Assembly (NCBI GenBank): GCA_000525675.1
Contig: CP002190.1
Location: forward strand, 1,364,001 to 1,428,000
DNA from: Bdellovibrio bacteriovorus W
GTDB lineage: Bacteria > Bdellovibrionota > Bdellovibrionia > Bdellovibrionales > Bdellovibrionaceae
Direction: 5' to 3'
DNA: 64,000 nucleotides
In this document: positions 1 through 64,000 of the stretch, piece after piece
How positions within the stretch are numbered: the stretch's first letter is position 1
Layout: the number at the start of each line of letters is the position of its first letter
Translations under genes and position numbers: made by a program
Notes under the pieces: model-generated
What the model saw: the letters and a program-made list of their open reading frames with translations, nothing else
What the model was told of the DNA's origin: nothing
Database searches by the model: none

Positions 1-1068
<1,068 letters not shown>

Positions 1069-1335
1069 AAATTTTTTCTTCTTAAGTTTACTTAGGAAGA
1101 CTTCGTCTCAAAGAAACTTTTATTATTAAAAGCCTGAGACTAGTTCATTTGAATATCATCTTTAGACTTTGATATTTGGATAGAATGAAGAACTTGGGAC
1201 TAACCAAATTCGCTAAAAATCAACTAAATCAATCATTCGATTATCATTAAAATCGGCAACCTTGTTTGTATCAAGATCTTGCCAAAAGAACGAAAGGAAG
1301 TTAGCAAGACTTCCGACTTTGATTAATAAACGCTT

Positions 1336-1452
1336 TGCTGGTGTTTATAGCAGAGGGGCCACACCTGATCCCATTCCGAACTCAGAAGTTAAGTCCTCTT
1401 GCGGCGATGGTATTGCACGGGCAACTGTGTGGGAGAGTAGCACGACGCCAGC
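1336..1452 (+). rRNA. rrf: 5S ribosomal RNA
   Basis: About 117 nt with the conserved 5S core (CACACCTGATCCCATTCCGAACTC and GAAGTTAAG around 1361-1392). The ends TGCTGGTG and CGCCAGC pair to form helix I. It follows 23S after a spacer of about 270 nt, the normal rRNA operon order. The spacer has no tRNA and only a GTCTCA/TGAGAC stem (about 1105-1140) that could belong to the 23S processing structure. Confidence 0.95.
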
Positions 1453-1466
1453 TCTATTTTACTTAA

Positions 1467-1500
1467 AACCCGTTAACGAAAGTTAGCGGGTTTTTTTTTT
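1467..1500 (+). terminator. rRNA operon intrinsic terminator
   Basis: An 11-bp stem (AACCCGTTAAC with GTTAGCGGGTT, one G-U pair) closes a GAAA tetraloop and is followed by ten or more T. It lies 15 nt after 5S and is a strong rho-independent terminator for the rRNA operon. Confidence 0.93.
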
Positions 1501-1586
1501 GCCTAAATTCAAAAAAATAAATCTTAAAACTGAAGTTCGCTCTCTGTCTTTTTGGACTTGAGTTTATTTTCAGTCGGAGTAATTTC

Positions 1587-1883
1587 TTGTCTATGAAAAA
1601 GAACGTGGAGTTTTGTTCGGGCTGTGTGGTGAGAGCTTTTCACTCTGAAGAGCAGACAACATTCGAGACAAAGCAAAAATTTTTGAAAGAATTGAATGAA
1701 TCTCTTGCGACTTCTGCTGAAGAGGTTGCTTGGAGTCTTAGTTTCACGTCTTGCCAACGCTATTGTCCGGAAGGAAAGATCTCCACTCTGATTGAGCGAC
1801 AAATGCGAATTTCTCCTGCGAGCAGTGTTGAAGATCTAGCTCTTTTTCTCAATTCAAATATAAAGCGATTTGATTCTAAATAG
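1587..1883 (+). CDS. Small Cys-containing protein, possibly DUF1636 / thin ferredoxin-like
   Basis: A 98-residue protein with no signal peptide. It has an N-terminal CSGC motif (around residues 9-12) and a second pair in SCQRYCPEG (around 55-63). This spacing resembles small thioredoxin-like [2Fe-2S] or metal-binding proteins of the DUF1636 type, but the match is by eye and weak. The TTG start is chosen because GGAG at 1576-1579 lies 7 nt upstream; an ATG six bases later is the alternative. It sits alone between the rRNA operon and the SMR gene. Confidence 0.6.
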   Translation: MSMKKNVEFCSGCVVRAFHSEEQTTFETKQKFLKELNESLATSAEEVAWSLSFTSCQRYCPEGKISTLIERQMRISPASSVEDLALFLNSNIKRFDSK

Positions 1884-2023
1884 AAATCAATCTCAAAAAC
1901 GATTTATTGCGGATGGGCATACTGTCTCGCGTCTAAGTTGCTGATTTTTATCAGTTAATTCTCATTAGTCGAGTTGTATGGGATTTTTCTATGGCCTTGT
2001 GATACCATAATATATATCAAATA

Positions 2024-2109
2024 CGGGTGTTCCACCCGGTCGCTTTTTAAGTCTTTTTTGTCGAAGGTTCAAAAAAAGATCTCTCGGAAGATCATCCGGG
2101 CACGGGAAC
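2024..2109 (+). promoter_or_regulatory. Foldable 5' leader upstream of SMR gene (candidate attenuator or riboswitch)
   Basis: Two mutually exclusive folds are visible. A local hairpin CGGGTG-TTC-CACCCG (2024-2038) is followed by a T run at 2043-2047. Alternatively GTTCC (2029-2033) and CCCGG (2035-2039) pair with GGAAC (2105-2109) and CCGGG (2096-2100). Inside, CTTTTTTG/CAAAAAAG and GATCT/AGATC can form further stems. It does not match the guanidine-I, -II or -III consensus as I recall them. The first hairpin may simply be the terminator of the preceding small gene. Confidence 0.4.
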
Positions 2110-2161
2110 TAAAAATTTAACGGGAAGAAAGGAAATAGTCCATTACGAGACATGGTGTCTT

Positions 2162-2590
2162 ATGGCTTATGCATATCTTGCAGCCGCAATTTTATTCGAG
2201 GTCCTTGGTACAATAACAATGAAGTATTCAGAGGGATTCACAAAGGTGGTTCCAGTCATTCTAACTTTAGTATGTCATGGAATCTGCTTTGTGGCGCTCG
2301 CTGTAGCTTTGAAGTCTTTACCAGTATCAATGGTCTACGCCGTTTGGGCGGGGATCGGAACAGCAGCAATGGCTTTTGTGGGGTTGATGATTTTCAACGA
2401 ACCACTGCCAATTCAGAAGGTTCTAGCTACTTCTTTAATCGTTCTTGGAGTCGTACTTTTAAGTCTGTCTCCAGATAAAGATAAGAATGAAGCGCAGAAT
2501 GTTGTGAAGGCAGAGGCGACTCAAAAAGCTAATGTGCTTGATGATGCTGATGTAGCAGCCGCAATCTTAGCTCAGAGAAACTCTGGCTAA
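2162..2590 (+). CDS. Small multidrug resistance (SMR) family transporter, Qac/EmrE type
   Basis: A 142-residue inner-membrane protein with four hydrophobic segments. AILFEVLGTITMKYSEGFT matches the EmrE TM1 signature with the essential membrane glutamate (Glu13), and VYAVWAGIG matches the TM3 motif. This predicts proton-coupled export of cationic compounds (Qac subtype rather than a clear guanidinium exporter). EmrE-type proteins are about 110 residues. Here a charged tail of roughly 35 residues, rich in Ala, Asp and Lys, follows TM4. The Shine-Dalgarno site is weak, and the leader upstream can fold. Confidence 0.9.
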   Translation: MAYAYLAAAILFEVLGTITMKYSEGFTKVVPVILTLVCHGICFVALAVALKSLPVSMVYAVWAGIGTAAMAFVGLMIFNEPLPIQKVLATSLIVLGVVLLSLSPDKDKNEAQNVVKAEATQKANVLDDADVAAAILAQRNSG

Positions 2591-2650
2591 GAGCTTGGTT
2601 GGCTATAAAGCAAGACAAGATCTAAAAGTTAGATAGAAGTAGGGAAGTCT

Positions 2651-2683
2651 TCCCTTGGGCGAGTTATTAACTCATCCAAGGGA
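2651..2683. terminator. Long hairpin between convergent genes
   Basis: TCCCTTGG / CCAAGGGA forms an outer 8-bp stem, and GAGTT / AACTC an inner 5-bp stem with an ATT loop. It lies between the convergent SMR gene and the chalcone-isomerase-like gene. There is no strong T run, so termination is plausible but not certain. Confidence 0.5.
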
Positions 2684-2698
2684 ATGAGAATTTTGAGA

Positions 2699-3334
2699 CT
2701 ACTTTAGGATTTCTTTTTTCAAAGTCGCAACGCCATCGTCCGATGGTTTTCCTAACCAAATCGAGAAGATATTTTGAACAAATCCTTCGCTGCCTTTAAT
2801 TTGTGAAACATTTCCAGATGTTGTTTCATAGCTGATGCTTTCGCTGCCATCACTATTTTTAATCCCCAAAATTGTTAGGGCCTTGCCTGACTTGGCCTCT
2901 CCACCTTTAACAACAGATTCAAGGAATTGCTGAACAGAAGAGTCTTGAAGGTTTACCTTATTTGTTTCAAGTGCTTCTTTAAATGATTTTTGTACGTTTT
3001 CACTGTCCACATCTCTTAGGAAGTGGAGTTGAATAGCTATAGCTTTTTGATCTTTTACAGAAGAAAGAGCGTCCGCTTTTTTAAAGCTTTCTAGAGAAGA
3101 GACAAAGAGTTCGCCAACATAAACTTTTACATTCACAAAGACGACTTTCTTTGCACGAAGGCCTGCGCCCACAGCTTGCAAGTTCTGGGAAGTACCTTCG
3201 ATATCTGCTGTTGCTGATTTAGAAAGAGTTACTTTTTCTAAAGAACCACCAGCTTTGTCCGCATTAATCAGTGCAGCTTGAGCATTGAGTGAAAGACCAA
3301 GAAGTACAAAAGCAGAGAGCAAAGAACGTTTCAT
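2699..3334 (-). CDS. Exported chalcone isomerase-like protein
   Basis: A 211-residue protein with a clear signal peptide (about residues 1-20, ending NAQA). The core has the pattern GAGLRAKKVVFVNVKVYVGELF followed by an HFLRDV segment, typical of bacterial periplasmic chalcone-isomerase-like proteins (Chalcone_3 group). These proteins share the fold but usually have no known enzymatic role, so the function is unknown. It is monocistronic, and its 3' end meets the hairpin after the SMR gene. The family call is fairly good; no catalysis is implied. Confidence 0.75.
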   Translation of the reverse strand: MKRSLLSAFVLLGLSLNAQAALINADKAGGSLEKVTLSKSATADIEGTSQNLQAVGAGLRAKKVVFVNVKVYVGELFVSSLESFKKADALSSVKDQKAIAIQLHFLRDVDSENVQKSFKEALETNKVNLQDSSVQQFLESVVKGGEAKSGKALTILGIKNSDGSESISYETTSGNVSQIKGSEGFVQNIFSIWLGKPSDDGVATLKKEILK

Positions 3335-3491
3335 AAAGATATCCTTTCAGAGGTTCAAAGACTTTTGATGCCCTTTAAGGGTCTAAGGCAGCATTGCTCT
3401 TGTCAATGGAGAAAACTTCTCTTGTTCAAGGTGAGGCTCTCAATTATCATTTATTTACAACTTGAGACTGCATAGGCAAAAATTGAGGCGT

Positions 3492-4850
3492 ATGTTTAGG
3501 CAAAAACTGGAAGTGATTGTATTATCTGAAGGTTTATATCCAGACTTTCAGCAAAGACTTCAAGAGGTCTTTCAAAAATTTTATATCAATTCTCGATCAC
3601 TTTCGATCAGTGAGTTTCAAAGCTTGTCCCATTCTGAAAAACTTTGTCACCTAGTGATTCTGTCTCCATCTAACTCTAATGAAGAGCTAAGATCTTCTTG
3701 TGAAATCGTTTGGAAAGAACTTCCGACAGCTCTTGTTTTAGCGCCAGTTATGTGGGGCGAATTCGCGGAAGTCGCTAAGATGGCAGCGGATGGGCGATTG
3801 ATAGTCTTGCGTGAGTTTGATTTTTTTAAAACCATGAAGCTTGAATATATTGTCGGAACGCAAGTTCGCGGACGGTATTTCAAGTCGGGTGTTCAAGAGA
3901 TTTTCCCAATGAGCACGGTCCCATTTTCAGCCTATTTACCTTTAGCTCTGAATCAGAAATATCTTAAAGTGATTTCTGAAGGGGAAGTTCTAAGTGAGGG
4001 AAAGTATCAGAAGTTGATCGATCACCCCACAGCAGAGCACACGTTTTATATTCCTCTTCAACAAGCTGCCGACTACCGTGAGTATATTAACCAGTACTTC
4101 GATAAATCTGGTAAAGGATTTCAAAAAAGACTTAGGGCAAGTCTAATGACTTTGTTTAAAGATGTGAGTTTTCTGGTTTCCGTGAGCTTTAGCTATGTTC
4201 GTGATGAATCGTTGATTCAAAAACATATCCAACTTATCGAAGCAGAGTTGGAGAATACGTTTGAACTCTTTTTGAAAGAAGAAGATGTTTGGGAGGAAGT
4301 CTTAAGGCTTGCGAACGAAGATCTTGGTTTTTCGTACCCAGGATTTTTTGTGGGGATCTATGCCTCATTACTCAGTATTAAGCTTCAAGTCGGAATTCCA
4401 AAAGAGGTTTTTTGGGCGGGTGTTTTTGCGGACATTGGTGTGTACGATCTTCCAAAGGGGATTGTGGAAAAGTACTTCTTTGATAGGCAGAACCAATCCA
4501 TTGCAGATCTTGATAGTGATGATGAGTTCAGAAAGCACCCTACGCATTCTCTGAATCGGTTGATGTCCTTGTCTTCTCAATTCTCAGAAAATGTTAAAGC
4601 GATGGTCGTTAGTCATGAAGAGAGACATGATGAAAAAGGTTATCCACATCAGGTACCTCAGAAGGTTTTGCCTTTAGAGTCTCAGTTACTCGGCCTTGCA
4701 GCGCTTGTACATTACGAGAGTCAATCCACCTTGAAAATAACAAAAACAAGCTTTCGCTTTATGCGTGAAAAAATATGGCAGACGGAGATAGAGCAGAAAA
4801 AACGATTCTCTGAAGTTTTTTTGCAGAAAGTGGCATCAGCCCTCGTTTAG
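3492..4850 (+). CDS. Degenerate HD-GYP domain protein with receiver-like N terminus
   Basis: A 452-residue cytoplasmic signalling protein. Residues about 1-130 look like a worn response-regulator fold (LEVIVLSEG, then HLVILSPS). A segment at about 142-203 is shared with the two other HD-GYP proteins in this window. The C-terminal half aligns with HD-GYP: FADIGVYDLP replaces xHDIGKIGxP, so the metal-ligand His of HD is Ala. HP (about 349) and HEERHDEKGYP (375-385) are kept. c-di-GMP hydrolysis is therefore unlikely; binding or protein interaction is possible. The ATG at 3492 is chosen over a TTG 30 bases upstream because the first beta strand begins right after it. Confidence 0.78.
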   Translation: MFRQKLEVIVLSEGLYPDFQQRLQEVFQKFYINSRSLSISEFQSLSHSEKLCHLVILSPSNSNEELRSSCEIVWKELPTALVLAPVMWGEFAEVAKMAADGRLIVLREFDFFKTMKLEYIVGTQVRGRYFKSGVQEIFPMSTVPFSAYLPLALNQKYLKVISEGEVLSEGKYQKLIDHPTAEHTFYIPLQQAADYREYINQYFDKSGKGFQKRLRASLMTLFKDVSFLVSVSFSYVRDESLIQKHIQLIEAELENTFELFLKEEDVWEEVLRLANEDLGFSYPGFFVGIYASLLSIKLQVGIPKEVFWAGVFADIGVYDLPKGIVEKYFFDRQNQSIADLDSDDEFRKHPTHSLNRLMSLSSQFSENVKAMVVSHEERHDEKGYPHQVPQKVLPLESQLLGLAALVHYESQSTLKITKTSFRFMREKIWQTEIEQKKRFSEVFLQKVASALV

Positions 4851-5047
4851 TTTCAGTAAAACGATCAAAGGGCTGTTCGGCTTTTAGATTGCGTGAATGC
4901 ATATAGTCTTCTCCTGCGCATTGACACCCCAAGTAAGTCTGAAAATACCTTTGCCCGAACGAGCGTAATTTCATTTAATAATCGCTGAAATATTTAAAAA
5001 GAATCTCAGAATGGAGACTTTTTAAGAATCACTTGAAGGGGTCGTAA

Positions 5048-5536
5048 ATGACTAAGTTTTTAGCATCTTGTTTTGTTGTCATGGGATTACTAATCGGTAC
5101 ATCGGTGCAAGCGAAGGAATTAAGCAATCGCTTGGGCGTTGGTGTGAAGAAAAATGCGACCTTGGATCTTCCGGAGTTAGCGATGGTTTATCACTTCGCT
5201 CCAGATTTATCAGTGGCTGCAGGGCTTGGAATTGATACAGAGAAAGATCAATCTAAATTTACTTTCAATGCAGGAGTTCGCCGTATTGTTTTCAAAGAAG
5301 AAAACATGAATTTCTACATGGGAGGATCTCTTGGTCTGGCGAATTTTGAAACATCAGGAGATAAGCAATCTGGTTTTGAATTAAATGCTCTTTTCGGAGC
5401 TGAGTTTTTTCTTCCAGGCTTAGACTCTCTTGCATTTACTTTTGAAGGTGGTGTGGGAATTCTTTCTGCCGACAATGTTCGCTTCCGCACAATTGCAGGT
5501 GGCCCATTTAATGCCGGAATTATTTTCTATTTCTAA
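5048..5536 (+). CDS. Exported small outer-membrane barrel-like protein
   Basis: A 162-residue protein with a signal peptide (about residues 1-22, ending VQA). Alternating hydrophobic/polar strands (for example FTFNAGVRRIVF, NFYMGGSLGLANF, LAFTFEGGVGIL) and a C-terminal aromatic residue (IIFYF) suggest an outer-membrane beta barrel. The Shine-Dalgarno AAGGGG is well placed. It is followed 12 nt later by ridA, so they may be cotranscribed. No specific family is recognised. Confidence 0.68.
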   Translation: MTKFLASCFVVMGLLIGTSVQAKELSNRLGVGVKKNATLDLPELAMVYHFAPDLSVAAGLGIDTEKDQSKFTFNAGVRRIVFKEENMNFYMGGSLGLANFETSGDKQSGFELNALFGAEFFLPGLDSLAFTFEGGVGILSADNVRFRTIAGGPFNAGIIFYF

Positions 5537-5548
5537 GAGGTTATTAAA

Positions 5549-5926
5549 ATGAAAAAAATTATTAGCACTGAAAATGCACCAAAGGCGATCGGCCCATACT
5601 CTCAAGCAATTCAAATGGGTGACTTTGTTTTTTGTTCTGGGCAAGTAGCTCTGAATCCACAAACAGGTGAAGTATTCACAGGTGACATCCGCATTCAAAC
5701 AGAAATGGTTATGAAAAACGTAACATCTGTTTTAGAAGCAGCAGGCTTGAATCTTTCTAATATCGTTAAGACGACAATCTTCTTAACTAGCATGAATGAT
5801 TTCGCAGCTGTGAATGAAGCCTATGGGAAATTCTTTACAGAAGCTCCACCGGCTCGTTCGACCGTAGCAGTTGCTGGCTTACCTCGTGGTGTGAACGTGG
5901 AGATTGAAGTCATTGCCCATCGCTAA
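5549..5926 (+). CDS. ridA: RidA family reactive enamine/imine deaminase
   Basis: 125 residues, full length for RidA. Signature segments include the N-terminal APKAIGPYSQAI, FCSGQVALNP, and PPARSTVAVAGLPRG with the conserved arginine (Arg103 region) that binds the carboxylate of 2-aminoacrylate-type intermediates, and a C-terminal EIEVIAHR. RidA hydrolyses reactive enamines made by PLP enzymes such as threonine dehydratase, protecting other PLP enzymes in the cytoplasm. The next gene overlaps its 3' end. Confidence 0.95.
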   Translation: MKKIISTENAPKAIGPYSQAIQMGDFVFCSGQVALNPQTGEVFTGDIRIQTEMVMKNVTSVLEAAGLNLSNIVKTTIFLTSMNDFAAVNEAYGKFFTEAPPARSTVAVAGLPRGVNVEIEVIAHR

Positions 5927-6488
5927 GACTTTCATAAAGTCTAAACTGTTCTGGGCTCTTGTTTTATTAACAGGAGTCCTGACTTATAAATTTTTTGATG
6001 AGTATAAAAAAGTCAAAAAAGAACCTCTTCAGTCTTGGGTTAAAACGAGTACGGCAGACTGTGCTGTAGTCTTAACCGGAGGGGCGGGGAGAGTGCGCGA
6101 AGGTTTTGATTTACTGGCCAATCAAAACGTGAAGAAATTAGTTATTTCTGGTGTCTATGCCAATGCAAGACTTCGCGAAATTATGCCAGTGTGGTCCTTC
6201 TACGGAAACCTTTCAGAGAATGATGTCGTTTTAGATCGAAGATCAGAAACAACTTATGGCAATGCTCAGCAGAGTCTGCCTATTGTTGAAGCTCTGAAGT
6301 GTCGAGATATTCTTCTTGTGACATCTCGACTGCACATGTACCGCTCGTATAAAACTTTTCGAGCCGCCTATCCAGAAAGCATCTACATCAAGCGCCATGC
6401 GATTATTGGCAGTCGCTTTGAATCCTCATCTTGGGAAATGTATTTCGAGGCTATGAAGTCTCTTTTCTATTCTCTTTGGGCTTATTAG
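5913..6488 (+). CDS. YdcF/SanA/ElyC-like (DUF218) membrane protein
   Basis: About 192 residues. It begins with an N-terminal membrane anchor (LFWALVLLTGVLTYKFF). The DUF218 core follows: CAVVLTGGAGRVREGFDLL, KLVISGV, then the RRSETTYGNAQQ motif and LLVTSRLHMYRS. Family members such as SanA and ElyC act at the envelope in vancomycin sensitivity or peptidoglycan precursor metabolism; the reaction is unknown. It overlaps ridA. The TTG at 5913 is preferred because GGAG lies 10 nt upstream; a TTG at 5904 is also possible. Confidence 0.82.
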   Translation: MPIAKTFIKSKLFWALVLLTGVLTYKFFDEYKKVKKEPLQSWVKTSTADCAVVLTGGAGRVREGFDLLANQNVKKLVISGVYANARLREIMPVWSFYGNLSENDVVLDRRSETTYGNAQQSLPIVEALKCRDILLVTSRLHMYRSYKTFRAAYPESIYIKRHAIIGSRFESSSWEMYFEAMKSLFYSLWAY

Positions 6489-6585
6489 TCTGATTTTACC
6501 TATTATATCCCCTTAAAACTCGACCTTTGGCAGATGTGTCCTTTGCAGCCCGATCCGATAAGTCATTCGAAGAAGGAAGCAAAGA

Positions 6586-7413
6586 ATGTCAGCCTTTTTA
6601 GGGACTGTTGATAATTTGGGGAGATACGTAACGAAGCATGCGATGTACACATTGCATGTGATGTCGTTGGCTTATCTGTCCATTCGCGCTACAGTGACTG
6701 ATAAAGCTCAAGGCTTCCGTCAAATTCTTCAAGTCATCTCCGCACAAATTTATTTTACTGGATGGCAAGCGCTTCCTCTGATCTCTAGCTTAGGTTTGGG
6801 GGTTGGAGCATTGATGATCTTGCAATCGCAAGCCAATTTAAGCCTTATGGGCGGCACTCACATGCTCGGTTCATTTCTGATTCTGATGATTCTGAGAGAG
6901 GCGGGGCCTCTTTTAGTGGCTTTGGTGGTGATTGCGCGTTCAGGAACCGCAGTGGCGTCTGAACTTGGAAACATGCGCGCCAATCGAGAGATCGAAGCTC
7001 TTGAAGTAATGGGTATTAATCCACTGAGCTACATCGTCTTTCCTCGTCTGATCGGCGGGGTGATCAGCGTTCTATGTCTGGCGTTTTATTTTAATCTGAT
7101 TGCTCTTGTTGGTGGCTTCTTTGTGACACGTTTTCTACAAGATCTTTCTTTTGAGTTCTATGCAGATTCTCTTTTACGCTCTATTGCGGCTGCTGATATA
7201 GCCGTTTTCTTTTTGAAGAACACTTTTAGTGGAATCATTATATTTGCAGTTTCTTGTTTTCAAGGATTGTCAGTAAAGCGCAGTCATCATGAAGTTCCTC
7301 AAGTAACCACTCTTGCGGTAGTTCACAGTATTATTTTTGTACTTATTTTTAATATTTTTATTTCAGCTTTGTTTTATATGCAGCAACTCAGAAACTTAGG
7401 AGTGATCTCATGA
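6586..7413 (+). CDS. mlaE: MlaE-type ABC permease (lipid transport)
   Basis: 275 residues with several membrane helices. The segment LREAGPLLVALVVIARSGTAVASELGNMRANREIEALEVMG is the diagnostic MlaE permease motif (split here for clarity: LREAGPLL, ARSGTAVASELG, EIEALEVMG). MlaE sits in the inner membrane and works with MlaF ATPase and an MCE protein (MlaD) to move phospholipids between inner and outer membranes. It overlaps the ATPase gene by 4 bases (ATGA), so translation is coupled. Good Shine-Dalgarno (GGAAG). Confidence 0.93.
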   Translation: MSAFLGTVDNLGRYVTKHAMYTLHVMSLAYLSIRATVTDKAQGFRQILQVISAQIYFTGWQALPLISSLGLGVGALMILQSQANLSLMGGTHMLGSFLILMILREAGPLLVALVVIARSGTAVASELGNMRANREIEALEVMGINPLSYIVFPRLIGGVISVLCLAFYFNLIALVGGFFVTRFLQDLSFEFYADSLLRSIAAADIAVFFLKNTFSGIIIFAVSCFQGLSVKRSHHEVPQVTTLAVVHSIIFVLIFNIFISALFYMQQLRNLGVIS

Positions 7414-8120
7414 AAATCGAGAGTCTTAGATTCGAGCACGTCACATTTAATCACGAAGGACATGATCCTGTTGTCTTCAATGTGGAATTTGATTTCCCTA
7501 TGAATGAAATCCTTTGGGTGAAGGCCGAAGAGGGCGCGGGAAAGAGTTCGCTTCTGCAAATTCTAGCAGGTCTGCAAATTCCTCAGTCGGGGAGATATCT
7601 CATCAACGGCGAAAATGTGGTGGATATGACATTTGAAGAGTTTCTGCCGTACAGATTGAATGTCGGTTACTCTTTTGATTATGGTGGACTTTTAAATAAT
7701 AAATCGATTTACGATAATCTTGTTTTGCCACTTCTGTATCATAAAATTTTAGAGCCGAAAGAGGCTGAGCTCAGAGTGCGAGAGTTGCTAAAGGAATTTT
7801 CCTTAGAGCAATTTGCTGATAACTTGCCGGCGCATGTGCCGGGGCGAGTACGTAAGCTGGCTTGTCTTTTAAGAGCTGTTGTTACGCGTCCTCAAGTTTT
7901 ACTCTTAGACGACCCAAGTGTGGGGCTTGGTCAGGACAGTATTTATACGTTTGCTGATCACTTGCATAAATTGCGTGAGCAGGGGTTCTGTCAGCATGTG
8001 TTTATATGCTCTTATGATGATAAGTTCATGAACTTGTTCCAATACCAAATGCTACACCTTGATGATGGACAGATTTATTATCAAGCGATCGATCCAATGA
8101 AAAGAGTTGTGCATCTATGA
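7410..8120 (+). CDS. MlaF-like ABC ATPase with degenerate motifs
   Basis: 236 residues, and its place in the operon marks it as the MlaF partner. Most nucleotide-binding motifs are altered. Walker A is AEEGAGKSS (39-47; first Gly lost, Lys kept). The Q-loop region reads YSFDYGGLL with no Gln (about 88-94). The ABC signature LSGGQ is VPGRVRK (143-149). Walker B ends LLLDDP, with Asp in place of the catalytic Glu (168). The H-loop His is Tyr (SYDDKF, about 202). ATP binding may remain, but hydrolysis by the standard mechanism looks impaired. It overlaps both neighbours by 4 bases. Confidence 0.85.
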   Translation: MKIESLRFEHVTFNHEGHDPVVFNVEFDFPMNEILWVKAEEGAGKSSLLQILAGLQIPQSGRYLINGENVVDMTFEEFLPYRLNVGYSFDYGGLLNNKSIYDNLVLPLLYHKILEPKEAELRVRELLKEFSLEQFADNLPAHVPGRVRKLACLLRAVVTRPQVLLLDDPSVGLGQDSIYTFADHLHKLREQGFCQHVFICSYDDKFMNLFQYQMLHLDDGQIYYQAIDPMKRVVHL

Positions 8121-9082
8121 GAAAGATCAAGGTCTCAAAATTTGAGCGCGTTGCTGGGGTCTTTGTTTTGGGAGCCTTGATTGGATTCGTGGGTGTATTT
8201 TCGTTGTCAGCCTTGAAGCAAGGTTGGTTTGAGCGGAAGGTTCATTACTCCACAACCTTTGAGAACGCCGATGGTGTCTATCAGGGCAGTACAGTTTTGA
8301 TTGCCGGCTTGAAAGCTGGCGCCGTTGAAGAGGTTCGCCTGGACTCTAAGAATCGCATTCATGTGGATTTTTATGTTTTGGGCCGATTCGAGGAAAAGAT
8401 CCGCGAAAACAGTGTTGTGCAACTTACTAGGCCCTTTGTGATTGGGGACCGAGTTCTTGAGGTCTCTTTGGGGAACGATGACTTGCCACTCTTGAAGCCG
8501 GATTCTCACATTGCTTCACATGAGAGCATGGACTTGATGTCCTTAATGAGTGGCAAAAATTTAAATGCCTACTTAGAAAGACTGACAAAAACTTTAGAGA
8601 GTATTCATGTGGTCATGGATGCCTTTGCGGATAAGAGTCGCGCTGAAAACTTCGTAAAAATCTTTGATAGAATTGATCCACTGATGGTGAATCTGAACGC
8701 CATGGCCGTAGACATGACAAAACTATCTCGTCAGGCAACAAAGGATGATGGAGTTCGACATCTTATTCAAAACTTAGCCGTAACCAGTGGCGAGTTGAAT
8801 CGCGTTCTGCCAGAGCTTAATAGGCAAAATCCCGAGCTTGCTAAGGATCTTGCTATGATCACAAAGGACCTTTCTAAGGTCACGAGAGCCCTAGGGCCCG
8901 CCTTCCAGTCAGTGGAGCAAGATTTGCCAGGGGCAAGTCAGCGCCTTGTGGAAACCTTGAATGAGACTGTTGTTGTTCTTAAAGCCATGCAGAAGAGCTT
9001 TTTCATGAAGTCCAATGTCCGTGAGGTTTTGGAGGAAGAAACTCAACGCTTGCCAGCAGGGCAAAAAACAAAGAGTCCCTAA
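8117..9082 (+). CDS. MCE-domain (MlaD-like) lipid-transport protein
   Basis: 321 residues. An N-terminal membrane anchor (about residues 12-32, VFVLGALIGFVGVFSLSAL) is followed by a single MCE domain: YSTTFENADGVYQGSTVLIAG and VEEVRLDSKNRIHVDF. A long helical C-terminal region follows, ending with a charged tail. It should sit in the periplasm as a ring on the MlaE permease and carry lipids. Its ATGA start overlaps the ATPase stop. A gap of 46 nt separates it from the LolC/E-like gene. Confidence 0.9.
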   Translation: MRKIKVSKFERVAGVFVLGALIGFVGVFSLSALKQGWFERKVHYSTTFENADGVYQGSTVLIAGLKAGAVEEVRLDSKNRIHVDFYVLGRFEEKIRENSVVQLTRPFVIGDRVLEVSLGNDDLPLLKPDSHIASHESMDLMSLMSGKNLNAYLERLTKTLESIHVVMDAFADKSRAENFVKIFDRIDPLMVNLNAMAVDMTKLSRQATKDDGVRHLIQNLAVTSGELNRVLPELNRQNPELAKDLAMITKDLSKVTRALGPAFQSVEQDLPGASQRLVETLNETVVVLKAMQKSFFMKSNVREVLEEETQRLPAGQKTKSP

Positions 9083-9128
9083 ACCTGTAAATGCTTGAAA
9101 CCTGCCCCAGAAATTTTATGATGGGGAC

Positions 9129-10376
9129 ATGCTGGTTGGACATTTCTTTAAAAACCTTATTTTTTCAAAAAGAGCCGGAGCTTTGATCAAAAGAATCTCC
9201 TGGCTATCTCTTGTGGGAATCTCCATCAGTGTGACTGCGTTTTTAACCGTTCTTTTCGTGATGAACGGAATGAATGCGACAATTAAAAAACGTATCCTGG
9301 GGCTTGAACCTCATTTATACGTGCAGGCTTCGGGCATGACATCGCCAGAAAGCTTAGAGAGCCATCCTGTCATGCAAAGACTGAAAGAGTATGAGGGGAC
9401 AAAGGCTTATGTGTATGAAACCCAAGATGTTATCTTACGCAGTCAGGACGGGCAGTTTCGCGGTGGCATAGCCCGCGGGGTCACAGCAGAGAGTCTTGAG
9501 CACTTTATTAACTCTTTACAAAATTTAGATCGCAAAGAATCCCACAGAGAAACCTACTTTTGGGACCCTAGTGATATTCCTCAAGAAGGGGAGATATTAA
9601 TGGGTGTGGATCTTGCGCAAAGCCTTGGGGTCTTTGAGGGAGATTTTGTCACCATCGTTTCTCCGACAGGATTGTTACTTCCGCCAGGGGAAACGCCGAA
9701 GTTTGAAAGAGTTCGCATTAAGAAAATTATTACCACAAGTTTGTCGGATGTAGACGCTCAGTACATCTACTACCAAAGAGGTGTCACTCTGAACGCTCTT
9801 GCGCTGGAGTTGCAGCAAAGAAACTTCGGTGTTGAGGTGTGGTTGAGTAATGAGAAAAATCTTGAGCCCCTTAAAAAAGACTTAGAAAAGTTTGATGGTG
9901 TGAGTGTTGAGACGTGGATGGATCGAAACTCTGCGCTTCTTTACGCCTTGAAATTAGAAAAACTCACTATCGGAACGTTTCTAGGGTTAGCAGGTATTGT
10001 CGCTGCGAGTTCCATTCTAACTGTTCTGGCTCTTTTGCTTTCGCAGAAACGCCGAGACATTGCGATTCTAAGAACCATTGGATTGTCGGGTAAAGAGACA
10101 GTAAAAACTTTTGCTTTGATGGGTTTCTCTCTGGGTTTTTCAGGAGTCTTAATTGGAGTTATCGTTGGTACAGGTGTGGGGCTTTATCTTCAGGCCTATC
10201 CATTGAAACTTGCAGACTCTGCGATTTACTATGACCCATCCATTCCTGCGCTTGTAGATTATGGTCTTGTGATGGCAGTCTTATTTGTGAGTGCGGTGAT
10301 TGCGGGACTGGGTGCTTATATTCCAGCAAGAACAGCAGCCTCCGTGAAACCTTCTGATGCTTTAAGAGTGAAGTAA
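9129..10376 (+). CDS. LolC/LolE-like lipoprotein-releasing ABC permease
   Basis: 415 residues. One N-terminal membrane helix with the classic ISWLSLVGISISVTAFLTVLF region is followed by a large periplasmic domain and three C-terminal helices with the FtsX motif (RRDIAILRTIGLSGKE, and PARTAASVKPSDALRVK at the end). Such proteins extract outer-membrane lipoproteins from the inner membrane for LolA. The LolD ATPase is not adjacent in this window. It may follow the Mla operon in the same transcript. A bidirectional terminator follows. Confidence 0.88.
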   Translation: MLVGHFFKNLIFSKRAGALIKRISWLSLVGISISVTAFLTVLFVMNGMNATIKKRILGLEPHLYVQASGMTSPESLESHPVMQRLKEYEGTKAYVYETQDVILRSQDGQFRGGIARGVTAESLEHFINSLQNLDRKESHRETYFWDPSDIPQEGEILMGVDLAQSLGVFEGDFVTIVSPTGLLLPPGETPKFERVRIKKIITTSLSDVDAQYIYYQRGVTLNALALELQQRNFGVEVWLSNEKNLEPLKKDLEKFDGVSVETWMDRNSALLYALKLEKLTIGTFLGLAGIVAASSILTVLALLLSQKRRDIAILRTIGLSGKETVKTFALMGFSLGFSGVLIGVIVGTGVGLYLQAYPLKLADSAIYYDPSIPALVDYGLVMAVLFVSAVIAGLGAYIPARTAASVKPSDALRVK

Positions 10377-10404
10377 ATCTTTTGATAATATTTAAATAAA
10401 AAAA

Positions 10405-10437
10405 AGCTCCAACATATTTGCTGGAGCTTTTTTTTGT
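10405..10437. terminator. Bidirectional intrinsic terminator
   Basis: AGCTCCA (10405-10411) pairs with TGGAGCT (10422-10428), flanked by an A run on the left and a T run on the right. It can stop transcription from the LolC/E-like gene and from dapD. Confidence 0.88.
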
Positions 10438-10463
10438 TTTAAACGGAATAATATAAAAAAATA

Positions 10464-11285
10464 TTAAACGCTGACTTGATAGTCGCGAAGAGCATCTGTC
10501 AGGGAAGTTTTAAGATCTGTGCTGGCTTTGCGTTTTCCAATAATAAGCGCACATGGAACTCCGTAAGTGCCTGCAGCAAAGTCCTTCATCTGTGTTCCAG
10601 GAATCACTACAGAGTTTGCTGGGACACGGCCTTTGTATTCAACAGGTTTGTCGCCAGAAACATCAATGATCTTCGTGCTGGCAGTGATAGTGACGCCGGC
10701 TCCAAGAACAGCACCTTCTTCAACAATAACACCTTCAACAACGATGCAACGGCTGCCAATAAAAGCATTGTCTTCAATGATAACAGGAGTTGCTTGCACA
10801 GGTTCTAAAACGCCCCCAATGCCTACGCCACCTGAGAGGTGAACGTTCTTACCGATTTGGGCACAAGATCCCACTGTTGCCCAAGTGTCGACCATTGTGC
10901 CTGCGCCAACATAGGCGCCGATATTCACGTAAGAAGGCATAAGGATCGCACCTTTTTCAATGAAAGAGCCTTTACGAGCAATAGCGTTGGGAACTACACG
11001 CACGCCTTGTTCATCACTCCATTGTTTTACAGGGATCTTATCGTAGTACGTAAAATCACCTGATTTCATAACATCCATTTTTTGAATGCGGAAATAAAGT
11101 AAGATCGCCTTCTTGATCCAATCGTTGGTTTTCCATTCGTTATTGATCTTTTCGCAGACGCGGAGTTTGCCAGCATCAAGACCTTCGATGGTTTCAAAAA
11201 TAAATTTCAACTCATGAGTAGAAAGGTCATCGATAGATTTTCCACCTTGAATGTCTTCATAAATTTTATTCACTTCATTTTGCAT
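10464..11285 (-). CDS. dapD: 2,3,4,5-tetrahydropyridine-2,6-dicarboxylate N-succinyltransferase
   Basis: 273 residues, normal DapD length. The left-handed beta-helix hexapeptide repeats are clear ([46 protein letters not shown]), and the C-terminal [17 protein letters not shown] is typical. It adds succinyl-CoA to tetrahydrodipicolinate in the succinylase route to meso-DAP and lysine. Good Shine-Dalgarno (GGAG). It is followed upstream on the same strand by a murein-peptide amidase and murI, so the operon links DAP and D-glutamate metabolism. Confidence 0.96.
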
Positions 11286-11296
11286 TTTTGAAACTC

Positions 11297-11959
11297 CTAG
11301 CTTTCAAGTACTTTCAGGGATTTTAAAATTGCGGGTACATGCACGCGAATGATTTCTTCAGCGGCAAGGCCTCTTTCAATTTCGTAGGTTAAAGTGGGAT
11401 GATTTCTTTCTAAACCAGTATAGGTGCCAAGGCAACCTGGGGTTGGGTAACCAATTTCTGGGTCAATGCGATAGCCTGTTTCTTCAGCAATTACTTCAGC
11501 GACTTTGTGGCAATCTCCATTAACATTGAGCATAGGTTTCCACGAGTGCAGAGAAAGAACGAAGACCGGCTTCTTTGCGGCGATATAGTCGATCAACCCT
11601 TTGTTTTCAGCTTCGCTCCCAGCAGCCGGGCCTGGATGATAGCGGGGAGTTGTTACCTCTGGTGACCAGTCTTTGGTTGGCAGGTTGCGATTGAGATCAA
11701 CTCCATTTCCATTGCCACGGGTTTTAAAGACAACACCTTCTAAATTAAACTGAGGGACTAAGGTGATGTTGAGTTTTAAGTCATAAGATTTCATGAAATA
11801 TTTTAAAATTTCTTGGGCAGCAATGACACCCTCGATTTCATCTCCATGAACGCCGCCTAGAATTAAAACTTCTGGGCCATCGTTTTTAAATTCATAAGCT
11901 AGTACAGGAAGACCTTTTGAAGTGTAAGTGAAAAGCGAAGTTTGCATCGAAGCTTGCAT
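11297..11959 (-). CDS. M14 family zinc carboxypeptidase, murein peptide amidase (MpaA-like)
   Basis: About 220 residues. The zinc motif [10 protein letters not shown] gives His and Glu ligands, SLHSW the third ligand, and TYEIERG the catalytic glutamate. DLNRNLP carries the substrate-binding Arg. MpaA cuts the gamma-D-Glu-DAP bond of murein tripeptide, releasing DAP during recycling. The neighbours dapD and murI strengthen this call. There is no signal peptide, which agrees with a cytoplasmic recycling role. ATG at 11959 is chosen because AAGGA lies 8 nt upstream; a TTG two codons earlier is less likely. Confidence 0.83.
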
Positions 11960-11980
11960 GTGCAAAGTCCTTTTTAATTT

Positions 11981-12787
11981 TTAAACGTTAACGACGGTGA
12001 AGGTATCTACTTTGACGGGTTTTAAAATTCTTAAAGCCACTTCGTTGAAGTGAGCTGAGTGATCTGTTGTCATAAGATCAATCACTCGAGGCTCCATATC
12101 AATACGAGTCTGGAGTCTTTGGTTTTTAAAATCTTTTTGAATCCATTTTGCAATGGCTTCGCCAGAATCCACTAACTCAATGGAAGAACCTGTGACTCTC
12201 GCGATAGAACTTTTCAAAATCGGATAGTGAGTACATCCTAAAATCAGCGTATCGATGTGGTTCTCAAGCAAGGGGCTCAAGTATCGATACACAATCAAGT
12301 TCGTCACAGGATCTTGATCCCAGCCTTCTTCTGCCAACGGGACAAAAAGAGGGCAGGCTTGATCGTAAACTTGCGCTGAGGGATTTAGTTGCAGAATCTT
12401 CTTTGTATAGGCTTTGCTATTGATTGTTGCTCGGGTTCCTAAGACACCGATGCGCGAGCTCATAGATGCCTTTAGTGCAGTCTCTGAGCCGGGATCAATC
12501 ACGTTGTAAACAGGGATGCCCTCGAACTCTTTTTCAGAGTACTGAGTGGACGCTGTGTTACAGGCAATCACAATAGCCTTCACATCTTTTTTGCGAAGGA
12601 AGGCGATGTTTTGTTCAGAGTATTTGCGAATCGTCTCTGGCGATTTAGATCCATAAGGAAGGCGTGCCGTATCACCAAGGTAGACGAAGCTTTCTTGGGG
12701 AAACTGCAATGCGAGCTCTTTCAGTACTGTGAGCCCGCCTATTCCTGAATCAAAAACGCCAATGGGGCGAGAATCGCTAATAGACAT
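11981..12787 (-). CDS. murI: Glutamate racemase
   Basis: 268 residues, full length. The N-terminal GVFDSGIGGLTVLKEL and the two catalytic cysteines in VIACNTAST and LILGCTHYPIL are all present. It makes D-glutamate for peptidoglycan stem peptides. Together with dapD and the amidase it forms a murein-building and recycling cluster. It lies 3 nt after the IMPDH/GMPR stop codon, so the genes are probably cotranscribed. The Shine-Dalgarno is distant (GGAG 14 nt upstream). Confidence 0.96.
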   Translation of the reverse strand: MSISDSRPIGVFDSGIGGLTVLKELALQFPQESFVYLGDTARLPYGSKSPETIRKYSEQNIAFLRKKDVKAIVIACNTASTQYSEKEFEGIPVYNVIDPGSETALKASMSSRIGVLGTRATINSKAYTKKILQLNPSAQVYDQACPLFVPLAEEGWDQDPVTNLIVYRYLSPLLENHIDTLILGCTHYPILKSSIARVTGSSIELVDSGEAIAKWIQKDFKNQRLQTRIDMEPRVIDLMTTDHSAHFNEVALRILKPVKVDTFTVVNV

Positions 12788-12790
12788 AGT

Positions 12791-13840
12791 CTAGTTTTTT
12801 ACTCCGTGTGCACGTGATTCGGCAATTCCATTCGATGACATTTCCATAAACTGTGCGTTTTCACGCATTTCTGCAATCGTCGTTGCGTTGAGGTAGCTCA
12901 TACCTGAACGAATGCCGCCAGAAACTTCGAGAATGACATCGCGGACGTGTCCTTTGACAGTAACAAACGTTGCTTCACCTTCTGGGGCCATACCCTCTGG
13001 TACGCCACCTCTCCAAGAATCTTGAGCTGCACGCGAAGCCATACCACGGTATTGTTTGCGTCCGTTTTTGATTTCCCCTGGAGTTTCAATGGTTCCTGAA
13101 AGCATGCTTCCAAGCATGACCACATCGGCACCTGCGGCGTAGGCTTTAACCATGTCGCCTGAAGTACGAATACCACCGTCAGCAATCACTGGAACGCCGT
13201 GAGCCGCAGCCACTTCTGCGCAAAGAGCAATAGCCGTAAGCTGTGGAACTCCACAACCTGTGATAACGCGAGTTGTACACATAGAGCCAGGGCCGATACC
13301 AACTTTAATAGCATCTGCACCGGCTTCGATAAGATCTTGAGCAGCATCAGGAGTAGCCATGTTGCCAGCGATGATTTCAACGTTAGGGTAGGAATCTTTA
13401 AGCCATTTCAAAGTTTCCATCATTTGGATGGAGTGTCCGTGTGCGATGTCGATAGTGATTAGATTTACTCCGGCATCAATAAGAGTTTTTGCACGAGCTT
13501 TAAACTCTTCACCCACACCCACGCTTGCAGAGATAATTTTTACGCCGTTTTCTTGAAGGCGGCGAGCTTGGATGGCTTGTTCTTCAGCGGAGATAAAACG
13601 ATGCAGGATACCGACTCCACCAAGTTGGCTCATTGCAAAGGCCATGTCGTACTCAGTGACCGTGTCCATGTTGGCGCTGATGATTGGCATCTCGATAGTG
13701 ATTTTTTTTGTTAAACGAGTTGTTAGCTTTGGTTCACGACGAGAACGGATGTCTGAACGCATTGGCATAAGAAGAACGTCATCAAACGTTAAACCACGGC
13801 CACGAGTTTTAATGTCTTTCCAGTTAAATGTAAGATTCAT
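12791..13840 (-). CDS. IMP dehydrogenase / GMP reductase family protein lacking CBS domains
   Basis: 349 residues forming one TIM barrel. Motifs: [29 protein letters not shown] and [20 protein letters not shown] with the catalytic Cys (188), then [13 protein letters not shown] and [10 protein letters not shown]. The length matches GMP reductase and there is no CBS insertion after the LHRF strand. But [20 protein letters not shown] and the C-terminal [10 protein letters not shown] read more like IMPDH. It therefore either makes XMP from IMP or reduces GMP to IMP; the sequence alone does not decide. Good GGAG site before the ATG. Confidence 0.85.
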
Positions 13841-14504
13841 TTTTAGGCTCCTCGGAACTAAAGATATTAAATAATAGTTGGGTTGATATAATTATAAAAT
13901 AAACGTTCACAGCAGATAAAAATAAACTTGCTATGGGTGTTTTCCATAAAAGTTTATAACCATCAAAAAGAGTGGTCATGATGATGGGGATAAGTATGGT
14001 GAATAAGAACATGATGCCAAGAGTTTTCAATTTATGTTTTTTGAAAACCTTAGCTGAGTACTGAAGTGCATCGACGTTACCGTCGTCATAGGCTTTTGAA
14101 CAAGTAACCACGAAGGTAACAAAACAATACTGCAGGACTTTCCAGACTCCAGGCAGGATCAGCAATAGTCCCCAAGTTAAGATCTTTCCCCAAGATCTTA
14201 GATTTTCGATAAATGTTTGAGAAGAGAACTTTGCAAAGAAATCACCGACTTCAAGGTTTTGGTTTTTAGACCTTAAAATTCCATAGATGGCTGTTAGGCT
14301 AATAAGTACGGGAAAGAGAAGGCCCAAAATGACGGACAAGGAACCAAAGACAAAGATTTCAGGTTGAACTCCCTGAGGGTGGGTCATGGCTTTTTCGACT
14401 TCGAAAGTGAGAAAGTGATCCACTGAACTTGAAATCACAACAAGAGCGAATAAAGGCCAAAATGAAGTTTTAAAAACTCTAAGGTTTTGAGCAAAAAAAT
14501 TCAC
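13824..14504 (-). CDS. Multi-pass membrane protein of unknown function
   Basis: 226 residues with about five or six hydrophobic segments (for example FWPLFALVVISSSVD, LSVILGLLFPVLISLTAIYG, TLGIMFLFTILIPIIMTTLF). The layout resembles DUF-type or GDPD-membrane-domain-like proteins, but I do not recognise a family. The GTG start at 14504 is the only good one in range. Its 3' end overlaps the start of the IMPDH/GMPR gene by 17 nt, so the two are probably cotranscribed. Confidence 0.7.
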   Translation of the reverse strand: MNFFAQNLRVFKTSFWPLFALVVISSSVDHFLTFEVEKAMTHPQGVQPEIFVFGSLSVILGLLFPVLISLTAIYGILRSKNQNLEVGDFFAKFSSQTFIENLRSWGKILTWGLLLILPGVWKVLQYCFVTFVVTCSKAYDDGNVDALQYSAKVFKKHKLKTLGIMFLFTILIPIIMTTLFDGYKLLWKTPIASLFLSAVNVYFIIISTQLLFNIFSSEEPKNESYI

Positions 14505-14615
14505 TTAAGTATGTAAATCCTGAAACGGGGGGCGAGTCAAGGGAAGAGACTTTTACTAAGGGGGCTCAACTGGGAATATCTCTTCTTGAGCTCGTATTCT
14601 CGGCGCTTTGCGCCA

Positions 14616-15986
14616 CTAGCCGAAAAGAAACTCCAGAATCTTGCGCTTCCAGTTTGTATAGGGCTGGTACTTGATCGGAGGCTCTGGGAAAAAGCCTTTG
14701 TGCAGGATGCTTTTATAATGGGTAAAGGCATCAAAACCTGCTTTCCCGTGATAAGAGCCCCAGCCGCTTTTACCGACTCCGCCAAACGGAAGGTGACTTT
14801 CTGAAAGATGCATGACTGTGTCGTTGATGCAGCCTCCGCCAAAAGACAGATTGGAGAGAATCATATTCTGAAGATTTTGATTTCTTGTAAAGACGTAAAG
14901 TGAGAGGGGTTTTTCAAACGATTGAATCTCTTTGATAGAGTCGTCTAAGTTTTTTAAGCGCAAGCAGGGTAGGAGTGGGCCAAAGATCTCCTCTTGCATC
15001 AGCTCATCTGTCCACTCAATGTCTTTTAAAATGGTCGGCTCGATGTAGCGATCTTGAATGTTACCTTTGCCTCCATAACACACTTTATCTGAAGGAATGA
15101 GATTCATCAAACGAGTGGCATGATTCTCTGAAATGATTTTTACATAACTCTCTGAGGTCTTTGGATTGACTCCGACAATTGAAGGAATTTGTTTTTTTAG
15201 TTTTTCTAGAAAGCGATCGTAAATCTCGTCATCAATCAAAAGATAGTCGGGGGCCACGCAAGTTTGACCGGCATTTAAAAACTTACCCCAAGCAATTCTG
15301 CGTGCAGCAAGGGTGAGGTCTGCGTCTTTAAAAACAAAGCAGGGACTTTTCCCACCAAGCTCTAAAGTTGTTGGTGTGAGGTTTTCAGCAGCAGCCTTAG
15401 CGACAATCTTTCCAACCTTTGTGCTGCCAGTGAAGAATATTTTATCTAATGGAAGTTGAAGAAGTTCTTGTGTGGTCTCTGCCCCTCCGTTGATGACGGA
15501 AATGTATTCTTCAGAGAAGGATTTATTCAGAACTTCCGCTAGAGCCTTGGCGGTTTTACTCGGCAGTTCACTGGGTTTAATGATGCAAGTATTCCCTGCA
15601 GCCATTGCTGCGACAAGGGGGGCTAGAGTGAGTTGGTAGGGGTAATTCCAGGCTCCAATGATGAGGCTGACTCCTAATGGTTCGGGAAGGCGAAAGGCTT
15701 TGGCTGGAAAGTTTGCAAGGCTGACTGGAACTTTTTGGGGTGCACCCCAGAGGTTTAAGTTTTTTAGAGCTTCGTCGATACTATGATAAACCAAGGCAAA
15801 TTCGGTCAGGTGGGTTTCAAAAGCACTTTTGCCGAAGTCTTCATAGATGGCTTGCGAGAGATACTCTTGATTTTCTTTCAGCACCGCTTTGAGTTCGCGA
15901 AGTTGGGCTTTGCGAAAATTCAGATCCCTAGTTTCGCCATTTAGAAAAAACTGCTTTTGTTGAGTGAAAGTCTTATGAATTTCCAA
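14616..15986 (-). CDS. Aldehyde dehydrogenase, class 3 (fatty aldehyde) type
   Basis: 456 residues. The ALDH3 pattern is clear: GAWNYPYQLTLAPL, then FTGSTKVGKIVAKAA, TLELGGKSPCFV with the catalytic Glu, and NAGQTCVAPDY with the catalytic Cys. HLPFGGVGKSGWGSYHG and the C-terminal PPIKYQPYTNWKRK follow. It oxidises aldehydes to acids with NAD(P). The TTG start at 15986 has an excellent Shine-Dalgarno (AAAGGAG, 6-nt spacer) and gives the normal family N terminus. A longer frame from 16097 adds 37 residues with no family similarity and is not used. Confidence 0.9.
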   Translation of the reverse strand: MEIHKTFTQQKQFFLNGETRDLNFRKAQLRELKAVLKENQEYLSQAIYEDFGKSAFETHLTEFALVYHSIDEALKNLNLWGAPQKVPVSLANFPAKAFRLPEPLGVSLIIGAWNYPYQLTLAPLVAAMAAGNTCIIKPSELPSKTAKALAEVLNKSFSEEYISVINGGAETTQELLQLPLDKIFFTGSTKVGKIVAKAAAENLTPTTLELGGKSPCFVFKDADLTLAARRIAWGKFLNAGQTCVAPDYLLIDDEIYDRFLEKLKKQIPSIVGVNPKTSESYVKIISENHATRLMNLIPSDKVCYGGKGNIQDRYIEPTILKDIEWTDELMQEEIFGPLLPCLRLKNLDDSIKEIQSFEKPLSLYVFTRNQNLQNMILSNLSFGGGCINDTVMHLSESHLPFGGVGKSGWGSYHGKAGFDAFTHYKSILHKGFFPEPPIKYQPYTNWKRKILEFLFG

Positions 15987-16153
15987 GGCGGGCTCCTTTG
16001 AAGATTTGAATAACGGCTTGTCAAATTCTAGTGCTGGCTCTTTATAAAGGCCATGTTTTGTTGCGACGCGCCTACTTTGTGCAAAAAAAATAAGCAAGCC
16101 TTGGAGGTCAGTTGACTTTCATCAGAGAAATAGAGAACTTAGTGATCCTGCGT

Positions 16154-16245
16154 GCCTCGGTGGCGAAATTGGTAGACGCACAGGACTTAAAATCCTGGGG
16201 TTCCTTCACCGGGCCGTGCCGGTTCGATTCCGGCCCGAGGCACCA
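16154..16245 (+). tRNA. tRNA-Leu(UAA)
   Basis: 92 nt including an encoded CCA. The acceptor GCCTCGG pairs with CCGAGGC. The D arm has GTGGCGAAATTGGTAGACGC, the anticodon loop is CTTAAAA with anticodon TAA, a long type-II variable arm follows, and the T arm has GGTTCGATTCC. The sequence upstream holds TTGACT at 16112-16117, a possible -35, but I see no convincing -10 at the right distance. Confidence 0.97.
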
Positions 16246-16293
16246 TTTTCAAATCTACTTGAATCCACACGGATTGAGTAACTGATATAAAAA

Positions 16294-16319
16294 AGCTGAC
16301 CTTTGAGTCGGCTTTTTTT
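16294..16319 (+). terminator. Intrinsic terminator after tRNA-Leu
   Basis: AGCTGAC (16294-16300) pairs with GTCGGCT (16307-16313; one G-U), followed by seven T. It ends the tRNA-Leu transcript. Confidence 0.85.
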
Positions 16320-16646
16320 ATGCCTAAAATCTACGAATAGCATGCGTGACCGTAAGTTTGTTGGTGAGTCATCTCAAGGAATTATAAAAAGATCCTGTGC
16401 GTTTCAACACCTTCGATAGAGTCACGGTTATAACTGCTGGCGATTTTAATTGTAGCCTTCCGTATATTAATAAAAATTTGAATCTTCTTGTGGTTGTGTA
16501 CAGGCATTAAACCGGAGCTACGTCCTGAAAATTACTAGTTAAAGACGAAAGAACTACTCCAAAGAGTTAAAAATTTTGAAAATGAAGGTCGCATGGAATG
16601 AAAGTCCTAAGATATTTCTTAAAGACTTTTTCTAAAAGGGGAACTT
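16320..16646. other. Non-coding interval before exported protein
   Basis: About 327 nt without a supported gene. Only a Shine-Dalgarno (AAAAGGGG, about 16635-16642) for the next gene is clear. No hairpin with a T run, repeat or convincing promoter pair was found; it presumably holds the promoter of the following gene. Confidence 0.6.
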
Positions 16647-17150
16647 ATGCGTTTAGGATTTCAACTCTTGGTTCTAGGATTTTTATTAGTACCACTTTCA
16701 GGATTTGCAAAAGGCGTCGTTTGTCAGCCGAACCGCTATAGCACTCACTGGATGGTCTCTGTTCAAGAAAAAGAAGTAGTTTTAAAAGTATTAAATCCTA
16801 TGGGCTATACCTTCATGTCACAGATGGAGACAGTGAGCGAAAGCTCGGTTCCTTTTTTAAAGTTACAAAGTCAAGACTTGCAGGGGTTGGGCGACTACTT
16901 TGAGTATCGTTGGCCTAAGAGTCAGTGCACGGTCTCTGAAAAGGATCAGAGCCTTGTTCGCTGTGAAGGGAAAGTCTCTGCGCTACAGGCTGAAAATAAA
17001 ATTCCTTCATTGGGATTTACAACAGCGCGAGTAAAAGAAGAGTCTCTCAGCGGACAACAAGAGTATCACCGAGTTCGCGCGATCTTTGAAAAAGATAATA
17101 TCTACTTCGTAACTATTCCTACAGCTGTGGATTACTGTCGCGTATTTTAA
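16647..17150 (+). CDS. Exported protein of unknown function
   Basis: 167 residues with a clear signal peptide (LVLGFLLVPLSGFAKG, cleavage around residue 22). The mature part has four Cys (VVCQPN, KSQCTVS, VRCEGK and VDYCRVF), possibly two disulfides, and mostly beta-type sequence. No family is recognised. Strong Shine-Dalgarno (AAGGGG). It stands alone, convergent with the next gene. Confidence 0.68.
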   Translation: MRLGFQLLVLGFLLVPLSGFAKGVVCQPNRYSTHWMVSVQEKEVVLKVLNPMGYTFMSQMETVSESSVPFLKLQSQDLQGLGDYFEYRWPKSQCTVSEKDQSLVRCEGKVSALQAENKIPSLGFTTARVKEESLSGQQEYHRVRAIFEKDNIYFVTIPTAVDYCRVF

Positions 17151-17208
17151 TGATAAAAGTATAGACAGCTTCTTTAGAGACGCCGTCGATACAATTTAGA
17201 TATGTGTT

Positions 17209-17802
17209 CTATATCTGAAGATGTTTCTCACCTGGTCTTTTTTGATGGCGGCGCAAGCTCAAGTGATGTTGTGCGCCTTCTTTCATCTCTTCTAGTATCT
17301 TTTTACAAAATGCGGGAATGTCTTCGGGGCCTCGACTGGTGATGATTCCGGCGTCGACAACGACAGCTTCATTTTTCCAATGAGCTCCCGCATTGAGAAG
17401 ATCTGTTTTCACAGAGCGATAGCTCGTTATATTTCGATCCTCAACGAGGTCTGCTTCAATCAGAAGCCAAGGGGCGTGGCAGATCGCTGCGATGACTTTT
17501 CCCTGCTCAGCAAATGTAGAAATGAGTCCCACGGCGCCGATATCCTGTCGAAGAATGTCGGGACTCATAAGGCCTCCTGGTAAAATGAGCGCATCGAAAT
17601 CTTCAGGTCGACATTCCGTCACAGTCATATCCACCGAAACTTTCTTTCCCCACTCTGTGTGGTTCCAGCCTTTGATCTCGCCTGATTTTAGAGAAACGAT
17701 TTTAACTTCGACACCAGCTTGGCGAAGGGCTTCAAGAGGTTCAAAGAGTTCCGATTGCTCAAAGCCATCGGCTGCCAGGATAGCCGCTTTATAGGTTTTC
17801 AT
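17209..17802 (-). CDS. DJ-1/PfpI family protein
   Basis: 197 residues. The PfpI fold is visible from the start (KAAILAADGFEQSELFEPLEAL), with ALILPGGLMSPD and the nucleophile elbow AAICHAPWLLIEA (Cys around 108). SRGPEDIPAFCKKI is the typical end. Family members (PfpI, YhbO, YajL) act as stress-response hydrolases or deglycase/chaperone-like proteins; the exact activity is not predictable here. A Shine-Dalgarno (GGAGG) precedes the ATG. It appears monocistronic. Confidence 0.9.
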   Translation of the reverse strand: MKTYKAAILAADGFEQSELFEPLEALRQAGVEVKIVSLKSGEIKGWNHTEWGKKVSVDMTVTECRPEDFDALILPGGLMSPDILRQDIGAVGLISTFAEQGKVIAAICHAPWLLIEADLVEDRNITSYRSVKTDLLNAGAHWKNEAVVVDAGIITSRGPEDIPAFCKKILEEMKEGAQHHLSLRRHQKRPGEKHLQI

Positions 17803-17927
17803 AAATCCTCCTTTAAAAGATTAGTTTAAAGAAGGACCGCTAGAGCCTCTAGAGAGGAGTTTCTGTCTTTGAGCATGGGAATGGCTTGTGGCAGTTCTTC
17901 GGCTCGCTGAAGTGGACTAGTCGAAGC

Positions 17928-18623
17928 CTAAGAGTGTTTCTTTTCAGAGTTTAAAAGATCTTGAAAGTCCAAGAAGTCTTGCGGGAGAGGAGCTTCAATT
18001 TTAAGGGGTTCTCCGCTTAATGGATGCGTAAACTCTAAAGAGCGTGCATGTAACATAAGTCTTGGGGGTTTAGGGACTTGCGGAGAGTGATAGAGATCAT
18101 CCCCATAAATTCCTCGCTGAAATTCAGAGAGGTGAACGCGGATCTGATGCATTCGACCTGTTTTAGGGCTGGCTTCGATAAGTTGCCCTCGCTTTAGTTT
18201 TTGAAGCAACGCGAAGCTTGTCAGAGCAGGAGCGCCGCCAGAATGAACCGAGTGCATCTTTGAGCGCTTAGTTTTTTTATCATCAAAAGGTGCTAAGAAG
18301 TTTTTAACATCCCATTTTTCAGGAAGGTTTTTGGCATTGATCAAGCACCAGTAAGTTTTTTGAATGTCTCGTCCTTTAAAAAGATTTGCGATAGGGAGAT
18401 TTGCTCTTTTTGATTTCGCAAAGAGCATGATTCCCGATGTATCACGATCCAAGCGATGATGGAGTGCTAAGTAAGTCTCGGGTCCATCACGCTGAATGAG
18501 TTGTTCTTTTAAAAGAGTATAGAAGTCTTTGCGGCTTTTATCCAAAGTGGGCTGCGAAGGTAAGCCTGCAGGCTTGTTCGCAGCTAGGATGTCATCATCT
18601 TCAAAGAGGATCTCAAAAATCAT
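17928..18623 (-). CDS. RluA family RNA pseudouridine synthase
   Basis: 231 residues. The catalytic motif HRLDRDTSGIMLFAKS carries the essential Asp. AANKPAGLPSQPT near the N terminus and KTGRMHQIRVHL are also family marks. There is no S4 domain at the N terminus, so it is a short RluA/RluC-type enzyme; the target (tRNA or 23S rRNA) is not predictable. The start overlaps the HNH nuclease stop by 4 nt, so the two may be cotranscribed. Confidence 0.9.
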   Translation of the reverse strand: MIFEILFEDDDILAANKPAGLPSQPTLDKSRKDFYTLLKEQLIQRDGPETYLALHHRLDRDTSGIMLFAKSKRANLPIANLFKGRDIQKTYWCLINAKNLPEKWDVKNFLAPFDDKKTKRSKMHSVHSGGAPALTSFALLQKLKRGQLIEASPKTGRMHQIRVHLSEFQRGIYGDDLYHSPQVPKPPRLMLHARSLEFTHPLSGEPLKIEAPLPQDFLDFQDLLNSEKKHS

Positions 18624-19492
18624 CTTTTGTTAATCATGCAGAATTCAATATTGTCTTGAATGAACTGTCTTTGATCTTTCAGTTCTTCTAAAGAAACATT
18701 GAAGTCTTTAAGGTCACAACGGTAGTTATGCACGAGTTCGTCAATGGCGATAACCTCTTCTGTTGTCATGTTGAGTTTCCAGATAAGCTTAATAGCTAAC
18801 CAGTCCTTTACGTATTGGCAGCGATAGTTATGGTCTGGAGGTAGATACTTTTCTGGGCCGCGATCACCCTTAGAAGTGTTCTCGCGAACGCTAGAAGGAA
18901 TGAGGTGCGGTTTGAATCCCATGTAGTTAGCGTAGAGGCAGCGAGTTTTATAATCCCAAGCCCAGGCTCCTGCAAGATATGCTGACTTCAATGGTACCAT
19001 ATGGTCGACTTGGATATCTTTAGCCTGGTCATAGACTTGTCCATTATATGGATCTGTCCAGCGGCCAGTATCAACCACGCATTCTTTGTTACGCTTATTA
19101 GGACGGAAGGTAGGATCAGCTTCAGTGTCGCGAACTAGAACGCGAGCACGTGTATTCATGCATGTGTTGTCATTAGGATCATTGATCCAACGGCCAAAAT
19201 GAAGTTTACGGATGTAGGCCTCTTCTGGTTGCGGTCTTTGTTCTTGGCGAAGGGCCCAGCGAAGAAGGCTGATTGCCGTCGACTTCAGGGTATTAATATA
19301 CTGTTGTGGGCCCAGCTCTACTGGAAGAGGCTGAAAGCCAACGACTTTAAAGCGGTTGTGGGCGTCCACAGGGCGCTCATCAAAAGTATAGTACTCCGCG
19401 TAAGTGGTTTCTGGGCGCGCGGATGCAGCTTCTGCATTGATGATGCAGAAAAGTGACAGGGTAAAAATGGCTAAAGCATACGAACGTTTCAT
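18620..19492 (-). CDS. Exported HNH endonuclease (DUF1524-like)
   Basis: 290 residues with a signal peptide (cleavage around residue 22, INAEAAS). The nuclease core is DIQVDHMVPLKSAYLAGAW (Asp163-His164), then LIPSSVRENTSKGDRGPEKY with Asn205. This DHxVPL...N...KGDRGPxxY layout is characteristic of secreted HNH nucleases of the DUF1524 type. Export of a DNase would suit digestion of prey DNA in the periplasm (inference). It overlaps the pseudouridine synthase gene by 4 nt. Confidence 0.87.
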   Translation of the reverse strand: MKRSYALAIFTLSLFCIINAEAASARPETTYAEYYTFDERPVDAHNRFKVVGFQPLPVELGPQQYINTLKSTAISLLRWALRQEQRPQPEEAYIRKLHFGRWINDPNDNTCMNTRARVLVRDTEADPTFRPNKRNKECVVDTGRWTDPYNGQVYDQAKDIQVDHMVPLKSAYLAGAWAWDYKTRCLYANYMGFKPHLIPSSVRENTSKGDRGPEKYLPPDHNYRCQYVKDWLAIKLIWKLNMTTEEVIAIDELVHNYRCDLKDFNVSLEELKDQRQFIQDNIEFCMINKR

Positions 19493-19788
19493 TCTCTGTC
19501 CTCAGTTATGAAGAGTCTGGAATTTCGGGGCCATATAATCATGAAATTTGCCCAAATTCTATGAGAACTTAAAGACTGAAATTGGGAAGTTCTGGCTAAG
19601 GGTGTTAAGTATCGGAAAAATAAGGGAAATTCATCTTCGGTGCGAAGGATTAAATTGTCGTAAAACGAATAGTAAAATTTATTTGAAGAATATATAGGGC
19701 GAGTGCCGCAAAAGGTCCATGGTAAGGCCGCTAAACCCTTGAGCTTTCAGAAGGGGGAGGTTTTAATGATGAAACGGAGGATGGCATC

Positions 19789-19980
19789 ATGAAAATTCAA
19801 ACACTATTACTTTCTTTAGCAGCAGCATTCGTTTTAGGAGCATGTTCACATTCTGGGCATAAACATGGATCTTGTTGTGCATCAAAAGTAGAGAAAAAAG
19901 CATGCGACGGCAAAGAGTGCTCTATGGAGCGCAAGTGCTCAAGCTGTGGAGATGAGAAGAAAGCTGAAGCAGCTAAGTAG
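19789..19980 (+). CDS. Small Cys/His-rich lipoprotein
   Basis: 63 residues. A lipobox (LGAC, Cys19) ends a hydrophobic signal, so the mature protein is about 45 residues and lipid-anchored. It contains seven Cys and three His (HSGHKHGSCC, then CDGKEC, CSSC), which suggests binding of soft metals such as Cu, Zn or Hg. No family is recognised. A terminator follows, and it lies just upstream of a TolC-RND pair. Upstream, about 296 nt (19493-19788) holds no recognised gene. Confidence 0.72.
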   Translation: MKIQTLLLSLAAAFVLGACSHSGHKHGSCCASKVEKKACDGKECSMERKCSSCGDEKKAEAAK

Positions 19981-20011
19981 TCCGCTTCCTAATTTTTCTA
20001 AATTTCTTAAA

Positions 20012-20042
20012 AAGCCCATCCTGATTTGATGGGCTTTTTTTG
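20012..20042 (+). terminator. Intrinsic terminator after Cys-rich lipoprotein
   Basis: AAGCCCATC (20012-20020) pairs with GATGGGCTT (20028-20036), then a T run. It separates the lipoprotein from the TolC gene. Confidence 0.88.
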
Positions 20043-20171
20043 TGTCCGAAGACAGTATTCTACTCAACAACTACGCTGCGACTTCCCAGTTTTTTGGAAT
20101 TATTGCCAAGAACTGAGGCCTCTTATATATCTAAACAATGTTTATGCTTACATGAAGAGAAGAGGAAAGTG

Positions 20172-21611
20172 ATGACTAAGAGAGCCCTTCTATTTTTTGC
20201 CCTCATATGGGGAGGGAGTTCCGCCTCTGCAATGAGTGTTCAAGACTACTTGCAAATGGTTCAGAAGCGCAATCGTACGGTGCGAGCCTTGGAAGTGAGC
20301 ACAGAGGCCGCTGATGACAGAATGGAAAGCATAGATATTGATTTAGCTCCTTATATGAGCGCAGAAGCAAATCACATCAATGATCGCAGTCCTCTCAGTC
20401 AATTTGCCACGTTGGGGTCCTCGGAAGTAAAGACGACGAGCTACTCTCTCGGACTGGGGAAAAAGTTTTCTTCTGGTACTGAGGTTAATCTATTCGCATC
20501 AACTTATGAAGTAGAAAACTCGGGGATGCTTCCCGCATTTCAGCAGTTTTCAAAATTTGGCGTGGGAAGTCTAGGCGTCTCTTTAAGTCAGTCCCTGTGG
20601 AAGGATTTCTTTGGTCGCGCGACAAGATTAAGAACACAGCGCCAGACTCTCGTCACTGAAGCACAAAAGGGGCTGTATGATCTGCAACGTAAGCAATTAT
20701 TAGTGGATGCTGAAACTGCTTACTGGAACTATGTTTACGCTCAAGAAAATCTAAAGATTGGCAGAGACTCGTTAGAGCGCGCGCAAAGGTTAGAAAACTG
20801 GAGTCGTCGCCGTGTGAATGATGGAATCATGGATACAGCAGACCTCTATGCCGCACAATCTTTAGTGGCCGCTAGACAATTGCAGTTAGTTTCGGCGCAA
20901 GATGATTTGGATGCCGCAAAAAGACAAATCAGAGATTTCTTAGAGTTGAGTGATTCTGAAGAACTTCCTGCAATCACAGGGAACCTTTCCCAAAAGCGCA
21001 ATTTAATTTCTATGGTTGAAGGGGATAAAGCCAATGCGCGTATTGTTGCTCTTGGTGCTTATCTTGCTTCATTAGAATCTAAAGCTAAATCCGTGGGCGC
21101 TCAAGAAGTGGAAGATCAACTGAAGCCTGATTTAGTTTTATCAGGCGCTTATAACACAAATGCCTTCGAGCAAGACATGGCCTCAGCTACACAAGAGTGG
21201 ACAGATACAGATCGTCCTACGCAGAAGATCGGTCTTAAGTTCACCTATGCCTTTGATGTCGGAGCAAAACAGGCAACTCGCGAGGCTGCGAAAAAAGATG
21301 CATTGGTTGCAAAGTTGCAAAGTGAAAGAAAAATGTTAGAGAGCGAGAGTGCTTGGATTGAGCTCAATAGACGGTACACAGAGATGAGTCGTCGAGTGAG
21401 TCTTGCAGAGAATCTTTCTTCTTTAATGACTAAGACAGCAAAAGCACAAACGGATTTATTTAATAAAGGCCGTGCAATCACGGCGACCGTACTAACAGCA
21501 GAGGAAGATGCTGGTAATGCGGAGTTGTCTTTAATTAAGCTTAAGAGCGAACAGCGTAAGATGGAAACTCAAGGTCGACTCTTTATCGGTCTTGAAGGAG
21601 AGCAGCCGTGA
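20172..21611 (+). CDS. TolC family outer-membrane efflux protein
   Basis: 479 residues with a signal peptide (MTKRALLFFALIWGG...SASA). Two halves of long coiled-coil helix with beta segments (for example VGSLGVSLSQSLWKDFFGR and QKIGLKFTYAFDVGAK) fit the OEP repeat architecture. It forms an outer-membrane exit duct. ATG at 20172 is chosen because AGAGGAAAG lies just upstream and the signal peptide starts there; a frame beginning about 130 nt earlier has no matching N terminus. The stop overlaps the RND start by 4 nt. Confidence 0.9.
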   Translation: MTKRALLFFALIWGGSSASAMSVQDYLQMVQKRNRTVRALEVSTEAADDRMESIDIDLAPYMSAEANHINDRSPLSQFATLGSSEVKTTSYSLGLGKKFSSGTEVNLFASTYEVENSGMLPAFQQFSKFGVGSLGVSLSQSLWKDFFGRATRLRTQRQTLVTEAQKGLYDLQRKQLLVDAETAYWNYVYAQENLKIGRDSLERAQRLENWSRRRVNDGIMDTADLYAAQSLVAARQLQLVSAQDDLDAAKRQIRDFLELSDSEELPAITGNLSQKRNLISMVEGDKANARIVALGAYLASLESKAKSVGAQEVEDQLKPDLVLSGAYNTNAFEQDMASATQEWTDTDRPTQKIGLKFTYAFDVGAKQATREAAKKDALVAKLQSERKMLESESAWIELNRRYTEMSRRVSLAENLSSLMTKTAKAQTDLFNKGRAITATVLTAEEDAGNAELSLIKLKSEQRKMETQGRLFIGLEGEQP

Positions 21612-24600
21612 ATTTAGCCGCCCTTTCAATTAAACGTCCCATTTTTATTACTTGTATCGTTTTGTTGATGCTAATCCTTGGGGCTTTTTCGTTGAAGAAA
21701 ATGCCAGTGGATATGTTTCCAGATGTGACCTTTCCTGTTCTCTTTGTGCAGGTGACTTATCCAGGGGCATCTCCTATCGATCTTGAGAAACAAGTTTCTA
21801 AACCCATTGAGGATGAAGTCGGAAGTATCTCTGGATTAAAGACTTTAACGTCTAACAATCTAGATAGCGTTGCGATTATCATTCTTGAATTTCAATTGGG
21901 TACAGATATCAAAGAAGTTGAACAAGAGGTACGCAACCGTTTAGGGAATATTCGTCGCGATCTGCCTTCTGAAATTTACGAACCTATTATTCGTCGCTTT
22001 GACCCAGCCGATCAACCTATTGTGACCTTATCAGTGACAACCTCTTTGGAGGCAGGGGCTGCTTACGACTTAGCCAATGAAACGATTAAACCTTTGTTTG
22101 AACGCTTGAATGACGTCGGTCAGGTCGACATTTTTGGGGGGCGCAAGCAAGAGATTCACGTTTTGATTGATAAGAATAAACTTCAGGATCGTAAGATTTC
22201 GATGCTGCAAGTTTCTCAGCGTATTGTGGATACTTCAAAAGACACGCCTATCGGAAAAATTGAGAATCCGAAAGATGAAGTCACTTTACGTACTAGTGGC
22301 GAGTTTGAGTCTATCGAAGAAATCAAAGAAGTGAATGTGAACTTCATCGGGTCTGATCGTGCTGTGATGGTGCAAGACATCGGTAAAGTGGTGCGTAGTC
22401 TTGAAGATCAAAAAACCATGGGGCGAATTAAGGGACAAAATGCTCTTTTAATGAACATCTACAAGCAGCGCGGTGCTAATACGGTCGCTGTTGCTGAGGC
22501 TACGAAGGCCAACATTGAAAAAGTGAATAAGCTATTAAAAGAGAAAAACATCGATGGAACTGTTGGGCTGGTGCGAGATACTTCTCGGCCGATTGCGCTC
22601 AACGTATACGACGTTAAAGAGTCGATCACTATTGGGATTATCCTTTGTGTGATCGTAGTATTTTTCTTCTTAGGCTCTGCGCGCTCTACGTTTATCACGG
22701 CTATGGCCCTTCCGAACTCTCTATTGGGAGGATTTGTAATTATGTACGCCATGGGGTTCACCGTGAATCTTATGACGTTGCTGGCTCTTTCTTTAGCGGT
22801 GGGATTGTTAATCGATGATGCCATCGTGGTGCGGGAAAATATTTTCCGACACTTAGAGATGGGCAAGAAGCCAAAAGATGCAGCTATTGACGGAACGAAA
22901 GAAGTCGCGATGGCAGTTGTTGCAACGACGCTGGTTGTGATCGCGGTCTTCGGGCCGATCTCTTTTGTTTCTGGTATTGTAGGGCAGTTCTTTAAACAGT
23001 TTGGTTTGACCGTCGTATTTACGATGCTGATTTCTCTATTTGATGCGTTCACCGTGGCGCCGATGCTTTCAGCTTATTTGGCTCATCCAGATGAACATAA
23101 GCGCGGCAATGGTATTATTGATCGAATGCTCGGAGGTTTTGATAGATTTCAGAACTGGCTTGAAGAGATCTATGAGAAAGCCTTGCACTATACATTAAAT
23201 CATCCAAAGAAAATTCTTTTTGGTGGGGCTTTGATCTTTGTTCTTTCATTAGGAACTGTTGCATTCATTCCTAAGACGTTCCTGCCATCGCCAGATAATG
23301 GTGAGTTTATGGTGAATATTGAAATGCCAGTGGGCGCCTCTCTCTACGCAACCAGCGATGTAACTGCGGAAGTTGAGAAAATGTTTGAAAGTGATTCGGC
23401 TGTGGATATGGTCATGGCTATCGTCGGAACTGCAAACAATGAATCAAACAAGTCGTCACTATTTATTCGTTTGGTTGAACGTAAAGATCGCTCGATGTCG
23501 ACGACAGACTATAAAGAATCTCTTCGTGAGCGCATTAAACAGGTCCAATCTCCGGCAATGATCACGATCGGGGATATCGATGCTGTTTCTTCAGGGCAAA
23601 AACCGTTAAACGTGAATCTTGCAGGAGAAGATCTAGAGGAGCTCAATGCCTACGCAGAAAAGCTGATCGCGCGTTTTAAAGATATCCCAGGCCTTGTGGA
23701 TGTGGATACTAACTTTAGAGCGGGAAAGCCAGAGTATCAGGTAGTTTTTGATCGCAAAAAATCTGAGAGCTTGGGTGTGTCGACGGTGACAGCAGGAGCT
23801 GAACTTCGTAATCGTACAGAAGGAAATGAAGATGCCATCTATCGTGAAAACGGTATTGATTATAAAATCCGTGTGCGCTTTGAAGAAAAGTTCCGCGACT
23901 TAAGAGATCAATTTGCATCTACTTTTGTGCCGAACTCTAATTTTAATATGATCCCCTTAGCAAGAATCGCAACGGGTAAAGAGACTTTAGGGTATTCGCA
24001 GATCAATCGCCAGAATAAAGCTCGATATATTCAAATCTCAGGAAACTTAGGTAAAGGTGGAGCGCTAGGAAATATCTCTACGGAGATTGAGAAGATTATT
24101 AAGAACGATATCAAGCCTCCTGCAGGGATTGAGTTTTCTTTCCAAGGGCAAGCTGATGACTTTAAAGAGTTGATCGCTAATATGTTGATCGCGATTTTCT
24201 TAGGGGTTGTATTTATCTATTTAGTTCTTGCAAGTCTTTACGAGAGCTTTATCACTCCTTTTACAATTCTCTTGGCACTGCCTCTTGCAATGACGGGCGC
24301 CTTCATTGCACTTTTAGTTTTTGGAAAAACGATTGATATTTTCTCGTTGATTGGGATCGTACTATTGTTAGGGGTTGTGGCGAAGAACTCTATTTTGTTA
24401 GTGGATTATACGAACCAGTTGATTCATAACGGATTAGAAAGAAACGCGGCACTCATTAAAGCTTGTCGTACAAGGCTTCGCCCAATTCTGATGACATCTT
24501 TGGCGTTGATCGCGGGGATGATTCCGATCGCTATTGGGCTTAACGAAGCCTCCGCGATGAGAACATCCATGGGTATTGCGATCATCGGTGGTCTAATCAG

Positions 24601-24709
24601 CTCAACGTTCCTGACTCTTTTAATTGTGCCTGCGGCTTTTGGATTCGTGGAGGACTTTAAAGTGTGGTTCCGTGCGCTTCTAGCGCGAATCACCGGCTAT
24701 CAAGGTTGA
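21608..24709 (+). CDS. RND family efflux transporter (AcrB/HAE1 type)
   Basis: 1033 residues. The N terminus (LSIKRPIFITCIVLLMLILG, then YPGASP) and the repeated membrane layout are typical. The proton-relay segment LAVGLLIDDAIVVRENI carries both Asp residues. LLGVVAKNSILLVDY marks the second half. It exports substrates through TolC. No membrane-fusion (adaptor) gene is found in the immediate neighbourhood, though RND pumps of this type normally need one. It starts in the TolC gene end (ATGA-like overlap), so the two are cotranslated. Confidence 0.94.
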   Translation: MNLAALSIKRPIFITCIVLLMLILGAFSLKKMPVDMFPDVTFPVLFVQVTYPGASPIDLEKQVSKPIEDEVGSISGLKTLTSNNLDSVAIIILEFQLGTDIKEVEQEVRNRLGNIRRDLPSEIYEPIIRRFDPADQPIVTLSVTTSLEAGAAYDLANETIKPLFERLNDVGQVDIFGGRKQEIHVLIDKNKLQDRKISMLQVSQRIVDTSKDTPIGKIENPKDEVTLRTSGEFESIEEIKEVNVNFIGSDRAVMVQDIGKVVRSLEDQKTMGRIKGQNALLMNIYKQRGANTVAVAEATKANIEKVNKLLKEKNIDGTVGLVRDTSRPIALNVYDVKESITIGIILCVIVVFFFLGSARSTFITAMALPNSLLGGFVIMYAMGFTVNLMTLLALSLAVGLLIDDAIVVRENIFRHLEMGKKPKDAAIDGTKEVAMAVVATTLVVIAVFGPISFVSGIVGQFFKQFGLTVVFTMLISLFDAFTVAPMLSAYLAHPDEHKRGNGIIDRMLGGFDRFQNWLEEIYEKALHYTLNHPKKILFGGALIFVLSLGTVAFIPKTFLPSPDNGEFMVNIEMPVGASLYATSDVTAEVEKMFESDSAVDMVMAIVGTANNESNKSSLFIRLVERKDRSMSTTDYKESLRERIKQVQSPAMITIGDIDAVSSGQKPLNVNLAGEDLEELNAYAEKLIARFKDIPGLVDVDTNFRAGKPEYQVVFDRKKSESLGVSTVTAGAELRNRTEGNEDAIYRENGIDYKIRVRFEEKFRDLRDQFASTFVPNSNFNMIPLARIATGKETLGYSQINRQNKARYIQISGNLGKGGALGNISTEIEKIIKNDIKPPAGIEFSFQGQADDFKELIANMLIAIFLGVVFIYLVLASLYESFITPFTILLALPLAMTGAFIALLVFGKTIDIFSLIGIVLLLGVVAKNSILLVDYTNQLIHNGLERNAALIKACRTRLRPILMTSLALIAGMIPIAIGLNEASAMRTSMGIAIIGGLISSTFLTLLIVPAAFGFVEDFKVWFRALLARITGYQG

Positions 24710-24710
24710 T

Positions 24711-26201
24711 TTAAAAATGAGGTCGAAGGCGAATGTCTTCGACCTTTTTTTCAAATAAACTCCAGTCGTCTTTTTCAGAGATCGGGCGCCAAATAGCCTC
24801 GATCTCGTCAATCAGTAGAGTGCAAGCATTGCCATCCTTGTAATAGGAGTTGGCGGCTAAATCATCATCGGCAATTTCAAAGTGATGAAGAGCTTTCTCT
24901 AAATTTTTAAAGGAATCGCTTGTATAGGATTTTACTTGCGGAGAACGATTGAAGCGTTCTGAGTTTCCTTTGGAATGAAGATCGTAAAAGCTTTGCTCAT
25001 ACGATGTTTTTTCTTCGACCATCCATTGAAATAAGGCTCTTAAGAGAGTTTGATTTTGCTCGCTCGCCAATGCGGGATCTTCTTCAGGATTCTTAAGGTT
25101 TAAGCGTTTTAAAAGAGCCGAGTGAGTTGCGATTCCCATTTCATCTGAAAACTCTTCAAAGACGATATTTGGATCTAGTGTTGGGAATGATTCTTTCAGA
25201 GCTAGGCAGAGTTGGAAGAGATTCCAAAGTACGGCATGCGGTTGGCGACCGAAAGCATAAAGACGTCCATGGTCAAAGTAAGCTGCTGTGAAGTTCGGGT
25301 CATACTTTGGAAGAAAACGATAAGGACCGTAATCAAAGCTTTCACCCGTGATATTCATATTATCAGTATTTAGAACTCCATGAACAAAGCCACCCATCAT
25401 CCAAGCAGCCAATGTTTGTACGACTTGATATTGAACAGCTTGAAGAAACTTAATAGCCGTAGAGCTATCCATATCGCCTTGAAGGTTAGGATAGAAGTGT
25501 TGAATACAGTACTGAATGAGTTTTTTAATATTCTCTGTTTCTTTGAAGTGCGCTAATCTTTGAAAAGTTCCGAAGCGAATGTGACTATGGCTGGCGCGAA
25601 CTAGTACTGCAGAGCGAGTTGGAGAGGGCTCATCGTGTCTCTCAAGTGATTCGTGGGTTTCAAAGACAGAAAAAGTTCTACTGGTGGGAACTCCTAGAGT
25701 TTCTAAATACTCTGTGGCTAAAATTTCTCTGACGGCACCTTTGAGTGTCAGACGACCGTCTCCAGAGCGAGAGTAGGGTGTGCGACCAGAGCCTTTTGTG
25801 CCGAGGTCGATAAGTTTTCCTTTTGAATCTAAAAACTGTGCAAAGAGAAACCCTCTTCCATCCCCAATGTCAGGATTGTAGTGTTGAAACTGATGGCCGT
25901 GATAGCGCAAAGCTAAGGGTTTTTCGATATTGTTTGAGAACGGTTGGAAAGCAAAAAAACGTGTTTGCCATTCTTCGGGGGTGAGGGCGTCGAGGCCTAA
26001 AGTAGCGGCGGCCCGCTGATTGCGATAGCGAAGTGTGGCCTTTGGGAAGGAAGCGGGTTGGACCACGTCATAGAAATCAGAACCGAGTTCATAAATGGAG
26101 GGAGAATTTTTTATTGTATTCACACGGTTTTTATCTAGAAATTTCGCCTTAAAAGCAAGGTGAGAAAGAACCCCAAAAACCGTATTGACAATAATTTGCA
26201 T
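24711..26201 (-). CDS. selO: Protein adenylyltransferase SelO
   Basis: 496 residues, the usual size of a SelO (YdiU) pseudokinase that transfers AMP to protein targets. Key segments: LALRYHGHQFQHYNPDIGDGRG, GTKGSGRTPYSRSGDGRLTL (glycine-rich loop region), VHGVLNTDNMNITG with the metal-binding Asp/Asn, and YDPNFTAAYFDHGR. It may act in redox stress by AMPylating proteins. The start is uncertain: ATG at 26201 gives an extra 26 residues before a GTG that also fits the family N terminus. It is convergent with the RND gene. Confidence 0.92.
   Translation of the reverse strand: MQIIVNTVFGVLSHLAFKAKFLDKNRVNTIKNSPSIYELGSDFYDVVQPASFPKATLRYRNQRAAATLGLDALTPEEWQTRFFAFQPFSNNIEKPLALRYHGHQFQHYNPDIGDGRGFLFAQFLDSKGKLIDLGTKGSGRTPYSRSGDGRLTLKGAVREILATEYLETLGVPTSRTFSVFETHESLERHDEPSPTRSAVLVRASHSHIRFGTFQRLAHFKETENIKKLIQYCIQHFYPNLQGDMDSSTAIKFLQAVQYQVVQTLAAWMMGGFVHGVLNTDNMNITGESFDYGPYRFLPKYDPNFTAAYFDHGRLYAFGRQPHAVLWNLFQLCLALKESFPTLDPNIVFEEFSDEMGIATHSALLKRLNLKNPEEDPALASEQNQTLLRALFQWMVEEKTSYEQSFYDLHSKGNSERFNRSPQVKSYTSDSFKNLEKALHHFEIADDDLAANSYYKDGNACTLLIDEIEAIWRPISEKDDWSLFEKKVEDIRLRPHF
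24721..24751 (+). terminator. Terminator inside the 3' end of selO
   Basis: GGTCGAAG (24721-24728) and CTTCGACC (24737-24744) are followed by seven T. It terminates the RND gene on the plus strand, and also lies inside the last codons of selO on the minus strand, so the DNA serves both uses. Confidence 0.82.
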
Positions 26202-26238
26202 TTAAAGCAGAAATACTTTCTACAAAAAGGTGGTTCCT

Positions 26239-26682
26239 GTGAGTGAACATTGCTGCGTCGTTGATCATAGTCAGCACGATGAATTTGAGAAAAAAACAAC
26301 GGCTTGGGACCGTGTTGGAATGACTCTTTCAAGCATCTGCGCGATTCACTGCCTGATAACTCCGTTTTTAATTCTCTTAGTGCCGGCTTTAGGAAGTGCT
26401 TTCGAGTCCGAGTGGGTTCACTTGGGGTTGGCTCTTCTGGTCGTACCAGTGGCCTTTTATGCATTTTGGTCAGGTTATCAGCATCATCATCGTAAATATC
26501 TATTGGTGATGGGGCTTTTAGGCGCCGCAATGATCGGAGCTGCAGCGATTCTTCCCCATGATTGGGTGGAGCTTTTCGGCTTTGATATGATGACGATTCT
26601 AGGAAGTATTATTTTAGTTGTGTCACATATTCTGAATCGCAACGCCTGTCTTTGTCATGTTCACGTCACAGCTGAAGCATAG
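26239..26682 (+). CDS. MerC domain membrane protein
   Basis: 147 residues with four hydrophobic helices. DRVGMTLSSICAIHCLITP is the MerC signature, with a Cys pair motif for metal transfer. The N terminus (EHCCVVDHSQHDEFE) and C terminus (CLCHVHVTAEA) add Cys and His. MerC-type proteins import or move mercuric ions in some bacteria; other members are of unknown function. GTG at 26239 is preferred because AAGG lies 8 nt upstream. It is divergent from selO. Confidence 0.84.
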   Translation: MSEHCCVVDHSQHDEFEKKTTAWDRVGMTLSSICAIHCLITPFLILLVPALGSAFESEWVHLGLALLVVPVAFYAFWSGYQHHHRKYLLVMGLLGAAMIGAAAILPHDWVELFGFDMMTILGSIILVVSHILNRNACLCHVHVTAEA

Positions 26683-26760
26683 CTGCTACGAATTGTTGCA
26701 GAAGAGGTCTTGTTAGGTATCAAATTTAAGACCTAAATTGGTAAAATTAGGAAAATCTAA

Positions 26761-26788
26761 TTGAAAACCAAATGAAAGCATATACTAT
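26761..26788 (+). promoter_or_regulatory. Candidate sigma70 promoter for HiPIP gene
   Basis: TTGAAA at 26761-26766 and TACTAT at 26783-26788 with a 16-bp spacer, about 37 bp before the start codon. By eye only. Confidence 0.4.
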
Positions 26789-26824
26789 CTTTGGTGTTAA
26801 CCACACTCTATGGAGGCATCAAAG

Positions 26825-27199
26825 ATGGATAAAATGAATCGTCGTAGTTTCTTTTCGACAATGGCCAAACTAACAGGCGTAGCAGTTGTTGCTCCTACTG
26901 TTTTGTCTTCAATTTTTGCTTCTGAAGCTCAGGCTCAGAAAAAAAGAGGCGCAGCGCCAGCAGCAGGTGGAGCTAAGGCAGCACCAATGGTTGATCCAAA
27001 CGATCCAGTTGCTAAGGCTGTAAAGTACATTGAAGATCACACTAAAACTGCTGAAGCAAAAGGTAACGATTGCACAACTTGCGGTTTCTACAAAAAGACG
27101 GACACAGTGGACGGTAAAGAAGTTGGAACTTGCACTATTTTCGCGGGTAAACTTGTTTACGGAAAAGCTTGGTGTGCTTCTTGGAATAAAAAAGCTTAG
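26825..27199 (+). CDS. High-potential iron-sulfur protein (HiPIP), Tat-exported
   Basis: 124 residues. The N terminus has the twin-arginine signal NRRSFFSTMAKLTGVAVV, ending in EAQAQ. After an Ala/Pro/Gly linker, the mature domain has the HiPIP cysteine layout: CTTCGFYKK, then GTCTIF and WCASW, four Cys for one [4Fe-4S] cluster. Periplasmic HiPIPs carry electrons to reaction centres or terminal oxidases. ATG at 26825 is chosen because GGAGG lies 8 nt upstream; an ATG at 26810 adds 5 residues. A terminator follows. Confidence 0.88.
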   Translation: MDKMNRRSFFSTMAKLTGVAVVAPTVLSSIFASEAQAQKKRGAAPAAGGAKAAPMVDPNDPVAKAVKYIEDHTKTAEAKGNDCTTCGFYKKTDTVDGKEVGTCTIFAGKLVYGKAWCASWNKKA

Positions 27200-27229
27200 T
27201 CCAAGCTTTTGAAGAATTTGAAAACAAAA

Positions 27230-27257
27230 AAAAGGAGTGGGGAACCACTCCTTTTTT
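27230..27257 (+). terminator. Terminator of HiPIP gene
   Basis: GGAGTGG (27234-27240) pairs with CCACTCC (27245-27251), with A tract before and T tract after, so it can act in both directions. Confidence 0.85.
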
Positions 27258-27272
27258 ATTTCTTGTTTGAAG

Positions 27273-27304
27273 AATAAAAGCCTCCTTTAAGAGAGGCTTT
27301 TATT
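27273..27304 (-). terminator. Terminator of fadD
   Basis: AATAAAAGCCTC (27273-27284) and GAGGCTTTTATT (27293-27304) form a 12-bp stem with an 8-nt loop. In the minus direction it follows the fadD stop codon directly. Confidence 0.8.
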
Positions 27305-27306
27305 AA

Positions 27307-28971
27307 TTATGCTTGAGTGTCTCTCAATGCACGACGAAGAATTTTTCCCACGTTTGTTTTTGGTAATTCATCGCGGAACTCTACTTGGCGAGGAACTTTA
27401 TAGTTCGTCAGGCTTTTCTTAGCATAAGCGATAACTTCTTCAGCAGTAAGGGCTGGATCTCTTTTAACAACCACGGCTTTTACAATTTCACCGGAGTGTT
27501 CATCAGGAACGCCGATAGCAGCAACTTCGAGAACACCAGGGTGAGAAGCGATCGCGTCTTCGACCTCATTTGGATAAACGTTAAAGCCAGAAACTAGAAT
27601 CATATCTTTCTTACGGTCAACGATGCGCAAGAAGCCATCGTTATCAATCACGGCGATATCTCCTGTGTGTAACCAGCCATCTGTAAGAACTTTTGCTGTT
27701 TCTTCGGGTTGGTTCCAGTAGCCCTTCATGACTTGAGGACCTTTACAGATAAGTTCACCAGGTTCGCCCATTGGAACTTCGACATTTTGGTCATTTACAA
27801 GTTTAATATCTGTGCTTGGGAATGGAAGACCAATGGTTCCCACTCTGTCAGTGCCATCAATCGGATTGCAAGACACAACTGGAGAGGCTTCTGTTAAGCC
27901 ATAACCTTCAACGATAACGGCTTTAGTCATCTTCATCCATCTTTCAGCGACGGACTTTTGCAACGTCATGGCGCCAGCAACAGCGATCTTCATGCGATCG
28001 AAGTTTACTGTGGCAAACTCGGGATTATTCATAAGGGCATTGAAAAGCGTATTCACTCCAGCAAAGACAGAGAAAGGAGTTTTCTTAAGCTCTTTAATGA
28101 AGCCCGGAATATCGCGCGGGTTGGTGATAAGAATATTCTCAGCTCCGTAGCGAAGAAGACCTAGGCAGTTAAGAGTCAGAGCGAAGATGTGGTAAAGTGG
28201 TAGAGCCGCAATAGCGACCTCTTCACCTTCGCGAAGTTTTGGGATCATCCAATCTCTGATTTGTAGAACGTTTGCTAAAACGTTGCGATGCAAGAGCATG
28301 GCTCCTTTAGCGACACCTGTAGTTCCACCCGTGTATTGCAAGAAAGCGATATCATCTTGAGTGGTAGGAACTTTAACCATTGGTTTCTTAGAGCCAATCG
28401 CCAAAGCCTGACGGAAAGAGTAAGCGCTCGGGATGTTGTATGCTGGCACCATCTTTTTGATGTACTTAACAACTGAGTTTACCAGAATTCTTTTTGGAGT
28501 CGGGAAGAGGTCGCCGATCTCTGTGAGAACCACGCTCTCAATAGAAGTATTTTTTAAAATTGATTCCAGTAAGTGTGCGTAGTTCGCAAGAATGACCACT
28601 GCTTTTGCGCCAGAGTCTTTAAACTGATGTTGCATTTCTTTGGCAGTGTAAAGCGGATTTGTATTTACAACTGTAAGACCGACTTTAAGAGCCGCAAATA
28701 AAATAATTGGAAATTGAAGGACGTTAGGCATTTGGATCGCGATACGATCGCCTTTTTTGAGTTTGAGTTCGTTTTGTAAGAACGAAGCAAACTGATCCAC
28801 TTTTTGGTCAAGTTCCGTGAATGTAAGAGAAACTCCCATGTTCGTAAAAGCTTTTTTCGAAGTGAACATGCGGATGGACTCTTCGTAGATATCAACAAGT
28901 GAGCCGTACTTCGATAAGTCGACCTCTGGCGAAACACCTTTCGGGTAGTTTTTAAGCCAAATTTTTTCCAT
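27307..28971 (-). CDS. fadD: Long-chain fatty acid-CoA ligase
   Basis: 554 residues of the ANL superfamily. The AMP-binding P-loop YTGGTTGVAKGAML, GYGLTEASPV, TGDIAVIDNDGFLRIVDRKKD and the C-terminal Lys in PKTNVGKILRR are all present. It activates fatty acids to acyl-CoA with ATP and supplies the beta-oxidation pair seen at 49.6-53.1 kb. ATG at 28971 is chosen because GGAGG is 5 nt upstream. It is convergent with the HiPIP gene. Confidence 0.93.
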   Translation of the reverse strand: MEKIWLKNYPKGVSPEVDLSKYGSLVDIYEESIRMFTSKKAFTNMGVSLTFTELDQKVDQFASFLQNELKLKKGDRIAIQMPNVLQFPIILFAALKVGLTVVNTNPLYTAKEMQHQFKDSGAKAVVILANYAHLLESILKNTSIESVVLTEIGDLFPTPKRILVNSVVKYIKKMVPAYNIPSAYSFRQALAIGSKKPMVKVPTTQDDIAFLQYTGGTTGVAKGAMLLHRNVLANVLQIRDWMIPKLREGEEVAIAALPLYHIFALTLNCLGLLRYGAENILITNPRDIPGFIKELKKTPFSVFAGVNTLFNALMNNPEFATVNFDRMKIAVAGAMTLQKSVAERWMKMTKAVIVEGYGLTEASPVVSCNPIDGTDRVGTIGLPFPSTDIKLVNDQNVEVPMGEPGELICKGPQVMKGYWNQPEETAKVLTDGWLHTGDIAVIDNDGFLRIVDRKKDMILVSGFNVYPNEVEDAIASHPGVLEVAAIGVPDEHSGEIVKAVVVKRDPALTAEEVIAYAKKSLTNYKVPRQVEFRDELPKTNVGKILRRALRDTQA

Positions 28972-29074
28972 CAAATCCTCCAATGATTTCTGACCCTTAA
29001 AAGTTTAGAGTAAGTATTCTATAAGGGTAAAGTAAATTCTTGTTTTCATCGGGAGTATTTGTCAGACTTGATAT

Positions 29075-30289
29075 ATGTCTTGGTCCAACCGTCCGATGTC
29101 CTCATTCGTGATTTGCGCGTCTTTGGTGCTTTTGAGTGCTTGCACGCCCCGTTCTAATTCTGAAAAATCAGAGCCAAAGCTAGACTCCAAGCCACAGGTT
29201 ACGAAGAAAACCTCTAAAAGCGACGATTCATCTACGAAAGACAAAAGTCTTGAGATTGCAGTGAAATATTTTGAAACTGCGGATTCTATTCATCGTGAGG
29301 CGTGGTGGGTTCTGAGCGAACAACGTCTTCCCGTCGGGAAATCAGTCTTCGGGAAAGTGCAAAGGGCTTTGTTGTCCTCTCAAAACATCAAGCTCTCGAA
29401 TAAGTCCATGTTTCGTTGCGACCGCTATTTGACTCAAAGAGATGTAAAAGGACTTACAGGTTATCCGCAAAGCATTCTCGTATTTGAAAAGTGCAGTGAA
29501 AAGGCAGAAGCCAAAAAGCTTGCTTTGATTGAAAACCCACGTGAGGGACTGATTCAAGTGCGTTTTTACCCGATTGCATTAGAGGAAGTTCTTGGCACGG
29601 GGGCAAGTTTTTTAAATAAAGAGATTGCCTGTGAATTAAAGGGCGATGAGAAAGGCCTCTTAGTAGAGCTTGATTGCCGCGACTTTTCACAAGATCGCTC
29701 AAATACTCAGATGGTTCGCCTTGAAAAGTACCATTATAAAAAAGATCAAAAAAATATGATTCAACTGCGCGGAAAGATTTTTGAAAACCTTTCTGAATTG
29801 CGTTCAGTGGAAGCGAATATTCCACTCGACGGGAAAATTACTGTCACAGAAACGGAGCTTTATGCTCCTGAAGAAGAAGTTCCTGTGGTGGACCCTAAGA
29901 AACAAAGCCTGAATCAGGAAGCCAGTGCTAAGGCCGCAACACCGCACACAAAAGATGCAGCAACCCCTGGTGTAGCTCCTAGAGCCTTGCCGCAGGCGCC
30001 TCGCGGGCGAGGAGCACCGCCTCAACAAATAACGGATGCAGAAGTGGCGCAACTTCCTGAGCTTGGTCCAGAGGCTGTCACGCCTTTAAATCTTCCACCG
30101 CCGCAGGCGCAGGATCCAGCGGCATTGGGTGTTGAAACTTATTACGATGAAGACGGCAACCCCGTGATGTTCAATCCTCATGCGGCTGATCAAGGTTATC
30201 CTTCTGATCCAGATTATGATAGCTATCAAACGATGGAGCACGGAGAGCCGGTGCTCGCACCACGAGGAGGGGAAACTGATGGCAGATAA
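29075..30289 (+). CDS. Lipoprotein of unknown function with Pro/Ala/Glu-rich tail
   Basis: 404 residues. The N-terminal signal ends LLSACT, a lipobox (LSAC), so the protein is lipid-anchored. A Ser/Lys-rich linker follows, then a globular part with three or four Cys (FRCDRY, FEKCSEK, IACELK, LDCRDF). The last 130 residues are rich in Pro, Ala and Gly (APRALPQAPRGRGAPPQQ), then turn acidic (DPDYDSYQTMEHGE). I do not recognise a family. The ATG at 29096 is also possible. It overlaps the peroxiredoxin start by 11 nt, so they are likely cotranscribed. Confidence 0.7.
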   Translation: MSWSNRPMSSFVICASLVLLSACTPRSNSEKSEPKLDSKPQVTKKTSKSDDSSTKDKSLEIAVKYFETADSIHREAWWVLSEQRLPVGKSVFGKVQRALLSSQNIKLSNKSMFRCDRYLTQRDVKGLTGYPQSILVFEKCSEKAEAKKLALIENPREGLIQVRFYPIALEEVLGTGASFLNKEIACELKGDEKGLLVELDCRDFSQDRSNTQMVRLEKYHYKKDQKNMIQLRGKIFENLSELRSVEANIPLDGKITVTETELYAPEEEVPVVDPKKQSLNQEASAKAATPHTKDAATPGVAPRALPQAPRGRGAPPQQITDAEVAQLPELGPEAVTPLNLPPPQAQDPAALGVETYYDEDGNPVMFNPHAADQGYPSDPDYDSYQTMEHGEPVLAPRGGETDGR

Positions 30290-30764
30290 AACAACTTCTA
30301 CCGTTTCTTTAGGAAAGAAAGTAAAGAATTTTAAGGCGGCATCGTCTTTTGGGGAAAACTTCGAACTTAAAGACTATAAGGGAAAAAAGGTCGTTATTTA
30401 CTTCTACCCTAAAGACAGCACTCCAGGCTGTACAACAGAGAGTATCGAGTTTAATGAGAGCTTGGCTAAGTTTAAGAAACTCAATACGGAGATAGTTGGA
30501 GTTTCAAGAGACAGTTTGAAATCTCATGATAAGTTTATTTGTAAGTATGATTTGAAGTTTCAACTTTTGTCAGACGAAGATGAATCTGTTTGCCAGCTTT
30601 TTGATGTCATTAAAGAGAAAACTCTCTATGGCAAAAAGTTTATGGGTATTGAAAGATCGACGTTTGTTCTTGATGAAGATCAGAAGCTTGTTGGAGAGTT
30701 TCGCAAAGTGAAAGCTCAAGGACATGCTCAGCAAATCCTAGATTTCATTAAAGAGATGGAATAG
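30279..30764 (+). CDS. bcp: Bcp/PrxQ-type peroxiredoxin
   Basis: 161 residues. The peroxidatic motif is YFYPKDSTPGCTTES, with the active-site Cys. The usual resolving Cys five residues later is absent (CTTESIEF), so resolution may use a different Cys (FICKYDLKF or SVCQLF) or an external thiol. It reduces hydroperoxides. The start has a very strong Shine-Dalgarno (GAGGAGGGG) and overlaps the preceding lipoprotein gene end; a longer frame from about 30180 lacks family similarity. A terminator follows. Confidence 0.9.
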   Translation: MADKTTSTVSLGKKVKNFKAASSFGENFELKDYKGKKVVIYFYPKDSTPGCTTESIEFNESLAKFKKLNTEIVGVSRDSLKSHDKFICKYDLKFQLLSDEDESVCQLFDVIKEKTLYGKKFMGIERSTFVLDEDQKLVGEFRKVKAQGHAQQILDFIKEME

Positions 30765-30789
30765 GAAGACACAGTTTAGATTCTAAAAA

Positions 30790-30820
30790 GGCGAGGGCTA
30801 GAAAACCCTCGCCTTTTTTT
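30790..30820. terminator. Bidirectional terminator
   Basis: GGCGAGGG (30790-30797) pairs with CCCTCGCC (30806-30813). A tract upstream and T run downstream serve bcp and the convergent TDO operon. Confidence 0.9.
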
Positions 30821-31905
30821 TAGCTTTTAGTTTTAAAGTTCATGAGATCTGCAATGGACTCTGGGAGTGCAGGCACTTGAGAACTTGGAATAAAGAATGT
30901 GGTTAAGTTGAAGAAGTCTCCAAAGATTTTATGTTTGGAAGCTGCATCTGATAAGTACTTATGACCACTGGAACCACCCGTGCCAATCTTCTGGCCTAAC
31001 ATGCGCAATGCCATCAGAGCATGACGACTTCTCCATGTAGTCATAGCTTCGTCGATATCCAAAAGTGCGCGAAGAATTCTATAGGGAGTTTGTAGGATCG
31101 GTTGGTGACGGTAAAGAGGAATCAAGATCGCAGCATGCAAGGCCTTAAAGCTCAGACGATAAAGCCCCTGAGAGCGAAGCTCGTCATAGACTTTTTCATC
31201 AAACAGAGCATCGAAGCTTTTCAGAGCCATTTCGAGTCCTGCGATCGTTTTTTGTTTTTCTTCTTCAGTTAAGCGCGAGTTTTCTTTTACCACCTGAATA
31301 TCGTCGCCAAACATATTGTTAACAGCTTCTTTATACTTCTCCCACCAATTGAAGTTATCAGCCTGCAGGAAGGGTGTTCTTTCTAGCCACTTTTCAACGG
31401 AGTCAAAAAGAGAAGGGCCGTTGAGTACGTCCATAATTTCAGTCTGCTGCGAAGGTGAAAGAGCTTTGTAAAAAGGTGCTTGGTTGAATGCCAAACGATC
31501 TTCAATGCGTAGACCTAGTTTGGTCTCCATGAGGCGCCATTGATAACTTTGAAATCCAGATGCTGGGTAAAGCATATCGCGGAAATCCAAGAAGTCTAAA
31601 GGAGTCATTGTTTCTAAAACATCAATTTGGCCCGTGATCTGCTTAAGGATGGCAACGATTCTCTCAAGGCGAGCTGAACAAATGCCTAGTTCAGATTCGC
31701 TGATATGATTTTTTTGAAAAATCTCAAGAGTGGAGTCTAATTCGAAAAGGACTTGTTTAAACCAGATCTCATAGGTTTGATGAACCGTGATAAAAAGCAT
31801 TTCATCGTGAGCAGGTTTTTTATACTCATCACTTTTCGGATATTGAGCATCTAAAATTTGATCTAGTTTTAGGTAATCGTGGTAATGAACAGCAGGGTAT
31901 TTCAT
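30820..31905 (-). CDS. kynA: Tryptophan 2,3-dioxygenase
   Basis: 361 residues. EMLFITVHQTYEIWFKQVLF is the distinctive TDO heme-site signature, and PLDFLDFRDMLYPASGFQS follows; GTGGSSGHKYL is the C-terminal motif. It opens the indole ring of L-tryptophan to N-formylkynurenine using heme iron. It is longer than the roughly 300-residue proteobacterial enzyme, as in a subset of families. It is the last gene of a tight minus-strand operon and overlaps the PLP-enzyme gene by 4 nt. Confidence 0.94.
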   Translation of the reverse strand: MKYPAVHYHDYLKLDQILDAQYPKSDEYKKPAHDEMLFITVHQTYEIWFKQVLFELDSTLEIFQKNHISESELGICSARLERIVAILKQITGQIDVLETMTPLDFLDFRDMLYPASGFQSYQWRLMETKLGLRIEDRLAFNQAPFYKALSPSQQTEIMDVLNGPSLFDSVEKWLERTPFLQADNFNWWEKYKEAVNNMFGDDIQVVKENSRLTEEEKQKTIAGLEMALKSFDALFDEKVYDELRSQGLYRLSFKALHAAILIPLYRHQPILQTPYRILRALLDIDEAMTTWRSRHALMALRMLGQKIGTGGSSGHKYLSDAASKHKIFGDFFNLTTFFIPSSQVPALPESIADLMNFKTKS

Positions 31906-32927
31906 TTTGATAACTCCTTAAGAGCGTTGATAAAACCTTCGATGTCTTCAGTTTGAGTATCCCAAGAGGTCATCCAGCGGCATTCAAAAGTTCTCTCGTT
32001 CCAAACATAAAAAAAGTATTTTTCACGCAAGGGTTTAACCCATGCTTGAGGGATTTTAGCAAAAACAGCATTGCTTTGCGAGGGCACTGTTACTTCCACC
32101 TGCGAAATATTAGAGACCGCTTGATGGAGCTTTTGGGCAAGGCTTACAGAGTGTGAAGCGATGGATTTCCACAAATCGCCCTCGAGGTATTTTACAAACT
32201 GACAGGCAATAAAGCGAGTTTTTGATGGCAACTGAGCAGCCTGCTTGCGTAGATACTTAAAATCCTTAGCTAGATCTTTATTTAAAAAGATCACAGCCTC
32301 GCCCATCATGAGTCCGTTTTTTGTGCCGCCGAATGATACGACGTCGACTCCGAGATCTGTCGTCATTGCTTTAAAGGTTGTATTCAAACTGACAACGGCA
32401 TTGCTTAAGCGAGCACCATCAATATGCACGAACATCTTTTTTGATTTGGCCCAAGTGATGAGTTCTTTCAGTTCTTGTAGAGAATAAACGGTGCCTAATT
32501 CTGTTGGCTGAGTCAGAGATAAAACTTGCGCCTGCGAAAAATGCTGATCACCTCTGCGAATGTAATATTCTTCCAAGGCCTCGACAGAAATTTTGCCATT
32601 CTGCGTGGGGAGAGTGATGAGCTTGGCACCGGTAAAGAATTCAGGGGCTCCGCACTCGTCCACGTTCAAGTGAGAATTATCGGCACAGAAAATAGCTTGA
32701 TAGGAGGGAGTTATGGCCTTTAGAGCAAGGACGTTGGCAGCAGTGCCATTAAATACAAAAAACGTCTGAGCTTGCGGGCCAAAGTGTTCCTTAAAAAGAG
32801 TTTGCGCTTTTTCACTCCACGGGTCGGTTCCATAGGAAGGTGTATGCGCGATGTTGGCCTCTATGATGGCGTCCATCAGAAGCGGGTGGACACCGGAGTG
32901 GTTATCGCTTCCAAACCCACGCTGCAT
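31902..32927 (-). CDS. Low-specificity threonine aldolase-like PLP enzyme
   Basis: 341 residues, fold-type I PLP enzyme of the beta-eliminating lyase / threonine aldolase group. Motifs: FGSDNHSGVHPLLMDAI at the N terminus, FVFNGTAANVLAL, MFVHIDGARLSNA and SFGGTKNGLM with the PLP-binding Lys. The usual reaction is L-threonine to glycine and acetaldehyde, but paralogs vary. Next to TDO, an activity on a kynurenine-type substrate is possible but unproven. Overlaps TDO by 4 nt; 1 nt separates it from the ureohydrolase gene. Confidence 0.85.
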   Translation of the reverse strand: MQRGFGSDNHSGVHPLLMDAIIEANIAHTPSYGTDPWSEKAQTLFKEHFGPQAQTFFVFNGTAANVLALKAITPSYQAIFCADNSHLNVDECGAPEFFTGAKLITLPTQNGKISVEALEEYYIRRGDQHFSQAQVLSLTQPTELGTVYSLQELKELITWAKSKKMFVHIDGARLSNAVVSLNTTFKAMTTDLGVDVVSFGGTKNGLMMGEAVIFLNKDLAKDFKYLRKQAAQLPSKTRFIACQFVKYLEGDLWKSIASHSVSLAQKLHQAVSNISQVEVTVPSQSNAVFAKIPQAWVKPLREKYFFYVWNERTFECRWMTSWDTQTEDIEGFINALKELSK

Positions 32928-32928
32928 T

Positions 32929-33891
32929 TTAGTTTTCTTTCTTTAAGGTATCGAAAATAAATCTGTGTGCAATGAGCGCTGCAAGTTTTGCTGTGCGATT
33001 GTCTGGGTCGAGAGGGGGGGATACTTCGTAAATCCCCATGCCTCGCACGTCATGATTTGCAATCAACCAGTCAAGGCAAGGTAGGAACTCTTCGGCGCGT
33101 AGGCCTGTTGCCCAAGATTGGCTGCATCCTGGTGCTTCGCTAGAGTTAAAAGCATCAATATCTAAACTGATAAATACTTTTTTACCTGCATGGGCATCCA
33201 TGAACTCTTTCACACATGGCAATAGGCCTTTGGATTCCACGTCCTCCAGAGTGTAAACTTGAGCGCCTTTTTCTTGGGCCCAGCGTACATGAAATGCACT
33301 ATTGCATTGGTTTTGAATGCCGATCTCAGCAAAAGCAAATTTGCCAGCATAGTCCGTCAATGCGCGGAAGAACGGAGTTCCAGAGTTGAGGCCTTTGTCA
33401 GTTGGGCGAACATCCATATGAGCATCAAAGTTAAGTACAACGGCGTTACCGCCATGAACTTCAAGGAAGCCTGCTGTATCTACATATCCATAATCGTGGC
33501 CACCGCCGAAAGAGAGCCAGCGACGATTTTGCTTATTTAGAAGCGCAATGGTGTTTTTTCCATTTTCGTGGCGTTCTGCTAGAGAGTGAACACGATTGAT
33601 CATTTCGCCAAGATCCAAAATCTTAGGAAGTTTTTTTGCTTGCAGGTGAGGGGTCATTCTGTAGAGAAATCTACGAATTTCGCGAGGAGCTACTTGAGCT
33701 CCAGGGCGCCCACCATTGAGAGAAATACCATCGTCATCAGGATATCCTAGAATAGTGATATCGCTGGGATGTTGATCAAGCTCTTCAAGAATGACTTTAG
33801 GCAAGAGTTGGACGCACTCTCCGAGACGAGGATCCTCTTTATCGTTTTTGGTGAAAAGAAGATTCTTGTCGATGGGATGAAACCAAGCCAT
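32929..33891 (-). CDS. Ureohydrolase (arginase/agmatinase/formimidoylglutamase family)
   Basis: 320 residues. The binuclear Mn site motifs are complete: SFGGGHDYGY, VLNFDAHMDVRP and ISLDIDAFNSSEAPG. The family removes urea or formamide-like groups from guanidino or formimino substrates, and N-terminal YPDDDGISLNGGRPGAQVAPREIR is closest to formimidoylglutamase (HutG), which is a guess by eye. Its place upstream of TDO suggests a role in tryptophan or histidine catabolism. Gap of 2 nt to the next gene. Confidence 0.83.
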   Translation of the reverse strand: MAWFHPIDKNLLFTKNDKEDPRLGECVQLLPKVILEELDQHPSDITILGYPDDDGISLNGGRPGAQVAPREIRRFLYRMTPHLQAKKLPKILDLGEMINRVHSLAERHENGKNTIALLNKQNRRWLSFGGGHDYGYVDTAGFLEVHGGNAVVLNFDAHMDVRPTDKGLNSGTPFFRALTDYAGKFAFAEIGIQNQCNSAFHVRWAQEKGAQVYTLEDVESKGLLPCVKEFMDAHAGKKVFISLDIDAFNSSEAPGCSQSWATGLRAEEFLPCLDWLIANHDVRGMGIYEVSPPLDPDNRTAKLAALIAHRFIFDTLKKEN

Positions 33892-33893
33892 GT

Positions 33894-34475
33894 CTAGAGA
33901 TTATTCCATTTCTTAAGTTTAAGAACTTTATTGATCTTACCGCTTTCAGAATCGTAGATCTTCATCGTCGCTGTGTCTTTGCTAAATTGAATTGTTGCAA
34001 AGCTTGTCGAAGTTGAATCAGAGAGGAAAAGAACCCATTCTCTGCCATCGGAAGGAGTCACGCTATAGCGGTAGTTGATTGGATTTGCCACTGTGTATTC
34101 AGGAGCATTTTGGAAATTTTTAAGATTAATTGGGTAGTAGCTCATGCACTCAAAGTCTTTAACGTTGATGATGCCGTCGTTGCTATACCAGTAGCCCAAC
34201 ATTTTTTTGAGGCCGACGTAGTCAATATTGCTAACTGAAGCAATACAGTTCTCGTGATCTAAAGTACCCGTACCCGTAAGGATATCGCCAGAGCTTAATT
34301 TCTTTAAATTTTGAGAAGCATCTAAAGTCGTTGTCTCGATAAGGTAGCGAGAACACTTATTGTTTAGCTTTAAATAGACTCTATAGGCATCACGATCAAC
34401 AGAGCCTGTAAGGTTCGTTGTCGCCACAGCCATAGAACAAGAAATGGTGCTTAAAAGTATCACTAAGAGTCTCAT
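33894..34475 (-). CDS. Exported protein of unknown function in TDO operon
   Basis: 193 residues with a signal peptide (RLLVILLSTISCSMAVA). The mature part has beta-rich sequence with four Cys (NNKCSRYL, HENCIAS, FECMSY) and no recognised domain. ATG at 34475 is chosen because AAGG lies just upstream and the signal starts there. It sits inside the operon, between the creatininase-family and ureohydrolase genes, so it is probably expressed with them; why an exported protein is here is unclear. Confidence 0.65.
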   Translation of the reverse strand: MRLLVILLSTISCSMAVATTNLTGSVDRDAYRVYLKLNNKCSRYLIETTTLDASQNLKKLSSGDILTGTGTLDHENCIASVSNIDYVGLKKMLGYWYSNDGIINVKDFECMSYYPINLKNFQNAPEYTVANPINYRYSVTPSDGREWVLFLSDSTSTSFATIQFSKDTATMKIYDSESGKINKVLKLKKWNNL

Positions 34476-34513
34476 GCCCAACCTTGTTCCATGGCTCAGA
34501 AATGGGGTCAATA

Positions 34514-35233
34514 TTATTTAACTTCTAGCCTACGGCTTATTGCGTTAACTGCTAAATTAAACAGCACTTCTCCGTGTTTTGATGAAGATAAGCTCGGGTT
34601 TGACCCCATTCTTCCATCTGGAAAAGTTTCGCGGAAAAGCTGTGGGGACATTGGCCATTGGTGTTTGGCTACGGTCGGCTGGAAGTCCATTGAAGGCATT
34701 TTGGCGTAGGCCTCGGGATGGGTATACATCGTCACTGAAATTTCACCGCAAGTTGCATGAAAGCCATTTTCGTCGCCAAAAACTTTTTCTTCATATTCGC
34801 GAACTTCTGGAAGGTGCCACCAGTTGATCAATTGAAGATCCACGCGTTCATTGTCCATTTGGGCTTGGCAAAATGCTGTTGTAATAGGGGCAATGTTTCC
34901 ACCGTGACCATTTACAAACAAAATGCGCTTAAAACCATGCTTCATAAGTCCTTGAATCAACTCTGTGAGCACAAGCACGTAAGTCGAAGGGCTAAGGCTC
35001 ATTGTGCCAGCAAAGGCCATGTGGTGAACAGCCATCCCAAAACAAAGTGGAGGTGCCACTAGGATCTTTGACTGAAGTCCTGCTGCCTGGGCGATATGCC
35101 ATGCGGCCATGTAGTCAATTCCAATCAGGCCGTTAGGTCCGTGTTGTTCTGTAGATCCAACAGGAACGATAATGGTTTGTTTCTCTTTAAGATAAGCCTC
35201 CACTTGAGGCCAGCTCATTTCTTGTAAATTCAT
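34514..35233 (-). CDS. Creatininase family amidohydrolase
   Basis: 239 residues. The family motif PVGSTEQHGPNGLIGIDYM carries the Glu, His and Asp metal ligands, and FVNGHGGNIAPI the next His; CGEIS the last Glu. Creatininase relatives hydrolyse cyclic amides (creatinine) or formamide-type bonds, and MftE cuts a peptide. As first gene of a TDO operon it could be the formamidase acting on N-formylkynurenine (inference). It is the promoter-proximal gene of the operon. Confidence 0.85.
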   Translation of the reverse strand: MNLQEMSWPQVEAYLKEKQTIIVPVGSTEQHGPNGLIGIDYMAAWHIAQAAGLQSKILVAPPLCFGMAVHHMAFAGTMSLSPSTYVLVLTELIQGLMKHGFKRILFVNGHGGNIAPITTAFCQAQMDNERVDLQLINWWHLPEVREYEEKVFGDENGFHATCGEISVTMYTHPEAYAKMPSMDFQPTVAKHQWPMSPQLFRETFPDGRMGSNPSLSSSKHGEVLFNLAVNAISRRLEVK

Positions 35234-35363
35234 AGTCTCTTGCTCCTAGGCAAGAGCACACCTAAGATTATAGATGAAGTCTATCATTAACGATGCCTGT
35301 CACAGAAGAACTGTGGGGGAGCATAGGGAATGTGACAAAAGAAATAGAGTCAAAGGAGTACTC

Positions 35364-35912
35364 ATGAAATTAAAGGCGATTCTGGCAGGGGCTTTAGTTT
35401 TCTCTATGTTCGGAGCAACGAATGCTCTAGCACGTGGGACAGCAAATGGTGTTTTAGCGACATTGAGTGGGACGATTACGAAACATACTGTGAAGGTAGA
35501 AGGCCAACCAGAAAGTAAAGAAGATACTCTTCTTGGAGATATTAAGATTGGTTACTTGAATGGCAATGGTTTGTATCTTGGTGGACTTTATGGATTCGGG
35601 AATGTGTCGAATGATGATGGAGTCGGGAACTCTGGTGACTCTAAAGTAACGACTTACGGAGCATCGATCGGTTACGTTGGGGCGACGGGGTTCTATTTAA
35701 CAGGTCACTATCTTTTTGCTTCTAAATTTGATGACCTTGAAGAAGGCAATGGATTTCAAATTGACTTTGGACATCTAAGTAACGTGACATCAACTTTTGT
35801 TGTTGGGGTTCAAGTGTCATATAAATCTATGGAGTATAAAGTTCAGGACATTGGAACTAAAGTTAAAACAACAGACCTTTTCCCAATGTTAACACTTGGC
35901 TTCCTATTCTAA
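35364..35912 (+). CDS. Exported outer-membrane barrel-like protein
   Basis: 182 residues with a signal peptide (MKLKAILAGALVFSMFG...ALA). Many short amphipathic strands with Gly and aromatic residues (GNGLYLGGLYGFGNV, GYVGATGFYLTGHYLFASKF) and a terminal Phe (TLGFLF) fit an eight-stranded-type outer-membrane barrel. ATG at 35364 follows a strong AAAGGAGT; the frame from 35274 adds a non-signal N terminus. It is divergent from the creatininase gene. Confidence 0.75.
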   Translation: MKLKAILAGALVFSMFGATNALARGTANGVLATLSGTITKHTVKVEGQPESKEDTLLGDIKIGYLNGNGLYLGGLYGFGNVSNDDGVGNSGDSKVTTYGASIGYVGATGFYLTGHYLFASKFDDLEEGNGFQIDFGHLSNVTSTFVVGVQVSYKSMEYKVQDIGTKVKTTDLFPMLTLGFLF

Positions 35913-35948
35913 GATCTTAAACGTTGTTCGTGAAAATTAATTACTAAA

Positions 35949-35983
35949 CAAAAGCCTTCCATTGAGAAGGCTTTTGTTTTTTA
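35949..35983. terminator. Terminator between barrel protein and HD-GYP gene
   Basis: CAAAAGCCTTC (35949-35959) pairs with GAAGGCTTTTG (35966-35976), followed by T-rich sequence. Confidence 0.85.
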
Positions 35984-36011
35984 AGAGCAGCGACTTCAAA
36001 ATAGTTTTCTA

Positions 36012-36938
36012 CTAAATTTTCTTTAAAAGCTCACCCAAGATTTGAATCTGTTGCAGAGGATGCTTTCCCACTTTATCAATCATGAGTTTCTTAGCTGCTT
36101 CTAAGCGAGGAACGCCTTCAAAAGTGATCAAGCGATCTAAGGCATTGGCAGTGGAGACTAAAACAGTCAAAGGATCTTGATCTTTTTCTCGCAGGCTCAA
36201 AGGGCCCGAGCCATCAATGGTTTCTTCGTGTTGAGAAATAATGCTGATCACTGTTTGGTCAAAGTGTTTTTTATCTTGTACTAGTGAAGCTCCATGTTTT
36301 GGATGTTGCATCCAAATAGCTTTGTCTGCAGCGGACATTGAAGAAATCGGTTGAGTCAGAATCAGTGGCGATTGGTGGTGTCCGTAATCATGAAGGAGCG
36401 ATCCTAAGACAAGAAGTTGTAAACGCTTAGGATCATCAATCCCCATGCGCTGAGCAAGCCCTAGCGCCAGAGTTGCCACTGCAACACCATGATGAGAGAT
36501 GTCCTTATCGGTGTTTTCAAGCTTCATGATCGCGCCTAAGGCATTGCTATTGTTGAGAATGAAATCGGCATATTTGCCGGCGGCATCCTTAGCCAATCCA
36601 TAGGAAACTTCATTCTCTGGATTTTCAAAGACCTCTTCCACATTGCTTTGTTGCGAGCCATGGATGATCTCTGTGCGCGATTGAATATCGCGATTGGACT
36701 TTGGATCATAGGCAGACTCAATGTTTTGTTGAAGATAGTTTCGGTAACGCTGTTCTTCATCCGTCAGGATGTACATTTTACGAAGCTTTTTGTCTTTAAG
36801 GCGCTGAAGACGATCCCCCTCAAAGGAGTCGCCACGACGAAGATAGAGGACCATCTTGTCGTTGATTCGGATATAAGTGTTAAATTCGATCTTCTGATCA
36901 CCGCGCAGGGTGCTGACTCGAATTGAGACGTATTCCAT
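36012..36938 (-). CDS. HD-GYP-like phosphohydrolase with altered GYP motif
   Basis: 308 residues. Residues about 8-70 are a domain shared with the other two HD-GYP relatives in this window. The catalytic domain keeps HH (149-150), LLHDYGH (183-184 HD), QHP (212) and SQHE (237-238), so the metal ligands look intact. The diagnostic GYP is DGSGP (242-246), so the motif that grips c-di-GMP is lost. It may be active on another phosphoester. It is divergent from a small Hpt-like protein at 36974. Confidence 0.8.
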   Translation of the reverse strand: MEYVSIRVSTLRGDQKIEFNTYIRINDKMVLYLRRGDSFEGDRLQRLKDKKLRKMYILTDEEQRYRNYLQQNIESAYDPKSNRDIQSRTEIIHGSQQSNVEEVFENPENEVSYGLAKDAAGKYADFILNNSNALGAIMKLENTDKDISHHGVAVATLALGLAQRMGIDDPKRLQLLVLGSLLHDYGHHQSPLILTQPISSMSAADKAIWMQHPKHGASLVQDKKHFDQTVISIISQHEETIDGSGPLSLREKDQDPLTVLVSTANALDRLITFEGVPRLEAAKKLMIDKVGKHPLQQIQILGELLKKI

Positions 36939-36973
36939 TGATCAGAACATCCTTTAGTTGGTAACGTATTCAC

Positions 36974-37486
36974 ATGGCATTAGACATAGAAATTGTAAAA
37001 GATTTTGTAGATGAATCAAAGTCCTTAATCGAAGAGATGATGGAAATCCTCGAAAAAGCCGAGGGGGACTATTCGCAAGTGGCTCTTTTAGCGACATATG
37101 GGAACCTTGTGGATCGAATCATGGGAGGCGCGAAAAGTCTTGCAGAGCTTTCTCGTGATGAGCACGCGGTACATATGATTGCGGACTACTCAGCGCTTTG
37201 TAAAGCTGTTGGTTATAAGACATCACAAATTGAAGAAAACGAATCCTTTTACAACGTCTGCGTAGGTTTGCTTTTTGATGCGACAGAGACGCTAGAGTTT
37301 CTTGTCGATAATATTGAAAAATCACCGCAAAGGTTGCGTGAGTCTATCACAACGGCCTTTATTGATCGCGTGCGCTGGGTCTCTCACAAATTCAATGAAG
37401 CTTATTCAATGAGTGTTGGTACGGGGGATGCGAACAGTATGGCGCAAGCCGAGATTGATTCTCTTTTGAAAAAATTAGGTCTTTAG
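36974..37486 (+). CDS. Hpt-like helical protein of unknown function
   Basis: 170 residues, all helix by composition. FVDESKSLIEEMMEILEKAE followed by TYGNLVDRIMGGAKSLAELS resembles the Hpt domain of CheA (helix pair, then AHSIKGGA), but the phospho-accepting His is missing. It may be a pseudo-Hpt or CheC/CheX-like adaptor. It is divergent from the HD-GYP-like gene at 36938 (35 nt apart), so both could share regulation. The start ATG has no strong Shine-Dalgarno. Confidence 0.62.
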   Translation: MALDIEIVKDFVDESKSLIEEMMEILEKAEGDYSQVALLATYGNLVDRIMGGAKSLAELSRDEHAVHMIADYSALCKAVGYKTSQIEENESFYNVCVGLLFDATETLEFLVDNIEKSPQRLRESITTAFIDRVRWVSHKFNEAYSMSVGTGDANSMAQAEIDSLLKKLGL

Positions 37487-37490
37487 AAAT

Positions 37491-38540
37491 CTATCCGTTG
37501 AGTTGATCGAGAGTCCATTGAGCCAACTCCCCCAGTTTTTCATGGTCTAAGAGGGGAATAATAGCATCTTCAAGCCCTGTGAGTTTGCGATTCGCAATAA
37601 CGATCAGGGCATTTCTTTTTAAACCAAAAGATCCTGCTCTGGCTAAGGGAGTTCCTAAGAAGTCCTTGCTGAGTTTCTTGCCGGAAGATTCTAAAATATA
37701 GCGCATTTCTTTTATAAGTTTTTCTTCATGATCTTCACTTATCTCTTCGATGAGGTGAGTGCTTAATTGATTTTTAAAAACCTTCTGATTCCAAGGGCAG
37801 GTGGTTTGACAAAGGTCGCAGCCAAAAAACCAATCGCCTATTTTCTCGCGAAGATCTGGCGCGGGAACATTGCGAGACTCGATTGTTAAGTAGGAGATGC
37901 AACGACTTGCATCCATTTTTTGCGGAGCTATCAGAGCTTCGGTGGGGCAGATGTCTATACAGCGAGTGCATTTGCCGCAAAAATCAGGGAGCGGAGCGAT
38001 GTTCGCTTCAAAACTCAAAGAAGTGATGATCTCACCAATGAAAAACAAGCTGCCTTTTTTCGGATGGATAATGCAGGTGTTTTTTCCATACCAACCAAGG
38101 CCTGCGCGTTGTGCAAGGTCGCGCTCGAGTAAGGGGCTAGAGTCCGTAAACGCTAAAAACTCTTCGCTAGGAAAAAGACCTTTAAGCTCATTGCAGAGCT
38201 CTTGCATTCGCCCACGAAACCAAAAGTGGTAATCCATACCTTTTGAATACATACTCATGCGCGCCGCTTCTAGGGGTGGGTTCTCTTGAGGTTCTGGATG
38301 GGGGAAGTAGGGCATAGCAAAGACAAGGCAGGATCTTGCTTCGGGCCATTTTGATTGGGGGTTTTCTTTTATGGATGCGTGCTCTTTGAGGTAGTTCATA
38401 CTGCCGTAAAGATTTTCGTTCAGCCACGATTGGTAAAAGTCGAAAGTGAGGGGGCGCGCAAGCTTGGCAATTCCAAAATGCGAAAAGCCAGTGTCACTAA
38501 GACGGCTTTCTATGAATTGCGTTATCTCTTGAGCGTTCAC
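37491..38540 (-). CDS. queG: Epoxyqueuosine reductase
   Basis: 349 residues. Two ferredoxin-type cluster motifs (CGKCTRCIDICPTEAL around 188-203, and FGCDLCQTTCPWN around 243-255) and TFDFYQSWL... with ERDLAQRAGLGWYGKNTC fit QueG. It reduces epoxyqueuosine to queuosine in tRNA using a cobalamin. GTG at 38540 is chosen because AAGGAAAG lies 7 nt upstream; a TTG six codons earlier is less likely. It is divergent from the CCA-adding enzyme gene. Confidence 0.94.
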   Translation of the reverse strand: MNAQEITQFIESRLSDTGFSHFGIAKLARPLTFDFYQSWLNENLYGSMNYLKEHASIKENPQSKWPEARSCLVFAMPYFPHPEPQENPPLEAARMSMYSKGMDYHFWFRGRMQELCNELKGLFPSEEFLAFTDSSPLLERDLAQRAGLGWYGKNTCIIHPKKGSLFFIGEIITSLSFEANIAPLPDFCGKCTRCIDICPTEALIAPQKMDASRCISYLTIESRNVPAPDLREKIGDWFFGCDLCQTTCPWNQKVFKNQLSTHLIEEISEDHEEKLIKEMRYILESSGKKLSKDFLGTPLARAGSFGLKRNALIVIANRKLTGLEDAIIPLLDHEKLGELAQWTLDQLNG

Positions 38541-38584
38541 GATAAGACTTTCCTTCAACTCTGTTTTTTTCTACAATCAAGCTT

Positions 38585-39793
38585 ATGAATATCGAAAAAA
38601 TCCTCAGTACTCACCCTCAATGGGAGGCTGTGCAAAAAATCTATCATAGGCTGAATGCCGAAGGTTATAAAGCCTTTTTGGCGGGTGGCTGCGTGCGAGA
38701 TGCTCTTCTGGGAGTGCCGGCAAGGGATTTAGATATTGCTACAGATGCAGAGCCCGCAGTTGTTGAAAGCCTATTTTCAAAAACAGTCGGGGTGGGGAAG
38801 ATCTTTGGGGTGATTCGAGTCTTAGATTATGGCTCCGATATTGAAGTAGCGACCTTTCGAACAGATGGAAAGTACCTTGATGGGCGACGCCCAGAAGGGG
38901 TTCATTTTTCCAGTCCTAAAGAAGATGCTCAGCGCCGAGATTTTACCGTGAATGCCTTGTTTTACGATTTCGCTTCTCAGCAGGTGATTGACTATGTTGA
39001 TGGACAAAAAGATCTCCAGTTAAAGATCTTAAAAACTGTGGGGCGACCTGAAGATCGTTTTAAGGAAGATCATCTAAGAATTCTGCGGGCCGTCCGCTTT
39101 GTCGCTCAGTTAGACTTTTCTTTAGAAGCCGAAACTTCGAAGGCAGTGCGAGGCATGGCATCGGCCGTCACGACGGTCAGCTCCGAAAGAATCTCTGAAG
39201 AGCTGGTTAAATTGTTATCGAGTCAGCATGTAAAAAAAGGCCTGGAAGCATTGCAAGAGCATGAATTGATGCGGGTGCTGTTTCCGTTTCGCCAAGGTGA
39301 TGTGAGTTGGCAGGCCCCAAAGGGGGCTTTGAATAGTTATGAGTTGCTCACTTTGTTTTTTGAACCCTGCCCTAGGAGTGAACTCAGTGAGAGATTAAAG
39401 TCATTGAAGTTATCCGTAAAGGCGATGCGTTTTATTGAAAACTCTTTGAAAGTTTTAAAAGATCCAACGGAGTTTTTTGCGATGACGCAAGGACGGCAAT
39501 TGGAAAAACTTTCTGTAGAGGGAGTTTCGTTTGCGTTGCGCTGCCTCCGTGACAGGCAAAGAGAGAGCTTTTATAAGCAGGCAGAGTTCTTGTTGAAGAC
39601 TTTCAAACAGTGGAATTCAGAGCTGCCAGCACGATGGGTAAATGGCGAAGACTTAAGGTCAGCGGTGCAAGGGCCATTATTGGGAGAAGCTCTGCAAGAC
39701 GTCTATGAACGCCAGCTTGAAGGAAGGTTTCAGAATCCACAGGATGCTTTAAAGTGGGTTCGCGAGAAGTATGTTAAGGGAGTGTCTTCATGA
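38585..39793 (+). CDS. CCA tRNA nucleotidyltransferase / poly(A) polymerase family
   Basis: 402 residues. The nucleotidyltransferase core is FLAGGCVRDALLGVPARDLDIATDAEP with the catalytic Asp pair; RRDFTVNALFYD, EDRFKEDHLRILRAVRFVAQLDF are the class II head-domain marks. It adds or repairs CCA on tRNA 3' ends, or polyadenylates RNA; the class II proteins are hard to separate by eye. Its stop codon overlaps the RDD gene start (ATGA). Confidence 0.9.
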   Translation: MNIEKILSTHPQWEAVQKIYHRLNAEGYKAFLAGGCVRDALLGVPARDLDIATDAEPAVVESLFSKTVGVGKIFGVIRVLDYGSDIEVATFRTDGKYLDGRRPEGVHFSSPKEDAQRRDFTVNALFYDFASQQVIDYVDGQKDLQLKILKTVGRPEDRFKEDHLRILRAVRFVAQLDFSLEAETSKAVRGMASAVTTVSSERISEELVKLLSSQHVKKGLEALQEHELMRVLFPFRQGDVSWQAPKGALNSYELLTLFFEPCPRSELSERLKSLKLSVKAMRFIENSLKVLKDPTEFFAMTQGRQLEKLSVEGVSFALRCLRDRQRESFYKQAEFLLKTFKQWNSELPARWVNGEDLRSAVQGPLLGEALQDVYERQLEGRFQNPQDALKWVREKYVKGVSS

Positions 39794-40329
39794 TTCAAAC
39801 ACCGAAAAGCTCGACACGGCTGAATGCATTTATCATAGATAGTATCTTACGTTGGATCATGGTTTTGCCTTTCTTGAGGCCTCTGTGGGGAGTTCTTGAA
39901 GAAGAAGAGATCAGCATATCTTTGTGGTATGTGATCTTTATTGCTCTATTTTGGCTGATCTATGACTTCGTCTTTTTAGCCCTGTTTCAAGCAACTCCAG
40001 GTAAGATTTTAATGAGCTTGCGCGTGGACTCTAAAGAGGGAAAAGAGCTAACTTGGCAGCAGGCTTTTTTGAGAGTTTTTGCGACTCGTATGACTTTCTT
40101 TTTGGGAATAGGTCTTTATGCGACAGCTTTATTTTCCAAGGAGCGGCGTCATCTCTTTGATTGGTTTGCAGAAACGAAAGTGATTACTGAAAAACCTGTT
40201 CAAGAAGAGTTTCGCAAACATTGGGTTTTTGGAACCTTAGTCATTTTGTTTTATTTGAGTGATGGTCTATTTTATTCAGCAGCGCTCATGTCTAACATAG
40301 ACTGGAAGAATTTTATTCTGACTTTTTAA
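39790..40329 (+). CDS. RDD family membrane protein
   Basis: 179 residues with about three or four hydrophobic segments. The N-terminal STRLNAFIIDSILRWIMV and ATPGKILMSLRVDSKEGKELTWQQAFLRV fit RDD proteins, whose function is mostly unknown. It is translationally coupled to the CCA-adding enzyme. A weak hairpin AAACCCT / AGGGTTT follows at 40339-40357 and may end this gene and the convergent HD-GYP gene. Confidence 0.83.
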   Translation: MIQTPKSSTRLNAFIIDSILRWIMVLPFLRPLWGVLEEEEISISLWYVIFIALFWLIYDFVFLALFQATPGKILMSLRVDSKEGKELTWQQAFLRVFATRMTFFLGIGLYATALFSKERRHLFDWFAETKVITEKPVQEEFRKHWVFGTLVILFYLSDGLFYSAALMSNIDWKNFILTF

Positions 40330-40366
40330 GAAGGGTTGAAACCCTGCTTTAGGGTTTACTTGAAGT

Positions 40367-41743
40367 CTAGAGAGACAAGCTAGCCGCTTTTTTTGCTATT
40401 CCCGTTGAAATAAGAAGATCCGTTTCATTCTTACCAGAGATCACATCGTCTTTAAGTGTTTCAATGGCGTCCATCGGTGTTTTGCCTTTTATATCATCAT
40501 CGAGTGACGTCAGTTGTAAGAAGCTAAACGAATAAATAAGAAGCTTTCCGAGGTCAGAGATTCCATCGTTGGTAAGAAAACGGGGAAAACCTTTGCCGTT
40601 GGATTTTTCTCGGTGTTGAGCGATCGCATCAGCAACAGCCGCTGAGATCGGAACTTTTTTGGTTTTAATCATATTCACAGAGCGGTCAGGATAGAGTCTA
40701 AACTGCATATCATCTTCTGGAGTCAGCTCTGGCTCAGTGAAAACTGAAGATGGAAGTTGTGAAAGGCCGATATTGTGGAGAAGGCCTGCAATAGCGGCAT
40801 CTTCTCTTTTTTCAAGCGGCCAACCCAATACCTGAGCAAAGAAAGCGCCATAAGCTGCCATGCAAATGCAGTCATGGTAAAGAGTGCGTGTGTTGCCAGA
40901 ATATCTAAAGATCTCTTGAAAAGCTTCTGTGGCAGAGTTTTCTTTGAGAAGATCGAGATCCTGAATGATGTTTTTGCAGCTCTCCAGAATCTCGCGTCCT
41001 TCGGTAAAGTCCGTTGTTCCGCCGTTTAGGAATCTTGACATAAAATGATAGATCGTTTTTTTAGACCGATGAAACTTTTCTGTCATAGAAACGGGGATTG
41101 AAGAGTTTCTAAAACTCATCACCGTGCGCGCATACTCAAAAAACTCTTTTCTTTGAGTTTTTTTGATATACATCTGCTGACTCAGGCTTTTGAACTTGTC
41201 GATGTGCTTTTGCTCAACTCGGTCACCAGCGCGACGCAAGAGTACTGTTTTGCGATTAGCAGGCAGGTGAACGTAGATATCAAAGTTGATATCCATTTCT
41301 GGTTCCATATCGCGCAAATCAACAGGCATCAATGCAGTGATTGGAATGTGATCACCTGAAATGTCGACGGGAGCTAAATCAAGAACCATGTCCGATAAAA
41401 ACTCTCGGTCAAAATGGAGATGCATTACTTCATCAGCGCCATTCTTCTTAATCAACTTAAAGTCGATACCCATTTCAGAAGTGTGAAGAACAATGACCTT
41501 GCAATCGGGGAAGGTCATTTTGGTCGATTGAGTCCACTCATTGGCGATCGTGTTGCCTTTACGGCCATCTAGAATCGCTAGTTTCGGGGTATACTCTGCC
41601 TCTAAGACTTGATCGATGGCAGAGGCGTGGTGGAGTTTGTATGGATAAAACCCATCTAGAATCCCAGCAACGGTATCTAAGAAGGAAGTCTCTGGACTTC
41701 CCACTAAGACATCGACGCTAGGATTGTTATGGGTATTACTCAT
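40367..41743 (-). CDS. Degenerate HD-GYP protein with receiver-like N terminus
   Basis: 458 residues. The N-terminal part (about 10-130) has a worn receiver pattern (VDVLVGSPETSF, KLAILDGRKGN, KVIVLHTS). Residues about 152-204 are the shared extra domain (FDIYVHLPANRKTVLLRR ... MYIKKTQRKEFFEY). The HD-GYP-like domain has LLHNIGLSQLP (HD is HN, 323-324), YPDRSV in place of HPxxS, and QHREKSNGKGFP (GYP is GFP). Enzyme activity is unlikely. It overlaps cheX by 4 nt and is the last gene of a cheY-cheX operon. Confidence 0.8.
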   Translation of the reverse strand: MSNTHNNPSVDVLVGSPETSFLDTVAGILDGFYPYKLHHASAIDQVLEAEYTPKLAILDGRKGNTIANEWTQSTKMTFPDCKVIVLHTSEMGIDFKLIKKNGADEVMHLHFDREFLSDMVLDLAPVDISGDHIPITALMPVDLRDMEPEMDINFDIYVHLPANRKTVLLRRAGDRVEQKHIDKFKSLSQQMYIKKTQRKEFFEYARTVMSFRNSSIPVSMTEKFHRSKKTIYHFMSRFLNGGTTDFTEGREILESCKNIIQDLDLLKENSATEAFQEIFRYSGNTRTLYHDCICMAAYGAFFAQVLGWPLEKREDAAIAGLLHNIGLSQLPSSVFTEPELTPEDDMQFRLYPDRSVNMIKTKKVPISAAVADAIAQHREKSNGKGFPRFLTNDGISDLGKLLIYSFSFLQLTSLDDDIKGKTPMDAIETLKDDVISGKNETDLLISTGIAKKAASLSL

Positions 41744-42237
41744 TGAACAGAAATTTCTACGTAGAAAGTCGCGTTGTTTGGCAGATTAAAAGGGATTACT
41801 AAAGTTGCGCCTTTATCTGCTTGAGTGATTTTAAAATCACCAGAGATCACAGTCGGGATGGCCATTTCAAATTTGTATCCCAATTGATTCAAGCTTGTCT
41901 TTGCGCATCCATAAATCATATTGGTCATTTCGCCAACGGCATCGGAAACTTCGTGATTAATCTCTGTGTACTTTTCTCCCAACATATTTTCAAGAATGTG
42001 GAAGATGCTATCTCGACCATAGCTAATAACAAGAGTGCCTTTAAGGGGTGGAGCAACCATTCCCACCATGCCAGCAATCTCGCCTTTGCATTTGAATTCC
42101 CTCTCGATGAAAGGTTTTCCTGGCTGGGCGTCAGTCTGAGCCATGGTCTTAAGTGTTGTCGTTACGCCCTCTACAAAGGCGGTAATTAATTTTTTATCAA
42201 AGAGTGGATTGAGGGGTTCAATTTTTGGTGCGCCCAT
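41740..42237 (-). CDS. cheX: CheX-like phosphatase domain protein
   Basis: 165 residues. The CheC/CheX motif DAVGEMTNMIYG carries the catalytic Glu103 and Asn106 pair; EIAGMVGM and LEGTLVISY-type strands (KGTLVISYGRD) fit. CheX dephosphorylates CheY-P. It lies 12 nt after the cheY stop codon and overlaps the HD-GYP gene by 4 nt, so the three genes form one operon and probably one signalling module. Confidence 0.9.
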   Translation of the reverse strand: MGAPKIEPLNPLFDKKLITAFVEGVTTTLKTMAQTDAQPGKPFIEREFKCKGEIAGMVGMVAPPLKGTLVISYGRDSIFHILENMLGEKYTEINHEVSDAVGEMTNMIYGCAKTSLNQLGYKFEMAIPTVISGDFKITQADKGATLVIPFNLPNNATFYVEISVQ

Positions 42238-42249
42238 TTAAAGTTCCTC

Positions 42250-42675
42250 TTAAGATGCTTTCGCTGTTGCTTGTGGGTTGTGTTTTGCCCAGACTCTTTC
42301 CATCTTGGCTTTCAATGTTGCAGAGTTAAATGGTTTCACCACGTAGTCTGACACTCCGGCTTTAGCCGCCTCAAGAATATGTTTTTGTTCAGACTCTGCA
42401 GTTACCAGCATAAAAGGAGTGGATTTGAAGCGAGGGTCGGCTTTGCAGGCCTTTAAAAGGTCAATTCCTTGCATTCCAGGCATGTTCCAGTCCGAAATTA
42501 CAAAGCTGTATGGTTGCCCTGCGTCGTGAGCAGACTGAATAAGTGGAAGAGCCGTTTTGCCGTCATCGGCCTCGTCGATATTTGAGTAGCCAAGCTCATT
42601 AAGTACTTTTTTAATGATTTTTCGCATAGTTGCGAAGTCATCGACGACTAAAAAACGCGCCTCTTTCGGAAACAT
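42250..42675 (-). CDS. cheY: CheY-like single-domain response regulator
   Basis: 141 residues. Receiver residues are complete: Asp12-Asp13 in LVVDDFATMRK, phosphoacceptor Asp62 in VISDWNMPGMQG, Thr92 in VTAESEQ and Lys114 in YVVKPF. The ATG at 42675 follows AGGAG; a longer frame from 42711 is not needed. It is the first gene of the cheY-cheX-HD-GYP operon. The output could be motility or the degenerate HD-GYP protein (inference). Confidence 0.93.
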   Translation of the reverse strand: MFPKEARFLVVDDFATMRKIIKKVLNELGYSNIDEADDGKTALPLIQSAHDAGQPYSFVISDWNMPGMQGIDLLKACKADPRFKSTPFMLVTAESEQKHILEAAKAGVSDYVVKPFNSATLKAKMERVWAKHNPQATAKAS

Positions 42676-42885
42676 AATAACTCCTGTGCATGTTGTTTGT
42701 GTAAAATTCACATGCTTATCGGTCTAGTTTTTTAAAACTAGAGTCCAAAGCTATTGCGGAAATCCTAAAAGCTTGTCAGACTTTATTACAGGTGGTCTTG
42801 CTACACATGGACATGAGTCCTAGGTAGCGTAGGTTTAGTTTAGTGTGTGTTTTTAAAACAAACAATTTAGCGGGAGGGAGCAAGG

Positions 42886-43281
42886 ATGCTCAGAGATGTC
42901 CTCATTCAAAAAGGTCTTTCAAACAGAGAAGCAGAAGTTGCTGAGCTTGTTTCTAAAGGCTTGTCCAACAAGGAAGTTGCGAATCAGCTTTTTGTTACTG
43001 AAAAAACAGTAAAATTTCACCTTACAAACATCTATAAAAAGATGAACGTGAAATCTCGTGCACAACTTATCGTATGGTGCTTACCTCACCTTGGTTTTGT
43101 TGAAACTGAAGTGCGCGCTGAGAGCAACAATCAGAATGCAGCCTCTGCATCTGCTTACAATAATAACAATACAACTCAAACGATTCCTGCTGGTTCTGCA
43201 ACTGTTGCAGGGACGACAACTCTTCCAGGTGGTGGAATGAACCGTAACGGTAATTCTGACATCGGTATGGGTGGAATCTAA
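42886..43281 (+). CDS. Stand-alone LuxR-type HTH protein with low-complexity tail
   Basis: 131 residues. The whole N-terminal half is a LuxR/GerE HTH (SNREAEVAELVSKGLSNKEV, then LFVTEKTVKFHLTNIYKKMNVKSRAQ). There is no sensory or receiver domain. The last 55 residues are rich in Asn, Thr, Ser and Gly (AYNNNNTTQTIPAGSATVAG, then GGGMNRNGN), probably disordered. It may act as a GerE-like DNA-binding protein. A Shine-Dalgarno (GGGAGG) lies upstream; divergent from the cheY operon. Confidence 0.86.
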   Translation: MLRDVLIQKGLSNREAEVAELVSKGLSNKEVANQLFVTEKTVKFHLTNIYKKMNVKSRAQLIVWCLPHLGFVETEVRAESNNQNAASASAYNNNNTTQTIPAGSATVAGTTTLPGGGMNRNGNSDIGMGGI

Positions 43282-43309
43282 TTAGCTTGTAATTAGCTGA
43301 TAGATTTTG

Positions 43310-43357
43310 AAGCGCAGCTCGAAGGGTGTTAAACTCTTTCGGACTGCGCTTTTTTTA
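43310..43357 (+). terminator. Terminator of LuxR-type gene
   Basis: AGCGCAG (43311-43317) pairs with CTGCGCT (43344-43350), followed by seven T; an inner CGAAGG/CTTTCG pairing may extend the stem. If translated upstream of the thioesterase ATG it gives a spurious signal-like peptide. Confidence 0.82.
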
Positions 43358-43378
43358 TTTGTGCTTACGGGAGTTTTT

Positions 43379-43852
43379 ATGCAAGCAAAACCAGTTTCTG
43401 CATCTCAAGTGACGATGACTCAATTAGTTCTTCCTTCTCATACAAATGCCATGGGCAGTGTTTTCGGTGGAACGATCATGTCGTGGATTGATATTGCAGC
43501 AGCAATTGCAGCGCAAAGACATTCTAATAAGGAAGTGGTCACAGCAAGCATTGATAAGCTGGATTTTGTGGCGCCGGTTTATATCGGATGGGTTGTGAAC
43601 TTAAAAGCCAGTGTGAATTTCACTTCGAGAACTTCTATGGAAGTGGGGATTCGTGTTGAGGCGGAAAATCCTAAAACAGGTGAGATGTTTCATACGGCCT
43701 CTGCTTATACGACTTTTGTGGCTCTCGGCTCGAATGGTAAGCCAACGCAGATTCCAGAACTTGAATTGGAGTCAGAGGTGGATCGTCGTAGATTTGAAGC
43801 GGCAAAGGTTCGCAGACAAGTTCGCCTTGAACAAAAAAAAAGCCCTAAATAG
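43379..43852 (+). CDS. Acyl-CoA thioesterase (hot-dog fold, YciA/ACOT type)
   Basis: 157 residues. The hot-dog motif MTQLVLPSHTNAMGSVFGG TIMSWID (split) and TASIDKLDFVAPV with the catalytic Asp region fit YciA-like enzymes, which hydrolyse acyl-CoA to free acid. ATG at 43379 follows GGGAG; a longer frame from 43307 would translate the upstream terminator and add an apparent signal peptide, which is probably an artefact. It ends in a terminator that includes the stop codon. Confidence 0.86.
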   Translation: MQAKPVSASQVTMTQLVLPSHTNAMGSVFGGTIMSWIDIAAAIAAQRHSNKEVVTASIDKLDFVAPVYIGWVVNLKASVNFTSRTSMEVGIRVEAENPKTGEMFHTASAYTTFVALGSNGKPTQIPELELESEVDRRRFEAAKVRRQVRLEQKKSPK

Positions 43853-43863
43853 GGCTTTTTTCT
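43836..43863 (+). terminator. Terminator overlapping thioesterase stop codon
   Basis: AGCCCT (43841-43846) pairs with AGGGCT (43851-43856), embedded in A and T runs. The stop codon TAG (43850-43852) lies inside the hairpin. Confidence 0.82.
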
Positions 43864-43888
43864 TTTAACGAGTTCTCGTTTTTTAAAA

Positions 43889-44326
43889 CTATTTACAAAG
43901 AACCTTAATCCATTCGATTGTTTCTTTGGCTTGTTTGGTAAGCGGTGGGTTTTCACCTCTTCCCATGCTGTCGCCAGCTTCGACGGACAGGCGGGCTTGG
44001 CCACATTTTTCCGCGTTGGGTTTGCTTTGTTCTTTGGCGAGAGTGAAAGCGGGCTCTAGGGTTTCAAAGAGTAAAGAGATATCTTTTTCGATAGAGCCAG
44101 CCTCGTCTGGAGTTTCTTTTTCGAATTCATCCAGGGATTTTTTAAAATCTGTTTCTAGCTCAAGAATCAGTTGAGTTCTTTTGTTAAAGTTCTTTTCTTT
44201 GCTCGCTTTTTTGTGAAGCTCTTTAGAAGCCTTATAGAAATCTTCCACGGAGACAAACTCCGCTTTTTCTTTTGCAAAAGCCAAGGAACAAGTTAGGAGT
44301 GTGGCAATCAGGATTACTCGACGCAT
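43889..44326 (-). CDS. Exported helical protein of unknown function
   Basis: 145 residues with a signal peptide (VILIATLLTCSLAFA). The mature part is mostly charged helix (FYKASKELHKKASKEKNF, LELETDFKKSLDEFEKE) with one Cys pair (EKCGQAR and VLCK). No family is recognised. Its start overlaps the stop of the upstream transglycosylase-like gene by 13 nt, so both probably form one operon. Confidence 0.65.
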   Translation of the reverse strand: MRRVILIATLLTCSLAFAKEKAEFVSVEDFYKASKELHKKASKEKNFNKRTQLILELETDFKKSLDEFEKETPDEAGSIEKDISLLFETLEPAFTLAKEQSKPNAEKCGQARLSVEAGDSMGRGENPPLTKQAKETIEWIKVLCK

Positions 44327-45435
44327 GAGTCACCTCGTTTATCGGAATCAGTAACGCCTGTATTTTTATAATGTGCAAGCAGTTCGTTCATTTTGCTTTC
44401 TGTCTGGCGAACATAGGCACTTTCGGCAATGATTTTTTGTTTTACAGTTGCTGGGCTGGTCGAATTATTCACACGTAAGCTGCGAATCAAAGATCTTGCT
44501 TGGGCAGGGCCTCCCGGACCGTAGGCAACGAGTGTGAAGTAATTAAGAGTGTCGGTGTCATTAGCAAGGCGTGAAGATTTCTGTGCAAGTGCTGGTTTAA
44601 TAATACGATCTCTGGTGTAGACGTAATAACCCAAACCATAAATTAGATTTCTTGCGACCCCAGAGCCCGGTGCGACCCAAGAACAATAGTTAGCGACAGA
44701 GCCTGGTAGAGGAGGCGCTTTTGTGGTTTCACTTTTCATGATCTCCGCAAACGGTGCGCAGGCAGGGTGAGAGCTCTTCGCTAAATCTTGAAGGATGTAA
44801 TTGGCATTCCCTTTGTGGGAACCGCGTTTATCTGTCCACCCAGCAATGTCTTTGACGGGAGCTGATGTGAGTTGCCCAATTCCCACTCCACCGACATAGC
44901 CTAGATAAAAGTTAAAGGCGGTTTCGTTATTAATCTTTTTAAGGATAAAGCGAGAATCAATAGCGCCATGCTGTTCAGACATACACTGGATGGCTTGATT
45001 GACGGCGAAATGAATAAAGTCCACTGACTTTTGATTCCAGCATGGAGCTGTTCGGCCACTGTTTGAAAAAGACTTCTTTGTGTTGCCTTGGCAGACATAA
45101 CCAGTATTGCCGACGTCTCTTTGTAAAGAGGCTTCGATGCAATCTTTTTTAATCGCCTTTGTGCCTGCAACTAAGGTTTGAAGCTGTTCGATGGTTTCGC
45201 TGTTGCGTCCTAATGGATTGCTTGAAGGTGTGCATACAGAGCAACTTCCCGTCGTTGAGGGAGATGTTGTAGTCATAAAAGCGCGCATCAGGGGATCGTT
45301 GGCTTTTTCAATGGCAGTGTTAATATCTTGGTTTGCAGCTTTCTTAATGCCTGATTTGTCGTTGATACAGACATTGGCAAAAGCCATCGAACCACTTGAG
45401 ATGATAATTGTTGTATATAATATGATGTGTTTCAC
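44314..45435 (-). CDS. Exported SLT-type lytic transglycosylase-like protein
   Basis: 373 residues with a signal peptide (HIILYTTIIISSGSMAFA). The mature part has about ten Cys. The segment NNETAFNFYLGYVGGVGIGQLTSA (Glu171) resembles the SLT active site (ExxFNP...GLMQL), and LVAYGPGGPAQAR resembles AYNAGPG. So a lysozyme-like fold with a possible murein lyase role is likely, but the motif spacing is unusual and Cys content is high. Exported murein enzymes fit prey entry or bdelloplast remodelling (inference). Confidence 0.62.
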   Translation of the reverse strand: MKHIILYTTIIISSGSMAFANVCINDKSGIKKAANQDINTAIEKANDPLMRAFMTTTSPSTTGSCSVCTPSSNPLGRNSETIEQLQTLVAGTKAIKKDCIEASLQRDVGNTGYVCQGNTKKSFSNSGRTAPCWNQKSVDFIHFAVNQAIQCMSEQHGAIDSRFILKKINNETAFNFYLGYVGGVGIGQLTSAPVKDIAGWTDKRGSHKGNANYILQDLAKSSHPACAPFAEIMKSETTKAPPLPGSVANYCSWVAPGSGVARNLIYGLGYYVYTRDRIIKPALAQKSSRLANDTDTLNYFTLVAYGPGGPAQARSLIRSLRVNNSTSPATVKQKIIAESAYVRQTESKMNELLAHYKNTGVTDSDKRGDSCVE

Positions 45436-45496
45436 GAGGGGCTTATCGGACCCCTGGCTGAAAGTTTAATGATATTCGAGGAAAATTTTGAATAAT

Positions 45497-46762
45497 CTAT
45501 TTCACAATATAGCTCTTCCACTTTGCTAAAAGCTGTGGACTGAGCTGCGTGTAGCAAACAGTTCCTTCTGAGGCAGATTCTCGTCTCAAAATGGGAGCTT
45601 CGCGACTTAGGTCAAAAATTTTAAATTCTTCAGATTTTGGAAAGAAAAGTTCCACATTTGTCTGCATTTCTGCCACGGTTTGCGCCATCATTTTCTTGAG
45701 CTGCTCAAGACCTTGTCCTGTCAGGGCGCTAACAAAAACTCTCGGGTGATGTTTCACTCGAAATTGTCGCTCTAACGGTGCGATATCGCATTTGTTGTAA
45801 ACGTGGATGATCTTTTTCTGATCCCATTTAAATTCTTCAATTAAAGCTTCAACAACTTCAATTTGGCGATCCATATTAGGGCTTGAAAGATCGATCACAT
45901 GAATTAAAACGTCAGCTTCAGAGGACTCTTCAAGAGTTGCTTTAAAGGCCTCAATGAGTTGAGTTGGAAGCTTGCGAATAAATCCCACGGTGTCTGTGAC
46001 GACCGCAGGTGGGCCATCGGGTAGAAATATTTTTCGCGTCGTTGGATCTAAGGTGGCAAAGACCTGATTCTTCGCCATCACTTGTGCGCCCGTTAAGCGA
46101 TTTAGAATAGAGCTTTTTCCAGAGTTTGTGTAACCAATCAAAGCAAAGGAAGGGATTTCGCTGCGACGGCGAGATTGTCTGTGTTGCGCGCGATTCTTAC
46201 GAACTCCATCGAGTTTCTTACGAATGATGGCAACGCGTTCGCGGATGCGGCGGCGATCGTTTTCTAGGGCGGTTTCTCCCGGACCTCTGGTTCCGATTCC
46301 TCCACCTTGGCGCGAAAGTGATTCTAACCAAGCACCTACCATGCGTGGCATTTGATCGAGCAGTTGCGCAAGTTCTACTTGAAGTTTTCCTTCAAAGGTT
46401 TGTGCTCTCTGGGCAAAGATGTCGAGAATAAGTTGGTTTCTATCTAAAACTCTTACTTTAACAATCTGAGCTAAGTTCCTTTGTTGAACACCTGAAAGTT
46501 GATGGTCGACAACAACAAGATTGGCTTCGCTGTCGCGAACCATTTCGGCGACTTCTTCAACTTTACCAGAGCCTATAAGGGTCGAGGGATTCCATTTATC
46601 AAGGACTTGAGTGAGGGAGCCGACAACTTCTCCACCGGCGGCGCCGACGAGTTCTTCGAGTTCTAAAAGATTCTCTTTGATCTCAGAAAGAGGTTCGGTT
46701 TTCAAACCTACACCAATTACGATTGCTTTATCTTGCGCAGTCAGTTTTGTATCTTGAGACAA
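45497..46762 (-). CDS. hflX: HflX GTPase
   Basis: 421 residues. The N-terminal HflX domain is followed by the G domain: GYTNSGKSSILNRL (G1), DTVGFIRKLP (G3) and NKCD (G4). The conserved GGGIGTRGPGETALENDRR glycine-rich linker lies before G1. HflX splits stalled or heat-damaged ribosomes. It stands alone between the exported protein cluster and malic enzyme. Confidence 0.95.
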   Translation of the reverse strand: MSQDTKLTAQDKAIVIGVGLKTEPLSEIKENLLELEELVGAAGGEVVGSLTQVLDKWNPSTLIGSGKVEEVAEMVRDSEANLVVVDHQLSGVQQRNLAQIVKVRVLDRNQLILDIFAQRAQTFEGKLQVELAQLLDQMPRMVGAWLESLSRQGGGIGTRGPGETALENDRRRIRERVAIIRKKLDGVRKNRAQHRQSRRRSEIPSFALIGYTNSGKSSILNRLTGAQVMAKNQVFATLDPTTRKIFLPDGPPAVVTDTVGFIRKLPTQLIEAFKATLEESSEADVLIHVIDLSSPNMDRQIEVVEALIEEFKWDQKKIIHVYNKCDIAPLERQFRVKHHPRVFVSALTGQGLEQLKKMMAQTVAEMQTNVELFFPKSEEFKIFDLSREAPILRRESASEGTVCYTQLSPQLLAKWKSYIVK

Positions 46763-46899
46763 AAAGGCAACCCCTCCGTTACAGACTTAAGGTTAGCACG
46801 AAACTCTGAGGCGTCAACAATCTCTTAAAAAAGCTTTGCCAGTAAGCTGGCTGCGGGCATTTGAAAAGAACATCAAGGACTTTAAAGAAAAGAATCAAA

Positions 46900-46931
46900 A
46901 AAAAAGGCGAGAGGGAGACTCTCGCCTTTTT
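46900..46931. terminator. Bidirectional terminator near maeB
   Basis: GGCGAGAG (46906-46913) pairs with CTCTCGCC (46919-46926), with A and T runs on both sides, next to the maeB stop codon. Confidence 0.85.
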
Positions 46932-46934
46932 GAA

Positions 46935-49256
46935 CTATTTGCGGGATTGCAGAACTTCTTTGATGAATTGAGCTTCAAGAGCTGTGAAAACGACAGAGTT
47001 GATGATGCCATCAATCGTTGTTGTTCTTTGTAGGACGTTTGCAGATCTGCGAACACCTTGTAAGAAAGGTCCGATAACTTCAGCCTTCCCAATTTGTTGA
47101 ATCAGCTTATACGAAATATTTGCAGACTCAAGATTAGGGAAGATAAGAACGTTAGCCCCTTCAGTAAGGCCAGAGAATGGGAAAAGTCTTTCCATGATCT
47201 CAGGGTTTACCGCTGTATCGGCTTGCATATCGCCATCAACGATCATTCCAGGACGAAGAGACTTCATGATCTCTGCCGCTTTTTTCATCTTCTCAGGCGT
47301 GCCTGGGGCACCACTGAAGTTAGAGTAACTCAGCATTGCCGTGCGAGGCTCGATACCGAAATACTCAACGATGCGAGCCGCCTGTAGAGCGATATAAGCA
47401 CATTGCTCAGAGCTTGGGTCGAAGTTCACAGTCGTATCAGAAAGAACGAGGAATTTGTCTTCAAGAAGAACGAAGTTCAAACCTGAAGGAACACCATTTT
47501 GGTAAACACCAATGATCTGTAAAATAGGGCGAACGGCGTCTGCGTAGTTCATGGAAGAACCAGTCACCATGCCGTCTGCTTCACCAAGGTGAACCATCAT
47601 CGCCGCGAAGTAATTTGGATCAGCCATTAGGCGTTCAGCTTCGCGCAGGCTTACGCCTTTTCTCTGGCGAAGAGCATAGAGCTTTTCAACGTAAGAAAAA
47701 TATTTTGGATAAGCCGTTGGATCAATAATCGGAACATCAAGAAGTGCCGGAAGATCAAGGGCTTTGATTTTTTCAGTCACTCTTTCAGGTGCACCCAAAA
47801 GAATTGGCTGACAGATTCTTTCTTCAACAAGTGTTGCAAGAGCTTTAAGAATCTTAGTGCTTGTGCCCTCAGGGAAAACGATCTTTGGAAGTTCGCCACC
47901 CATAGCTTCTGCATTTTGGTGTACGCGGTTGATAGCGTTGCGGATAAATACTTTAGAAGGACCTTGAAGGGCCTCTAGTTTATCTCTGTAAGACTCCCAA
48001 TCTTCGATACCTTTTTGTGCCACACCTGAATCCATGGCAGCTTTTGCCACAGCAGGAGCTACCCAAAGTAGAACACGCGTATCGAAAGGTTTTGGAATTA
48101 AATATTCACGACCGAATTTAAAGCTCTTTCCGCCATAAGTCGCAGACACCTTCTCTGGAACGTCTTCGCGAGCAAGTTTTGCTAAAGCATGAACTGCTGC
48201 GAGTTTCATTTCTTCATTGATTTGAGTCGAGCGAGTATCTAAAGCTCCACGGAAAATAGACGGGAAGCCAAGGACGTTGTTGACCTGATTTGGATAGTCA
48301 GAGCGACCCGTAGCAATGATAGCATCGGGACGAGCAGCGCGAGCTTTATCAGGAGTGATCTCTGGTTCTGGATTTGCCATAGCAAAAATAATAGGATCTT
48401 TCGCCATATCTTTCAGCATCTCTGGAGTCAGTGCACCAGCGACGGAAAGGCCGACAAAGACGTCAGCATCGCGAAGAGCTTCACTCAGCGTGCGAAGCTC
48501 TGTGTCTGCAGCGAAGAACTCTTTGTATTTATTCATGCCGTTAGTGCGACCTTTGTAGATCACGCCTTGAGAGTCGCACATGATGATGTTTTCGCGACGA
48601 GCTCCAAGAGCAATAAAGATTTTTGCGCAAGAATTTGCTGAAGCTCCAGCACCGTTTACAACGATGCGAATTGAATCCATCTTGCGATTCGTGATGGCAA
48701 CAGCATTTAAAAGAGCGGCACCAGAAACAATTGCAGTTCCATGCTGATCGTCATGGAAAACGGGAATGTTCATTTCGCGTTTCAAACGCTCTTCAATTTC
48801 AAAGCACTCAGGGGCTTTGATGTCTTCAAGGTTGATTCCACCAAAAGTTGGTTCAAGAACGCGAACGGCATTACAGAAAGCATCGACGTCCGTTGTATCT
48901 ACTTCGATATCAAAGACATCAATTCCTGCAAATTGTTTAAAAAGAATCCCTTTGCCTTCCATCACTGGCTTACCAGCTGCAGCACCGATGTTTCCTAAAC
49001 CTAGGACGGCAGTACCGTTGGAGATAACTCCGACAAGATTTCCTTTAGCTGTGTAGTCGTAAATTTTCGAAGGGTCTTTAGCGATTTCTTTACAAGGTGC
49101 TGCGACACCAGGAGAGTAAGCAAGAGAGAGATCTTTTTCAGTAGAGCATGGTTTTGAAGAGATAACTTCAATTTTTCCAGGCTTGCCCTGTTTGTGATAA
49201 AGAAGAGCTTCTTGATCAAAGTTGTTCGTTGCTTTGCTGTCTGTTTTTGTATCCAA
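46935..49256 (-). CDS. maeB: NADP-malic enzyme with phosphate acetyltransferase-like domain (MaeB type)
   Basis: 773 residues. Residues about 1-420 are malic enzyme: [44 protein letters not shown] and [14 protein letters not shown] (NADP site). The C-terminal part is the Pta-like domain ([33 protein letters not shown]). It decarboxylates malate to pyruvate with NADP; the Pta-like domain is regulatory in MaeB. The TTG start at 49256 follows AAAAGGAGT; the longer frame from 49358 adds 34 residues unlike the family. Divergent from the thiolase gene. Confidence 0.93.
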
Positions 49257-49632
49257 GGATACTCCTTTTCTGAGCTGTAAAAGCCAAACCGTGAAGCCCA
49301 AGCCTTGCAGAGAAAATAAATCACTGATTTTAAGATTAAACTCAGTGAATAGGCCCATGGCGAAACAAGTGCTATTACTCTACAGAAAGCACATAGGAAG
49401 GGTCAATAAAGCAGACCTTTGTCGCAGAGGGATAAGTGCGAGAAATCTTAGTTTTTAGAGTAGATTCTCTAAGAATTCCTCGAATGCGGCTCCCAGTAAG
49501 AGAATCCCCAAAAAAAGCTTCATATCTGCACTGCGCAATGAGCTAGACCTCGGCGAATACGAGTTTGTTTGTATTTGGTGAACGCACTCAAAAGGCATAA
49601 GATTTTAAGGGTTTATATTAAAAGGAGTGTCC
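49257..49632. other. Divergent promoter interval between maeB and thiolase gene
   Basis: About 376 nt without a gene. A candidate promoter for the thiolase gene is TTGGTG (49575-49580) with TAAGAT (49598-49603) and a 17-bp spacer; by eye and weak. Shine-Dalgarno AAAGGAG precedes the thiolase ATG. Nothing else is recognised. Confidence 0.45.
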
Positions 49633-50976
49633 ATGAAATCACCTCGTGACGTGGTTCTTGTAGAAGGATTAAGAACCCCATTTGCGAAATCAGGTTCGAA
49701 TCTTAAGAAAGTTCATCCAGCCGAGTTAGGTAAGACAGCATTGAAAGAGTTGATCGCAAAGACCAACTTGGATGTGAATGAAGTTGATGAAGTGATCATC
49801 GGCAACACAGGCAATCCGCCAGACTCTGTGAATATTTCCCGCGTAGTGGCGTTGAACTCTGGCATTCCATTAAAGACTTCAGCATACACTGTTCATAGAA
49901 ATTGTGCTTCTGCTTTAGAGTCTATTTCTAACGGTTTCGAAAAAATTAAATCCGGAACGATGGACGTTGTTTTGGCTGGTGGCACAGAGAGTATGTCGCA
50001 GATGCCAACTCTTCAACCTAAGAAGTTTCAAGATATTTACAATGCGCTTTTTGCTGCGAAAACTCCTCAGCAGGCAATGCCTCTTTTGTGGAAGCTTTTC
50101 AAAGCTGATATGAAGCAAATCAAAGCTCTTCTTCAAGGAAACATGAAGGATGAGTATTTCCCGCAGATTTCTGTGATGCTAGGTCTGACAGATCCATTTG
50201 TGGGAATCAACATGGGACAAACTGCAGAGATTCTTGCAAAAGAGTGGGGACTCACACGTCAAATGCAAGATGAGTTCGCGTTGCGTTCGCACTTGCGTGC
50301 TGGTGCAGCGATGAAGTCAGGTCGTATGGCAGAGGAAATCACTCCTGTGTATCTTGCTCCTGAATACAAAGAAGTCGTGACTCAAGATATTGGCCCTCGT
50401 GAAAATCAAACTATTGAAGCGTTGGCAAAATTAAAACCATTCTTTGATAAAGCAACAGGTTCGATCACGGCGGGGAACTCTTGCCCGATCACGGATGGAG
50501 CCGCGATGGTCTTGTTGATGTCTCGTGAGAAAGCAGAGGCACTTGGTTATAAGCCGCTGGCGACGATTCGTTCCTATGGCTTTGCAGGTTTAGAGCCTGA
50601 GCGTATGGGATTAGGGCCGGCTTATTCAACACCGTTGGCGTTGAAACGTGCGGGATTGAGCTTAAAAGACATGGGGCTTGTAGAGTTGAATGAAGCTTTT
50701 GCCGCGCAAGTAATGGCGTGCCAAAGAGCGATGGACTCTAAAGAATTTGCTCAAGAAAAATTAGGTCTTTCTGAAAAAGTAGGCGAGATCTCTGATGATA
50801 TTTTGAATGTGAACGGTGGAGCCATTGCTTATGGTCACCCAGTTGGAGCAACGGGCACTCGTATTGTTTTAACTCTGGCAAAAGAGATGAAACGTCGCAA
50901 TGTTCAGTACGGCTTAGCAACACTTTGTATCGGTGGCGGTCAGGGTGGTTCAATGATTTTGGAAAACGAAGGCTAG
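49633..50976 (+). CDS. fadI: Acetyl-CoA acyltransferase (thiolase, FadI/FadA type)
   Basis: 447 residues. Motifs: NCASALESISNGFE with the nucleophile Cys, LNEAFAAQ, GGAIAYGHPVGATG, and CIGGGQGGSM with the second Cys. The length over 430 residues fits the FadI/trifunctional-beta type. It cleaves 3-ketoacyl-CoA. ATG at 49633 follows AAAGGAG with an 8-nt spacer; a GTG two codons earlier is possible. The multifunctional protein gene starts 9 nt after its stop, so they form a beta-oxidation operon. Confidence 0.92.
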   Translation: MKSPRDVVLVEGLRTPFAKSGSNLKKVHPAELGKTALKELIAKTNLDVNEVDEVIIGNTGNPPDSVNISRVVALNSGIPLKTSAYTVHRNCASALESISNGFEKIKSGTMDVVLAGGTESMSQMPTLQPKKFQDIYNALFAAKTPQQAMPLLWKLFKADMKQIKALLQGNMKDEYFPQISVMLGLTDPFVGINMGQTAEILAKEWGLTRQMQDEFALRSHLRAGAAMKSGRMAEEITPVYLAPEYKEVVTQDIGPRENQTIEALAKLKPFFDKATGSITAGNSCPITDGAAMVLLMSREKAEALGYKPLATIRSYGFAGLEPERMGLGPAYSTPLALKRAGLSLKDMGLVELNEAFAAQVMACQRAMDSKEFAQEKLGLSEKVGEISDDILNVNGGAIAYGHPVGATGTRIVLTLAKEMKRRNVQYGLATLCIGGGQGGSMILENEG

Positions 50977-50985
50977 GAGAAGCAG

Positions 50986-53139
50986 ATGTCTATTCAGGAA
51001 AGTATCATCATCAAACCTCAAGGGGACGTTGTAGTTGTTGAGTTTGATCTTGTTGGCGAAAAAGTTAATAAGTTTTCAACTCCGGTTATGATGCGACTTA
51101 AAGAAGTTCTAGAGGAACTAAAGGCTTCTAAATACAAAGCCGTCGTTTTCAAATCTAACAAGCCTAAGATTTTTATTGCAGGCGCTGATATTGAAGAAAT
51201 CAAATCTATGACAACCAAAGAGCAGTTCGATACGGCTGTGAAGGGTGGTCAGGATATTATGAATCTAGTTGAAGACCTTCCAATGCCGACGATCGCTTCA
51301 ATCAACGGAGCTTGTATGGGGGGCGGGTGTGAGTTTATTTTAGCATGCGACTATCGCATTGCTTCTGAGGACTCTTCAACTCGTATCGGTTTGCCAGAGA
51401 CACAGCTAGGAATTTTGCCAGGGTTTGGTGGAACGCAGAGACTTCCGCGCGTGGTTGGTTTGCAAGCAAGTTTAGATATTATTCTTGCTGGTAAATCTGT
51501 GAACGCTAAAAAAGCTCAAAAGATGGGTCTTGTAGATAAGGTTGTACATCCGAATCTTTTAGAAGATCAGACAATGAAGTGGGCGCAAGAGATTGTTGCG
51601 GGCGGTTCTAAAAAACGCCGTAAAACTTTTGAAGCCAAAGGTGCAATGAATAAAGTTCTTGAGGGAGCTTTAGGTCGCGGCATCGTTTTTAAGAAAGCGC
51701 AAGAAGGCGTGATGAAGGCGACAAAAGGTCATTACCCAGCGCCTCTTAAAGCTCTTGAAGTGATTAAGAAAACATACGGTTCAAGCAATCGTGAAAACGG
51801 AATGCGCATTGAACGTGAAGGATTCTGTGAGTTAGGAATTACAGAAATTTCTAAGAACCTTATCCATGTGTTCTATTTAACAGAGATGGTTAAAAAGCAA
51901 AATGGTGTTCCGGGAGTTGAAGTAAAACCAAAAACTGTGAAGTCCATGGGGATTTTAGGCGCCGGAACAATGGGTGGCGGTATTGCATACGTGGCAGCTG
52001 ATAAAGGTGTTCACGTACGTATGAAGGATTTAAACCCAGATGCTCTTGGCAAAGGTTTAAAGCACGCTTCAGATCTTTGGGCGAAGCTATTAAAGCGTCG
52101 CTCTATTGATAAATATCAATTTCAACAGAAAATGGATTTAGTCTCTGTCACAACGGATTATTCAGGTTTTAAAAACTTAGACGTTGTGGTTGAGGCCATT
52201 GTTGAAGATATGGGGATTAAGCAAAAGGTGATTGGTGAGTGCGCAGGGCAAATGCGTAACGACGCCATCATCGCTACGAATACAAGTTCGTTATCTGTGA
52301 CGGAGATGGCTAAAGGTCATCCGCGCCCCGAGTACTTTGCGGGAATGCACTTCTTCAATCCGGTTCATAAAATGCCATTGGTTGAAGTTATTCGCGGTGA
52401 AAAAACATCGGATGAAACTATTGCGACGATCTATGAGCTTTCAAAGCGCATGGGTAAAATGCCAGTGGTTGTCAAAGATGGCCCTGGGTTTTTAGTGAAT
52501 AGACTCTTGATGCCTTACATGGCTGAAGCGGCCTTCTTGATGCAAGAGGGTATGAGCATTGAGGCTGTTGATAAAGCTTACGTTCGTGAATTCGGAATGC
52601 CAATGGGGCCTTTTGAATTGATGGATGAAGTGGGGCTTGATGTTTGTTTGAAGGTTTTGAAAATCTTTAAAGCGTCATTTGGCGAGCGCATTGAAGTAGC
52701 TCCATGTATGGAAGCTTTAGAAAAAACGGGGCGTTTGGGACGAAAAAATGGAAAAGGTTTTTATCTTTACGCAGAAGATGGGAAACGCGGTGATGTCGAT
52801 CAAACGATCTACGCAGCGTTGGGTCTCTCTCAACCTACAAACCCTCATGATTCTAAAGAGTGTATCGAGCGCGGTGTCTTTGCAATGCTGAACGAGTGTT
52901 CGTTAGCGTTGATTGAAGATCGCATCGTTGAAAGCGCTTATGAAGTGGATCTTGCCATGATTATGGGAACAGGATTCCCTCCATTCCGCGGTGGTTTAAT
53001 GAAGTACGCGGATAGCATTGGCAGTCAGTATATTGCAGATCAACTGGCAACATACGCTTCAAGCCGCAAGGCTACGCGACTAAGACCTTCTGTGCCTTTG
53101 ACGAACATGGCAAAGGGAAATACGAAGTTTTATAAATAG
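50986..53139 (+). CDS. fadJ: Fatty-acid oxidation multifunctional protein (enoyl-CoA hydratase / 3-hydroxyacyl-CoA dehydrogenase)
   Basis: 717 residues. The hydratase part has IFIAGADIEEIKSM, NGACMGGGCEFILACDYRIAS and PETQLGILPGFGGTQR. The dehydrogenase part has GILGAGTMGGGIAYVAADKG (NAD site), NTSSLSVTEMA and MHFFNPVHKMPLVEVI. It hydrates enoyl-CoA and oxidises 3-hydroxyacyl-CoA. With the thiolase upstream and FadD and an ALDH elsewhere in the window, the set supports growth on fatty acids. Strong terminator follows. Confidence 0.93.
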   Translation: MSIQESIIIKPQGDVVVVEFDLVGEKVNKFSTPVMMRLKEVLEELKASKYKAVVFKSNKPKIFIAGADIEEIKSMTTKEQFDTAVKGGQDIMNLVEDLPMPTIASINGACMGGGCEFILACDYRIASEDSSTRIGLPETQLGILPGFGGTQRLPRVVGLQASLDIILAGKSVNAKKAQKMGLVDKVVHPNLLEDQTMKWAQEIVAGGSKKRRKTFEAKGAMNKVLEGALGRGIVFKKAQEGVMKATKGHYPAPLKALEVIKKTYGSSNRENGMRIEREGFCELGITEISKNLIHVFYLTEMVKKQNGVPGVEVKPKTVKSMGILGAGTMGGGIAYVAADKGVHVRMKDLNPDALGKGLKHASDLWAKLLKRRSIDKYQFQQKMDLVSVTTDYSGFKNLDVVVEAIVEDMGIKQKVIGECAGQMRNDAIIATNTSSLSVTEMAKGHPRPEYFAGMHFFNPVHKMPLVEVIRGEKTSDETIATIYELSKRMGKMPVVVKDGPGFLVNRLLMPYMAEAAFLMQEGMSIEAVDKAYVREFGMPMGPFELMDEVGLDVCLKVLKIFKASFGERIEVAPCMEALEKTGRLGRKNGKGFYLYAEDGKRGDVDQTIYAALGLSQPTNPHDSKECIERGVFAMLNECSLALIEDRIVESAYEVDLAMIMGTGFPPFRGGLMKYADSIGSQYIADQLATYASSRKATRLRPSVPLTNMAKGNTKFYK

Positions 53140-53161
53140 TCATGCTTAAGTGAATCAAATG

Positions 53162-53197
53162 AAAAAGCCCGAAGTCATTTAACTTCGGGCTTTTTTT
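53162..53197 (+). terminator. Terminator of beta-oxidation operon
   Basis: AAAGCCCGAAGT (53164-53175) pairs with ACTTCGGGCTTT (53182-53193), followed by a T run; 12-bp perfect stem. Confidence 0.92.
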
Positions 53198-53256
53198 ATT
53201 TGATAGACAGGCTGCTAACGCTTCAAGTGTCACTTCAAGCGGGACTCAAGAGTTTC

Positions 53257-54393
53257 TTAAAGCAACTGACTGTATTCAGCTAAGGCCTTTTCCCAACTGT
53301 GTTGAGATCTTGCCCAAGAGCCCGCTGCAGTGCCCTTTGTAGCTATCATTCCTGTGGATTCAACAAAGACTTTAACCGCATCTGCGATAGATTGAGCAGA
53401 CCTAGGCTCTACGAGAATGCCGCGTTCATTTTTTTCTCCCACTTGCTCAGTGGTGCCACCAGCATCTGTGCCGATAACAGGTTTATCCATCATCATGGCA
53501 TCAATCACACTCAAGCTATAAGTCTCTTTGTGGGAGGCGAGAGCAAAGATATCCAAAGCTTCAATATACGAAACATAATCCTTCTGAAAAGGAATAAGCT
53601 TTAAGTGATTTTTTAAGCGCGTCGATTGAAGTTTTTCTTCTAGCCAAGTGATGAGTTCTTGGGAATCTTCACTATAAATAGGTAAGCCTTGCTGGGTTTG
53701 TCCAACGATAGTGGGATCTCCAACAATCCAGAGTTGAATTTTGTCTAAAATATTATCGGGCAATAAATCAAGGGAAGCTGTCAGTTCGCGAACCCCTTTG
53801 CCTGAATCAATACGACAAAGTGTTCCTATAACAATTTTGCCTTCAGCACCGTATTGCGTACGAATTTCTTCGCGACGCTCTGGATTTTTCTGAAAGATTT
53901 CAGTTTTTCTTCCATAACGGATCAGTTTTAGTTTTTCAGGAGCAATTGGAAAGTTGATACGGGCTTCATTGATTATTTCTTCTGATGAAGAGCACAGAGC
54001 TGAGACTTTGGAAAATAGCCACTTGTGAACTAAATCTCTTTTGGGAACGGCATTCATATAGAGATTGTAGATATGGCGAATGGAAGAATTGCCGATTAAA
54101 GCCAAGGCATTGGCCCAAAGATCTAAGCGGGAGTGAGAGAAAACATCTGTGATTTCTTCAGACTTATAGATGCCTTTAATAATACGGCTATGTTTCCACT
54201 TGGATATTTTTTTTGCAGTCAGCGTACGAACTTTGATGTTTCGGCTGAGAAGTTCTTTATGCACCCTAGAGTTTTCTAAGCAAAGAGCTATTTGTGGATA
54301 GCCCAGGGACTGCATTTCAGTGATGAGATCAACAGTGTACATCTCCAGCCCGCCCCAAGAGGGGGACTGGAGACAGTGAAGAATCTTTTTCAT
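53257..54393 (-). CDS. Family 4 glycosyltransferase (GT-B fold)
   Basis: 378 residues. The C-terminal GT1-type part has VIGTLCRIDSGKGVREL, YVSYIEALDIFALASHKETYSLSVIDAMMMDKPVIGTDAGGTTEQVG (Glu pair of the EX7E motif) and typical ends. The N terminus WGGLEMYTVDLITEMQSLG fits an acceptor-binding domain. It transfers an unknown sugar, probably to an envelope glycan. The gene starts 3 nt after the WecE-like gene stop, so the two form an operon. Confidence 0.86.
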   Translation of the reverse strand: MKKILHCLQSPSWGGLEMYTVDLITEMQSLGYPQIALCLENSRVHKELLSRNIKVRTLTAKKISKWKHSRIIKGIYKSEEITDVFSHSRLDLWANALALIGNSSIRHIYNLYMNAVPKRDLVHKWLFSKVSALCSSSEEIINEARINFPIAPEKLKLIRYGRKTEIFQKNPERREEIRTQYGAEGKIVIGTLCRIDSGKGVRELTASLDLLPDNILDKIQLWIVGDPTIVGQTQQGLPIYSEDSQELITWLEEKLQSTRLKNHLKLIPFQKDYVSYIEALDIFALASHKETYSLSVIDAMMMDKPVIGTDAGGTTEQVGEKNERGILVEPRSAQSIADAVKVFVESTGMIATKGTAAGSWARSQHSWEKALAEYSQLL

Positions 54394-54396
54394 AGG

Positions 54397-55575
54397 CTAT
54401 TTAAAAAACTCTTGTATGGTTTTTGTAATATATAGTGCTTCGTCTTGCGAAAGGTCCGCAAACATCGGCAGTCTTAAAAGTCTATTAGCCTGATCGCTGG
54501 TGATTTTAAGATCATCGCCCATGCGGCCGTATTTCACACCAGCAGGTGCTGAGTGAAGAGGGACGTAGTGAGTGGTAGATTGGATACCTGCCTCTTTAAG
54601 ATACTGTCCTAGTTCTGCGCGCTCTTGTGCTGAGTTAAGTAAAATATAATAGATATGTGCGTTGGCTTTAGCTTCCTGAGGGATTACCATACGCTTTAAA
54701 ACACCGCGAGATTCAAGCTCGGAGAGTTCTTGATGGTAGGTGTTCCAAATCGCCAAACGCTTTGCTGTGATGATTTCTCCGTCCTCTAGTTGAGAAAGTA
54801 AGAAAGCCGCAGAAAGCTCCGATAATAAGTAAGAAGAACCCTTGTCTTGCCAAGTATATTTATCAACCTGGCCTTCTAAGAATTGTTGGCGATTCGTGCC
54901 TTTGTCGCGCACGATTTCAGCTCTTTGAATAAGCTTTTCATCATTTATGGTTAGACAGCCACCTTCGCCGCAGACGATGTTTTTAGTTTCATGGAAGCTA
55001 AAAGCGGCCATGTGACCCCAAGTTCCCAAGGCCTTACCTTTATAAGAAGCAAAGATCCCTTGGGCTGCATCCTCAACGACGATAAGGTTATGGGCTTTGG
55101 CAATTTCCATAATCTTATCCATTTCGCAACCCACGCCTGCATAGTGCACCGGAATGATCGCTTTTGTTTTTGGTGTAATAGCTTGCTTGATGGCCTCGGG
55201 ATCGATGTTCATCGTATCAGGTTGTACATCAACAAATACAGGAATCCCGCCATAGAGAGCGACAACATTGGCTGTGGAAGTGAAAGTATACGAAGGCAGA
55301 ATCACTTCGTCGCCTGGCTGAATATCAGCTAGTACCATCGCCATCTCTAGCGAAGACGTGCAAGAGGGTGTGATGATTGTCATCAGCGTTGGAAGGTTTT
55401 TGTTAAACCACTCAGCACATTTCTTATTAAATGTACCCTCGCCAGAAAGCTTTCGGTTGGCGATAGCTTGGCGGATGTAGTCTTCTTCGTGGCTGCTTTT
55501 CGGCGGTATGTTAAATGGAATTTTCATTGAAGCCACTTTATATGAGGCAATTCCCGAGGGCAACGGCAGTTTCAT
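54397..55575 (-). CDS. WecE-like dTDP-4-amino-4,6-dideoxygalactose transaminase
   Basis: 392 residues of the DegT/DnrJ/EryC1/StrS family. LTPSCTSSLEMAMVLADIQPGDEV-type sequence (TPSCTSSLEM), PSYTFTSTANV, FVDVQPDTMNIDPE, VEDAAQGIFASYKGKALG and SFHETKN with the PLP Lys are very close to E. coli WecE. It aminates a dTDP-4-keto sugar with glutamate. ATG at 55575 is chosen because AAGGAGG is 5 nt upstream; the longer frame from 55680 is not supported. Divergent from the metalloprotease gene. Confidence 0.88.
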   Translation of the reverse strand: MKLPLPSGIASYKVASMKIPFNIPPKSSHEEDYIRQAIANRKLSGEGTFNKKCAEWFNKNLPTLMTIITPSCTSSLEMAMVLADIQPGDEVILPSYTFTSTANVVALYGGIPVFVDVQPDTMNIDPEAIKQAITPKTKAIIPVHYAGVGCEMDKIMEIAKAHNLIVVEDAAQGIFASYKGKALGTWGHMAAFSFHETKNIVCGEGGCLTINDEKLIQRAEIVRDKGTNRQQFLEGQVDKYTWQDKGSSYLLSELSAAFLLSQLEDGEIITAKRLAIWNTYHQELSELESRGVLKRMVIPQEAKANAHIYYILLNSAQERAELGQYLKEAGIQSTTHYVPLHSAPAGVKYGRMGDDLKITSDQANRLLRLPMFADLSQDEALYITKTIQEFFK

Positions 55576-55692
55576 TTCGACCTCCTTATGAAAAATGCGC
55601 GGTGCTTCCAGAATGACATTATAAAATTGTTTTTGTCCTGGACCTGTTGATACGATTTTTTCCAACAGGTCTAGACTCAAGGAGGGGTGGTC

Positions 55693-56580
55693 ATGACAAA
55701 GTCGACTCTAAGTCGCGTAGTTGCAACGATTGCATTGGTAGCAACGTTGGGCTTCACGCATAAAACAAATTCTAGCAATACTCTTTGCGAAGGTTTCGTT
55801 CCAGAAAATGATATGAAGATTCCAGTAGGTCTTTTCACAGCGGGCGGCATCACTGAACAGCAGTTCAATGAAGTTTTGGACCGTTTAGAAAGACTTTTCT
55901 CTGCTGATGTTGAGCGTATGGGGGATACTCTTAAAATCAACAGACGTTGGACAGATCCAACAGTCAACGCGTCTGCTCAACGTATGGGCCGCACACAAGT
56001 TCTTAACATGTACGGTGGTCTTGCAAGACATGCTGCTACTAATATTGAAGGTTTCGCTCTGGTAGCGTGCCACGAGTACGGTCATCACAACGGTGGCGCT
56101 CCGAAAATGAACTCTTGGACGGGTTCTTGGGCGACAAACGAAGGTGGATCTGACTACTTCGCAACTTTAAAATGCTTACGTCGCTTCTTTGCTGAAGATG
56201 ACAACGCAGCTATTTTAAAAGATCTTGATTTGGATCCAGTTGCTGAAGCGGCTTGTAACGCTCAGTTTGCAAACGACGATCAAGAGCGCCTTTTGTGCTT
56301 AAGAAGTTCATTGGCAGGTCAATCTGTAGCAAATCTTTTCCAATCTCTTCGTAAAGAAGACACTCCACCAACATTTGGTACTCCAGATAAGCGTCAAGTG
56401 AGCCGTACTGACGATCGTCACCCTGATACTCAGTGCCGTTTGGATACATACTTTGCAGGAATGCTTTGTGTGGCAAAAGAGTCTGAGTCTCTTAGTAACT
56501 CTGATTACAAAGCGGGTTCTTGCTATACACCTCGCGATGTTGTTGGTTTCAGACCACGCTGCTGGTTTGCTCCAAACTAA
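55693..56580 (+). CDS. Exported Cys-rich zinc metalloprotease (HEXXH type)
   Basis: 295 residues with a signal-like N terminus (VVATIALVATLGFTHK). The zinc motif is ACHEYGHHNGG (HEYGH, residues 127-131), and the third ligand is probably in TNEGGSDYFATLKC (Glu150). About eight Cys in the mature part suggest disulfides for life outside the cytoplasm. The family is not recognised by name, but the layout is a gluzincin. It could degrade prey proteins (inference). Strong Shine-Dalgarno (AAGGAGG). Terminator follows. Confidence 0.75.
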   Translation: MTKSTLSRVVATIALVATLGFTHKTNSSNTLCEGFVPENDMKIPVGLFTAGGITEQQFNEVLDRLERLFSADVERMGDTLKINRRWTDPTVNASAQRMGRTQVLNMYGGLARHAATNIEGFALVACHEYGHHNGGAPKMNSWTGSWATNEGGSDYFATLKCLRRFFAEDDNAAILKDLDLDPVAEAACNAQFANDDQERLLCLRSSLAGQSVANLFQSLRKEDTPPTFGTPDKRQVSRTDDRHPDTQCRLDTYFAGMLCVAKESESLSNSDYKAGSCYTPRDVVGFRPRCWFAPN

Positions 56581-56603
56581 TAGATTGTTAAATCTAAATA
56601 AGG

Positions 56604-56634
56604 AAAAGGCCGAGAGAAATCTCGGCCTTTTTTA
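56604..56634 (+). terminator. Terminator of metalloprotease gene
   Basis: AAAGGCCGAG (56605-56614) pairs with CTCGGCCTTT (56621-56630), followed by T run. Confidence 0.88.
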
Positions 56635-56663
56635 TTGGTAAAACCTGTTGTGATTCTTCTTTA

Positions 56664-56828
56664 CTATTTACTAGCGGCGTTTTCGATAACGACTGTTTTT
56701 GCTGGTTCCGGAGTTTTTGCTAGCTGCAATTGACTATTTCCCATGGCGTAGCCTATGAAATAAGCAGAGCAGCCAATGAGTACGAGAAAAATCCATTTTT
56801 TTAACTTGGTGAGTAATAAAGTTTTCAT
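56664..56828 (-). CDS. Small single-pass membrane protein
   Basis: 54 residues read from the minus strand. It begins MKTLLLTKLKKWIFLVLIG, with one membrane segment (WIFLVLIGCSAYFIGYAMG) and a short Pro/Ala/Glu tail ending NAASK. ATG at 56826-56828, TAG at 56664-56666. There is no strong Shine-Dalgarno, and no family is known. It starts 63 nt from the tRNA-Gly gene on the other strand. The Lys-rich front and hydrophobic helix make it look real, but it is short, so confidence is moderate. Confidence 0.5.
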   Translation of the reverse strand: MKTLLLTKLKKWIFLVLIGCSAYFIGYAMGNSQLQLAKTPEPAKTVVIENAASK

Positions 56829-56846
56829 TTTTTTTACTTTTACCCG

Positions 56847-56875
56847 TTGACAAAAGGGTATGGCAACAGTAATTT
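56847..56875 (+). promoter_or_regulatory. Sigma70 promoter of tRNA-Gly
   Basis: A perfect TTGACA (56847-56852) and TAATTT (56870-56875) with a 17-bp spacer end 16 bp before the tRNA 5' end. This is the clearest sigma70 promoter in the window. Confidence 0.8.
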
Positions 56876-56891
56876 TGACTTCTCTTCGAGC

Positions 56892-56967
56892 GCGGGAGTA
56901 GCTCAGTTGATAGAGCGATGCCTTGCCAAGGCATAGGTCGCGGGTTTGAGCCCCGTCTCCCGCTCCA
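56892..56967 (+). tRNA. tRNA-Gly(GCC)
   Basis: 76 nt with encoded CCA. Acceptor GCGGGAG/CTCCCGC, D arm AGCTCAGTTGATAGAGC, anticodon loop TTGCCAA with anticodon GCC, T arm GCGGGTTTGAGCCCCG. A possible reading frame on the opposite strand is an artefact of this RNA gene. Confidence 0.97.
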
Positions 56968-56976
56968 AATAAAACA

Positions 56977-57000
56977 ACCGTTTTTCAGCGGTTTTTTTAT
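56977..57000 (+). terminator. Weak terminator after tRNA-Gly
   Basis: AACCG and CGGTT around a TTTTTCAG loop, followed by a T run; only 5 bp of stem. Confidence 0.6.
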
Positions 57001-57013
57001 TTGTACTGTTTGC

Positions 57014-57032
57014 ACTTCGGCTCCGCCGAAGT
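57014..57032. repeat. Short perfect hairpin
   Basis: ACTTCGGC (57014-57021), TCC loop, GCCGAAGT (57025-57032). It lies between tRNA-Gly and the PepSY gene and has no T run. Confidence 0.6.
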
Positions 57033-57076
57033 AGTTTCTAAAGTTTTCCGCTTTTTACTTGGTTTTGTGAATTGTC

Positions 57077-57098
57077 GTTTTCTGCCGCGGCAGAAAAC
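57077..57098. repeat. 22-bp perfect palindrome
   Basis: GTTTTCTGCCG (57077-57087) is followed directly by its reverse complement (57088-57098). There is no loop, so it is better read as a protein-binding dyad or cruciform than as a terminator. Confidence 0.65.
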
Positions 57099-57178
57099 TC
57101 CTAAAGAAATATATTTTGCTTTTGTGGCAGGTCTTTTAAGGCCTAAACTTGTGAGCCAATAATCTCCGAGCCGACTTT

Positions 57179-58288
57179 TTACGGCGCTTTTCTCTTTTTC
57201 TTCCTAAGTTTATTCAACCACATCCATGTTCCTGTGATAGGCATCGTTGTCGCGAGCAAGCAGGTGATGAAATAAATGATTTTTGAAATCAAACCGTAAA
57301 ATTCACCTGTATGCAGAATGCGGATCATGCTTGTGATTTTACTCCCCAAGGAGCGCTCAGCGAAAAGACGTTCGAAAACTATTTCGCCTGAATAAGGGTT
57401 GAGCTGAAGGATGTCAGTATATTGCAGGCCACGAGCTGGCTGTTTGCGCACACTGAGAGCTTCTGTAGCGGTTCCCTCTAAAGAAAACTGAATCGCACCC
57501 TCATAGGGAAGCTTTTCGTCAATGATAGCAATGAGAGAGTTGAGGTCCTTACGTTTTCCTTCTGGAAGAACCTCGATAGCTTCAATGCGGCGATCTCCGA
57601 AAACTTTTGAGTTCAGAACAGTTGAAAGACCATCTCGATACCAACCGAAAGACCAACAAAGGCCCGTTAGACACATAATTAAAAGTGGGATCAGAGAATA
57701 AAATCCCAGGGTGTTATGAAGGTCGTAAAGCATGCGTTTTTTGTTTTTAAAATTGATCTTCAAAACATTTTTAAGAAGACGCAGATTCTTAGGCCACCAT
57801 AGGTAAAGCCCCGTTAAAAGTAAAAAGGTCATTATAATGGTCGCAATGCCGACAATCGTTTTTCCAATGCTGTCGGGACTTCCGAGCAACCAACGATGCA
57901 TTTTGAAGTTGAAAGTGAAAAATTCAGACCTCCCACCTTGTGATGGGTCATTTAAAATTTTTCCGGATGTGGGGTCGACTACAAAAGTTTTGGCGCGACG
58001 GCTCTCGGGATCTGACTTAACGCCAATGATGTAAGGAAGTGAGCTTCCTTGGAATTTGAAGCTGGTTACGGTGCCGTGATGGCCTAAAATCGCAAAAACC
58101 TCTTCAGGTGTCATTTTGGAAAGTGATGAATTTATAGGAGTGCTGGCACTAGAATCACTAAGGTCTTTAATCTCAGATTCAAATGTCAGAATGGTTCCAC
58201 TCAGGCAAATGAGAAATATAAAAACTCCGGCGATCAATCCAGCCCAGAGATGCAAGTTGTAGAACAGGTCTTTGATTTTTGATTTCAT
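57179..58288 (-). CDS. PepSY-associated transmembrane protein
   Basis: 369 residues with four membrane helices. The N terminus YNLHLWAGLIAGVFIFLICLSG, then FTFNFKMHRWLLG (His), LLTGLYLWWPK, LHNTLGFYSLIPLLIMCLTGL and the C-terminal LHTGEFYGLI fit the PepSY_TM / PiuB-like family, often linked to siderophore or iron uptake and possibly ferric reduction. ATG at 58288 starts the recognisable domain; a TTG 12 codons earlier is possible. Divergent from the MerR gene. Confidence 0.87.
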   Translation of the reverse strand: MKSKIKDLFYNLHLWAGLIAGVFIFLICLSGTILTFESEIKDLSDSSASTPINSSLSKMTPEEVFAILGHHGTVTSFKFQGSSLPYIIGVKSDPESRRAKTFVVDPTSGKILNDPSQGGRSEFFTFNFKMHRWLLGSPDSIGKTIVGIATIIMTFLLLTGLYLWWPKNLRLLKNVLKINFKNKKRMLYDLHNTLGFYSLIPLLIMCLTGLCWSFGWYRDGLSTVLNSKVFGDRRIEAIEVLPEGKRKDLNSLIAIIDEKLPYEGAIQFSLEGTATEALSVRKQPARGLQYTDILQLNPYSGEIVFERLFAERSLGSKITSMIRILHTGEFYGLISKIIYFITCLLATTMPITGTWMWLNKLRKKKRKAP

Positions 58289-58711
58289 TTTCAGGGGACT
58301 ATCAAACTTCCACTTAGGAAGCAAAGAACGCTCTATATCCGAAACTCAAGTGAGAATAGGAGGAAGGCTCGCTCTACGATTGTCTTTTTTGTGAGAAAGG
58401 GAGGTGATGTTAAGTTGTGCATTATTTGAGCAAAGCCTGCAAAAGAAGAAAGATCAAATCAGTGCAGAGGCGCAATTAAATATCCGCAAGAGGTGTTTAA
58501 AAAGTAGCCACGAATAGCACTAACTCCGTGAAGAAAGCGTTAAAAAAATATTTTAAAAAACTCACGTTCTACAGATTTTTGTTTCCAAACATTTCAAATG
58601 TATAAGACTTCCCAGAATGGCGAGAATTTGCGGCGTGGGGACTTTTGTTTCTATACAATATTACGATGAGTTGAGGGCAACATTACACATAAACTTTTGA
58701 GGATATTTAGC
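58289..58711. other. Long divergent intergenic region
   Basis: About 420 nt between the PepSY gene and the MerR promoter. A 36-codon frame at 58407-58517 follows a strong-looking AAGGGAGG but only 2 nt before the ATG, so it is not called. The rest is AT-rich and shows no repeat. Confidence 0.5.
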
Positions 58712-58743
58712 TTGAGTCTCAAGTGTGCTTTAGACTTTATACT
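58712..58743 (+). promoter_or_regulatory. MerR-type promoter and operator
   Basis: TTGAGT (58712-58717) and TATACT (58738-58743) are separated by 20 bp, the long spacer typical of MerR-regulated promoters. The dyad AGTCTCAAG-TGTG-CTTTAGACT (58715-58736, 8 of 9 positions matching) lies between them. It probably drives the MerR/XRE pair, with autoregulation by the encoded MerR protein. Confidence 0.78.
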
Positions 58744-58770
58744 GCCAAAATGCAAAATATGATGAGGAAG

Positions 58771-59196
58771 ATGTCGATAGGAGTGCTTTCGCGTCGAGCA
58801 GGAGTCACTGTCGAAGCGATTCGCTATTATGAGCAGGTGGGGATCTTGGCACCTGCGGAGAGAAAAAGCTCTGGCTATCGACTATTTGGGGTCGAGACCC
58901 TACAGACTCTGCATTTTATTAAGCAGGCTCAGAATTTAGGGTTCTCGCTGTCTCAAATTAAGCAGTTGCTGAATTTGAGAACTCAATCCAGAAGCTCATG
59001 CAAAGAACTGCATCAAATTTTTACAGAGCATTTGGAAGACTTGAGTGGGAAAATTCTCGAACTGCAAAAGATGAGAAAAGCTGTTGAAGATATCAATAAC
59101 AAACGCTGCTCAAAGCGTGGAGCCAAGTACTGTAAGATTATACAGAGTTTAGAGGGTGAAGTAGACGGACATGGGGAAGATGAAGGTACACATTGA
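58771..59196 (+). CDS. MerR family regulator, thiol-metal type
   Basis: 141 residues. The N-terminal MerR HTH is MSIGVLSRRAGVTVEAIRYYEQ and continues GYRLFGVETLQTL. The dimer helix and C terminus contain SSCKELHQIF and RCSKRGAKYCKIIQSLEGE. This Cys pattern (one Cys in the helix, a Cys pair near the end) resembles the Cys triad of mercury or lead sensors. ATG at 58771 has GAGGAAG just upstream; the predicted start of RNA lies about 20 nt before it. Overlaps the XRE gene by 26 nt. Confidence 0.88.
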   Translation: MSIGVLSRRAGVTVEAIRYYEQVGILAPAERKSSGYRLFGVETLQTLHFIKQAQNLGFSLSQIKQLLNLRTQSRSSCKELHQIFTEHLEDLSGKILELQKMRKAVEDINNKRCSKRGAKYCKIIQSLEGEVDGHGEDEGTH

Positions 59197-59458
59197 AGGG
59201 ATTCTTAACGGAGAAATTGGGACTTGGATTCACAAACTACGCCATGATTGTCGTATGGGTGTCGAAGAGGTCGCTCGAACTCTCAATCGAACTGTAAAAG
59301 AGGTTGAAGATTGGGAGGCGGGTAATAGTGCTCCTTCTTTTTCTGAGTTATTAACATTGCTACGGCTTTACCAAGTCGATCCCCAGCTTGTAGGGGCTAA
59401 GTTATCTTTATTCTATTTAAATCACTCAGCTCGAATTTCGAGAAAAACCAAAGTTTAA
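59171..59458 (+). CDS. Small XRE-type HTH protein
   Basis: 95 residues. The HTH is GTWIHKLRHDCRMGVEEVARTLNRTVKEVEDWEAGNSAPSF. The rest (LLTLLRLYQVDPQLVGAKL) is helical. Its start overlaps the MerR gene by 26 nt, so the two are probably made together and may act as a pair, for example on the PepSY promoter (inference). ATG at 59180 is an alternative start. Confidence 0.82.
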   Translation: MGKMKVHIEGILNGEIGTWIHKLRHDCRMGVEEVARTLNRTVKEVEDWEAGNSAPSFSELLTLLRLYQVDPQLVGAKLSLFYLNHSARISRKTKV

Positions 59459-59743
59459 ATTTTAAAGCTTCATAGCAAGGCTTTGTCTTCTATAAAACGA
59501 TCCAATCCTTTTGCACGATAAATAGAGTCTCGTTAAAGAAGAGGTTTATAAGGATTTAAGGATGGCAGAGCAGTTTTTGGGCCTTTATATCACCGATTCA
59601 GTATGAAGTTCTTCTAAAAGCGGGCACTACGTTTGGAGGAGTGGCGATTAGCGATCACTCGGTCCTAATGCTGCGCGTATAATGAAGAGGAGCCTCGCGA
59701 AGAGGTGCAAGAATCCTAAAAAGCTGATAGATCTTAAAGACCT
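59459..59743. other. Leader region upstream of ileS
   Basis: 285 nt. It contains a short ATG frame at 59562-59606 (14 codons) and a second frame in +1 register that reads like coding sequence to 59682, hinting at a broken small gene or chance. A hairpin CCTC-GCGAA-GAGG is at about 59692-59704. I see no T-box consensus. Confidence 0.35.
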
Positions 59744-62700
59744 ATGGCAAATGCAAATACTCAAAATACACCTTATTCGTCCGTTAAACCTGATGTGAAT
59801 CTTCCAAAGCAAGAAGAGTCAATTTTGAACTTCTGGGATCAGGAAAAGATCTTTGAGCAGACGCTCGATCCAAAAGGTAAAAAGACTTATAGCTTCTACG
59901 ATGGGCCTCCGTTTGCGACAGGGCTTCCGCACTATGGTCACTTATTGGCGGGAATTCTTAAAGACGTTGTTCCTCGTTATTGGACAATGAAGGGGTATAC
60001 GGTTCCTCGTCGGTTTGGTTGGGACTGTCATGGTCTTCCAGTTGAGTATGAAATTAACAAAGCTCAACAAAATCGAAAGTCGTAAAGACGTTTTGAAAAT
60101 GGGCGTTGCTAATTATAACAACGCTTGCCGCAGCATCGTGAAACGTTACGCTGAAGAGTGGAAAACCACCGTTCGCAGAGTGGGGCGTTGGGTAGATATG
60201 GAAAATCCATACTTCACCATGGACGTAAGCTTCATGCAGAGCGTGTGGTGGGTGTTCCAAGAAATGTATAAAAAGGGTTTGATCTATGAGGGGTACAAAG
60301 TTGTTCCGTACTCTGTAGGTATCTCAACTCCGCTTTCAAACTTTGAAGCCAATCTAAACTACAAAATGGTTCAAGATCCTGCCTTGACTGTGATGTTCAA
60401 ATTGAACAATCAAGAAAATACTTGGGTTCTTGCGTGGACGACGACTCCTTGGACGTTGCCATCAAACTTAGGTTTGGCTGTTGGTGTGGATATTGACTAC
60501 GTCAAAGTAAAAGAAAAATCTTCAGGCAAACAATTTATTTTAGCGCAGGCTCGATTGGAATCTGTATGGAAGAACTGCACAGATGAAGTTGAAGTCTTAG
60601 GAATGATGAAAGGGAAGGATCTTTTAGAGCTTACCTACGAGCCGATCCTACCGTACTTCGGTGATCGTGCTGCTCAAGGCGCATTCCGCATTATTGCCTC
60701 TGACCACGTGACAACTGAAAGTGGTACTGGGGTTGTTCACATGGCGCCAGCCTTCGGTGAGGAAGATTACTACGCTTGTGTAAAAGCGGGAATACCATTG
60801 GTAAATCCGGTGGATGACGACGGGATGTTCACCGCTGAAGTTCCAGATCATGCGGGTAAGCGCGTGAAGGAAGCGGATAAAGATATTATCGCTGACTTAA
60901 AAAAACGTGGCAGCTTGTTAAAGCAAGATACGATTCAACATAGTTACCCATTCTGCTATCGCTCTGATACGCCGCTGATTTATCGAGCGGTTTCTAGCTG
61001 GTTTGTGGCTGTTGAAAAAATTAAAGAAAACTTAATGGCGAATAATCTACAAACTTCTTGGGTTCCAGATCACTTACGTGACGGACGCTTTGGGAAGTGG
61101 TTAGAGAATGCTCGTGACTGGGCGATCTCGCGAAATCGTTTCTGGGGAACACCGTTGCCGATTTGGAGAAACGCCGAAGGTGAAGTGATCTGTGTTGGTT
61201 CTTGTGCAGAGCTTGAAAAGCTTTCTGGTAAAAAGATTCATGATCTTCACATAGACATCGTTGATGATATTGTGATCCCTTCACCAACTGGCAAGTCAGA
61301 TCTTCGCCGTGTTGAAGGTGTTTTAGACTGTTGGTTTGAGTCTGGCTCTATGCCTTATGCTCAATGGAACTATCCACAAGAAAACCAAGAGCAATTTAAA
61401 AAAGCTTTCCCAGCAGATTTTATCGCTGAAGGATTGGATCAAACGCGTGGTTGGTTCTATACACTGTCGGTGATTGGAACTGCTCTCTTTAATCAAGCGC
61501 CGTTTAAAAATGTCGTGGTGAATGGATTGGTTTTAGCTGAAGACGGTCGTAAGATGTCTAAGAGCTTGCGCAACTATCCAGACCCAATGGAAGTTTTAAA
61601 TAAGCATGGTGCCGATGCTTTGCGTCTCTACATGATTGACTCTCCGGTGGTGAAAGCTCAGGAGTTAAAGTTCTCAGAAAAAGGCGTTTTCGATATCGTT
61701 CGTAAAATTCTTTTAAGATGGTGGAACTCTTACTCGTTCTTTGTCAGCTATGCAAATATCGATGGCTTTGTGCCAAAGGGTGATGCGAAAAATTCTCCGA
61801 ACATTCTGGATCAGTGGGTGCTTTCACGCTTACATGCGTTGATTGCAAACACACACAAAGAAATGGATGCCTACCGCCTTTACAACGTGGTTCCGCATCT
61901 TTTGCAGTTCATTGAGGATTTAACAAATACCTACATCCGCTTTAATCGTAGCCATTTCTGGCAAGAAGGCATGCCGGAAGAAAAACGTTTTGCCTATGAA
62001 ACTTTGCACGAAGTGCTAGTGACGTTATCAAAACTAATGGCGCCGTTTGCACCCTTCATGGCTGAAGAGACGTACAAAAATTTATCGACTGTTCTGCCGA
62101 ATGCGAAGAACAGTGTGCACTTAGAGAGCTTCCCTGAAGCAGATTTAAGTTTGTTAAGACCTGAATTGGAAGAAGCTGTTAAGGCGATGGATGCGCTTGT
62201 AACTTTGGGACGTAATCATCGTGAAAAAATCGCGGTGAAAGCTAAGATCCCACTGAATAAAATCCGCATCATTCACCGTAGCTCAGATTTGTTAACAACT
62301 CTGAAAAAATTTGAACCGTATTTCGTGGACGAGTTGAACTTTCGTGAAGTTATCTACGATGCCAATGAAGATCAGTTCGTGCAGGTAACGGCGAAGGCGA
62401 ACTTCCCAGTTCTAGGTAAGCGTCTTGGACCAAAAATGAAATCTGTCGCGGCGGGTATTCAAGCTCTACCGCTGGAGAGCATCTTGAAATTAGAAAAAGG
62501 CGAAGCTGTTGTTGTCGATGGTGAAGAGATCCAATTGGCTGACGTAGAAATTCGTCGTTCAGCTAAAGGTGATAATGCCGATATCTCTGTTCATCAGGTT
62601 GTATCAATTGAGGTTGATCCAACAGTGACTCCGGAGCAAGAACGCGAAGGTTTAGCTCGCGAAGTGATGCGTAAAATTCAAGTCGCTCGCAAAACTGCAG

Positions 62701-62918
62701 ACTTTCAACTGGATGATAAGATCCGTTTAGAACTTGCGGTTGAGGGTGGTTTATTAGAAGCCGTTGAAGCCCATAAAGAGATGCTGATGTCTGAAACACT
62801 GACAGCAGATCTTAAGTTGTTGCCAATGTCTGCAGAACCAACAGGTAAATTCACTGAAACAAGTGATATCGATGGAGCTGCGATTAAAATTGGTGTGACG
62901 AATCTACCGCGCGTATGA
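59744..62918 (+). CDS. ileS: Isoleucyl-tRNA synthetase, eukaryote-like (type 2), reading frame broken near 60070
   Basis: About 1057 residues when both frames are joined. The first part (59744 to about 60070) has [19 protein letters not shown] (HIGH motif as HYGH) and [17 protein letters not shown]. The second (to 62918) carries [12 protein letters not shown], the editing domain, [12 protein letters not shown] and the [14 protein letters not shown] motif. PHYGH and the C-terminal architecture fit type-2 (mupirocin-insensitive) IleRS. The two parts are in different frames (+1). Deleting one A in GCTCAACAAAATC restores [13 protein letters not shown]. Because the enzyme is essential, a sequencing error is likely, but a true mutation or programmed shift cannot be excluded. 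Confidence 0.93.
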
Positions 62919-63670
62919 AAAAAAACGGAGGCGTTTTTGAATTTGCAGCCATCGGGCATGTGAGGACTCCCTTTAAAGATAAGTTTGGAGTTCCTAGGCA
63001 GCCAGGGTTGGCTGCGGAGGCGAAGGGAGTGATTAAACTTCACTCGAATCCGGATTTAAAAACGGCTCTACGCAGCTTAGAAGAGTTCACTCATCTTTGG
63101 ATTGTTTTTGTATTTCACGAGCATGGCGGGAAAAGCTGGAAGCCCAGCATTCGTCCGCCGCGATTGGGTGGAAATCGTAAAGTGGGAGTCTTGGCCTCGC
63201 GCTCACCCCATCGACCCAATCCTATTGGAATTTCTGCTGTTACCATTGAAAAAATTGATCTTGAAGCTGAGGGTGGTCCTGAAATTTACGTGGGTTCTGT
63301 AGACCTCGTGGATGGAACGCCCGTGTTAGATATTAAGCCCTACATTCCCTATGCGGATTCCTTCCCAGAGGCCGGGGCTGGTTGGGCCTCAGAGCCTATT
63401 CCTCGCACGAAGGTGGAGTTTAGCGACGTAGCTCTTGCAGAGATAAAAAAACGCGATCCCGGTGGTGAGGCGCGCTTACAGCAAATGATTGTTTCTGTTC
63501 TAGAGTTAGATCCTCGGCCAGCCTATAAAAAGCGTCAGTTCCCAGTGAGTGATTCTAAATCATGGGGGCAGCGCTATGGTTTTGAGGTGCTTGGGCATGA
63601 CGTTAAGTATGAGATTCAAGAAAACCAGTTCTTGGTTTTTGCAATTCAAGACATGCCTGTTGAGAGTTGA
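62915..63670 (+). CDS. trmO: tRNA (N6-threonylcarbamoyladenosine(37)-N6)-methyltransferase TrmO
   Basis: 251 residues of the TsaA/TrmO family. FAAIGHVRTPFKDKFGVPRQP at the N terminus, THLWIVFVFHEHGG, GVLASRSPHRPNPIGIS and GTPVLDIKPYIPYAD are conserved marks. It adds a methyl group to t6A37 of tRNA-Thr using SAM. The ATGA overlap with ileS suggests translational coupling, sensibly pairing two tRNA genes. The C-terminal part is the usual TrmO extension. Confidence 0.94.
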   Translation: MKKNGGVFEFAAIGHVRTPFKDKFGVPRQPGLAAEAKGVIKLHSNPDLKTALRSLEEFTHLWIVFVFHEHGGKSWKPSIRPPRLGGNRKVGVLASRSPHRPNPIGISAVTIEKIDLEAEGGPEIYVGSVDLVDGTPVLDIKPYIPYADSFPEAGAGWASEPIPRTKVEFSDVALAEIKKRDPGGEARLQQMIVSVLELDPRPAYKKRQFPVSDSKSWGQRYGFEVLGHDVKYEIQENQFLVFAIQDMPVES

Positions 63671-63695
63671 TTCACTAGTCTGGTGTGAGGCGAGG

Positions 63696-63851
63696 GATTT
63701 GCGGAGTCCACTTAGTGCAGTTCCTTGCGCTTCAGCGGCACAGCATCCTGCTTCAGTTACGGCCGCTGGCTTCGCCATCGGTTCGGGCCGTCCAGGCCCC
63801 CGCAAAGGCCGCTTTCGGCCAGGGACTGCACTAAGTGGACTCCGCAAAATC
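63696..63851. repeat. Foldable inverted-repeat element (MITE/REP-like)
   Basis: A 24-bp perfect inverted repeat bounds the element: TTTGCGGAGTCCACTTAG... (63698-63721) and its complement (63825-63848). Inside are three further hairpins: CAGCGGC (63733-63739)/GCCGCTG (63762-63768), GGGCC/GGCCC (63785-63799) and GGCCG/CGGCC (63807-63820). The interior is GC-rich compared with its neighbours. It folds as a long stem with three branches and is intergenic after trmO. The 3' remainder of the window to 64000 holds nothing I recognise. Confidence 0.75.
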
Positions 63852-64000
63852 TTGCTTTCAATCTTGTTGCTGGAATATTTTTTTGAATAAGCCACCTGTA
63901 ACATAAAACTTTTAAAAATGAATGAGCGATTAAAGTAGAAGTGTTTGTCTTTTTTAGATCCTGTGTTGTGATAGGGGCTTGGAAAAGGATTTCTTCTGTG

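Follow-up and report, generated by a model that had tools for sequence, protein, structure and literature searches.

A single surplus base splits the ileS reading frame of Bdellovibrio bacteriovorus W: a probable error in the published chromosome sequence

The ileS locus

The window analysed here is a stretch of 64,000 nucleotides of the chromosome of B. bacteriovorus W (contig CP002190.1, positions 1,364,001 to 1,428,000), and positions are given in its own numbering. An ileS gene on the forward strand (59744–62918) is cut into two reading frames by one surplus A at 60066–60067, as deduced from the translation of the open reading frames (ORFs) and from the alignment with relatives. The features of the locus are as follows.

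59744–60085, + strand: 5′ piece of ileS, an ORF of 113 amino acids; matches TIGR00392 positions 5–100 of 861 (E 4.1e-38) and PF00133
60066–60067, + strand: surplus base, one of the two A's in CTCAACAAAATC; one base fewer in 18/18 aligned relatives
60069–62918, + strand: 3′ piece of ileS, in the +1 frame, stop codon at 62916–62918; matches TIGR00392 positions 92–855 (842 bits), PF08264 and PF19302

The frame is split after codon 107. The 5′ piece ends with YEINKA, followed by QQNRKS and a TAA stop codon (60083–60085), and the remainder of the gene is read in the +1 frame, which is open to 62918; the single-base frameshift that the original prediction had described in ileS is indeed present. Because of this stop and of the change of frame, the gene is not one uninterrupted reading frame. 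The two frames overlap in 60015–60085. The junction consists of CAAC then AAA, and the longest run in CTCAACAAAATC is A4.

The two pieces make up one isoleucyl-tRNA synthetase (IleRS), since they cover positions 5–100 and 92–855 of TIGR00392 (NCBIfam). The 3′ piece alone scores 842.3 bits, above the curated cut-off of 621.4, and the 5′ piece scores 131.1 bits over profile positions 5–100; these matches of both pieces confirm the earlier naming of the gene. The 5′ piece is also matched by PDB chains of IleRS up to residue 106–112, and the 3′ piece carries the anticodon-binding domain and the C-terminal DUF5915 (Pfam). HYGH (59930–59941, in the 5′ piece) and KMSKS (61551–61565, in the 3′ piece), which we take to be the HIGH-type and KMSKS motifs of IleRS, are separated by the break. 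Compared with the IleS proteins described by TIGR00392, the coverage is the same (the two pieces jointly span positions 5–855 of 861, and both motifs are present), and the gene differs by the one surplus base that splits the frame. The ileS of strain W is an ordinary bacterial isoleucyl-tRNA synthetase gene.

Copy number

The genome is a single contig of 3,006,992 bases, 99.96% complete. Searches of the whole contig with PF00133 and TIGR00392 revealed no second ileS, so that the intact copy elsewhere, which had been considered as one way out, is not borne out. The best paralogue (L001) is ruled out as a second ileS by its NCBIfam match, which identifies it as valS; the other matches to PF00133 or TIGR00392 are two genes that are leuS-like and metG-like by size and score, and one weaker class I match. 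A degenerate pattern of the junction matches the genome once, at the window itself. A true null of ileS should be lethal, because there is no other ileS in the genome.

Conservation of the frame in relatives

The DNA of ileS was searched for in 39 genomes, including that of strain W. Among the 38 relatives, 18 align across the junction, another 18, including four of the same genus (G004, G013, G016 and G017), give no match, and two match the query only in short segments away from the junction. Exactly one base fewer is found at CTCAACAAAATC in every one of the 18 aligned relatives, in agreement with the one extra A of the original prediction. Apart from the surplus base there is no further gap in the aligned junction stretch as printed, which means that a nearby compensating indel is absent.

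The same 39 genomes were searched with the TIGR00392 profile (E threshold 1e-100). A stop-free ileS, running from profile positions 1–5 to 856–860, is present in 37 of the 38 relatives, including G004, G013, G016 and G017; G026, which is 83% complete, gives no match at this threshold. The only interrupted match, which begins at profile position 92, is that of strain W. All 23 other members of the genus searched have an uninterrupted orthologue, and no second genome of the same species as W was found among the genomes searched. Since the aligned relatives are one base shorter and 37/38 relatives are uninterrupted, the break cannot be put down to chance.

When 27 further ileS loci, retrieved by protein from named records, were added to give 45 loci, both pieces were in one frame at 44 of them; for L009–L026, the comparison stops at codon 730 of the second piece. 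The loci are not all independent, as some may share a genome: L034 and L023, for instance, have almost the same location on contigs of like size. The remaining locus, L052, has no match to the first piece, and 84 bases separate the start of its second piece from the end of the available stretch.

The 5′ piece of strain W compared with G018 gives dN 0.069 and dS 1.38, and the 3′ piece dN 0.115 and dS 2.3; with G023, the values are dN 0.064 (dS 1.35) upstream and dN 0.123 (dS 2.69) downstream, and the whole ileS of G018 compared with that of G023 gives dN 0.076 (dS 1.38), all these dS values being near saturation. Such rates indicate strong purifying selection on both sides of the break, and no decay. 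The dN of the downstream piece is somewhat above that of the whole gene between G018 and G023, and its dS is also higher; we read this as probably reflecting a longer branch leading to strain W together with regional variation, rather than decay.

There are two kinds of ileS in the genus. The long form occurs in strain W and in 18 of the 23 other members (open frames of 1056–1108 amino acids in those 18), and a short form of 930–953 amino acids, which resembles that of most other genera searched, occurs in the other five (G003, G004, G013, G016 and G017). This suggests that one kind was replaced by the other within the genus.

Other frame breaks in the genome

The frequency of such breaks was estimated by comparing 800 kb of the genome of strain W with the ORFs of two relatives, G018 and G023; the starting sample, later enlarged, paired the first 400 kb of strain W with 331 kb from G018 and 400 kb from G023, and the G018 sample contains 174 N. 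Among the 316 ORFs of the relatives that have a good counterpart, covering 313,013 bases of strain W, two genes of strain W are frame-broken: ileS, which is seen with both relatives, and a gene of 1198 amino acids, dnaE. With so few broken genes, the genome is not generally error-ridden. Both breaks fall in the second half of the 800 kb, which accounts for 48 of the 316 comparisons, and none among the 268 comparisons of the first half, but nothing firm can be drawn from the clustering of only two events. Two breaks per 313 kb would correspond, very roughly and with wide uncertainty, to about 19 per genome. In the reverse comparison, of the ORFs of strain W with the relatives, one break was found in 321 ORFs, in what is probably a shadow ORF; should this be a true gene, one break would count for the relatives too. 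When we subtract the protein-coding and RNA genes from the PGAP gene totals in Table 2 of PMC7137782, W is left with 30 genes, NC01 with 23 and HD100 with 3; this is compatible with about 19 breaks per genome, although W does not stand out against NC01.

The second one-base break is in the replicative dnaE, outside the window, in an A9 run at about G000:C1 1494544–1494552 (L081:10544–10552). Its two pieces (L081:10053–10559 and 10579–13596) match DNA polymerase III alpha, and for the other PF07733 gene of the genome the best match is the error-prone polymerase model. Compared base by base with G023, the break is one surplus base in A9, the run of G023 being shorter and interrupted. The replicative dnaE is expected to be essential, and A9 runs are a place where base callers fail.

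Within the window, another A9 run (43833–43841), at the end of another ORF, was considered as a frame break and rejected: by eye, it opens a terminator-like hairpin. Outside the window, a G12 run lies inside a reading frame at about L072 8085 (G000:C1 about 1312085). It is the longest G run of the 800-kb sample, the next longest being two G8, and the tract could be hypermutable.

Origin of the break

The break in ileS is very probably an uncorrected error in the published chromosome sequence. In this mechanism, a base-calling or assembly error would have introduced one false A at 60066–60067, and the living cells would carry an uninterrupted ileS, like 37 of the 38 related genomes; we infer that living cells lack the surplus base. 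Two core genes, ileS and dnaE, that each have one surplus base and are recognisable on both sides of it are best explained by such errors. Against an error, the ileS site is A4 at most and not a long homopolymer, and thus not the classic context of such errors, and few breaks were found in the 800-kb sample. Of the three possibilities that had been envisaged at first (a second ileS, a sequence error or an unusual frameshift event), the second is much better supported, the first is contradicted by the genome searches, and the third has little support.

A precedent is Vibrio fischeri ES114, in which 75 of 82 suspect loci held errors, mostly frameshifts (PMC2330054). There, likewise, broken conserved genes were detected by comparison with a relative; the errors of ES114 were settled by resequencing (PMC2330054), whereas that of strain W is a probable one, judged from sequence comparison. 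The literature listings gave nothing usable on the sequencing method of strain W. In the accessible text of three articles, the words "frameshift" and "tRNA ligase" are absent from PMC7137782, "isoleucine", "frameshift" and "pseudogene" from PMC11656739, and "isoleucine" and "pseudogene" from PMC5941755. If the surplus base is an error, both ileS and dnaE appear broken in the reference of strain W, and two core genes would be recorded as missing by pipelines that leave out broken genes. The ileS break merits a database correction.

Alternatively, the surplus A may be real and enough full-length IleRS may be produced by +1 (or −2) ribosomal frameshifting or by slippage of the RNA polymerase. 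We consider this very unlikely, even though a shift anywhere in the overlap of the frames (60015–60085) would rescue the protein. The site offers little to a recoding mechanism: CTCAACAAAATC is neither a slippery site nor a long homopolymer, its longest run being merely A4, and no codon before the stop seems, by eye, to give good re-pairing in the P site in the +1 frame. No stimulatory RNA structure was detected in the one stretch that was folded, the 101 nt from the junction (60060–60160), since 37 of 200 shuffled sequences are at least as stable (z −0.79). There is no Rfam match in 59400–60400, and a scan of 59400–60200 for sigma-70-type promoters and terminators returned no match, which is neutral as to recoding. 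Moreover, the surplus base is shared by none of the 18 aligned relatives, and none of the 37 matched relatives has an interruption. If it were real, a predator genome would rely on recoding for an aminoacyl-tRNA synthetase.

Regarding slippage, corrective slippage at long poly(A) tracts is known in endosymbionts (PMC5009743), and the fact that a second gene of strain W, dnaE, is broken at A9, a slip-prone kind of site, may be seen as an argument in its favor. In both cases the gene disrupted by an indel is one that the cell should need, but the endosymbiont genomes are very reduced and their sites are long A tracts (PMC5009743), whereas the ileS site is A4 in a 3.0-Mb genome. The break of dnaE in A9 is closer to the endosymbiont sites, and it is a better candidate for slippage than the ileS junction. 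That both one-base breaks are real, and that both genes are corrected at the time of expression or that ileS functions as two assembling pieces, is similarly improbable; if it were true, this would be unusual for a free-living organism with a 3-Mb genome.

There is also a slim chance that the surplus A is real in part of the DNA that was sequenced, as a culture mutation or a minority variant, and is not the state of the viable wild type. The assembly would then look identical, and strain W is an old laboratory strain (PMC7137782 cites a 1972 reference for it). On the other hand, a culture in which every cell had lost an essential single-copy gene could not be kept growing, so that the variant would be a minority at most, and a minority seldom reaches the consensus.

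Least probable of all, and hardly credible, is a functional IleRS made of two assembling polypeptides, encoded by 59744–60085 and by an ORF that starts inside it (for example at ATG 60048 or TTG 60015). In its favor, the second frame is already open ahead of the break and contains possible starts, and Shiba and Schimmel reportedly assembled E. coli IleRS from fragments. Against it, the break separates HIGH from KMSKS within the catalytic domain, ribosomes would need to initiate on the second piece from inside the first, with no strong ribosome-binding site ahead of ATG 60048 or other sign of a dedicated start site (by eye), and none of the 37 matched related genomes has a split gene. Among the literature matches listed, nothing relevant to a split IleRS appeared in the titles or in the beginnings of the abstracts.

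Genome context

The published size of the genome of B. bacteriovorus W is 3 006 992 and its G+C content 43.3% (PMC7137782, Table 2). In the 800-kb sample its G+C content is 43.1%, compared to 45–51% in the samples of the two relatives, and the genome is smaller than those of 22 of the 23 other members of the genus. Last, an inverted repeat lies just 3′ of the gene that follows ileS (63698–63848 of the window); its 31-nt arms are 94% complementary and separated by 89 nt, and the 19-nt core of the arms is found solely there in the genome, once per strand.

Follow-up and report, generated by a model that had tools for sequence, protein, structure and literature searches.

Near the end of the window, the 64,000-nt stretch of the Bdellovibrio bacteriovorus W genome that was analysed as a whole, the trmO gene is followed by a large palindromic hairpin. 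The hairpin is one copy of a dispersed Bdellovibrio hairpin repeat family; its conserved unit, at about 63689-63860, is somewhat longer than the interval 63696-63851 in which it was first recognised. Transposon-derived DNA extends across the locus from 63664 to 63884. The locus consists of the following features:

62915-63670, + strand: trmO (PF01980 and TIGR00104), with its TGA stop at 63668-63670 inside the transposon terminal repeat
63664-63684, + strand: degenerate terminal inverted repeat of an IS1-like element, GAGTTGATTCACTAGTCTGGT vs AAACTGATCCACTAGACTGGT (16/21 matches; best shuffle 15)
63689-63860, + strand: whole hairpin repeat unit, GGCGAGGGATTTG ... CAAAATCTTGCTTTC, delimited by own-genome alignment and covariance-model match
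63698-63728, + strand: 5' arm of the outer variable stem (inverted-repeat arm)
63734-63739, + strand: 5' strand of the second stem, AGCGGC, pairing with 63807-63813 (model helix 2 and our own reading)
63742-63752, + strand: internal hairpin 1, AGCATCCTGCT (model helix 3; 3/3 pairs changed on both sides)
63763-63781, + strand: internal hairpin 2, CCGCTGGCTTCGCCATCGG (model helix 5)
63785-63799, + strand: internal hairpin 3, GGGCCGTCCAGGCCC (model helix 6; 100% of cells paired)
63807-63813, + strand: 3' strand of the second stem, GGCCGCT (model helix 2)
63818-63848, + strand: 3' arm of the outer variable stem (inverted-repeat arm)
63861-63884, + strand: residual transposon DNA between the hairpin and the (lost) transposase gene (BLAST of L033 6669-6885 vs L034)

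The outer arms are 31 nt each, 94% complementary and separated by 89 nt, and they contain the perfect 24-bp inverted repeat that the first-pass annotation had placed after trmO. Folded as RNA, 63696-63851 reaches -92.5 kcal/mol, while its shuffles average -53.6 (z -9.1; 0 of 200 shuffles as low), and with DNA parameters both strands of the window copy also lie far below their shuffles. Inside the second stem (63734-63739/63807-63813), the GC-rich core forms three hairpins, near 63742-63752, 63763-63781 and 63785-63799, reproducing the cloverleaf-like fold of that annotation. In our own reading of the fold, a CTTC/CTTC internal loop divides the outer stem from the core. Open frames of 113 and 114 aa cross the hairpin within 63549-63904, counting both strands, and look like chance products of GC-rich sequence.

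Transposon context of the window copy

Four copies of the repeat in the same genome each form the right end of a roughly 1.2-kb element encoding a 290-aa IS1-like transposase; two of these elements are intact and two internally deleted. Within the element the hairpin follows the transposase stop codon and precedes the right terminal repeat, and the element is bounded by the terminal inverted repeats AAACTGATCC...GGATCAGTT. An 8-bp target duplication, GATTCTTT, is present at one of the four (L035) and matches at 7/8 positions at another (L037), while it is unclear at the other two. The carrier transposase matches NF033558 with E 1.3e-11 and 44.8 bits (cut-off 100), and PF03400 with E 0.007. In three other species, relatives with 57-62% transposase identity bear the hairpin at the same place; at 43% identity or less, the element is without it.

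The window copy shares homology with this right end, beginning at the terminal repeat and stopping shortly before the transposase gene. Its BLAST homology to the intact insertion sequence copies begins at 63668, and the alignment (L033 6669-6885 vs L034) runs at 79.7% identity over 217 nt before it stops about 10 nt short of the transposase stop. Nine copies, that of the window included, possess the terminal repeat. At the window locus this transposon terminal repeat supplies the stop codon of trmO, and 18 other trmO orthologues are without the hairpin. For the window copy, searches turned up neither a left end nor a target duplication, nor a second terminal repeat within 1.7 kb downstream, in agreement with the initial impression that no target duplication was obvious; of the two terminal repeats expected of a MITE, the right one alone was found. 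Judged by its homology, the window copy is a truncated right-end remnant of an IS1-like transposon insertion behind trmO, truncated because neither left end nor target duplication was found. The first reading is refined accordingly, an IS1-like insertion sequence having brought the copy in at its end.

As a separate observation, two species (L174 vs L175) differ in the terminator stem-loop that follows trmO by an apparent inversion, CCCCATCACTGGGG vs CCCCAGTGATGGGG, such as template switching would produce.

Distribution and conservation of the repeat family

The first-pass annotation had named a non-autonomous mobile element, a structured RNA and a dispersed repeat family as candidates, and had proposed a search of the whole genome and its relatives together with a covariance analysis. 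Both analyses support these candidates through many copies and strong covariation, and the hairpin is clearly not a single copy devoid of conservation or covariance in relatives. BLAST finds the repeat at 11 places in its own genome (3.007 Mb), and a covariance model built from 20 copies (R1) finds 19. Within the genus, the repeat is present in 23 of 24 genomes, at 1-31 copies each, with 14 copies in HD100. An order-wide search found only a few matches outside the genus: 4 and 1 in two further genera of its family, and a single weak one in each of two genomes from another family. The copies are dispersed, either single or paired; inverted pairs occur in several genomes, and their neighbours, where readable, are often convergent genes with a copy behind each. 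Rfam covariance models gave no match to the hairpin up to E 1, and a known Rfam RNA family was rejected. A literature search for Bdellovibrio palindromic repeats, confined to open-access papers and hence weak evidence of absence, returned no description. A predatory bacterium gains a genus-wide palindromic repeat family for which no earlier description was found.

Several further elements were observed in these genomes. Two copies in the W genome (L040, about 7000-7066, and L043; G000:C1:1843000 and 2048650) contain about 65 nt of additional sequence, inserted in the core and with a hairpin of its own. Unrelated dispersed repeats of about 105-126 bp lie near several copies (L038 5116-5222, L039 6103-6228, L040 7310-7434, L041 6736-6862 and 8327-8454, L042 6186-6311). 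Genome G006, which matches strain HD100, contains a single c-di-GMP-I riboswitch at 1,073,868-1,073,951, minus strand, within merRNA at the published HD100 coordinates.

The pairing of the fold is supported by covariation. RNAalifold predicts 32 pairs from 20 sequences, 24 of them with compensatory changes. Among 83 distinct copies, 30 of the 32 pairs show changes on both sides and 96.8% of cells pair; the covariation score is 0.70, compared with 0.15 for shuffled and at most 0.14 for slid partners, in an alignment that was fitted to the model and leans towards it. The core conserved in sequence comprises the second stem, a small hairpin and a stem bearing two further hairpins, and both core and loops are strongly conserved across the genus. 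The outer stem, about 30-40 bp long, is different in nearly every copy, with complementarity kept.

Two sister species have 26 of 31 copies at orthologous sites. When four unmatched copies were checked against the other genome, three corresponded to deletions with arm remnants and one to a clean absence; none of the compared sites showed a solo copy inserted cleanly and precisely. The copies are old and mostly inherited by descent. Over the 26 orthologous pairs, arm identity is 80 and 77% and flank identity 88 and 73%, and of 1524 stem pairs 205 have changed on both sides and 245 on one. Much faster evolution of the arms than of the flanks, which looked likely in single pairs, was discarded when the arms fell between the two flanks over all 26. 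An origin of the arms by copying from the insertion site, prompted by near-orthologous copies with rewritten arms, was rejected as well, the ‘empty’ sites being deletions that keep arm remnants in three of the four comparisons. The family provides a natural test bed for a standing question, namely whether selection or replication template switching carries long perfect stems through full sequence turnover.

Folding as DNA or as RNA

Isolated mismatches within the stem of the repeat are strongly skewed, with 93 C.T/T.C vs 3 G.A/A.G and 42 A.C vs 10 G.T. Part of this skew stems from the conserved internal loop; in pairs 10-28 outward, off this loop, there are still about 64 C-containing mismatches against 8 G-containing ones. 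Intrinsic-terminator-like hairpins from the same genomes and loci give 41 G.T, 10 A.C and no C.T. In a stem maintained as transcribed-strand RNA, G.U would be expected as the commonest imperfection, as in those terminators, and the repeat shows the reverse. A weak G.U excess in the first mismatch count was dismissed, since that count included stem edges; strict scoring gave none, and position-resolved counts were reversed inside the stem. Read on the other strand, the mismatches of the repeat are G.A and G.T, which are among the most stable mismatches in DNA. The stem imperfections look like those of a DNA hairpin and not like those of an RNA transcribed with trmO, a further refinement of the first reading. 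Comparing the mismatch spectrum of a conserved hairpin with that of terminators is a simple way to ask if it acts at the RNA or the DNA level, and which strand is involved.

Under DNA parameters, 114 of 125 copies have the bottom strand as the stabler one (p 7.5e-20), the mean difference being 5 kcal/mol, with the proviso that these copies are not independent, being related and sharing conserved loops by descent. Under RNA parameters the effect is much smaller (77 of 125), and random pieces used as a control show no strand preference. The bias is the same for either orientation of the upstream gene and on either contig strand, and a mutation bias linked to transcription or replication is therefore unlikely.

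We favour, with moderate confidence, a REP-like single-stranded-DNA hairpin, a dispersed repeat of which the window copy was delivered by the IS1-like element. The repeat would act as a DNA hairpin, its bottom strand (the one antisense to the upstream gene) folding in the single-stranded state like a REP palindrome or an attC site, and would be kept or spread by DNA-level processes. The folded strand may be recognised by a putative enzyme acting in trans, and the perfect stem may be renewed through arm-to-arm template switching, a process documented to keep stems perfect by way of multi-base compensatory changes (PMC8794818). The repeat would settle just behind stop codons and then be passively transcribed as a 3' untranslated region. 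Several points count against the DNA hairpin: no mobilising enzyme was found, the copies are old and mostly inherited, and the window copy shows no bottom-strand preference (-58.1 vs -56.0 kcal/mol). Y1 (RAYT-type) transposases are absent from the W genome and from two other carriers. They lie within 2 kb of a hairpin copy in 1 of 20 cases, and their number does not track copy number (Spearman 0.27, p 0.20); a RAYT-driven REP was rejected on these grounds. In the genus at large, Y1 transposases are common (L188-L207), with 10-12 in G012 and G022. It seems doubtful that the repeat stands for a novel kind of single-stranded-DNA hairpin, mobile or recombinogenic, in which a bottom-strand cloverleaf is recognised by a putative enzyme, the stem is rewritten yet stays perfect, and the unit is parked behind stop codons and serves as an end module of insertion sequences.

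A role as RNA and an inert origin are the serious rivals. In the former, which we regard as possible though clearly less probable than the DNA hairpin, the repeat is a structured RNA co-transcribed with the upstream gene as its 3' untranslated region; the hairpin ends or protects the transcript, as a terminator or a block to 3' exonucleases, and its pairing is under RNA selection. The genomic position, taken from simple ORF calls, is in keeping with this role, as it is with the DNA hairpin: 84 of 123 upstream genes share the strand of the repeat (84:39; p 6e-5), the gap after the stop codon has a median of 12 nt (55/84 within 30 nt), and 70 of 103 downstream genes are convergent. The fold is very stable and the 3' edge of some copies is T-rich, but the window copy is without a terminator-like T run, and no intrinsic terminator (GC-rich stem plus T run) was called there. 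The mismatches on the + strand are opposite to those of an RNA helix, G.U being nearly absent and C.T and A.C common, unlike in terminators of the same genomes.

Transcription bears directly on the RNA role. One HD100 copy, at 1,339,140-1,339,262, falls inside APsRNA6, a published attack-phase transcript at HD100 1,338,787-1,339,441 on the + strand (PMC3627812). This copy is transcribed, apparently as a 3' untranslated region, and an RNA role is therefore possible; against a terminating hairpin, APsRNA6 is reported to continue about 140 nt beyond the copy, up to the edge of a second weak copy. The 5' part of APsRNA6 encodes a protein of about 90 aa that is 48% identical to a small protein in genome G017, and this homologue, too, has a hairpin copy behind it. 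APsRNA6 (L284 788-1442) appears to be a small-protein mRNA with the hairpin repeat in its 3' region, and a published Bdellovibrio small RNA may be open to reinterpretation accordingly.

Less probable still is an inert relic, a functionless palindrome whose complementarity is renewed purely by replication template switching and which spreads only via occasional capture by transposons. The documented capacity of template switching to maintain perfect stems (PMC8794818), arms that turn over about as fast as the flanks yet co-changed in 205 of 1524 pairs between the two sister species, and the loss of some copies through internal deletions are all compatible with it. A mutational process alone leaves the conserved core and the fixed position behind stop codons unexplained, and the genus-wide conservation of core and loops and the persistence of 26 of 31 sites in the sister species argue against a relic. 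A derivation of every copy from decayed ends of the IS1-like insertion sequence, as MITEs or relics, is very improbable and largely refuted for the family. Support is confined to the window copy, which keeps its terminal repeat (as does one G009 copy, L136, for which the derivation probably holds too). In about 136 other copies the search for a terminal repeat gave nothing better than the shuffled control, and the hairpin is also common in genomes (G012, G005, G017) that have no close relative of the transposase.

Comparison with known palindromic systems

REP, REPIN and BIME sequences with their TnpA-REP (RAYT) transposases resemble the hairpin repeat as dispersed extragenic palindromes at gene 3' ends, partly in inverted pairs; they are non-autonomous and fold as single-stranded DNA, as the hairpin repeat probably does. 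A REP is a palindrome of 20-40 bp with a conserved 5' tetranucleotide of the GTAG type, whereas the present unit is much larger, about 170 bp with the conserved edges GCGGGGATTTG / CAAATTTTGCT, and has a cloverleaf core and a hypervariable long stem. No cognate Y1 transposase flanked by the repeats was found; the copies do not flank RAYT genes and are present where no Y1 transposase was found.

The attC sites of integrons likewise place a hairpin just behind a stop codon, keep structure while sequence varies, and favour the bottom strand. Unlike attC, the hairpin repeat forms no arrays and its conserved part is the apical core, not the outer ends; R''/R' boxes (RYYYAAC / GTTRRRY) are absent from the edge consensus, read by eye. 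Intrinsic terminators share the position right behind the stop codon, but their stem is far shorter, their mismatch spectrum is opposite, and they have the T run that the window copy lacks.

Like IS1-family MITEs and relics, the window copy borders on an IS1-like terminal repeat, here at one of its two sides. Unlike MITEs, it has no second terminal repeat or target duplication, and most members of the family are without a terminal repeat. Long palindromic repeats of the ERIC/YPAL type are, like the hairpin repeat, genus-restricted intergenic palindromes of 100-170 bp with a conserved core. ERIC/YPAL families keep a similar arm sequence, whereas the arms of the hairpin repeat differ between copies with their complementarity kept.
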